Part shown: positions 1 to 38,038 of the stretch, piece after piece
Layout of the letters: every line of letters starts with the position of its first letter
Position numbering within the stretch: the first letter of the stretch is position 1
Assembly (NCBI GenBank): GCA_001779235.1
Contig: MFJN01000020.1
Span: 9,852-47,889 of the forward strand
Origin: Candidatus Gottesmanbacteria bacterium RIFCSPHIGHO2_02_FULL_40_13
GTDB lineage: Bacteria > Patescibacteriota > Microgenomatia > 2-02-FULL-39-11
Reading direction: 5' to 3'
Length of the DNA stretch: 38,038 bases
Made by a program: the position numbers and the translations under genes
The notes under the pieces: generated by a model
What the model was told of the DNA's origin: nothing
The model's database searches: none
The model's input: only the letters and a program-made list of their open reading frames with translations

Positions 1-1122
1 ATATTTCTGGCCATAGGACTTACCCTTTTTTTAAGATTGATTTTATTTGTGGTAGGGTATAATTTCGCCATCCGTTTTAACCGTCTGCCTCTGACAACTA
101 GGGAAATGGATTTCTCCGAAGATATTCCGATGGACAAAAAAGATCCGTGGTATTTTATCGTTTCCCCCCTTCACAGGTTTGATGCGCTCTGGTATGAGGA
201 GATAGCGAAAAATAATTACAAAAACCAGCCGCTGACAACAGCTTTTTTTCCCTTATTCCCGTGGATAGTCGGCAGTATGGCAAAGTTATTTCATACCACG
301 TTTGCGGTTAGCGCTTTTTTTATCAATACTTTTTTGACATCGATAGTATTTTATCTTCTTTATCATCTGGCGCGTATGGACTTTGACGAAAATGTTGCTT
401 TTAGAACAGTGATTATTTATGCGTTTTTTCCTGCCTCTTTTTTTCTTTTGGCTCCTTACGCAGAGCCGCTTCTTTTTGTCTTTATTCTTCTGTCTCTGAT
501 CTTTGCCAAACGGGCTAACTTTCTTTTATCTGTCGTATTTGCAAGTTTAGGAGCAATGACAAAGCCTTATGCGGTTGCAATAGTCTTGCCGCTATTTGTT
601 ATCCTGCATCAAAATTTTCCTTTGAAAAAAAATATATTTAAATATTTTTTCTTATCACTTATTCCGCTAATATTTCTTCTGGTATTAGGCTATCAAAATT
701 TTCAGAGTACAAAATCTGTCTTTTTCGCTCTGGGGAAGGGTTGGAGCATGCAACCTGCTTGGCCACATGAGCCATTACTTGCTCAGATAAAAATGGCGAT
801 TAAAAGTCCTTACGATTTACCCAATGATGTAAATTTTATAATAGTTTTATTTACTGTTTATTATTTAATTAGATCATATAAAAAAAGGCAGTGGGAAAAT
901 TGGCTTTTTGTGTTAGTTTTTTTTGGCATTTTTTATTTGTACCAGTTTAAAGGAGATCAATTGTTCAGCGTTTCCAGACACGCGCTCATTTTTTTCCCGA
1001 TATTTATGTTTTTGGGAAATTTGAAAGTAAGTAAAATTATTGAAGTTATTTATTTTTCATCTTCTATACTATTATCGAATATGTTTTTTATTTATTATAC
1101 CTTTGGATTTTTTGTGGCTTAA
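1..1122 (+). CDS. Integral membrane mannosyltransferase, PIG-V / GT-C-like (5' end outside window)
   Basis: Frame 1 is open to base 1 (IFLAIGLTLFLRLILFVVGYN...), so the ORF-track start at 37 (TTG) is probably not the real start. Multi-TM; HRFDALWYEEIAKNNY and FFPLFPW resemble the PIG-V-type luminal motif. Confidence 0.7.
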   Translation: MFLAIGLTLFLRLILFVVGYNFAIRFNRLPLTTREMDFSEDIPMDKKDPWYFIVSPLHRFDALWYEEIAKNNYKNQPLTTAFFPLFPWIVGSMAKLFHTTFAVSAFFINTFLTSIVFYLLYHLARMDFDENVAFRTVIIYAFFPASFFLLAPYAEPLLFVFILLSLIFAKRANFLLSVVFASLGAMTKPYAVAIVLPLFVILHQNFPLKKNIFKYFFLSLIPLIFLLVLGYQNFQSTKSVFFALGKGWSMQPAWPHEPLLAQIKMAIKSPYDLPNDVNFIIVLFTVYYLIRSYKKRQWENWLFVLVFFGIFYLYQFKGDQLFSVSRHALIFFPIFMFLGNLKVSKIIEVIYFSSSILLSNMFFIYYTFGFFVA

Positions 1123-1283
1123 ATGCAATCTTTTTCCTATAAATATTCAGTCTTTCCCGATGTTTTATAACACTCAATAAGAAACAGCCTCTAACAAATG
1201 ACAACATCAGTATACCTCGAGGCATAGTGAAGTTGTCAAACAACCTCCTGTCGTGAAGTTCTGAATAAATACTTTTTCCTATC

Positions 1284-1312
1284 TTGACAAGGTTTTTTTT
1301 ATCGGTTAGTAT
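1284..1312 (+). promoter_or_regulatory. Sigma70-type promoter TTGACA-N17-TAGTAT
   Basis: TTGACA at 1284-1289, 17-nt spacer, TAGTAT at 1307-1312. Confidence 0.55.
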
Positions 1313-1343
1313 TTGCTCGGTTAGATCTACTCTACAAATTCTG

Positions 1344-1373
1344 CCCAAAGCCATAACCTGCTTTGGGTTTTTT
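1344..1373 (+). terminator. Intrinsic terminator: CCCAAAGC-N8-GCTTTGGG-TTTTTT
   Basis: Perfect 8-bp stem (1344-1351/1360-1367) followed by T6, ending one base before an ATG at 1375. Confidence 0.7.
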
Positions 1374-1374
1374 G

Positions 1375-1998
1375 ATGCCTATGACTGATGATAAAACAAT
1401 CTTTGATCCTGAAGTGGTCATACCCAACACCAAAAGATTTTTCCGCTTCGTATTTAGTCTGCTGAAACGCAGAAAGAAACTTATAATTATAATTGTCCTA
1501 ATTATACTTGCCTTGGCTGCATTCAGGTTCTTACTCGCCAGAAGATATTCGCCAAGTACTCCCAAACCCAAAGTGGTGGCCGTCAGCGTCGATAAAAGCT
1601 TTGAATTTCCGGCACTCAGCAATCAGGGTAAGCCGACCGGCAATAAAATCCGGCTCAAAATTGCCCAGGTTGAAAAAACCAATCAGGTGATTGTGAAAGA
1701 CCAGACCTTCACGGCGAAAAACAACAAGCTTTTCCTGATTGTGAATTTGGAGATGAAAAACGACGCCACGGCCCCTCTCAATTTGTTGCCCGGCGATCTG
1801 ATCAGACTGACCTACAATAATGATGATAACAATAAATACGCTCCTGACTTGCATAATAATCTGGTATTGATATCCGCTATTTCCACCAAGCTTGACCGCG
1901 TGGGATTCGTGATACCGGATGGTGCACGCAATTTAAAATTACTGATTGGAGAACTGGAAGGGAAGAAAGAATCCATCGCGGTAGAGTTTAGTTCTTGA
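1375..1998 (+). CDS. Single-pass membrane protein with extracytoplasmic DUF4352-like domain
   Basis: N-terminal cytoplasmic segment, one TM (KLIIIIVLIILALAAFRFLL), then a beta-rich domain with KNNKLFLIVNLEMKNDATAPLNLLPGDLIRL typical of DUF4352-like folds. Track start 1363 (TTG) lies inside the terminator stem; ATG 1375 or 1381 is more likely. Confidence 0.6.
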   Translation: MPMTDDKTIFDPEVVIPNTKRFFRFVFSLLKRRKKLIIIIVLIILALAAFRFLLARRYSPSTPKPKVVAVSVDKSFEFPALSNQGKPTGNKIRLKIAQVEKTNQVIVKDQTFTAKNNKLFLIVNLEMKNDATAPLNLLPGDLIRLTYNNDDNNKYAPDLHNNLVLISAISTKLDRVGFVIPDGARNLKLLIGELEGKKESIAVEFSS

Positions 1999-2023
1999 CA
2001 AGAGATTAGACAGTAGTTATATT
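1995..2023 (+). promoter_or_regulatory. Sigma70-type promoter TTGACA-N17-TATATT
   Basis: TTGACA 1995-2000, 17-nt spacer, TATATT 2018-2023. Confidence 0.55.
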
Positions 2024-2093
2024 GCTAGATGGTATTTACTGTCGCGAAAAACTGCCCCTGAATATTTTTTTATTTCTGCCTGCTAAAACAACC

Positions 2094-2270
2094 GTGGTTG
2101 ATTACTCAACAAAAAAAATAACCAGAGACCTTGTGGAAGAACTCAAACAGGCGCTGAAAAACGTGCGCGGATGGGGCAGTGTCGAAATTTACGTACAGGA
2201 TTTCAAAGTCACTCAGATAACCGAGCGCAATATCAAAAAAACCAGTCATAACATACGGGATCTGAAATAG
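2094..2270 (+). CDS. Small DUF2292-like protein
   Basis: VEELKQALKNVRGWGSVEIYVQDFKVTQITERNIKKT matches the remembered DUF2292 pattern (L..L..G.V.I.V.DGKV.QI.R.EK). Track start 2022 lies within the proposed -10; GTG at 2094 gives about 58 aa, the usual family size. Confidence 0.5.
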   Translation: MVDYSTKKITRDLVEELKQALKNVRGWGSVEIYVQDFKVTQITERNIKKTSHNIRDLK

Positions 2271-2377
2271 AAATTTAATTTATACTTCTCGCATTTGATT
2301 ATGCGATCAGTATATACCCTTCTAATCTGATTATTGCTTATAATTTTTCGCAAAATCAGTTAAGAATGGTATAAATT

Positions 2378-2439
2378 ACCGACCGCACACGGAGGTAGGC
2401 ATCCATACATGATATGTATGAGTTGCTTACCTCTTTTTT
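2378..2439 (+). promoter_or_regulatory. Structured 5' leader: ACCGACCGCACACGG motif plus long hairpin with U-tract (possible conditional terminator)
   Basis: Hairpin GAGGTAGGCATCCATACAT-GAT-ATGTATGAGTTGCTTACCTC (2392-2433), then T6 (2434-2439); -10-like sequences TATAAT (2339) and TGgTATAAA (2370) upstream. Confidence 0.6.
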
Positions 2440-2474
2440 ATTGACAAGATTACCGACTTTTAAGAAGCAATTTA

Positions 2475-2512
2475 CAGGATGGCTATCTTTTCCTAGGCAG
2501 ATAGCTGTCCTG
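2475..2512 (+). promoter_or_regulatory. Second 5'-UTR hairpin upstream of the surface-protein gene
   Basis: CAGGATGGCTATCT / AGATAGCTGTCCTG pair over about 14 bp with two GU pairs; no T-tract follows. Confidence 0.5.
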
Positions 2513-2526
2513 GATCATTTATAAAG

Positions 2527-2537
2527 AAAGGAGGTGA
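2527..2537 (+). promoter_or_regulatory. Perfect extended Shine-Dalgarno AAAGGAGGTGA
   Basis: Complementary to the full anti-SD TCACCTCCTTT of typical bacterial 16S rRNA; 7 nt before the GTG start at 2545. Confidence 0.75.
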
Positions 2538-2544
2538 ATATTAA

Positions 2545-3741
2545 GTGAAAAAAATAACAACATTTTTAGGAGCTGCAGCTTTGCTCGCAGCGACATTAGC
2601 ACCGGCGTTTGCTGCAGGGAACAATTGTGGAAACAGCACCACAGGGCCCTATTCCAACAATACCTGCACAGTCAATAATACCAGCAACGTGTCGGTAAAT
2701 AATGTAAACGATGCACAAATAGTAAATACTGTAAGAACAGTTTCCAACACAGGCGGCAACAGTGCTTCCTACAATACTTTAGGAGGTGCAATCACTACTG
2801 GCAATGCGTCATCCAATGTTGCGGTCAGCTCGGTAGCCAATATCAACACGACAAACGTAACAGCAGGATTTGCGGGTGGAAGCAATTCAGGAGTAAATGA
2901 AATCACAGGACCTTACTCCGATAATGATGCTTACATCAACAATGACTACAGAGTCAACACATATAACAGTAACACCGCCACTGTCAACAACAGTGTCAAT
3001 TCTACGTCTGATTCCGGCAACAACAATGCGGACTACAATACCGGTCCGGCATCTGTACGCACAGGAAATACTGCACTTGGGTTGTTAGTTGCCAATCATG
3101 TCAACGACAGCTTTACAGCAGTCTCTCTGGGCGGGTCAGGATCAACCAACAATAACACTGTGGGAAACAGTACTACAGGACCTTACTCAACAAATGATGC
3201 GGTAGTAAACAATACCGCTGATGTCAACATCAACAACGTCAATGATCTGAGAGTAGACAATAGAGTGCTCACTGATTCCAACTCCGGCAGAAACAGTGCT
3301 TCCTACAATACTTTGGGAGGCGATATCACAACCGGTAATGCAACCAGTGATGTAAGCGTAAATACCGAGGGTAACATCAACACAACCGCGGTATCTATGG
3401 CTCTGGGATCATTTACCAATGACGGCAGCAATGACGTCACGGGACCCGAATCCAACAATTCCTCTTACGTGAACAACGCAAGAAACGTGCTGATCGACAA
3501 CTGGAACAACAAATGTCAATCACACAACGCGGATGCTAGATTTGGAACTCCTGGAGCGGTTCCAGTTCCATGTGATGTTAATGACTTGGGAATAGTCAAT
3601 GATGTAGATAGTTTTGTTGATGCGGGTAACAATAACGGTGATTACAATACCGGTGGAGGTATAGTGACAGCTGGATGGACATCACTAGTTGAATCAATTT
3701 TGTCACATCTGAATGATGTGTTGAATCAGGTTCAAATTTAA
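2545..3741 (+). CDS. Secreted Asn/Thr/Ser-rich surface protein with four about 89-aa repeats (ABAB)
   Basis: Signal peptide MKKITTFLGAAALLAATLAPAFAA; repeated (GNS)TTGPYSxN..VNN...SASYNTLGGxITTGNA; repeat starts at 2629, 2896, 3163 and 3430. GTG start. Confidence 0.8.
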   Translation: MKKITTFLGAAALLAATLAPAFAAGNNCGNSTTGPYSNNTCTVNNTSNVSVNNVNDAQIVNTVRTVSNTGGNSASYNTLGGAITTGNASSNVAVSSVANINTTNVTAGFAGGSNSGVNEITGPYSDNDAYINNDYRVNTYNSNTATVNNSVNSTSDSGNNNADYNTGPASVRTGNTALGLLVANHVNDSFTAVSLGGSGSTNNNTVGNSTTGPYSTNDAVVNNTADVNINNVNDLRVDNRVLTDSNSGRNSASYNTLGGDITTGNATSDVSVNTEGNINTTAVSMALGSFTNDGSNDVTGPESNNSSYVNNARNVLIDNWNNKCQSHNADARFGTPGAVPVPCDVNDLGIVNDVDSFVDAGNNNGDYNTGGGIVTAGWTSLVESILSHLNDVLNQVQI

Positions 3742-3759
3742 TATCCATCCCTTTCTTTT

Positions 3760-3794
3760 GGTGGGGATCTATCCTAGGATTCTGGATCCCCACC
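3760..3794 (+). terminator. Intercistronic GC-rich hairpin (weak terminator, processing or stability element)
   Basis: GGTGGGGATC (3760-3769) pairs perfectly with GATCCCCACC (3785-3794); only a short GTTT downstream. Confidence 0.45.
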
Positions 3795-3826
3795 GGGAAA
3801 GTTTAATTTAATTTAGGATTTGGTGA

Positions 3827-6199
3827 ATGTATAAATTTAAAAAATTTATCAGTTTAGTTCTTATCTACACCCTAATAAGTTTGAGGGTATTTTCGGGTAT
3901 TTCTTTAGTATTGGCTGTTGACGGGGTACCCGGAGTTCCGCCTCCGCCGGGAAGTAGTACCTTTAGTACGCTGCCTCGCCCGCCCAGCAATCCGCCGCCA
4001 CCGAGCAATGCTCCTCCGCCGACCGTTCCTTCAATTGATAGTAATACAGCAACCATTGCGCCTCCTCGTACGTCTGCGGTGGCTCCAACGACTCCTCCTC
4101 TACCGACAGAAGGAACATTACCCACCAGTCAGGTTGAACCAACTGCCGCGACTCTCGACAATTTGTCAAATTTATCGGGATCTGACCCTGATAATTCATC
4201 CGGTAATTCATCCAATTCAGATAATGGTACTAATACAAATAACTCAAACTCTTCTGCGTCATCAAACGACACATCATCATCTTCCTCCGTCAATGATCCC
4301 GCAAATATTGGTACAGGTTATGGATCGCAAAATTATTCCGGTGAAGAGCTGAACAAAAAGCTGGAAGTGATGAACCAGAATTTGGCAGACATGCAGAATA
4401 AAATTGACCAGATGTCGCTAACAGGATTTAACTTCGCAGACTTAAATACTCTGAGCGGCCAGGTTTTCAGCGGAGACGCTTTAGCCAGTCTGAATTTACT
4501 CAACAAACTGAATAGCAATATGACAGGCGAAGGAAGTTTCGCCGTCTACAATATATACGGGAATTATCTCAATGATTTGATCTTTAAACTGGGCAGTAAT
4601 AACGTCACGGATTCATTTGACAGTGCTACGTCTACCGTGTCTAAAAATGCTGTGACAGGCGCATTATCCGACAATACAGCTACGTCAAATAATACTTTTA
4701 CAGTGAAAGAGGCCAATGGAAACGATGCTTTACTTAATAATGATATCAATCTTCAGGCAGTCTCCGGAGGTAATTCGGCTTCCACTAATACCGGCAACGG
4801 AGTTATCAAAACAGGAGACGCGACGGCAATTGGTAATATCGTGAATTTGGCAAATTCCAACATTAACACTGCGGAGTGGCTTTTGGGAGTAGTGAATATA
4901 TACGGTACTATGCTTGGTAATATTCTTCTTCCGCCGGAGAGTAATACTACTTCCAATGTCACAGCTCCGGCAATCTTGACCGCGAACACCAACACCGGAG
5001 CGCTGTCTGATAATGTAGCGACGTTTCAGTCTGACAGCAATACAAATATAGAAAATTCTAATACAGCCAATATTACCAGCAATCTGGATACAATGGCTAA
5101 TACCGGAGACAATACCTCTTCGTTCAATACCGGAGGCGGGTTGATATCAACGGGTAAGACAGATGTATCCGTGAGTAATACAACCATCGCCAATAAAAAT
5201 GACGTGAATGATGAAGGTACAGTCTGGATGATAATTGTCAATGAAGCCGGAAAATGGGTTGGACATATTATTGGCGCCCCATACGACAGTAATTATGCAT
5301 CCAATAGTTTGGGGGCAACACAAACTACAGTCAATAATACTCCTTACTATACCGATACTTTTAATACTTCAACAGGAGCTCTGTCACAAAACGATGCGTC
5401 TTATTCACAGACTGATAATACCGACATCACCAACGCCAATTCAGCTGCAATTGTAAATAACATTACGGCCAATGCTGATTCAGGAAAAAATACAGCCTCA
5501 AGCAACACAGGAGCAGGCATTATTGATACCGGAAATGCAAAGGTAGCCTTAAATCTTGTCAACGTGGCCAACACCAATGTCACAGCCAAAAAATTTATTG
5601 CCGTCATCGTGAATATATTAGGCGAGTTTTTGGGCAATATTATTCCACCAAATTATCAGACAGCCAATACTACGACAAATTCTACCTCAGAGGCCGGACA
5701 GAATATTAACCCAACTCCAACAAGTACTAACCCGCATATCGGCGGAGTGGAAAATTTTGTCAGCCAGCCGACGCCTACTCCCGAGGCACAGAATGAGACA
5801 AATACTTATGCAGACAATTCCAATTATCAATCAACACCTGCAAACAACCAAGCTTCCGAAAATATCTATGAAAAATATTACGAGGCTTTAAATAAAATCA
5901 ATAATTATAAAAAAATTATGTCTCAAAAAAAGAATAACAACACATATACTCAAGCAGTTAATCATGTTGAAGACCAAACCCGAAACAGACAGATATTTCG
6001 GGGAATATACCTTTCCGATACTTTTGCCAAAGCTACAGAGACAACTTTCGCGGGAATGCTTTTTGGAGGCGCAAAAATTAACGTGACAGGGTCATGGTTG
6101 GCAATTGTTCCTTTTGGCATACTTATCTATCTTTTGAGAAGGCGCAAGAAATTTAATTTTACAAAATACCTGAATCTTTTTCTGGAGGTAATCTTATGA
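3827..6199 (+). CDS. Large repeat-containing surface protein, Pro-rich N-terminus, C-terminal TM anchor
   Basis: Signal peptide; PPPPG/PSNPPPPSNAPPP region; Ser/Asn-rich stalk; three about 116-123-aa repeats (NTGALSDN...NTGxGxIxTGxA...VNIYGxxLGNIIPP) plus a partial fourth; C-terminal hydrophobic SWLAIVPFGILIYLL then RRRKKF. Confidence 0.75.
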   Translation: MYKFKKFISLVLIYTLISLRVFSGISLVLAVDGVPGVPPPPGSSTFSTLPRPPSNPPPPSNAPPPTVPSIDSNTATIAPPRTSAVAPTTPPLPTEGTLPTSQVEPTAATLDNLSNLSGSDPDNSSGNSSNSDNGTNTNNSNSSASSNDTSSSSSVNDPANIGTGYGSQNYSGEELNKKLEVMNQNLADMQNKIDQMSLTGFNFADLNTLSGQVFSGDALASLNLLNKLNSNMTGEGSFAVYNIYGNYLNDLIFKLGSNNVTDSFDSATSTVSKNAVTGALSDNTATSNNTFTVKEANGNDALLNNDINLQAVSGGNSASTNTGNGVIKTGDATAIGNIVNLANSNINTAEWLLGVVNIYGTMLGNILLPPESNTTSNVTAPAILTANTNTGALSDNVATFQSDSNTNIENSNTANITSNLDTMANTGDNTSSFNTGGGLISTGKTDVSVSNTTIANKNDVNDEGTVWMIIVNEAGKWVGHIIGAPYDSNYASNSLGATQTTVNNTPYYTDTFNTSTGALSQNDASYSQTDNTDITNANSAAIVNNITANADSGKNTASSNTGAGIIDTGNAKVALNLVNVANTNVTAKKFIAVIVNILGEFLGNIIPPNYQTANTTTNSTSEAGQNINPTPTSTNPHIGGVENFVSQPTPTPEAQNETNTYADNSNYQSTPANNQASENIYEKYYEALNKINNYKKIMSQKKNNNTYTQAVNHVEDQTRNRQIFRGIYLSDTFAKATETTFAGMLFGGAKINVTGSWLAIVPFGILIYLLRRRKKFNFTKYLNLFLEVIL

Positions 6200-6669
6200 A
6201 CAAAATTCTGACTGCCAAAATCATATTAATAATCTTATTTCTTATGCTCTTGATTGGAAAAAGCGATCATCTGGCGCTGGCAGACTGGTGGACCAGATCT
6301 GATATAAGACCAACCCAACCGAACATTGAGAGAAGTTTACCTACTGTGATTGTGGAACCAACCGTCGGGACACAAGTAACGCCAACTTTGGTTGCATCGC
6401 CTCCCCCGATAGGCGACCCCGGGGTGACGAATACTCCTGTTCCAACCGCAGAACCAACAGCCACGCCGAGCAATAATTCATCATCAACATCAACAAGTGG
6501 TGGAAATGAGTCTTCAGGATCGACTACTCCATACGTTGGTCCGCAAGTCTTAGGTTTATCCGATACTGCAGGCGAAGGATTGCAACCGTCTGATATAATA
6601 CTCCTCGCCGGAATATTATGTCTGACGCTATACCTCAGGTCAAAGCTTACAGTCAAACATCAGGATTGA
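6196..6669 (+). CDS. Small secreted Pro/Thr/Ser-rich stalk protein with sorting-signal-like C-terminus (VLGLSDTAGE-TM-K)
   Basis: N-terminal signal (MNKILTAKIILIILFLMLLIGKSDHLALA); Thr/Pro/Ser linker; C-terminal GPQVLGLSDTAGEGLQPSDIILLAGILCLTLYLRSK; overlaps the upstream gene (ATGA) and the downstream sortase. Confidence 0.65.
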   Translation: MNKILTAKIILIILFLMLLIGKSDHLALADWWTRSDIRPTQPNIERSLPTVIVEPTVGTQVTPTLVASPPPIGDPGVTNTPVPTAEPTATPSNNSSSTSTSGGNESSGSTTPYVGPQVLGLSDTAGEGLQPSDIILLAGILCLTLYLRSKLTVKHQD

Positions 6670-7253
6670 AATTAGCCCGATTCCTGCTTTTAATCAGCGG
6701 TGTTATCTTTGTTTTTGTCGGGATCAAAATGTCGAGAGACTCACGAGACGCATCACCACAAAATAATATCATTATCGCGGGCGAAGTGACCTCTTTTTTC
6801 CAGGAGCCCATCAAAGTAGATAAGAAATTACTTCAAGCAAATGATAAACAAAAAGATAAACTGCCTCCTGTCAGAATTATCATTCCGTCTGTCAATATCG
6901 ATCTGTCTGTCAAGGAAGCGAAAGTCGTCAACGGCTATTGGGAAGTATTTCCCGATAGAGCCGGCTTTGGTTTGGGATCTACCTATCCGGGTGAGATTGG
7001 TAATCAGGTAATTTTTGCTCATGCCGGAAAAGGTCTATTTTTACCCTTAAAAAAAGTAAATATTAAAGATAAAATTTTTGTCTCTACTAAAACCAAACTC
7101 TTTACATATTTTGTGACAGCTATTAAGGAGGTATTTCCCAACAATACAGATATAATCGGATTGACAAACGAAAAAACTTTGACTCTTTATACCTGTACAG
7201 GTTTTTCAGACAGTAAAAGGCTGATAGTCATAGCAAAAGAGGTTAGTAATTAG
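6618..7253 (+). CDS. Sortase
   Basis: N-terminal TM anchor; catalytic-type motifs NQVIFAHAG (His), TLTLYTCTGF (Cys), SKRLIVIA (Arg). Start may be ATG 6618 or TTG 6666. Confidence 0.85.
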   Translation: MSDAIPQVKAYSQTSGLKLARFLLLISGVIFVFVGIKMSRDSRDASPQNNIIIAGEVTSFFQEPIKVDKKLLQANDKQKDKLPPVRIIIPSVNIDLSVKEAKVVNGYWEVFPDRAGFGLGSTYPGEIGNQVIFAHAGKGLFLPLKKVNIKDKIFVSTKTKLFTYFVTAIKEVFPNNTDIIGLTNEKTLTLYTCTGFSDSKRLIVIAKEVSN

Positions 7254-7309
7254 ATCTATTTTTTATAAAATTGATATATTATCATTTAATTTGTTCTATT
7301 TAATTACAG

Positions 7310-7339
7310 TTGACATCTTCTTAATATTAGTTTTATGAT
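7310..7339 (+). promoter_or_regulatory. Sigma70-type promoter TTGACA-N18-TATGAT
   Basis: TTGACA at 7310-7315, TATGAT at 7334-7339. Confidence 0.5.
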
Positions 7340-7364
7340 GAATTAAATTAAATAATAATATGAT

Positions 7365-7416
7365 CGACCGTAAACGGAGATCTCATTAATTTATGATGAA
7401 TCTGCTCTTCGTTTAC
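7365..7416 (+). promoter_or_regulatory. Second copy of leader motif (CGACCGTAAACGGAG) with long hairpin
   Basis: GTAAACGGAGA (7370-7380) pairs with TCTGCTCTTCGTTTAC region (7401-7416); same motif core as 2380-2394. Confidence 0.5.
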
Positions 7417-7429
7417 ATAAAGTTAATTA

Positions 7430-7453
7430 AACCACAATGAGTGGTTTTTTTTT
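7430..7453 (+). terminator. Intrinsic terminator AACCAC-AATGA-GTGGTT-T9 within the leader
   Basis: 6-bp stem followed by nine T, about 20 nt before the CDS start. Confidence 0.65.
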
Positions 7454-7471
7454 GGAAAAAATGACCGTAAA

Positions 7472-9097
7472 ATGATGAATTTGATAAAAAAAATACATGT
7501 GAGAAACTTTTTATTAGGGGTTTTGTTGGGAATTCTTACCTTAACTTTTAATGTTAAGCCTGCAGCAGCAAACAAAATATCTCGAATTGATCAATTTGCA
7601 GAATTTCTCAAGCTGCTGCCTTTGTCAAGAATAAATTCCAAAATTACTCCCATGCCAAAATTTGGAATATTTAACAGATTTCCGACTATTTTTATTCCGA
7701 GAATAAATATAACCATTACTCCGACACAGACTTTAACTCCTACTCCTACTCCAACACGCACACCCACCCCGACGATAACTCCGACTCCAACTGCGACACT
7801 TACGCCAGCTTTATCACCGACACTGACTTCTACTCCTACCATGACCTTAACTCCAACTCCAACAGTGACAGGATTACCACCACCTGTTGAAACGTCCACG
7901 CCTACTCCGACTACTACCATATCTCCTATTCCCAGCGAGACTCCTACTTCTACATTGACAGTGACACCTACTCCGACGACTCCACCGGCCTCTCCAAATT
8001 TAGTAGCCTATTGGAAGATGGATGAGGGAAGCGGAAGCACGGTAGGAGATATTTCAGGCAATGGCAATGATTTGACGATTATCGGTAATCCATTATGGTC
8101 TGTGAATGTGCCTCCAACAAGCGTTTCTGACTCGTTTTCTCTAGTGTTTGACGGATTGACGTATGGTCAGCTGGTAGATTCACTAAAGAATTCTAATTTT
8201 GATTTTACGACCGGATTCACAATTGAGGCTTGGATCAATCCAACACAAGTCAGTGATTCTGCCATTCTCTCTAAATTTTCCGGATATATGATATGGTTTA
8301 GAAATGGTACCGTTAGTAATTATATCGATGGCAGCCAGGCAGCTGCAACGTCCAATCTGGTTAATGGCTTATGGCATCATGTGGCAATCTCTTGGGACGG
8401 AATAAATCAGGCGGTATATGTGGATGGGGTTAGAGAAGGAGCTTTAGTAGCGCATAGTACGCCTCCCGGTACCGGAGGAAGTTTACTACTAGCCAGCTAT
8501 AATCCTGCCCAATTTAATTTTATCGGCAATATCGATGAAGTAAAGGTATATAATTATGCCAGATCACAGGACGAAATTGATTCTGATGCCGGTATCCCTG
8601 GTTCAGTAGTATTGAATGAAATCATGTGGTCGGGAAGCAACGCTGTGCCTTCAGATGAATGGGTTGAGTTAAAAAACAATACGTCTTCAGCAATAGATCT
8701 CACCAATTGGGGTATCGAAAATTTAGGTGACTCAGCCACGCCAAATATTAATATGACCTCAGGTATTATCCCAGCCAATGGATATTTTTTGATCGCCAAC
8801 AACAGCAAAGATAATTCCGTCATCAATGTTGATCCTGACTTTGAGACCAGTTCCATGGAATTGATAAATACAGGTGAGCAGTTAAACTTGATCAATAATA
8901 AAGGAATATTAGTGGATACTGCAAATGATTCAGGTGTTTGGTTTGCCGGCGACAACGACGTTCCGAAGAAATCAATGTCGAGAAATTCACCTTCCGGCGA
9001 CGGTTCTCTATCTTCAAATTGGCATACATCCACTACCTCGGTTAATCTTGATCCGGGCGCATTAGAGCTTGCCACACCCCAAACTGCGAACGATTGA
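7472..9097 (+). CDS. Secreted protein: Thr/Pro-rich linker, LamG-like (concanavalin-fold) domain, C-terminal lamin-tail domain (LTD)
   Basis: Signal peptide; [18 protein letters not shown] linker; [27 protein letters not shown]...[11 protein letters not shown]...[10 protein letters not shown] (LamG_3); [39 protein letters not shown]...[11 protein letters not shown] (LTD). Confidence 0.85.
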
Positions 9098-9162
9098 TGA
9101 ATCTTTTTGAGATGAGACCAGCATTTCTTCCTTGATAAGTCAGGCTATTTTTGCCACAATGG

Positions 9163-10086
9163 ATGAGTATTATGTTTTTCAAAAAACTTTCCCAAGCACT
9201 TGTATATTATTTTTATCCTCATGAAGGCAATAACTTCAAGGCGAAAATTTTGCACCACCAGTATCTCTTCGGTTTTATAGTTTTATTATCTTTTTATCAA
9301 ATCCTTTTCCCATTATATAAAAGGTCTCATCCGGAGATACTGGGTTTTGCCAAAGATATCACGATTGACAGGATTTTAGTACTGGTCAACGAAGAGCGCG
9401 GTAAAGAAAATTTGTCTCCCTTAACTTTAAATCCTGAACTGACCATAGCCGCCGCTAAAAAAGGGACTGATATGTTTGGCAAAAATTACTGGGCTCATAT
9501 TTCTCCAACAGGTACGACTCCATGGCAGTTTATTACTGATTCCGGTTACCAATATGCGTATGCAGGTGAAAATCTGGCCAAAAGTTTCAACACCTCTGAA
9601 GAGGTGGTCAACGCCTGGATAAACTCTCCAACTCACCGGGCGAATATTATGAAAAAAGAATATACGGATATAGGACTGGCGATCATGAATGGCAGTTTGA
9701 ACGGAGAAGAAACTACTCTTGTTGTGCAGGAATTCGGAGCCCGAACCTCAACCGCCCAGGCAAATTCTAAATTAGTTTCAGCTAAGGCGAAGATTTCGCC
9801 AACAGTGGCAGTCGATATTAATCCGTTTTTAGCCGGAAATTCGCCCCTGACAAATGATAATCCTGATAAACTGTCGGCAGGTTCTCTTCTCAACTCCGTT
9901 TCCAAAATGCAGAAAACTATCTCGTTAATTGTAGCCGAGATGATGCTGGTAGCTTTGTTTATTGACAGTATCTATATCTGGAAACATCAGATTCTACGGG
10001 TCAGCGGCCATAATTTTGCTCATCTGGTTTTTTTTGCCGCATTGCTTATTGCGATGGGTGCAACAGGGATAGGTGTTATTCTATAA
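9163..10086 (+). CDS. CAP/SCP-domain extracellular protein with flanking TM segments
   Basis: ILVLVNEERGKENLSPLTLNPELTIAAAKKGTDM...WAHISPTGTTPWQFI...AGENLAKSFNTSEEVVNAWINSPTHRANIM (CAP hallmarks). Track start 9151 is TTG; ATG 9163 or 9172 likely. Confidence 0.85.
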   Translation: MSIMFFKKLSQALVYYFYPHEGNNFKAKILHHQYLFGFIVLLSFYQILFPLYKRSHPEILGFAKDITIDRILVLVNEERGKENLSPLTLNPELTIAAAKKGTDMFGKNYWAHISPTGTTPWQFITDSGYQYAYAGENLAKSFNTSEEVVNAWINSPTHRANIMKKEYTDIGLAIMNGSLNGEETTLVVQEFGARTSTAQANSKLVSAKAKISPTVAVDINPFLAGNSPLTNDNPDKLSAGSLLNSVSKMQKTISLIVAEMMLVALFIDSIYIWKHQILRVSGHNFAHLVFFAALLIAMGATGIGVIL

Positions 10087-10101
10087 TAAGATATCTAAGG
10101 C

Positions 10102-10359
10102 ATGATAAAGGCAATACATAAATACATATATTTTCTGACGCTTTTTCTTTTTTTAGCATTGTCTATATGGCTTTTTTATCTCTTGGCAGGATTTCCCGAT
10201 AAGCAGTTTGCTCTGATTATACTCGGTGCGATTTTCTATTTTGTTTGGGGTGTGGTACGTCATCTTATAAAAGGTGATTTTCACCTCAAAATTATGTTAG
10301 AATATCTACTTATTGCCATATTGGCTGTAATATTATTGAAAGGAGCAATTTTTCCATAA
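10102..10359 (+). CDS. Small multi-TM hypothetical protein
   Basis: 85 aa with three hydrophobic segments; tightly spaced between genes. Confidence 0.55.
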   Translation: MIKAIHKYIYFLTLFLFLALSIWLFYLLAGFPDKQFALIILGAIFYFVWGVVRHLIKGDFHLKIMLEYLLIAILAVILLKGAIFP

Positions 10360-10360
10360 A

Positions 10361-11092
10361 ATGAAAGGCGTAATTTTAGCAGGAGGATTAGGGACAAGGC
10401 TTTATCCGTTGACATATACGACCAATAAGCATTTGCTTCCGATTTTCGATAAGCCGATGATTTTTTATCCTATCTCCACACTGGTGCAGGCGGGAATAAA
10501 AGAAATATTAGTAATTGTGAGTGGCCCACACGCGGGACATTTTATAGGGGTTTTAAAAAACGGTAAGGAGCTTGGAGTAGAACATCTGGAATTTGCCTAT
10601 CAGGAAAAGCCGGACGGAGGTATTGCCGATGCTTTGCTTTTGGCTGAGGATTTTGCAGATAACAGCGAAATCTGCGTTATTTTGGGGGATAATACCACTG
10701 ATGCCAAAATTAAAGACAGTATTGATAGTTTTCGAGACGGATCTTTGTTATTTTTTAAAAAAATTGAAGATCCAGAGAGCCTACGCAGATTTGGGGTGGC
10801 AGTTTTCGATAAGGACAATAAACTCATTAAGATCGAGGAAAAACCAAAAAATCCCCAAAGCCAACTTGTAGCGACCGGTTTATACGTCTATGATAATAAG
10901 GTGTTTGAATACATCCGTAAGTGCAGCCCTTCATGGAGGAAGGAGATTGAGATTACCGATGTTAATAATCACTATATTGCCAAAGGCAAAGCAAACTGGA
11001 TCAATCTTTCCGGGTTCTGGTCCGATACTGGAACGTTTGAAACTTTATTTTTAGCCAATAGTTACTGGGCAAAAAAACATGAAAACAGATAA
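10361..11092 (+). CDS. rmlA: Glucose-1-phosphate thymidylyltransferase (short RmlA-type nucleotidyltransferase)
   Basis: MKGVILAGGLGTRLYPLTYTTNKHLLPIFDKPMIFYP; ILGDNT; EEKP motif. Confidence 0.85.
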   Translation: MKGVILAGGLGTRLYPLTYTTNKHLLPIFDKPMIFYPISTLVQAGIKEILVIVSGPHAGHFIGVLKNGKELGVEHLEFAYQEKPDGGIADALLLAEDFADNSEICVILGDNTTDAKIKDSIDSFRDGSLLFFKKIEDPESLRRFGVAVFDKDNKLIKIEEKPKNPQSQLVATGLYVYDNKVFEYIRKCSPSWRKEIEITDVNNHYIAKGKANWINLSGFWSDTGTFETLFLANSYWAKKHENR

Positions 11093-11546
11093 CACGGTTG
11101 ATTTGATAAACGGAGTCGTACTGAAGCAATTACAGAGAAACCATGATGAGAGAGGATTCTTTGAAGAACTTATTCGGGTTACCGACGAATTTTTCCAGGA
11201 AGGGTTTGGACAGTTATCCCACTCATTTATGATAAACGGGGTGATTAAAGCATGGCATATACACAAAACCCAGATTGACTGGTGGTATGCGGCAAAAGGA
11301 ACGTTAAAAGTAGCTTTATTCGATATGCGAGAAGAGATGCCTACCTATAAGAAATTAAACGAGTTCACCCTGGGAGAGAACGGATTAAATGTAGTTCTGA
11401 AGATTCCGTCGGGGGTAGCCCACGGATGTAAAGCGGTAGGCGGGTCAGAATTATTTTACGCTACTTCCAAAATCTACAATACCGCAGAAGAAGGCAGAAT
11501 CCCTCATGATGACAAGGCGATTGGATATGACTGGCTTAAATATTGA
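11079..11546 (+). CDS. dTDP-4-dehydrorhamnose 3,5-epimerase family cupin (RmlC-like)
   Basis: DERGFFEELIRVTDEF...KAWHIHKTQIDWWYAAKGTLKVALFDMR; position in an rml cluster. The usual GLHxQ region is AWHIHKTQ. Confidence 0.65.
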   Translation: MKTDNTVDLINGVVLKQLQRNHDERGFFEELIRVTDEFFQEGFGQLSHSFMINGVIKAWHIHKTQIDWWYAAKGTLKVALFDMREEMPTYKKLNEFTLGENGLNVVLKIPSGVAHGCKAVGGSELFYATSKIYNTAEEGRIPHDDKAIGYDWLKY

Positions 11547-11563
11547 AAAGTTTTTTACCATTT

Positions 11564-12535
11564 ATGAAATTATTAATTACAGGCGGAGCAGGTTTTATCG
11601 GCAGCAATTTTATTATTTACTGGCTCAAAAAATATCCAGCAGATAAAATTATTAATCTGGATAAACTGACATACGCGGGTAATCTGGATAATCTTACTGC
11701 CATTTCCCAAAATCCCAACTATAAGCTGGTAAAGGGCGATATCTGCGATAAAAAAATCGTTGACCTCATATTAAAAGACGGAATGGATATAGTCGTAAAT
11801 TTTGCTGCGGAAAGCCATGTTGACCGTTCACTTCTTCATCCAGCCGAATTTATTCAGACCAATATCGTAGGAACCCATGTTCTTTTAGAATCGTCACTCC
11901 ACCACGGAGTAAAACATTTCCATCATATTTCTACCGATGAAGTTTTCGGTTCGTTAGATTTGGGAGATTTAACCCGATTTAACGAAAATTCTTCCTATCA
12001 CCCAAACAGTCCCTATTCTGCCAGTAAGGCCGCGGCCGATCATCTGGTTGGCTCTTATTTTTCGAGCTACAATCTGCCGATTACCATAACTAATTGTTCC
12101 AATAATTACGGACCATACCAGCACCCTGAAAAACTTATTCCTTTATGTATCACCAATATTTTGACAGGCAAGAAAGTACCGGTTTACGGGGATGGAAAAA
12201 ACATACGGGATTGGTTGTTTGTGGAAGATCATTGTCAGGCAATTGATTTGGTGATTAAAAACGGAAATATAGGGGAAACATACTGCATCGGAGGAATGAC
12301 CAAAAATATAAGCAACCTCGAGATTGTCCGAAAAATAATTGCCCTGTTAAATGCTGATGAAGAGATAATACAAATGGTGCCTGATAGACCGGGCCATGAC
12401 AGAAAATATGCCGTCGATTGGTCAAAAATTAAAGTGACTCTTGGTTGGCGACCGGTGAAAGACTTTGACGAATGGTTGGAATTTACGGTTGATTGGTATC
12501 AAAAAAACACCGGTTGGTGGAAAAAACTGATATGA
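11564..12535 (+). CDS. rmlB: dTDP-glucose 4,6-dehydratase
   Basis: MKLLITGGAGFIGSNFI; AAESHVDRS; STDEVFG; YSASKAAADH; NNYGPYQHPEKLIPL. ATG 11564 preferred over TTG 11543. Confidence 0.9.
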   Translation: MKLLITGGAGFIGSNFIIYWLKKYPADKIINLDKLTYAGNLDNLTAISQNPNYKLVKGDICDKKIVDLILKDGMDIVVNFAAESHVDRSLLHPAEFIQTNIVGTHVLLESSLHHGVKHFHHISTDEVFGSLDLGDLTRFNENSSYHPNSPYSASKAAADHLVGSYFSSYNLPITITNCSNNYGPYQHPEKLIPLCITNILTGKKVPVYGDGKNIRDWLFVEDHCQAIDLVIKNGNIGETYCIGGMTKNISNLEIVRKIIALLNADEEIIQMVPDRPGHDRKYAVDWSKIKVTLGWRPVKDFDEWLEFTVDWYQKNTGWWKKLI

Positions 12536-13413
12536 AACCACAGATTTTAGCGACAGGTATTTCAGGATTGGTTGGGACAAGAGTACAGGAATTATTACAG
12601 GATAAATTCGAATTCACAGATTTGAGTTTAGCGACAGGCGTTGATGTTACCAATTATGAAGATTTAGAAAACCACATCAGAAATTCACCGGCAAAGATTA
12701 TCCTTCATATGGCTGCCAAGACTGATGTGGACGGTTGCGAAGATGACAAAATATTTGGCGAAGAAGGAAAAGCTTGGGTTATAAATGTGACCGGAACAGA
12801 GAATATAGTCAAAATTGCAGAAAAATGCGGAAAAAAAGTCATCTATATTTCGACAGATTTCGTTTTTGACGGAACCCGGGACAGTTACAGTGAGGATGAT
12901 GAAGCAAATCCTCTCAACTGGTACGCGGTGACTAAACATGAAGCAGAAAAACTGGTTCTGGAATATTCTAATTCCTGCGTGATACGCATCGCCTATCCCT
13001 ACAGATCAACATTTTCTGCCAAAAAAGATTTCGTGAGAAGAATTTTAGATAAAATGGAACACAAGGAAACCGTGATTGCAATTACTGATCATATCATCAC
13101 GCCAACTTTTATAGATGATATTGCAAAGGGTCTTGGGGAGTTTTTAAACAAAGATTTAAACGGTATATATCATCTGGTAGGCGATCAGAGTGTGAGTGTA
13201 TACGACGCAGTAGGGATGATTGCTGCCGAGTTTAATTATACCGATATTGATGTCAGGTCCGTAACCCGTGCAGTCTATTTTAAAGAGAGAGCTTTCCGAC
13301 CTTTTAAATTAGTATTGAAAAATGATAAAATAAAAAAACTCGGAATGAGCATGTGCGGCTTTGATCAGGGTTTGAAAATAATCCGACAACAAATGTTATC
13401 AGCCCGGATTTAA
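12532..13413 (+). CDS. rmlD: dTDP-4-dehydrorhamnose reductase family (RmlD-like)
   Basis: GISGLVGTRVQELL; MAAKTDVDGCE; YISTDFVFDG; NWYAVTKHEAE. ATGA overlap with rmlB at 12532-12535. Confidence 0.75.
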   Translation: MKPQILATGISGLVGTRVQELLQDKFEFTDLSLATGVDVTNYEDLENHIRNSPAKIILHMAAKTDVDGCEDDKIFGEEGKAWVINVTGTENIVKIAEKCGKKVIYISTDFVFDGTRDSYSEDDEANPLNWYAVTKHEAEKLVLEYSNSCVIRIAYPYRSTFSAKKDFVRRILDKMEHKETVIAITDHIITPTFIDDIAKGLGEFLNKDLNGIYHLVGDQSVSVYDAVGMIAAEFNYTDIDVRSVTRAVYFKERAFRPFKLVLKNDKIKKLGMSMCGFDQGLKIIRQQMLSARI

Positions 13414-13418
13414 ATTTT

Positions 13419-14708
13419 ATGGAAATAGCTTTTATCGGTCATGGTTACGTTGGACTTGTGACAGCCGCGGTATTTGCCGGCCTTGGAAATACCGTTTGGG
13501 TTGTGGGGCACACTAAAGAGAAAATTGAAAATCTGAAAAAAGGGATTACCCCATTTTTTGAACCTGGACTTGCAGAAATGGTTAGCCATAATTTGAAAGC
13601 CGAAAGGCTTAAGTTTACTCTGGATTATCAAGATGCAACCACATCCTCAAAAATAATTTTCATTTGTGTCGGTACTCCGCCGCAGGAAAACGGTGAAGCA
13701 GATTTAAGTTCTGTGAGACAAGCAGCCGCAGAGCTTGGACGAAATCTCAAAAAATACGCAGTAATCGTCACTAAAAGCACCGTTCCGGTAGGTACCAATC
13801 GTGAAGTTGAAAAAATCATCAAGAAGTTTATTGCTAAAGGGGTGAAATTCGACATCGCTTCCTGTCCGGAATTTCTTCGGGAAGGAAGTGCGATTTCAGA
13901 TACCTTGCATCCTGACAGGATTGTGATTGGCGCAGATTCATCTCAAGCACGTGATTTACTTCTTGATCTTCATAAATCCATTAATGGTGAAAGGGTTGTA
14001 ACCTCAATTGAAACTGCAGAAATGATAAAGTATGCCAACAACGCATTACTTTCTACAAAAATTTCTTTTGCCAATGCAATGTCTTTTATTTGTGATGCGG
14101 TACATGCTGATGTGGAGATTGTTCTGAAAGCTGTGGGTATGGATAACAGATTAGGCAGAGCTTTTCTTTATCCCGGGGTAGGGTATGGTGGCAGTTGTTT
14201 CCCCAAAGATGTCAAGGCACTGATAGCAATTGCCAAAAAACATAAATATAATTTCAAGCTGCTGCAGGCGGTGAATGAGATTAATAAAGAGGCAAAAGAT
14301 AAATTTATAGGAAAAGTCAGTGATGAACTCTCGCCTTTGAAAGGGAAAGTACTTGCCGTTTGGGGGTTGTCATTCAAACCAAATACTGATGATATGCGGG
14401 AAGCCCCTTCAACCTATATTCTGGAAAAACTGCAAAAAATGGGGGCTTTAATACAAGCTTATGATCCCGAGGCAATGCCAAATGCTTCCAGAATTTTACC
14501 AAAGATTAAGTATTGTGATAATCCGATTCAAACAGCCGGGAAAGCTGACGCAATCCTCGTTCTGACTGAATGGAACGAATTCAAACAGATCGATTTAAGA
14601 AAAATTAGAAAAGTCACCCGCGGAAATCTCTTTTTCGACGGACGCAATATCTATGATCCCGAAAAAGTCAGAATGGCGGGGTTTATTTATAAAGGCATCG
14701 GAAGATAA
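13419..14708 (+). CDS. UDP-glucose/GDP-mannose dehydrogenase family; UDP-glucose 6-dehydrogenase likely
   Basis: IAFIGHGYVGLVTAAVFAGLGN; VGTPP; TKSTVPVGT; NPEFLREG-like SCPEFLREGSA; GYGGSCFPKDVKAL. Confidence 0.9.
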   Translation: MEIAFIGHGYVGLVTAAVFAGLGNTVWVVGHTKEKIENLKKGITPFFEPGLAEMVSHNLKAERLKFTLDYQDATTSSKIIFICVGTPPQENGEADLSSVRQAAAELGRNLKKYAVIVTKSTVPVGTNREVEKIIKKFIAKGVKFDIASCPEFLREGSAISDTLHPDRIVIGADSSQARDLLLDLHKSINGERVVTSIETAEMIKYANNALLSTKISFANAMSFICDAVHADVEIVLKAVGMDNRLGRAFLYPGVGYGGSCFPKDVKALIAIAKKHKYNFKLLQAVNEINKEAKDKFIGKVSDELSPLKGKVLAVWGLSFKPNTDDMREAPSTYILEKLQKMGALIQAYDPEAMPNASRILPKIKYCDNPIQTAGKADAILVLTEWNEFKQIDLRKIRKVTRGNLFFDGRNIYDPEKVRMAGFIYKGIGR

Positions 14709-14714
14709 AAGGAG

Positions 14715-15686
14715 ATGGAAATGACAGTATTAAAGAAAAAAGCATTGATTACAGGTATAACCGGATTTGCAGGCAGTCATCTGGCAGAGCTTCTTCTTCA
14801 GGAACAGGTGGAAGTGCACGGCATCCAAAGATGGAGATCTAAAAGCGATAATATAAATCAAATCAGAGATAAAATTACCTTTCACGAAGCCGATTTACTC
14901 GATGCCCATTCTCTTTATAAAGTTATAGATGAAGTCAAACCCAATTATATCTTTCATCTGGCGGCACAGTCATATGTGCAGTCATCCTGGGCCTCTCCAT
15001 CCAATACTTTGGAAGTGAATATAATAGGCACCGTTCATCTTTTTGAAGCAGTGAGAAACAGTAACCTTGAGATTCCTATTCAGATTGCCTGTTCATCAGA
15101 GGAATACGGAAAGGTACTCAAAGACGAACTGCCTATAAACGAAAATAATCCGTTGAGGCCGTTATCTCCTTATGCTGTTTCCAAGTTGGCAATGGATTAT
15201 CTGGGTTATCAGTATTATGAAAGTTACGGTTTAAAAGTTATTAGAACCCGGGGTTTTAATCATACGGGTCCCCGGAGAGGTGATGTTTTTTCAGAATCTA
15301 CTTTTGCCAAGCAGATTGCCGAAATTGAAAAAGGACTGCACGAACCGATAGTTTATGTAGGCAATCTGGACGCAGTCAGAGATTATACGGATGTCCGGGA
15401 TATGGTGAAAGCTTATTATATAGCTGTAAAAAAATGCGAACCGGGTGAAGCATATAATATAGCAACAGGCGCAGGTTGGAAGATCAAAGATGTATTAAAT
15501 TTACTCCTTTCCCTGAGTAAGGTTAAGATAAAGATAGTTCCTGATAAAGACAGGATGAGGCCTTCAGATGTAGAGGTGTTAATAGGAGACTCTTCCAAAT
15601 TCAGGAAAAAAACAGGCTGGAAACCGGAAATCCCTTTTGAAAAAACCATGGAAGACTTGTTAAACTATTGGAGAGAAAAAGTTTAA
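14715..15686 (+). CDS. NAD-dependent SDR, GDP-mannose 4,6-dehydratase/GDP-4-keto-6-deoxymannose reductase-like
   Basis: ALITGITGFAGSHLAELLL; HLAAQSYVQSSW; CSSEEYG; SPYAVSKLAMDYL; RGFNHTGPRRGD. Start could be 14715 or 14721. Confidence 0.75.
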   Translation: MEMTVLKKKALITGITGFAGSHLAELLLQEQVEVHGIQRWRSKSDNINQIRDKITFHEADLLDAHSLYKVIDEVKPNYIFHLAAQSYVQSSWASPSNTLEVNIIGTVHLFEAVRNSNLEIPIQIACSSEEYGKVLKDELPINENNPLRPLSPYAVSKLAMDYLGYQYYESYGLKVIRTRGFNHTGPRRGDVFSESTFAKQIAEIEKGLHEPIVYVGNLDAVRDYTDVRDMVKAYYIAVKKCEPGEAYNIATGAGWKIKDVLNLLLSLSKVKIKIVPDKDRMRPSDVEVLIGDSSKFRKKTGWKPEIPFEKTMEDLLNYWREKV

Positions 15687-15712
15687 GGGCGGTAAATTTC
15701 CGGTAATGACTA

Positions 15713-16675
15713 ATGATGAAAACCGACATAAAATGTCTAATTACGGGAGGTGCAGGATTTATTGGTTCGCATCTGTGCGACAGCATGATTTCCAAAGGAT
15801 ACGAAGTCTACTGTTTGGATAATCTGTCAACAGGAGACAGGCGAAATATAGCTCATTTATTATCCCATAAAAATTTCCATTTCAGTAAGTTGGATCTGAC
15901 TTCTCCGCTTCCGGCAGACTTTACAGATAATTTTAATAAACTCGATTTTATTTACCATTTAGCTTCTCCGGCCAGCCCGCCGCATTACCAGCGGCTAGCT
16001 ATAGAAACACTAATGGTAAATTCATACGGGACTTATCAAATTCTGAATTTAGCCAAAAAATTCAACTCCAGATTTTTATTAGCCTCAACTTCAGAAGTGT
16101 ACGGAGATCCGTTAGTGCATCCGCAAAAAGAATCATACTATGGTAACGTCAATCCGCATGGTGTCAGGGCCTGTTATGACGAAGCTAAAAGGTTTGCCGA
16201 AGCAATAACCATGGAATACTATCGGAAATTCAGGTTGGACGCTAGGATTTCGCGGATTTTTAATACCTATGGACCTAGAATGTCGGTAACTGACGGCCGG
16301 GTTATCTCTAATTTCATCACTCAAGCTTTGTCAGGTAAAAAGCTGACCATTTATGGAGACGGTATGCAAACCAGATCGTTTAGTTATATTTCAGATTTGA
16401 TAGACGGACTGATTAAATTCATGGAGATACCGGATTTACAGTCAGAGGTTATAAATTTAGGATATCCCGAAGAACATACCGTTAACGAAATAGCACATAG
16501 TATACAGAATCTGACAAAAACTAAAAATGAAATAGTTTATCTGGAGAAGAAATCAGATGATCCGGTACGCAGAAAACCTGATATTACCAAGGCTAAAAAA
16601 TTATTAAACTGGCAGCCTCATACAGGTCTTCATCATGGTTTACTCGAGACAATCGCCTATTTTCAAAACTTATGA
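15713..16675 (+). CDS. UDP-glucuronate decarboxylase (UDP-xylose synthase)-like SDR
   Basis: LITGGAGFIGSHLCDSMI; YHLASPASPPHYQ (UXS hallmark); STSEVYGDPLVHPQKESYYGNVNPHGVRACYDEAKRFAEA; RIFNTYGPRM. Confidence 0.85.
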   Translation: MMKTDIKCLITGGAGFIGSHLCDSMISKGYEVYCLDNLSTGDRRNIAHLLSHKNFHFSKLDLTSPLPADFTDNFNKLDFIYHLASPASPPHYQRLAIETLMVNSYGTYQILNLAKKFNSRFLLASTSEVYGDPLVHPQKESYYGNVNPHGVRACYDEAKRFAEAITMEYYRKFRLDARISRIFNTYGPRMSVTDGRVISNFITQALSGKKLTIYGDGMQTRSFSYISDLIDGLIKFMEIPDLQSEVINLGYPEEHTVNEIAHSIQNLTKTKNEIVYLEKKSDDPVRRKPDITKAKKLLNWQPHTGLHHGLLETIAYFQNL

Positions 16676-17805
16676 AAATAGCCCACATTATTCCAACCTA
16701 TAACGAAAAAGAAAATATCGCCAAGATGATTGATATTATTAATTCAATCACAGAGCGTCATTCTACGTGGACGAGTGATATAATCGTGGTTGATGACTAT
16801 TCACCTGACGGAACATCTTCTATTGTAAAAAAGCTGCAGAAAAAATATAAAAATGTATTTCTCTTATCCAAAAAAAAAGAAGGACTGGGGAAAGCTCTTA
16901 TTAAGGGATACGATTATGCAGTAAAAACGTTGCATGCAGACGTCGTTATCCCTAATGATGCTGATTTTCAATGGAATCCGGAAGATTTTCCTAAACTGAT
17001 AGAAAGAATTGAAAATGGATTTGATGTCGTGGTTGCTTCGCGCCATGTAAAAGGCGGCAAGGTAATCGGCTGGAATTGGTTTCGAAATTTAAATCACAAC
17101 GTATCCAACACATTACTTGCCTGGTGGGTGGCCGGAGTGCATGAGGTTAAAGATCATGCCGGTAACTTTAAAGCCATCAGAGTGAAAGGAGTGCTGGATA
17201 AAGTACGTTTGCAAAATATGAAAAATGCCGGATTTTCTTTCCAACTCCATATTCTGTATGAGCTGTCTAAAACAGGAGCACGGTTTTACGAAGTACCCGT
17301 AACATTTAAAGAAAGGGAATACGGCAAATCTAAGATTGGCTTCAATAAATATTATTTACGGGACATTGTGGAATATATTAAAAGCAGTCTTCTTATCCGC
17401 TATGACAGATCGCGGGTTTTTTCAAAATATTTCCTTGTGGGGGCAGTAGGTTTTATCCTGCAGACTTTGATTTCCAAACTGATAATCACAGGCCGTATAA
17501 ATCCCGGTTTAGCTGTTGCCATCGGCGCCGAAGGAGCAATAATTTCTAACTTTACCCTGAATAATTATTGGACTTTTTCGCACAAAAAAATTAACGGCAT
17601 CAGATTATTATCCAAATTTTTACAATTCAATTTGGCTTCAGCAGGTGCTATATTAATTCAAGGCTTTGCAGTTGGTACGGGAACTTATGTTTATGGCAAT
17701 CAAACCTGGTTTATTTTTATGGTTTTATCTATAGTCTTATTGGTGATTCCTTACAGCTATTTTATCTACAATAATTTTATCTGGAAATCTCCGAAAAACA
17801 AGTGA
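16672..17805 (+). CDS. Polyprenyl-phosphate mannosyltransferase-like GT2 fused to GtrA-like membrane domain
   Basis: IIPTYNEKENI...VVDDYSPDGTSSIV...NDADFQWNPEDFP; C-terminal YFLVGAVGFILQTL...NFTLNNYWTFSHK, typical of GtrA. Confidence 0.85.
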   Translation: MKIAHIIPTYNEKENIAKMIDIINSITERHSTWTSDIIVVDDYSPDGTSSIVKKLQKKYKNVFLLSKKKEGLGKALIKGYDYAVKTLHADVVIPNDADFQWNPEDFPKLIERIENGFDVVVASRHVKGGKVIGWNWFRNLNHNVSNTLLAWWVAGVHEVKDHAGNFKAIRVKGVLDKVRLQNMKNAGFSFQLHILYELSKTGARFYEVPVTFKEREYGKSKIGFNKYYLRDIVEYIKSSLLIRYDRSRVFSKYFLVGAVGFILQTLISKLIITGRINPGLAVAIGAEGAIISNFTLNNYWTFSHKKINGIRLLSKFLQFNLASAGAILIQGFAVGTGTYVYGNQTWFIFMVLSIVLLVIPYSYFIYNNFIWKSPKNK

Positions 17806-19304
17806 TGAAAAAATTAAATTTAAATAAATATTTTAAGTTACCCGCAGTTCTTTTTTTCCTCATATTACTTTTGGCTTCATTTATGAGGTTTTATAGGATC
17901 CGCGAATACATTCTTTTTTTGGGAGATGAAGGCAGGGATGTCTTAATCGTTAAACGAATGATTGTTGATCATATCTTTACCCTTCTTGGACCAATTACCA
18001 GCGTCGGTTCAATGTATATGGGACCAGTGTACTACTATATCATGGCTCCATTTCTCTGGGCTTGGCGTTTGGATCCTGTTGGGCCTTCAATCATGGTTGC
18101 TTTATTTTCTCTGGCGACCATATGTTTAATATACAGATTATGCAGCAAGTTTTTTTCTCCTTATGTTGGTATTATCGCCTCATTTTTTTACGCCATCTCC
18201 CCATTAACAATAATTTATGGCAGATCTTCCTGGAATCCCAATATCGTCCCGTTCTTCTCACTTCTTATAATCTACTGCCTGATGAAAGTCGTAATTCAAA
18301 ACAAACACCGTTGGCTAATTGTAGCCGGGTTTACATTAGGTATTCTGATTCAACTACATTATGTTACTTTGCTGATGATACCTGTAATCATATTTTGTTT
18401 AGCTCTTATTAAATTCAGACTGAATCTTAAATATTTTATTTTCAGTTTTTTAGCTTTTATACTTTCTTATTCTCCATTTTTGCTTTTTGAAATAAGGCAC
18501 AGATTAGTCAATACGAAAGCTGTTTTAAGGTTTATCGGACAACAAAATCATGAAGCCGGATTTTCTCTGGTTAAAATTATTTCTTCAATACAGGATATTT
18601 TAATTCGTGTTTTCTGGAGGCTAATTGTCATTGAAAATGCCGAACTGGCAAAACTTATAACGCTTGGTATTATTATTGGAGTTTGTCTTTATTGGATTAA
18701 AAGTCACAGGTATAAACCTGGACCTCAGCCAATTGATATTCTGCTCATTTGGTTTATTACTGCTGTAAGTTTTATCGGTATATATCAGGGGGTGGTTTAT
18801 GATTATTATCTGGGATCGCTTTTTCCTGTGCCGTTTTTCTTTTTAGGAATTGCGGTTGCTACCTATTGGGGCGGGAAAAACCTATATAATATATCATTAC
18901 TGTTAGTTTTGGCGATATTAGTTTTCTATAACATCAAACATAGTCCGCTGGCAATCGAACCGAATAATTTAATAAGAAATACTCAGGAAATATCCAGATC
19001 TGTATTCGATCTGGCTGGAAATAAACCCTATAATTTCGCATTAATCGCCGGCAAAAATTCGGATCACGCCTACCGTTATTTCCTGGAAATTTGGGGTGAG
19101 CCTCCTGTTGAAATCGCAAATCCTGTTGTTGATCCTATGAGAAAAACCGTTACATCTCAACTTCTGGTTGTTTGTGAGGAAAAGATCTGTCAGCCTTTGG
19201 GCCACCCTTTATGGCAAATTGCCGGTTTTGGCAGAGCAGAAATAATCGGAGAATGGCAGGTATCAACTGCGAAGGTTTTTAAATTAATTCCTTATGACAG
19301 ATAA
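17802..19304 (+). CDS. GT-C glycosyltransferase, PMT/ArnT (GT39/GT83)-like
   Basis: 500-aa multi-TM protein; RIREYILFLGDEGRDVLIVKRM...GSMYMGPVYYYIMAPFLW matches the first luminal loop of the PMT_2 class. Confidence 0.75.
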   Translation: MMKKLNLNKYFKLPAVLFFLILLLASFMRFYRIREYILFLGDEGRDVLIVKRMIVDHIFTLLGPITSVGSMYMGPVYYYIMAPFLWAWRLDPVGPSIMVALFSLATICLIYRLCSKFFSPYVGIIASFFYAISPLTIIYGRSSWNPNIVPFFSLLIIYCLMKVVIQNKHRWLIVAGFTLGILIQLHYVTLLMIPVIIFCLALIKFRLNLKYFIFSFLAFILSYSPFLLFEIRHRLVNTKAVLRFIGQQNHEAGFSLVKIISSIQDILIRVFWRLIVIENAELAKLITLGIIIGVCLYWIKSHRYKPGPQPIDILLIWFITAVSFIGIYQGVVYDYYLGSLFPVPFFFLGIAVATYWGGKNLYNISLLLVLAILVFYNIKHSPLAIEPNNLIRNTQEISRSVFDLAGNKPYNFALIAGKNSDHAYRYFLEIWGEPPVEIANPVVDPMRKTVTSQLLVVCEEKICQPLGHPLWQIAGFGRAEIIGEWQVSTAKVFKLIPYDR

Positions 19305-20049
19305 AAAGATATCGATTGTAATTCCCTGCTACAACGAAGAGAGAAATTTGAGGCTTGGAGTTTTGGAAAAAGTTTATGATTATCTGGCTAAAAAAAACTA
19401 TTCTTGGGAGGTAATAATAGTTGATGACGGGAGCACTGATACAAGTGTGGAACTTATAAAGAAGTTTATATCCCGGCATAATGGTTTTTCCCTGTTATCC
19501 AAAGAACATCAGGGGAAAGCCGCGACGGTGAAAACCGGAGTAATGAGAGCCTTGGGAGAAATTGTTTTGTTTACTGATTTCGATCAGGCAACACCCATTG
19601 ATCAGTTGGAAAAACTGACTCCGTGGTTTCATAAAGGGTATGATATTGTCATCGGGTCCAGAAACTCAACGCGGCAGGGTGCTCCAATTTTAAGGTTAGC
19701 AATGGCCAGAGGATTCATGATCTTAAGAAATATTATATTAAATCTTGGTATTAAAGATACACAGTGCGGTTTTAAAGCTTTTAAAAATCAGGCAGCTAAA
19801 GAAATTTTCCAATCCTTAAGGATACATACGGGTCATGAAAATGTTAAAGGATCAACGGTGACTGCCGGTTTTGATGTTGAACTTTTGTTTATCGCGAATA
19901 AACGTGGTTTTAAAATTAAAGAGGTCCCTATTGAGTGGCATTATCAGGAAACCAGAAACGTCAATCCTTGGAAAGATTCCCTCTTCGGATTATACGATCT
20001 GATAAAAATCAGAATAAACGAGATGAAAGGACTTTATCATAAAAAATAA
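19294..20049 (+). CDS. GT2, dolichyl-phosphate beta-glucosyltransferase-like
   Basis: SIVIPCYNEERNL...VIIVDDGSTDTSVELI...FTDFDQATPIDQL...GSRNSTRQGAP...DTQCGFKAFK. Confidence 0.8.
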   Translation: MTDKKISIVIPCYNEERNLRLGVLEKVYDYLAKKNYSWEVIIVDDGSTDTSVELIKKFISRHNGFSLLSKEHQGKAATVKTGVMRALGEIVLFTDFDQATPIDQLEKLTPWFHKGYDIVIGSRNSTRQGAPILRLAMARGFMILRNIILNLGIKDTQCGFKAFKNQAAKEIFQSLRIHTGHENVKGSTVTAGFDVELLFIANKRGFKIKEVPIEWHYQETRNVNPWKDSLFGLYDLIKIRINEMKGLYHKK

Positions 20050-20067
20050 AAATTATCACTCTTCTTC

Positions 20068-20214
20068 ACAAGTTTCGCAGTCGTCATTGCGAGCCTGCCT
20101 GCGCAGGCAGGGACCCCGACGTTACGTCGGGGGACGTGGCAATCTGATAAAAAGATTCCCACGCTCTCCCGACTGAGTCGGGATCGCTCGGAATGACATT
20201 AAGCGCGAAACTCG
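20068..20214. repeat. Nested inverted-repeat element (MITE/REP-like)
   Basis: GTCATTGCGAGC (20083) / GCTCGGAATGAC (end 20197) TIRs; internal palindromes CCTGCCTGCGCAGGCAGG, CCCCGACGTTACGTCGGGG, CGTGGCAATCT/AGATTCCCACG, TCCCGACTGAGTCGGGA; outer arms ACAAGTTTCGC/GCGAAACTCGT. Confidence 0.8.
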
Positions 20215-20222
20215 TATTCTTT

Positions 20223-21392
20223 ATGAAATTTAGTCCTTATAGGATTATTTCTTTCGGATATATTTTTTGCCTACTTGCGTTGGTAATTTACTCTTATACT
20301 CAGATTGATTTAAATCTGACCCTTTCGGGAAATCTAATCTATCAGCAAGTTCAAGGACAGTTAATTTTTCTTGGTTATTTCCAACGACATCTGTCAGCCT
20401 TGATTTATTCCCTTATTCAGTTAATAATGTTCGGTTTGTATTTTTATCTCATGAGACAAGTTTTAAGTCATCGGTTGAACTTACAACAAATAGTTAAACT
20501 TATCTTACTGGTTAGTGTTATAGCCATACTTTCATATCCGGCGTTATCTCATGACATCTTTAATTACATGTTTGATGCCCGCATAGTCACAAAATATCAT
20601 CTGAATCCTTATTTTTTTAAAGCCAATGATTTCCCGGGTGACTTATGGGTCAGGTTTATGCATTGGACGCACAGATATTACCCGTACGGTCCAATTTGGC
20701 TTATTCTTACCCTACCTTTTTCCTACCTGGGGTTTGGCAAGTTTGTATTGACATTAATGAATTTCAAGCTGATGTTTTTTTTGTTTCATCTGGGCAATTT
20801 ATATCTGATTAATAAAATCACGCAAAAACTTTATCCGGAAGATAGATTAACTTCCTTAGTTTTTTACGGGTTGAATCCTCTGATTATTTCTGAATCCTTG
20901 GTTAGTCCCCACAATGAAGTGATGATGCTGTTTTTTGCTTTGGCAGCATTGTACTGGGGAGCTTTGCAAAACAGCAGGATGAAATATATTATCTTGATGA
21001 TTTTATCAGCCGGGGTGAAATTTATTACCATTGCTTTATTACCCCTGATACTTTTTAAAAAGCATATAAATGATAAATCAGTGCTAGAGTTTATGATTAA
21101 ATCATCTCTAATTCTGACAGTATTATTTATCTCTTTGGAGATTTATTATCGGGAAGCGTATCCGTGGTATTTTATAATATTTATCGGATTTTCCAGTTTA
21201 CTGATAAAATATAAGAAATTATTAGTATTTACATTCATCTTATCTTTAAGTGCCCTAGGAAGATATGTACCTTTTTTATACGAAGGAGTTTATAGTGATA
21301 ATTTACAAAGAACGAAAAATATAATTTTTTATCTGCCTATAATTGTTTGTCTTATTTATTATATTTTTTCACTGCGGCGGTTGAAGCAGTAG
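20223..21392 (+). CDS. Multi-TM mannosyltransferase-like GT-C (MptA/B or GT87-like)
   Basis: SYPALSHDIFNYMFDARIVTKYHLNPYFFKANDFPGDLWVRFMHWTHRYYPYGPIWL. Start at ATG 20223; track start 20193 lies inside the repeat element. Confidence 0.7.
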   Translation: MKFSPYRIISFGYIFCLLALVIYSYTQIDLNLTLSGNLIYQQVQGQLIFLGYFQRHLSALIYSLIQLIMFGLYFYLMRQVLSHRLNLQQIVKLILLVSVIAILSYPALSHDIFNYMFDARIVTKYHLNPYFFKANDFPGDLWVRFMHWTHRYYPYGPIWLILTLPFSYLGFGKFVLTLMNFKLMFFLFHLGNLYLINKITQKLYPEDRLTSLVFYGLNPLIISESLVSPHNEVMMLFFALAALYWGALQNSRMKYIILMILSAGVKFITIALLPLILFKKHINDKSVLEFMIKSSLILTVLFISLEIYYREAYPWYFIIFIGFSSLLIKYKKLLVFTFILSLSALGRYVPFLYEGVYSDNLQRTKNIIFYLPIIVCLIYYIFSLRRLKQ

Positions 21393-21407
21393 AAATTTAT
21401 TATATCT

Positions 21408-22889
21408 ATGGAAATTTTGACTGTAATAATCATTAGTTTGATAACTTTTTTTACTCGAGTAATAAATTTACTTAATATTCCAATTTTTACAGATGAAGCG
21501 ATCTATATCCGTTGGGCTCAAATAGGATTAAATGACCCATCCCACAGATATATTTCTTTAACCGACGGTAAACAGCCTATGTTGACTTGGCTGATGTATC
21601 CCATGTTAAAAATTTTCCAAGATCCGTTATTTGCCGGCAGATTTGTTTCAGTTTTAAGCGGAGTATTGGCGGTGGTTGGAATATATTTATTAACAAGAGA
21701 ACTTTTTAGTAAGAAAACAGCTGTATTGGCATGCGGGTTATATATTATTTCTCCTTTTGCCCTTATTTATGACAGGCTTGCCTTAATGGATAGCCTTTTG
21801 TCGTCTTTTGCTGTTTGGAGTTTATATCTACAGGTGTTGCTGGTGAGAAAACTGCGGTTAGATATCGCCTTGATCTTGGGATTTGTTACAGGTTTAGGCC
21901 TTCTGACAAAGTCGTCAGCATTTTTTTTCATCTATCTCTTGCCGTTTTCTCTTTTATTATTTAATTATTCAGCACCAAAAAAAATAACTCTTCTGTTCAA
22001 ATGGTTGGGTTTGATATTGTTGGGATCTGTGATTTCAATTGTAATGTATAACTCATTGAGACTTTCTCCGTGGTTTTATATCATCAATCTAAAAAATCAT
22101 GTATTTATCCTGGGTTTCGGTGAGTTTGCCAAACACCCGCTTGATTTATTCATCGGTAATATGACTGGTTTGTTGGGGATGCTGACAGGATACCTTACCC
22201 TGCCTTTCAGTATTTTTATTTTACTTGGCACGCTTTGGTCAGTCTTAAAAAGAGATAATAAAATCTTGCTTCTTGGCGCCTGGTTCATTTTTCCATTTCT
22301 TTCCTTGGCGGCATTCGGAGTAGTCATTTTTCCCAGATTTATTCTTTTTATGGTGATACCGCTTCTGATTATCGCAGCATATTTATTTGAGAAGATATCA
22401 CGGTCAGTAATAAAATATAATAAATATCTCCCTTTCTTTTTGCTGCTAATTGTTTCAGTTTCAATTCGTCAAAGTTATCTTCTGATGTTTGACCCTCTTA
22501 AGGTTGATATACCTTCAACTGACAGAAATCAGCTGTTTGACGACTGGCCGTCAGGATATGGTGTGCAGGAAGTTATTAATTATTTAAAACAGCAGGCAGA
22601 GAAAGGAAAAATCGTTGTCGGTACTGAGGGTACTTTTGGTTTAAATCCGGCAGTGTATGAAATATATCTGGGAACCAATAAAAATGTCGAAATTTACGGA
22701 TTTTGGCCGGTATCACAGGTACCGCAATTATTACTCGATTCTGCCAAGAAGTACCCTACCTATCTGATTTTTAAGGAGAAACAGGATATTCCTTTAGATT
22801 GGCCGTTGAAGCTTATCGCCAAGTATCAACGCGGAACAGGTAAGACCTATCTTTACTTTTATCAGGTTGATACGCCAAAAATTCAATAA
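21408..22889 (+). CDS. GT-C glycosyltransferase, PMT/GT39-GT83-like
   Basis: IPIFTDEAIYIRWAQIG...DGKQPMLTWLMYPMLKIF...AGRFVSVLSGVLAVVGIYLLTRELF. Confidence 0.8.
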   Translation: MEILTVIIISLITFFTRVINLLNIPIFTDEAIYIRWAQIGLNDPSHRYISLTDGKQPMLTWLMYPMLKIFQDPLFAGRFVSVLSGVLAVVGIYLLTRELFSKKTAVLACGLYIISPFALIYDRLALMDSLLSSFAVWSLYLQVLLVRKLRLDIALILGFVTGLGLLTKSSAFFFIYLLPFSLLLFNYSAPKKITLLFKWLGLILLGSVISIVMYNSLRLSPWFYIINLKNHVFILGFGEFAKHPLDLFIGNMTGLLGMLTGYLTLPFSIFILLGTLWSVLKRDNKILLLGAWFIFPFLSLAAFGVVIFPRFILFMVIPLLIIAAYLFEKISRSVIKYNKYLPFFLLLIVSVSIRQSYLLMFDPLKVDIPSTDRNQLFDDWPSGYGVQEVINYLKQQAEKGKIVVGTEGTFGLNPAVYEIYLGTNKNVEIYGFWPVSQVPQLLLDSAKKYPTYLIFKEKQDIPLDWPLKLIAKYQRGTGKTYLYFYQVDTPKIQ

Positions 22890-22898
22890 GATTTAATC

Positions 22899-24530
22899 AT
22901 GTCCTACCTAAGAAACAAGTTTCCCCTGATTATAATTTTTATATTCTGCATTTTATTTACTCTCCCTTTTTACAAGACCGGTTATTTCACGACACATGAC
23001 GGCGAGTGGTCGGTAATAAGGCTATCGGAAATGGTCAGGGAAGTGAAAGATCTGCAGTTTCCTCCCCGTTGGTCTGATTACCTCAATCACGGCTATGGTT
23101 ATCCTTTATTTACTTTTACCTATCCTTTGCCTTACTACGCAGGAACTTTCTTGAAGTTGATAAATATTGGCCTGGTAGAGAGCGTTAAAATATTATTTGT
23201 CTTAAGCGTATTTATCTCGGCCTTTTTCATGTATAAGTTGGGATCAATCCTTCGTGATAAGACTAGCGGATTATTTGCAGCCCTCTATTATTTAAGTGCT
23301 AACTACCGACTGGTGAATTTATACATCCGGGGTTCTTTGGGTGAATCACTGGCGTTCATTTTTTTCCCTCTTATATTTTATATGGCGATTATCTATATAA
23401 ATAACCCATCAGTCTGGAATTACTTATTATTATCTTTATCTTTAGCAGGTTTGATTTTAAGCCATAACGTCATGGCAATTTTATTTATTCCTTTTTTTAT
23501 GTTGTTTTATTTTCTATACGTTCTCCATCAAAAGCGAAAATTAAATCTATCTGCATGGATAAAAATGATTTTACCGCTGCTGCAGGGTTTCGGTTTAGCC
23601 GCCTATTTTTTTATACCGGCACTGCTCGAAAAAAAATACATCTATCTATCGCAAATTCCATTGTCCGCGATAGCAGATAATTTTATTAAATTAAAAGATC
23701 TTGTTTACACCCCCTGGAATTATGGAATTAAACCGCCAATTTCTTTAGGTATTGGCCATAGTTTGGCACTCCTGTTTATACTCATCTGTTATTTGATATT
23801 TAATAATAAAAAATACAAAAAAGATTTTCTTTTCAATTTTTTGATTGTTTCTCTGCTTTTACTTTTATATCTGACCAACATCAATTCAAGTTTATTCTGG
23901 AAGTATCCGCCTTTAGTTTGGCTGGATTTTCCCTGGCGGATGATGGGTATCATAATTTTTATTATCTCTCTTCTGATGATTTATTTGCCAAAGAGACCCA
24001 TTTTAAAGTCAATCTTTACCTTTCTAACAATTGTCGTATTAATTACCAACCTTAACTTTGTAAAACCGTCAACCTACATTAATAAACCTGACTCATATTA
24101 CGAAACCAATGATGCCACTACCACCTCCATGGATGAACTGATGCCTATTTGGGTAAAACAGAAAGCCAAAAACAGGTATATATCCAAGATTGAATTTGAC
24201 GACAAAATTTCAGCAGTTACTAATCTTACCTATAATTCTAAAAATATTGAATTTAACGCGACAGCACTTAGTCCTGTTATGATTAAAATTAACTCACTAT
24301 TTTTTCCGGGCTGGAAATTTCAAATTAATGGAATAAATACTTCGATTTCAATTCAAGAACCGGATGGTGTGATGAGTTTGGAGTTAAATCAGGGATCTCA
24401 TCAGATCCGGGGTAGGTTTGAAGAGACTCCACTGCGATTAATAGCCGACTGGGTCAGTATTTTATCAGCTGTTTTTCTAGTTATAGTAGTAAGATTTAAT
24501 AAATCTTTTTTTAACCGCCATGAAAATTAG
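22899..24530 (+). CDS. Multi-TM protein, PTPS-related (PF10131-type) GT-C-like, copy 1
   Basis: YFTTHDGEWSVIRLSEMVREVKDLQFPPRWSDYLNHGYGYPLFTFTYPLPYYAG; C-terminal beta domain. Confidence 0.7.
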   Translation: MSYLRNKFPLIIIFIFCILFTLPFYKTGYFTTHDGEWSVIRLSEMVREVKDLQFPPRWSDYLNHGYGYPLFTFTYPLPYYAGTFLKLINIGLVESVKILFVLSVFISAFFMYKLGSILRDKTSGLFAALYYLSANYRLVNLYIRGSLGESLAFIFFPLIFYMAIIYINNPSVWNYLLLSLSLAGLILSHNVMAILFIPFFMLFYFLYVLHQKRKLNLSAWIKMILPLLQGFGLAAYFFIPALLEKKYIYLSQIPLSAIADNFIKLKDLVYTPWNYGIKPPISLGIGHSLALLFILICYLIFNNKKYKKDFLFNFLIVSLLLLLYLTNINSSLFWKYPPLVWLDFPWRMMGIIIFIISLLMIYLPKRPILKSIFTFLTIVVLITNLNFVKPSTYINKPDSYYETNDATTTSMDELMPIWVKQKAKNRYISKIEFDDKISAVTNLTYNSKNIEFNATALSPVMIKINSLFFPGWKFQINGINTSISIQEPDGVMSLELNQGSHQIRGRFEETPLRLIADWVSILSAVFLVIVVRFNKSFFNRHEN

Positions 24531-26202
24531 AAGATTTAATATTATTTTCGAAATACTGCTGTTAACAGTTTTGTCATATTGGGTGTTGAAACCTCTTTTG
24601 GTAAAGGGATATTTTCCCATGCATGACGATACACAGCCTGCCCGCATATTTGAGATGGCGCAGGCATTAAAAGAGGGGCAATTTCCTGTCCGATGGGTTG
24701 GAGATTTAGGATATGGTGCAGGATATCCTCTGTTTAATTTTTATGCACCATTGCCGTATTATATTGGTGCTTTGGTGTACTTAACAGGATTAAATGCGAT
24801 TTATACGGCAAAGATAACATTTGGTATCGGAATTATCCTGTCTGCATTATTGATGTATTTCTTTCTCAAAAAGATTGCCGGTAGAACAGCAGGAATGGTT
24901 GGTAGCATCATGTATCTCTACGCACCGTATCATGCTGTAAATATTTACGTGCGGGGAGCGTTGGGGGAATTATACGCTTACTCATTTATTCCACTGTTAG
25001 CTCTTGGTATTTATCAACTTTTCTCGTATAACACTAAACAAAACGTTCGCAGGGGAGTTTTATGGGGAACAATGGGATTGTCCGGAATGATCCTCTCACA
25101 CAATATTTTAGGCATGTTGGGATTGATATTTTTACTTCTTTTTATTGCCTTAATATACATTTACTTGTTAGTAAAAAAATTAAACCTGAAAATTATGTTA
25201 CCTCTGGGTTTAATCGGAATTTTTTCTTTAATGCTCACTTCATTTTTTTGGATGCCTGCTGTTTTTGAAAAACAATACACCAATGTCGAGTCTGTTGTCC
25301 GGGGAGGAAGTAATTTCAGCGATCACTTCGTTTATCCCGATCAGTTGTGGAATTCAGCCTGGGGTTATGCCGGATCTGCTCCTGCTAGAGCTGACGGTAT
25401 GTCATTCATGATAGGTAAATTCCATCTTATTCTGACTGTTATTTCGTTATTCTTGTATCTTATGTTTTTCAAACGGAAAAATAATAGTTATGGGAATGTT
25501 TTTCTTATTTCAGCAGCTTTATTTATCCTTTCCACCTTTATGATGCTTCAATCCAGCCGCTTTATATGGCTTTTAATTCCTTTTTTTAAATATATCCAGT
25601 TTCCGTGGAGGTTTTTAAATTTCTCTCTGTTTTTTCTGGTACTCTCGATTCTGTATCTGTTCACCTTTTTGAAGGAAAATCAAAAAAAAACCCTTTCTGC
25701 ATTGGTTATTATATTTTCGATATTATTTTATGCCAAGTTTTTTCAGCCTGCAATGTATATCACATCCACCGATGCTGATTATATATCCGCGGCCAATCTG
25801 ACTGGAAAAATGTCTGCAATTTCAGATGAATATCTTCCGGTAAAATTTATCAAGAAAAACGGTCAGGAAATAATAGATTCCCATAATGCCTTATCTAGTA
25901 TCAATGCTAGAGTTGATATCGATCGATTTACCTATAAAGAAATTGCTATCAATTCACCGGAATCGGGTGAATATATTTCGCCCTTCACTTTTTTTCCCGG
26001 TTGGGAGGCTATCTTAGATGGTAAAAAAACATCTGTAAAAGAAACTTTTGGCAGAATAAGCCTGTCCGTTCCGGATGGGGAATCCAAACTAACGCTCAAG
26101 TTTACTGATACTCCGGTTAGAAAGATAGCAAATACTATTTCCATTTTTGGAATTTTTCTGTTAGTATATGTAGCATTATTTCGTGTCAAATTTCCTTTAT
26201 GA
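24520..26202 (+). CDS. Multi-TM protein, PTPS-related (PF10131-type) GT-C-like, copy 2
   Basis: YFPMHDDTQPARIFEMAQALKEGQFPVRWVGDLGYGAGYPLFNFYAPLPYYIG; paralogous to 22899-24530. Confidence 0.7.
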   Translation: MKIRRFNIIFEILLLTVLSYWVLKPLLVKGYFPMHDDTQPARIFEMAQALKEGQFPVRWVGDLGYGAGYPLFNFYAPLPYYIGALVYLTGLNAIYTAKITFGIGIILSALLMYFFLKKIAGRTAGMVGSIMYLYAPYHAVNIYVRGALGELYAYSFIPLLALGIYQLFSYNTKQNVRRGVLWGTMGLSGMILSHNILGMLGLIFLLLFIALIYIYLLVKKLNLKIMLPLGLIGIFSLMLTSFFWMPAVFEKQYTNVESVVRGGSNFSDHFVYPDQLWNSAWGYAGSAPARADGMSFMIGKFHLILTVISLFLYLMFFKRKNNSYGNVFLISAALFILSTFMMLQSSRFIWLLIPFFKYIQFPWRFLNFSLFFLVLSILYLFTFLKENQKKTLSALVIIFSILFYAKFFQPAMYITSTDADYISAANLTGKMSAISDEYLPVKFIKKNGQEIIDSHNALSSINARVDIDRFTYKEIAINSPESGEYISPFTFFPGWEAILDGKKTSVKETFGRISLSVPDGESKLTLKFTDTPVRKIANTISIFGIFLLVYVALFRVKFPL

Positions 26203-26939
26203 AAAAGAGATATTCAGTCGTAGTTGTGATTCCTATTTATAACGAGGAACTGGAATTACAGGAGAGTATTTTAAAACTGAAAAGTTTTTTGGCGAAAAAC
26301 TTGGCCGAATATGATTGGAGCATAGTAATCGCTGATAATGCCTCAACCGATAACAGCAAAAAAATAGCCCTAAATCTTGCAAAATCAGATAAACGTATTA
26401 CTTATCTTCACCTCGATCTGAAAGGCAGGGGACGGGCGGTGAAAAAAGCCTGGAGCACCTCTTCCGCAGATTTACTGGTTTACATGGACGTGGATCTATC
26501 AACTGATTTGAAAAGCCTGCCGAATTTACTAAGTTCGTTAATCAGAGGTTATGATATTGCCATAGGGTCCAGATTAATTTCTAAATCAAAAGTGATCAAC
26601 CGACCCATAAAAAGAGAAATTCTTTCTCGTTGTTATAACATTCTTATTAAATTTCTTTTTAGAGTGAAATTTTCAGACGCCCAATGCGGATTTAAGGCAG
26701 TCACAAAAAATGTCGCTAAAAAACTTTTGCCGGACGTCAAAGATAATGCCTGGTTTTTTGACAGTGAACTCTTGATAATAGGTGAGAAAAAAGGTTATAA
26801 AATATATGAGGAGCCTGTTTTATGGATTGACAATCCCGGTTCCACAGTCCGGGTCATGAAAACCGTTTACGGAGACTTGGAAGGGCTTTGGCGAATATTT
26901 TGGAATCGACCATGGAGGAAAACTAATCATGCAAAATAA
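26199..26939 (+). CDS. GT2, polyprenyl-phosphate glycosyltransferase-like
   Basis: VVVIPIYNEELEL...VIADNASTDNSKKIA...YMDVDLSTDLKSLP...GSRLISKSKVINRP...DAQCGFKAV. Confidence 0.8.
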   Translation: MKKRYSVVVVIPIYNEELELQESILKLKSFLAKNLAEYDWSIVIADNASTDNSKKIALNLAKSDKRITYLHLDLKGRGRAVKKAWSTSSADLLVYMDVDLSTDLKSLPNLLSSLIRGYDIAIGSRLISKSKVINRPIKREILSRCYNILIKFLFRVKFSDAQCGFKAVTKNVAKKLLPDVKDNAWFFDSELLIIGEKKGYKIYEEPVLWIDNPGSTVRVMKTVYGDLEGLWRIFWNRPWRKTNHAK

Positions 26940-27960
26940 AGTTTTAATTACAGGTGGTGCAGGGTTTATCGGTTCAAATTTGGCCGATTACCTTTTAAGG
27001 TGCGATTACGATGTTTCCATATTTGATAACTTTGTCAGGGAAGGGACGAAGAGTAACGCTGATTGGCTGATACAAAAATATCCCCTGATGAAAATTATTA
27101 CAGGGGATGTTAGAAATGAAAAAGATATGTTGATGGCTGTTAAAGACAAAGATATTGTTATTCATCTTGCTGCACAGGTTGCAGTAACAACTTCAGTAAT
27201 AGATCCCAGAACCGATTTTGACATAAACGCTTTGGGTACCTTTAATCTGCTGGAAGCAGTACGGAAAAATGACCGCAAACCGATCGTAATTTTCGCTTCA
27301 ACCAATAAAGTATACGGAGGAATGGAAAATGTCAAAATTATTGAAAAAAAATCAAGATATGCCTATGAAAATCTGCAGCTGGGTGTTTCTGAAAAAGAAC
27401 CTTTAGATTTTCACTCACCATACGGATGTTCGAAAGGGGCCGCTGATCAATATATACGGGATTATGAGAGGATATATGATATTCCGACAGTTGTCTTCAG
27501 ACAATCCTGTATCTACGGTCCGCGCCAGTTTGGGGTTGAGGATCAGGGCTGGGTGGCTTGGTTTATCATAGCTCTGACGTTGGGAAAGAAAATCACTGTT
27601 TATGGCGACGGCAAACAGGTCAGGGATATCTTATATGTTGAGGATTTAGTCAGGTTGTTCGATATAGCCATACGAAAGATTAAAATAAGCCGGGGTAAAA
27701 TTTATAATGTCGGCGGAGGTTTTAAAAATACTATTTCGGTATGGCACGAATTCGGTCCTATATTGACAAAGTTATTCGGGCGGAAAATTCCGGTCAATTT
27801 TTCAGACTGGAGGCCGGGCGACCAAAAGGTCTTTATCAGCGATATCAGGTATGTTGAAAAAGAATTAGGTTGGAAACCAAAATTTGGAGTTACGGATGGC
27901 ATAGAGAAATTATTTTTCTGGGTGCAAAACCATAAATCATTATTTAAAAACTTCATTTGA
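26929..27960 (+). CDS. SDR epimerase, CDP-paratose/tyvelose 2-epimerase-like
   Basis: VLITGGAGFIGSNLADYLL; FASTNKVYGG; LDFHSPYGCSKGAADQY; RQSCIYGPRQFGVEDQGWVAWF; GKQVRDILYVEDL. Confidence 0.75.
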   Translation: MQNKVLITGGAGFIGSNLADYLLRCDYDVSIFDNFVREGTKSNADWLIQKYPLMKIITGDVRNEKDMLMAVKDKDIVIHLAAQVAVTTSVIDPRTDFDINALGTFNLLEAVRKNDRKPIVIFASTNKVYGGMENVKIIEKKSRYAYENLQLGVSEKEPLDFHSPYGCSKGAADQYIRDYERIYDIPTVVFRQSCIYGPRQFGVEDQGWVAWFIIALTLGKKITVYGDGKQVRDILYVEDLVRLFDIAIRKIKISRGKIYNVGGGFKNTISVWHEFGPILTKLFGRKIPVNFSDWRPGDQKVFISDIRYVEKELGWKPKFGVTDGIEKLFFWVQNHKSLFKNFI

Positions 27961-27964
27961 AGAT

Positions 27965-29089
27965 ATGAAGAAATATAAAAATATTCTTGTTACAGGTGGC
28001 GCAGGTTTTATAGGATCACATCTTGTCGACAGCCTGATTGAAAATGGCTATAAAGTGAGAGTTCTGGATAATCTTTATCGGCAAATACATCCGACCGGCC
28101 AATTACCGCGATACTTCAATCCCAAAGCTGAATTTATTAAAGGGGATGTCACCTCAAGACGCGATTGGTTGAAAGCTTTGCAGGGTATGGACGCGGTTTA
28201 TCACTTCGCTGCGGCTGTGGGAGTCGGGCAAAGTATGTACGAAATAGAACATTATGTCAAAGTGAATAGTTTGGGAACTGCTCTAATGCTTGATATATTG
28301 GCAAATACAAGACATAAAATAAAAAAAATGATCATTGCGGCGTCGATGAGCTCATACGGTGAGGGATCATATCGTTGTAAAATTCATGGAACAGTCAGAC
28401 CTCCGCTTCGCAGTCAATCCAAACTCGAAAAAAGAGATTTCTGCGTCTACTGTCCGATTTGCGATTCAATAGTTGATCCTGTTCCTACGATGGAGGATGC
28501 AAAACAAAATTCCAATTCAATTTATGCTATAGGAAAAAAGGATCAGGAAGAAATGGTTTTGAATATCGGTGCAGCTTATAACATTCCCAGCGTGGCATTA
28601 AGATATTTTAACGTATATGGTCCCAGACAGAGTTTGTCCAATCCTTACAATGGAGTGGTTGCTATTTTCATGAGCAGGATTAAAAACGGAAAACCGCCCA
28701 TTATAAATGAAGATGGTTTACAAACGAGAGATTTTGTCCACATAAGAGATCTGACGAAAGTGAATATATTCGCTTTAGAAAAAGATTCGGCAAATCATAA
28801 AACTTTTAACGTGGGATCAGGAAATCCGGTTTCAATAAAAAATATGGCCGAAATTCTAATCAAATTGTACGGAAGTAAACTAACTCCCGAAATTTCATAT
28901 AAAATCAGAAAACTCGATGTCAGACACTGCTTTGCGGATATTAAGAAGATGAAACAGCTTCTGGATTTCCAACCACAAATAGATTTGACTTACGGATTAA
29001 AAGAAGTTATAAAGTGGAGCGAAAAAGAACAGGCAGTGGATAAATTGGATTTTGCCATGAAAGAGTTAGAAAAACGAGGACTAAGATGA
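27965..29089 (+). CDS. SDR epimerase with Cys-rich (putative zinc-binding) insertion, dTDP-L-rhamnose 4-epimerase-like
   Basis: ILVTGGAGFIGSHLVDSLI; SMSSYGEGSYRCKIHGTVRPPLRSQSKLEKRDFCVYCPICDSIVDPVPT...NSIYAIGKKDQEEM; RYFNVYGPRQSLSNPYNGV. Confidence 0.75.
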   Translation: MKKYKNILVTGGAGFIGSHLVDSLIENGYKVRVLDNLYRQIHPTGQLPRYFNPKAEFIKGDVTSRRDWLKALQGMDAVYHFAAAVGVGQSMYEIEHYVKVNSLGTALMLDILANTRHKIKKMIIAASMSSYGEGSYRCKIHGTVRPPLRSQSKLEKRDFCVYCPICDSIVDPVPTMEDAKQNSNSIYAIGKKDQEEMVLNIGAAYNIPSVALRYFNVYGPRQSLSNPYNGVVAIFMSRIKNGKPPIINEDGLQTRDFVHIRDLTKVNIFALEKDSANHKTFNVGSGNPVSIKNMAEILIKLYGSKLTPEISYKIRKLDVRHCFADIKKMKQLLDFQPQIDLTYGLKEVIKWSEKEQAVDKLDFAMKELEKRGLR

Positions 29090-29823
29090 TATCGGTTTCC
29101 TTCGTGATCCCTCTTCATAATGAAGAAAAGAATATCCTACTTCTAATACGGCGGATAGTTAATTTTGCCTCGAACAAGAAATGGAATTATGAAATAATTC
29201 CAGTTGATGATCGTAGTACCGATAATACCGCTTCACTTTTAAAAAAAATATCCCGGGAAAATAAAAGGTTAAATCCTGTTTTTCGTAAAAAAAGCTCTGA
29301 AGAAAAAGGTAATACTATGGGTAGAGCATTATTGGAAGGCACTTTAAAAGCCAGAGGTGAATTTATCATCTGGACCATGGGAGATTTAGCTGATGATACT
29401 TCTACCTATGGAAAAATTATAGACAAATTGGAAACGGGTTTTGATCTCGTTTTTGGCTCAAGATATATGCCGGGTGGATCCCGCGGGAACTTGGATCCTC
29501 TCAAAGCCTTCTTAAGTTCCTGGGGTACTCTACTGGCTAAGGTGATGTTTGGTGTTAAAGTGCATGATATTACTAATGCCTTCAGAGGTTTCAGGAAAAA
29601 TATAATACCGGAATTACGCTTGTCTTCAAACGGTTTTAGCATCTCGCCTGAATTTGCCATTAAAGCGTACCTTCAGGGTTATAAATTGGGAGAAGTACCT
29701 ACAGTTTACACTAACAGAGTGGAAGGTGTATCCAGTTTTAAATTACTTAAAATGATCAGAAGCTATTTAAAGTTATACCTAAACTTATTCTATCAATATA
29801 AAATTCGCCGTCAGATTAATTAA
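29086..29823 (+). CDS. GT2, polyprenyl-phosphate glycosyltransferase (DPMS-like)
   Basis: SFVIPLHNEEKNI...IPVDDRSTDNTASLL...GSRYMPGGSRGNLDPLK...DITNAFRGFRK. Confidence 0.8.
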   Translation: MISVSFVIPLHNEEKNILLLIRRIVNFASNKKWNYEIIPVDDRSTDNTASLLKKISRENKRLNPVFRKKSSEEKGNTMGRALLEGTLKARGEFIIWTMGDLADDTSTYGKIIDKLETGFDLVFGSRYMPGGSRGNLDPLKAFLSSWGTLLAKVMFGVKVHDITNAFRGFRKNIIPELRLSSNGFSISPEFAIKAYLQGYKLGEVPTVYTNRVEGVSSFKLLKMIRSYLKLYLNLFYQYKIRRQIN

Positions 29824-30995
29824 ACTTTTAACCACTCCTGCTTCAATTTGAGAAATTCACCATTTTCGATAGCCGTACGGATTTGACTCATCAAATTGGC
29901 ATAAAAATATAAATTATGAATAGTTGCCAACCGATAACCTAAAAGTTCACGGCAGCGGAAGAGGTGATTCAGGTAAGATTTGGTGAAATTCGTGCAGGTG
30001 TAACACCGGCAACTCCGGTCGGGGGGAGATTTTAGCGAATGGTAACGCGATTTGGTAATATCGAAGCGGAATTTATTTTTTAATCCCGCCGATTTGGTAA
30101 AAATCCATCCCATGCGGGCAAGACGGGTCGGAATGACGCAATCAAAGCTGTCGATCCCTTTTTCTATGGCGATAAAAATATCTTCTACTTCGCCGATGCC
30201 TAAGAAATGAATCGGTTTATTAACCGGAAGCAATATTGGCAGAGTCCAATCCAACACCTGAAAGACTTTTTTTCTGGGTTCACGGCTATTGGCAACACTC
30301 CCTACGGCAAATCCTTCAAACGGTTTACCGGCAAAAAAATTTGCAGAATTTCTTCTGAGGTCTTCAAAAACCGATCCCTGGATAATTCCGTAGAGAGTTT
30401 GTTTATTATTGAGCTGCTTTTTTACTTGGAGGCACGTTTTCGCCCAGTCATGTGTTCTTTGCATGGCGCGTTTAGCATACGATTTTTTAATCGGATAAAA
30501 AGTACATTCATCAAAAGCCATGATTAAGTCGGCTCCCAATTTATGTTGGGCCAAAATCGATTCATGAGGGCCAAAGAATATTTTTTTTCCGTCCCAGGCT
30601 GATTTAAACTCTATTCCCTGATCCGTGATTTTTACCATATTCTCGGATTTATCACTGACATTTCTTGGTCCATATTCGCCGAGTGAGAAAGCCTGAAATC
30701 CGCCCGAATCGGTCATGAGGGGAAACTTCCAGTTCATAAACCCATGAAGACCGTCTCCTTTTTTGACCGTTTCTACCCCCGGGCGAAAAATCATATGATA
30801 AGTATTGACAATAAAGACCTCAATTCCGCAATTTTTTATTTCTTCAGGTGTAAGTGACTTGATAGTGGCGGCAGTTCCCACAGGTACGAAAGCCGGAGTA
30901 TTAATTTTGCCGTGAGGTGTATTTATCACTCCTGTTTTTGCTTTAGTTTTCTTATCCCTGCTTAAGATTTTAAAGGAAAAATAATTACTAGCCAT
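29820..30995 (-). CDS. tgt: Queuine/archaeosine tRNA-ribosyltransferase
   Basis: INTPAFVPVGTAATIKSLTPEEI; LMTDSGGFQAFSLG; LGADLIMAFDECTFYP; GIIQGSVFEDLR; FAVGSVA; Zn site CRCYTC...HLFRCRE. Confidence 0.92.
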   Translation of the reverse strand: MASNYFSFKILSRDKKTKAKTGVINTPHGKINTPAFVPVGTAATIKSLTPEEIKNCGIEVFIVNTYHMIFRPGVETVKKGDGLHGFMNWKFPLMTDSGGFQAFSLGEYGPRNVSDKSENMVKITDQGIEFKSAWDGKKIFFGPHESILAQHKLGADLIMAFDECTFYPIKKSYAKRAMQRTHDWAKTCLQVKKQLNNKQTLYGIIQGSVFEDLRRNSANFFAGKPFEGFAVGSVANSREPRKKVFQVLDWTLPILLPVNKPIHFLGIGEVEDIFIAIEKGIDSFDCVIPTRLARMGWIFTKSAGLKNKFRFDITKSRYHSLKSPPDRSCRCYTCTNFTKSYLNHLFRCRELLGYRLATIHNLYFYANLMSQIRTAIENGEFLKLKQEWLKV

Positions 30996-31065
30996 AAATT
31001 TGATTTAGGATTATTATTTTTTGACTTGTTTAATTTCTACGACTGGATTAGAATTTTACCAGATT

Positions 31066-31383
31066 ATGCTGTTTCAAAAAATATACAATATTGTTCGTTT
31101 CATTCCTGAAGGCAAAGTTCTCACTTATAAAGCAATTGCCAGTCATCTCGGACTTAAAGATATCCGCCTGATAGGATACGCCCTTCATGGAAATCCCGAC
31201 ACGGATAATATTCCCTGTCATAGGGTGGTTAAAAGTGACGGTAGTCTGGCAAAGGGTTTTGCATATGGGGGACCGGGTATCCAAAAACAGCTGTTGCAGC
31301 AGGAAAATGTTAATTTTGATCATGAAGGAAAAATAAATCTGTTAAAGTATCTCTGGGAAATACCAAAAGAGCAATCTTCATAA
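31066..31383 (+). CDS. MGMT/Ogt-like DNA alkyltransferase, C-terminal domain only
   Basis: VPEGKVLTYKAIA-like FIPEGKVLTYKAIASHLG; IGYALHGNPDTDNIPCHRVVKSDG (PCHR active-site Cys present). ATG 31066 preferred over 31021 (TTG). Confidence 0.85.
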   Translation: MLFQKIYNIVRFIPEGKVLTYKAIASHLGLKDIRLIGYALHGNPDTDNIPCHRVVKSDGSLAKGFAYGGPGIQKQLLQQENVNFDHEGKINLLKYLWEIPKEQSS

Positions 31384-31388
31384 ATAAT

Positions 31389-32771
31389 ATGACTAAACAG
31401 ATGTTTAATTGGAAAATTTTTATACTACTATTTCTTACTGTTTTGGCAAGTCTGTATTTATATAAAGATTCTTTTTCCGCCTATTTTTTTCAGGACGACT
31501 GGTTTACTTTCAGTATCAGTAAAGCTTCAAATTTGAAGGAATTCATCCGGTTTTTCATCCCCCGCACTGATGTCATCTATTATCGTCCCTTGGGTATGCA
31601 GGTGATGTTTTATTTTATGAAATCTATCTTTGGATTAAATTATATTTGGTATCATTTAATAATAGTTTTTACCCACATATTCAATATAATTCTGGTGTAT
31701 TATCTTTTCAAATTGATTCTAAATAATTACTTTACGGCGCTCTTGATTTCCTTTATGTATGCGATTTCTACCATACATTTCATACCTTTTTATTGGTTTT
31801 CTACCTACCCGTTTATTTTGGGTCCGGCTTTTTTATTTTTATCATGTATTTTTTTTATTCTCTCTTTAAAGACTCATCGAAAGATATTTATATCACTTAT
31901 ATTTTATATATTGGGATTGCTTACCTATGAAATTGTAATAATTACTCCTCTTATATTTATGCTCTATTTATCATTCCAGAAGATATCAAAAATTCATTAC
32001 ATTAGAGTTTTACCTTATTTATTTTTAGGGGGTTTATTATTCGCTATTAGATTTATTTATTATCATCCTCCCTCTACAGGGAACTATGTTTTACAAGCTG
32101 ATTATCATTTATTGAGCAATTTGAAAACTTATCTATTATGGAGCTTTAACTGGTCGGAAATACTGACGGAACAAATGACAAGTTTGTTCCGATTTAATTT
32201 CCGAATCATGAATTATTATCCGTCTTTAGCAAATTTGTCGGTGGCGTTATTTATTTTTACGATAATTATTTATTTTATAATTCCGTTTATCATTATTTTA
32301 AGAGAAAAAGACAAGTCATTATTTAACATTATTATATTCGGTATAGGGTGGTTTTTGATCGGTCTTCTTCCGGTCTTATTCTTTTCTAAACATAAATATC
32401 CGTACTATTTGCCTATATCCATACTTGGTTTATTTATGATAATTGCATATTTATTGACTAAATTATTTAATCAACATATCCCTATCAGGAATCAATTAAA
32501 CTTTAAATATTTATATTTGTTTCTATTTCTTTTGAGTTACTTTTATCAAGCAATTATTACCTATAATTTTAACTCTTTGATACATTGGGCTCCACGAAGA
32601 GCTTTAATTTCTGAAAAATTAGTGAAACGTTTTTTGGAAGAAAAAAAGCTGGATTCCGATAAAAAGGTTTTTTATGTTCAAAATACTCCCGAAAATAAAT
32701 TAGCACTTAATGATCAGGATGCCCTAAAAATTGTATTTAACGATGTCAGGATAGTAACAGTTTATGATTAA
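31389..32771 (+). CDS. Multi-TM GT-C-like protein
   Basis: FFQDDWFTFSISKASNLKEFIRFFIPRTDVIYYRPLGMQVMFYFMKSIFGLNYIWYHL resembles GT-C loop 1. Confidence 0.6.
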   Translation: MTKQMFNWKIFILLFLTVLASLYLYKDSFSAYFFQDDWFTFSISKASNLKEFIRFFIPRTDVIYYRPLGMQVMFYFMKSIFGLNYIWYHLIIVFTHIFNIILVYYLFKLILNNYFTALLISFMYAISTIHFIPFYWFSTYPFILGPAFLFLSCIFFILSLKTHRKIFISLIFYILGLLTYEIVIITPLIFMLYLSFQKISKIHYIRVLPYLFLGGLLFAIRFIYYHPPSTGNYVLQADYHLLSNLKTYLLWSFNWSEILTEQMTSLFRFNFRIMNYYPSLANLSVALFIFTIIIYFIIPFIIILREKDKSLFNIIIFGIGWFLIGLLPVLFFSKHKYPYYLPISILGLFMIIAYLLTKLFNQHIPIRNQLNFKYLYLFLFLLSYFYQAIITYNFNSLIHWAPRRALISEKLVKRFLEEKKLDSDKKVFYVQNTPENKLALNDQDALKIVFNDVRIVTVYD

Positions 32772-32777
32772 GAGTGT

Positions 32778-33920
32778 ATGACTAAAGTTAAGAAAATTAT
32801 TTGGTTTGGGATTTTAGTCTTCATTATTTTAAACTTATCTATTTTTATTGTCACCAGAAAAAGCTACTTCTTAAGAAAATTTGATCCAGTATCTTTAGGC
32901 GAGTTATATACCAACTCTCAATACGTAATAGGCGATCGGTCAGTAGGCGGAATTGGAGATGATGGGCTTTATGCTTTCGCAGGATATTATTATTTTTTCC
33001 AGCAAGGGGATATCTCGAGTGTCAATTTTGAACATCCGCCACTTGGCAAATACCTGATCGGATTATCAATATATCTTTTTCAGAACGAGAACGTCATTAA
33101 TCTCGTCTATTTTGTATTATTGCTGGTAACGACTTATTTCTTAGCGTTAAAATTAACCCAAAATAAGATTATCTCTATCCTGTCTGTCTCTATATTATCA
33201 ATCAACCCATTACTTTTGGATCACCTCATAAGATCACAGCTGGACTTGCCTTTCACTCTTTTTTTTATTCTTGCCCTTTATACATTTATATGCAGTCTGG
33301 ATAGGTATAAATTAATTTTTATCTCCAGCCTCTTCTGGGGTCTGGCTTTTGCTACCCGATTTTTTCCTGTTTTAATTCCCATCGAAGTGTATTTACTCTA
33401 TTTTATTATTAGGCACGAGAGAAAAATGCTGAAATCATATTTGATAAGTTTATTGATAATTCCGCTAATTTATCTCGTCTCGCACATTTCCTTTTTTATT
33501 TACCATCCTTCTTTACATGAATTCATCAGGCACAAAATTTGGATGCTGTCGTGGTATCGCGGATCTCCGATTAGCATCGGAAATATCTGGCGTAATATTT
33601 TTACGGGGGAATACATCGATCCTGCGGGAAAACTGGTTGCCAACGAACATTGGAATGTACGGTTGCCGGTCATAATCACGCTTTCTCTAATACCTTTTTT
33701 GCAAAAAAAAGTCAGGAATCAACTTCCTATCAGAATTGCCTATTATCTGAATTTATTTCTTCTTCTTTATGTCACTTTTTTTACTACCGGTGTTCAAAAA
33801 TATATCATGCCTGTTTACCCGATTACCAGTATCTTAGCTGTCAGAAGTCTGTCCTTTTTTTGGTGTATAATTGATCCATGCGTGAAGGTGATTATCTCGA
33901 AATCAAAGGTAAAATCGTAG
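32778..33920 (+). CDS. GT-C glycosyltransferase, PMT-like
   Basis: GDDGLYAFAGYYYFFQQGDISSVNFEHPPLGKYLIGLSIYLF (EHPPLGK loop), multi-TM. Confidence 0.75.
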   Translation: MTKVKKIIWFGILVFIILNLSIFIVTRKSYFLRKFDPVSLGELYTNSQYVIGDRSVGGIGDDGLYAFAGYYYFFQQGDISSVNFEHPPLGKYLIGLSIYLFQNENVINLVYFVLLLVTTYFLALKLTQNKIISILSVSILSINPLLLDHLIRSQLDLPFTLFFILALYTFICSLDRYKLIFISSLFWGLAFATRFFPVLIPIEVYLLYFIIRHERKMLKSYLISLLIIPLIYLVSHISFFIYHPSLHEFIRHKIWMLSWYRGSPISIGNIWRNIFTGEYIDPAGKLVANEHWNVRLPVIITLSLIPFLQKKVRNQLPIRIAYYLNLFLLLYVTFFTTGVQKYIMPVYPITSILAVRSLSFFWCIIDPCVKVIISKSKVKS

Positions 33921-35323
33921 CCGGGGTACTTGCTCTGACCTCCCGGACGCTTCTTTTACAGATTATTTCATTTGCCTCTACACTTATTCTGACAATCCTG
34001 TTATCACCTGCTGTTTTTGGAATATTTTTTGTGGTATCAGCCTTGATGTCATTTTTAGGATATTTTTCCGATATAGGTTTAGCTGCAGCTTTAATTCAAA
34101 AAAAAGACGAACCGACGGGTGTAGAATTGTCAACTGTTTTTACCATTCAGCAATTAATCGTTGGAGGTTTAGTTCTGCTGGGTTTCATGTTGGTTCCTTT
34201 CATAAACGGTTTTTATAATCTCGGTCTTGAGGGAGAATTTCTTTTACGGGCATTTCTCATGGCTTTTTTCTTATCTTCTCTTAAAACCATTCCTTCAGTC
34301 ATGTTAGAAAGAAAACTTCAGTTTAATTTACTGATTATTCCTCAAATACTTGAAACAACAACGTTTTATATCATTGCTATAGCGGTTGCAGCACGCGGTG
34401 GAGGTGTGAACAGTTTTGCCTGGGCAGCTTTAGGACGCGGTCTGATTGGGCTTATAGCAATCTATATCATGTGTCCCTGGCGGATATCATTTTCCCTGTC
34501 TATTCAGGCGGCAAAAGAACTTATGTCTTTCGGTTTTCCGTTTCAGATAAATTCCGTGCTGGCTTTAATAAAAGATGATTTGATGACTATATTTTTAGGC
34601 AAAATCTTGCCGTTTCAATTGGTCGGCTATATTGGTTGGGCTAAAAAATGGGCTGAGGTATCACTCCGTTTGATCATGGATTCAGTGATAAGAGTAACTT
34701 TTCCGGCTTTTTCCAGGTTACAGGAAAATAAAGAAATACTGCGTAAAGCCATAGAAAAATCAATGTTTTTTCTGGCCTTATTCATTTTTCCGGTTACAGT
34801 TTTTTTATTTACCTTGATTAAGCCGATGATCATATATATACCCAAATACCAGAAATGGGAACCGGCACTCTTGTCTTTTTACCTCTTTTCTTTCTCATCT
34901 GTTATCGCTGCTTTTTCAAGCACATTAGTAAATGCACTAAATGCCATAGGAAAAGTAAAATATACCCTCTATTTGATGATAGGTTGGACTATACTGACGT
35001 GGATACTTATTCCTAGCCTGATTGGTTATTTTTCATTTAACGGGGTCGCTGCAGCTTCGGTTTTAATATCCCTGACCTCAATTTTTCCTGTCATAATCAT
35101 GAAGAGATTTGTAAAATTTAATATCCTGCCGCAAATTATTCGGCCGTTTATCTTGTCTATTATTACTTTTTTACTCATCCGGGTCTTAATCCATACAATT
35201 CAGGGGCTTATTGGAATTATAGTTTCGGTTGCCATAGCCGCCATATTTTATTCTCTTGCCGTATTTTTTACCTTCAGGGTTGAAATAAATCCCTATCTGC
35301 CCAAATTCCTGAAAATAAAATAA
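33878..35323 (+). CDS. Wzx/MOP-superfamily polysaccharide flippase-like protein
   Basis: LLLQIISFASTLILTILLSPAVFGIFFVVSALMSFLGYFSDIGLAAALIQ; 12+ TM pattern; FPFQINSVLALIKDDLMTIFLGK. Overlaps the upstream ORF by 43 bp, so the start is uncertain. Confidence 0.8.
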   Translation: MREGDYLEIKGKIVAGVLALTSRTLLLQIISFASTLILTILLSPAVFGIFFVVSALMSFLGYFSDIGLAAALIQKKDEPTGVELSTVFTIQQLIVGGLVLLGFMLVPFINGFYNLGLEGEFLLRAFLMAFFLSSLKTIPSVMLERKLQFNLLIIPQILETTTFYIIAIAVAARGGGVNSFAWAALGRGLIGLIAIYIMCPWRISFSLSIQAAKELMSFGFPFQINSVLALIKDDLMTIFLGKILPFQLVGYIGWAKKWAEVSLRLIMDSVIRVTFPAFSRLQENKEILRKAIEKSMFFLALFIFPVTVFLFTLIKPMIIYIPKYQKWEPALLSFYLFSFSSVIAAFSSTLVNALNAIGKVKYTLYLMIGWTILTWILIPSLIGYFSFNGVAAASVLISLTSIFPVIIMKRFVKFNILPQIIRPFILSIITFLLIRVLIHTIQGLIGIIVSVAIAAIFYSLAVFFTFRVEINPYLPKFLKIK

Positions 35324-35381
35324 TCTTAACCCGATATAATTTATTTTAAGCTTCTCATAAGTTTATTTTAGCTGACAATCC

Positions 35382-35390
35382 TGATACAAT
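35382..35390 (+). promoter_or_regulatory. Extended -10 promoter element TGaTACAAT
   Basis: In an AT-rich intergenic gap, 25 nt before the 35415 CDS. Confidence 0.4.
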
Positions 35391-35414
35391 CATTAAAGCT
35401 TAACTATAAATTAT

Positions 35415-36317
35415 ATGATATCTGCAGTCATTCATACGTTTAACGAGGAAAAAAATATACAGAGATGTTTAGAATCACTGTCCTTCGTAGATGAGATTAT
35501 CGTAATTGATATGCACTCATCAGATAAAACCTGCGAAGAGGCGCAAAAATACAAGACAAAAATATTCAAACACAACTATACAGGATATGTTGAGCCGGCT
35601 CGTAACTTTGGTATCAGTAAGGCAGAAGGAGACTGGATATTAATCTTGGACGCAGATGAGGAAATTCCCCAAACTTTGGCAGTATTTCTCCGCAAATCTG
35701 CAGATTTAAACACTTCCGATTATTTCCGGATCCCCAGAAAAAATATAATCTTTCATAAATGGATGAAGCACGCCGGTTGGTGGCCTGATTACCAGGTCAG
35801 ATTTTTTAAACGAGGCATGGTTTCCTGGAATGATAAGATTCATGGAATTCCATTCACCAAAGGAAAGGGAGAAGATATTGAGGTGAATGAAGATTTCAGT
35901 ATAATCCATCATAATTATCAATCTATTGGTCAGTATCTTGAGCGCATGAATAGGTATACCGGTGTAGCTTCAAAACAGCTGTATGAAGAAGGGTATAAGA
36001 TTCTGAAAGATGATTTATTTAAAAAGCCTTTGGATGAGTTTGTCAGCCGTTTTTTTCAACGGGGTGGTTATTTAGATGGACTTCATGGGTTAGCGTTATC
36101 GTTATTACAATCTGTGTCTGAACTTGTAATATATTTAAAATTATGGGAATTAGAAAAATATAAGGAGGAAAAAATAACGCTGGAAAATATCGAATATAAC
36201 TTTAAAGAAGAATATAGAATCAAGCAATACTGGTTAAATTCAACGATGTTAAAGTCATCAAAAAATTTATTACAAAAGACCATCCTGAAAGCTAAAAGAA
36301 AATTTTATAACAAATGA
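35415..36317 (+). CDS. GT2, WaaE/KdtX-like glycosyltransferase
   Basis: ISAVIHTFNEEKNIQRCLESLSFVDEIIVIDMHSSDKTCEEA...ILDADEEIP...KHAGWWPDYQVRFFKR. Confidence 0.8.
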   Translation: MISAVIHTFNEEKNIQRCLESLSFVDEIIVIDMHSSDKTCEEAQKYKTKIFKHNYTGYVEPARNFGISKAEGDWILILDADEEIPQTLAVFLRKSADLNTSDYFRIPRKNIIFHKWMKHAGWWPDYQVRFFKRGMVSWNDKIHGIPFTKGKGEDIEVNEDFSIIHHNYQSIGQYLERMNRYTGVASKQLYEEGYKILKDDLFKKPLDEFVSRFFQRGGYLDGLHGLALSLLQSVSELVIYLKLWELEKYKEEKITLENIEYNFKEEYRIKQYWLNSTMLKSSKNLLQKTILKAKRKFYNK

Positions 36318-37228
36318 AGATAAAAACTTCTCTCGTGATACTCCATTATAAAAATAATCAGGATACCTTAGACTGTTTGGATTCAGTGTTTAAATCAAAC
36401 TTTTCGGGACTTAATATAAGCGTTATTTTAGTCATGAACGGTTTATCCCCCGACCTTAAACTGAAAATCCAGGGATTATACAGTAAAGTAAATTTTATTA
36501 TTAATACCCAAAATTGCGGTTTTGCTGCTGGTAATAACTTAGGAATAAAAAAAGCTTTATCATTGGGTAGCAGTCATATAATCTTACTGAATAATGATAC
36601 GGTTGTCGATAAAAATGCTATTTTAGAACTGGTCCGATTTTCCATGACTGACAAGACGATCGGTTTGGTATCTCCGAAAATTTATTTTGCATCCGGTTTT
36701 GAATTTCACAAAGATAAATATTTATCTTCAGACAGGGGTAAAGTGATATGGTATGCCGGAGGAGATATAGATTGGAATAATATGTATGCCAAACACAGAG
36801 GTGTTGATGAAGTAGACCGGGAACAATACAACAGTAAAATCGAAACTGATTTTACTACAGGGTGTTGCATGCTTCTCAAAAAAAAAGTCATTGACGATAT
36901 TGGCTTACTGAACGAAAAATATTTTATGTATTATGAAGACATCGATTACTCGATGAAAGTAAGATCTAAGGGATTAAAGGCGTATTATTACCCGCAGGCA
37001 TTTATTTGGCATAAAAATGCTTCCTCATCCGGACGCCCCGGTTCCCCGCTTCATGTTTATTATCAGACCCGGAACAGGCTATATTTCGGTATAAAATACG
37101 CCCCTTTTCGGACCAAAAAATCATTATTGTTGGAAAGTGCTAAGTTTTTATTTCAGGGCGGTATTCGGTTGAAAGCCACTTTAGACTGTTTATTAAACCG
37201 GATGGGTCAACAATCATATGAAAATTAG
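36314..37228 (+). CDS. GT2, rhamnosyltransferase (WbbL)-like
   Basis: SLVILHYKNNQDTLDCLDSVF...NCGFAAGNNLGIKKAL...LLNNDTVVDKNA...TGCCMLLKKKVIDDIGLLNEKYFMYYEDIDYSMKVR. Confidence 0.8.
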   Translation: MKIKTSLVILHYKNNQDTLDCLDSVFKSNFSGLNISVILVMNGLSPDLKLKIQGLYSKVNFIINTQNCGFAAGNNLGIKKALSLGSSHIILLNNDTVVDKNAILELVRFSMTDKTIGLVSPKIYFASGFEFHKDKYLSSDRGKVIWYAGGDIDWNNMYAKHRGVDEVDREQYNSKIETDFTTGCCMLLKKKVIDDIGLLNEKYFMYYEDIDYSMKVRSKGLKAYYYPQAFIWHKNASSSGRPGSPLHVYYQTRNRLYFGIKYAPFRTKKSLLLESAKFLFQGGIRLKATLDCLLNRMGQQSYEN

Positions 37229-37973
37229 CGCAATCATTATAGCCAGGAATGAAGCCGACAGAATTGAAGATTGTTTGAAATCCTTATTTTTTGTAGATGA
37301 GATTATTCTTGTAGATAATGGATCGAAAGACGAGACGCTCAATATTGCTAAAAAATATCACGCTGAAATAGTTGAAGTTCAAGGACTTGATTTTTCATAC
37401 CTGCGCAATATAGGCCGCGAAAAAGCTAAAAGCACCTGGTTGTTATATCTTGATGCGGATGAAAGAATATCTCCAGAACTCCAAAATGAAATCTTACTCT
37501 GTGTGAATAAAAAAACCCCTTTCCAGGCTTATAATTTTGTGCGCCAGAATTATTTTTTGGGTAAAAAATGGCCGAAGACGGAAAAGATGGTACGTCTGAT
37601 GAAAAAAAATGTGCTTATCGGTTGGCAGGGAGCTTTGCATGAAACGCCTATTATAAACGGTAAGATCGGTTTTTTACAAAATCTGATGCTTCATTATACA
37701 CATCGTAGTTTGAAGGAAATGATTGAGAAAACAAATGAATGGTCAGAAATTGAAGCGACTTTAAGATACCAAAATAACCATCCCCAAATGACCTGGTGGA
37801 GATTTATGAGGGTGATCATAAGTTCGTTTTACCAGACATTTGTTATTAATGAAGGATGGAAAGCCGGTACAGTCGGTTTAATTGAAAGCATTTATCAGGC
37901 GTACAGCATGTTTATCACCTATGCCAAACTTTGGGAAAAACAGAATAAGGCAGGTTTTAAAAATGCTAGATAA
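37218..37973 (+). CDS. GT2, WaaE/KdtX-like glycosyltransferase (paralog of 35415-36317)
   Basis: ISAIIIARNEADRIEDCLKSLFFVDEIILVDNGSKDETLNIAKKY...LYLDADERISPEL. Confidence 0.85.
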   Translation: MKISAIIIARNEADRIEDCLKSLFFVDEIILVDNGSKDETLNIAKKYHAEIVEVQGLDFSYLRNIGREKAKSTWLLYLDADERISPELQNEILLCVNKKTPFQAYNFVRQNYFLGKKWPKTEKMVRLMKKNVLIGWQGALHETPIINGKIGFLQNLMLHYTHRSLKEMIEKTNEWSEIEATLRYQNNHPQMTWWRFMRVIISSFYQTFVINEGWKAGTVGLIESIYQAYSMFITYAKLWEKQNKAGFKNAR

Positions 37974-38038
37974 AAATCATCGTCAAATCGCCGTTTACAG
38001 CCCTTATATCTCTATTCTTGGCGGGGGGGAAAGATATA
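37963..38038 (+). CDS. Start of a GT4-like glycosyltransferase, truncated by window end
   Basis: ATG 37963 reads MLDKNHRQIAVYSPYISILGGGERY to the window end; GGGERY is typical of GT4 N-termini. Confidence 0.55.
   Translation, partial: MLDKNHRQIAVYSPYISILGGGERY

Follow-up and report, generated by a model that had tools for sequence, protein, structure and literature searches.

The leader in front of the first surface-protein gene of this Gottesmanbacteria contig belongs to a real family of RNA attenuators of surface genes, which is spread over many families of one class and is absent from Rfam and from the literature searched. It has two features of an attenuator: the leader contains an intrinsic terminator, and an alternative helix that shares a strand with this terminator is conserved by covariation. 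We consider it probable that the leader attenuates transcription in cis and that a factor acting in trans stabilises its antiterminator hairpin; the likeliest such factor is the DUF2292 protein encoded just upstream. The window is the whole stretch of DNA that was analysed (38,038 nt); the parts of the two leader units described below are on the forward strand.

The first-pass annotation reported a sequence block shared by two leaders, and both blocks are present at those positions (ACCGACCGCACACGGAG at 2378-2394 and TCGACCGTAAACGGAG at 7364-7379). With at most one mismatch, ACCGNNNACGGAG has four matches in the window against 0.59 expected, and none of 100 shuffles reaches four; the remaining two matches (4790 and 26862) fall inside coding sequence. 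Copy 1 of the RNA element (2373..2400; 37 bits with R1, the covariance model of the element) is the antiterminator hairpin UUACC-GA-CCG-CACA-CGG-A-GGUAG, with an outer helix (2376-2380/2394-2398) and an inner stem (2383-2385/2390-2392). The block was described as part of or next to a long hairpin; the long hairpin is present, but the block itself is the core of a hairpin of about 25 nt (2376-2398) that competes with the terminator. The long hairpin (2392-2433) continues directly into T6 (2434-2439), as had been noted, with a folding energy of -23 to -24 kcal/mol (z -5 to -7). Together they form an intrinsic terminator (2392..2439), GAGGUAGGC...GCUUACCUC-UUUUUU, whose pairs covary. Since the 3' half of the element is the 5' arm of the terminator, the two folds are mutually exclusive; in the window, the energies are -7.5 kcal/mol for the antiterminator and -23.8 kcal/mol for the terminator. 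A DNA search finds the stretch 2373-2443 conserved ahead of the orthologous surface gene in relatives.

Upstream of copy 1, a sigma-70-like promoter (TTGACA-17-TATATT, 1995..2023; 11/12 consensus) precedes the small DUF2292 ORF (2094..2270; 58 codons, GTG start). A promoter had been proposed in front of each copy. This is true of copy 2, which has its own (TTGACA-18-TATGAT, 7310..7339; 11/12 consensus), but the promoter of copy 1 is probably the one ahead of the DUF2292 ORF, which probably drives a transcription unit that includes the copy 1 leader. Further upstream, 1363-1998 encodes a 211-aa membrane-anchored protein with no Pfam match; proteins resembling it repeatedly precede DUF2292 in related loci. 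Downstream, a second leader hairpin (2475..2512; -20.7 kcal/mol, z -3.85) lies between the terminator and the first surface gene (2545..3741). This gene encodes a secreted Asn-rich protein of 398 aa which has no Pfam match and has relatives in 44 of 138 genomes. Two ORFs (3827-6199 and 6196-6669) and a sortase gene (6618..7253; PF04203, E 3.6e-20) follow, the sortase closing the first gene group.

Directly upstream of copy 1 is a 96-nt dispersed repeat (2281-2376), whose last base is the first of the outer helix. It is 95/96 identical to a copy right before rplF in the ribosomal-protein operon of the same genome (G000:C44:18018-18113; L002, L299). Partial copies are found on contigs C37, C33 and C24 and in other genomes; the repeat looks like a small mobile palindromic element.

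A constant pattern is found upstream of homologous genes: a variable strand of 4-6 nt, the core GA-CCG-NNNN-CGG-A with a loop that is mostly CNAA, and a strand complementary to the first. In these leaders the second variable strand doubles as the 5' arm of an intrinsic terminator. An alignment of 36 leaders was chosen by the core pattern alone, so the outer helix was not selected for. In this alignment, 93.6% of antiterminator helix cells are paired, compared with 82.8% when shuffled and 25-47% when slid, and double-change cells number 45 against 20 in shuffles. For the terminator helix, the test gives 91.8% of cells paired against 76.2%, with 76 double-change cells against 30. As the sequences are related and the shuffles ignore kinship, the significance of these differences is overstated and the number of families is a better guide; both helices covary before surface genes in at least 14 families, and covariation at homologous loci was the check that the first-pass annotation had proposed.

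About 98 of the 111 leaders have an overlapping terminator. These 98 show three-strand covariation, the shared strand keeping both partners in most cases; because some of them were retrieved with the structure model, the 36-leader test is the cleaner one. At columns 6 and 24 and the corresponding terminator position, G-C|C-G occurs in 14 families, A-U|U-A in three and U-A|A-U in one; at columns 8 and 22, the combinations are C-G|G-C, U-G|G-C and U-A|A-U. Leaders selected by the pattern all have the same inner stem, because the pattern requires it. Among leaders found independently via DUF2292, the first inner pair is G-C or G-U in two genomes (G071 and G335), and the divergent element of G071 carries a compensatory inner-stem change from C-G to G-C. 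Energies across the set are about -5 to -15 kcal/mol for the antiterminator and mostly -12 to -50 kcal/mol for the terminators; a few low terminator energies stem from T-runs within the loop.

These patterns bear on three other readings of the leader. It could merely end the DUF2292 transcript as an intrinsic terminator, or do so partially and thereby set stoichiometry, with no switching; in the window's family, the element does lie 2-102 nt past the DUF2292 stop codon. We regard this as improbable, as a terminator needs neither the 5' strand nor the core, yet both show conservation and covariation, elements with their own promoter recur ahead of genes without DUF2292, and leader-ORF copies use the element without an overlapping terminator. 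The leader is also short, carries a terminator and is found in several copies per genome, as would be expected of a stand-alone small RNA with a conserved unpaired 5' end that acts in trans on other messages. This is very unlikely: the position is almost always before surface genes and in their sense, some copies have leader ORFs, and the 5' end covaries with an internal strand, so it is paired and not a free seed. Finally, TACCGACCG...CGGAGGTA is an imperfect inverted repeat which might suggest a palindromic DNA operator bound by a transcription factor. An operator is hardly credible here because the interruption is asymmetric (2x1), only a single orientation is found, the half-site varies by compensation instead of staying conserved, and a third strand (the terminator 3' arm) covaries as well.

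Sigma-70-like sites (at least 10/12) are found within 100 nt of 37 of 107 leaders, compared with 4% of shuffles. These promoters mostly end 10-40 nt before the outer helix, which places the element near the 5' end of the message in those leaders. No -10 box occurs at a fixed distance; promoters lie at variable distances from the element.

The two surface genes behind the shared block had been called unlinked. This does not hold: they are 5 kb apart within one surface/sortase cluster. Some 970 nt ahead of the window, the same genome carries the element a third time (G000:C20:8882; L278 8882-8909); it is of the CGGAA type, has an overlapping terminator and lies ahead of a surface paralogue. Copy 2 (GAUC-GA-CCG-UAAA-CGG-A-GAUC, 7358..7385; R1 30.4 bits, E 8.5e-5; -7.1 kcal/mol) differs in architecture. 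An alternative hairpin without a U-run (7370..7416; -14.4 kcal/mol) overlaps the element and its GGAG, and the intrinsic terminator (7429..7453) is separate from the element. The downstream gene (7472..9097) encodes a surface protein with a Thr/Pro-rich linker and, by Pfam, LamG (PF13385) and Lamin-tail (PF00932) domains. Between element and gene is a possible 15-codon leader ORF (7393..7440) with its stop codon in the terminator loop.

Comparable leader ORFs occur elsewhere. In a minority of leaders, a short ORF lies 3' of the hairpin, often with its stop within the loop of a downstream terminator; the stop is in or at this loop in at least three leaders (L169, L185 and L177) and in copy 2 of the window. 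In seven leaders, an AUG is found 4-6 nt after the GGAG or GGAAG of the element. The spacing in copy 2 is longer (13 nt), so its leader ORF is less certain. The anatomy suggests that in leader-ORF copies the same hairpin covers the Shine-Dalgarno sequence of the short ORF, and that the same factor would here work by controlling whether the ORF is translated. Hairpin formation should then block the ORF and favour termination, the reverse sign of the main architecture, and a single factor would have to accommodate both signs. This minority, copy 2 included, is like leader-peptide attenuators of the trp/pyrBI type in that the stop codon of a short ORF falls within an intrinsic terminator's loop; unlike those, the ribosome-binding site of the leader ORF here lies inside the conserved regulatory hairpin.

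The genes downstream of the element encode Asn-rich secreted proteins of about 400 aa and their paralogues of about 150-200 aa, camelysin/TasA-like proteins with or without VWA domains (PF12389, PF00092), LamG/LTD surface proteins and an M23 peptidase protein. The TasA-like label comes from the camelysin match and the appearance of the signal peptide; these proteins are putative fibre formers. UDP-sugar dehydrogenase, PIG-L deacetylase and family-2 glycosyltransferase genes are also found, with more cases of the first two recognised by sequence likeness. The glycosyltransferase leader (L201) and an LTD leader (L184) are weaker examples, with no overlapping terminator. One locus (L289 in G099, reverse strand) is a compact operon with the same kind of leader: DUF2292, a divergent element, a TasA-like gene and a SipW-like signal peptidase gene.

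Of 374 genomes in the class, 79 have R1 matches (about 111 in all, one to three per genome); a few of the weakest are taken to be false, and E-values are rough because the model is short. The false matches are in G016, G072, G240, G241 and G073 (C18:99), all with weak scores; those in G016, G072 and G073, whose sequences were inspected, have no matching terminator. When one exact form was scanned for in 84,980 species, 44 loci were found, and the convincing copies are all in Microgenomates or other Patescibacteria by name. Exact-form loci with outer pairing occur in Gottesman-, Curtiss-, Davies-, Levy-, Roizman-, Woese-, Ames- and Chisholmbacteria, as well as in one genome named Nealsonbacteria and one named only 'bacterium'. 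Pattern matches in Clostridia, Aminicenantes, Puniceicoccaceae, Flavobacteriales and Magnetococcales have no outer pairing and look like chance. In phylum-wide samples, neither element nor DUF2292 is found convincingly outside the class; two out-of-class R1 matches (L254 and L256) have no terminator and are judged to be chance, and a third (G663) is weak (E 0.0099).

The element had not been recognised as a named riboswitch class, and none is found: neither the window nor any of 20 related loci contains a match to an Rfam 15 family that reaches the curated gathering score. Sub-threshold matches by E-value are far below the gathering scores of their families and are mostly to eukaryotic miRNA families. 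The literature searched contains no relevant paper on RNA motifs of CPR or Microgenomates. The absence of an Rfam class and the covarying helices before surface genes support the earlier proposal of a regulatory leader that coordinates surface-protein expression.

The candidate regulator is a DUF2292 (PF10055) protein. The window ORF scores 26.1 bits against a Pfam gathering cut-off of 22 bits (1.2e-29 with our own profile of this protein, A3); among four relatives, three pass (34.8, 29.6 and 24.8 bits) and one is below (18.2). In the class, these proteins have about 57-80 aa. A same-strand small DUF2292 ORF with the signature GxGSVEIYVQDxKVTQITxRNIKKT ends 2-297 nt upstream of 54 of the 111 elements; about half of the elements have no adjacent DUF2292 gene. 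A tblastn search of plasmids with DUF2292 gives no match.

Element and DUF2292 gene occur together. A3 finds DUF2292 in 78 of 374 genomes, nearly always in single copy, and R1 finds the element in 72 of these 78; on inspection, the other six, as well as G073, have a divergent element shortly downstream of DUF2292. Seven genomes have the element only. Four of these are weak matches judged false; in two (G020 and G127) the contig breaks off about 1 kb upstream, in the region that holds DUF2292 in related genomes; this leaves one (G323). Among 138 genomes, phi between DUF2292 and element is 0.88 raw and 0.97 after inspection, which was not blind and after which all 44 DUF2292-bearing genomes have the element. 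Since the element is almost confined to genomes with DUF2292, this protein is the best candidate for the regulator. The co-occurrence could reflect one inherited locus instead of an interaction.

The same attenuator might instead respond directly to a small molecule or ion (as a very small riboswitch), to RNA polymerase or to the ribosome, with DUF2292 an unrelated neighbour. The core is strictly conserved, elements are located in trans, away from DUF2292, and searches of PDB by sequence and fold with DUF2292 return no relative and none that is RNA-binding. We consider direct sensing rather unlikely, as an aptamer would be expected to be larger than a 25-nt hairpin with a single 2x1 internal loop, GG, AA, CA and AG are all tolerated in place of GA, and element and DUF2292 track each other more tightly than either tracks the surface protein (phi 0.75 for surface protein and element and 0.77 for surface protein and DUF2292). 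Because the hairpin is so small and a DUF2292 gene is linked to it, an antitermination site that depends on a factor is a better reading than a metabolite riboswitch. The predicted model of DUF2292 (pLDDT 85.7) has a helix and a two-stranded beta hairpin, with conserved basic residues (R45 and K49) in or just after the second strand.

Two known systems are similar in design. Like the RAT sites of BglG, SacY and LicT, the element is a small imperfect leader hairpin that overlaps a stronger intrinsic terminator and needs stabilisation; the candidate regulator gene lies beside its own target site, and there are several target sites per genome. RAT sites have a different sequence and internal loop, and the targets here are surface structures rather than sugar uptake. 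The RNA-binding domain of BglG/LicT (CAT_RBD, PF03123) is found in none of 20 element-bearing genomes, with controls detected. CsrA/RsmA leaders likewise control surface traits and have a hairpin with a conserved GGA, which overlaps the Shine-Dalgarno sequence in some copies, but the GGA of the element sits in a stem and not in the hairpin loop. CsrA (PF02599) is found in none of 59 genomes, with controls detected. A DUF2292 relative in Pseudomonas, OscA, is a small protein of unknown function encoded beside sulfate transport genes (PMC2996968). The upstream ORF and its relatives score 17-24 bits against the OscA equivalog model (NF033785), below its threshold of 85 bits; the part of the DUF2292 paper available describes no RNA role.

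In the default state, the nascent RNA would fold the strong terminator, and transcription would halt ahead of the surface genes. In the ON state, the small imperfect hairpin (GA / CCG-CNAA-CGG / A with its variable outer helix) would replace the terminator by taking up its 5' arm, allowing readthrough. This direction of control is inferred from the two folds. Given the large energy gap in favour of the terminator, the hairpin probably depends on a trans-acting factor to hold it, unless kinetics alone decide. The DUF2292 protein, encoded in the transcription unit of copy 1, would be that factor, presumably binding the hairpin in response to some signal, and would act in trans on the other leaders of the genome; this role is the best-supported guess.

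Regulation of the switch between attached and free states in Patescibacteria has been described as unknown (PMC11665869). The element is a compact RNA switch whose two competing folds are both supported by sequence evidence, and its surface-gene regulon spans many families within one class of ultrasmall uncultured bacteria. It also gives DUF2292 a concrete candidate function as an RNA-binding antiterminator, which is testable with a short synthetic RNA and a 58-residue protein, so that the organism need not be grown. More tentatively, DUF2292 may be a new family of RNA-binding antiterminators in which one Microgenomates protein reads one hairpin in two ways: as an antiterminator, it would open transcription of the Asn-rich coat, and through the hairpin over the Shine-Dalgarno sequence it would close leader-ORF-dependent surface genes such as those for camelysin/TasA-like proteins. 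If this possible but doubtful extension is true, the two-way reading would be a reciprocal switch between cell-surface states.
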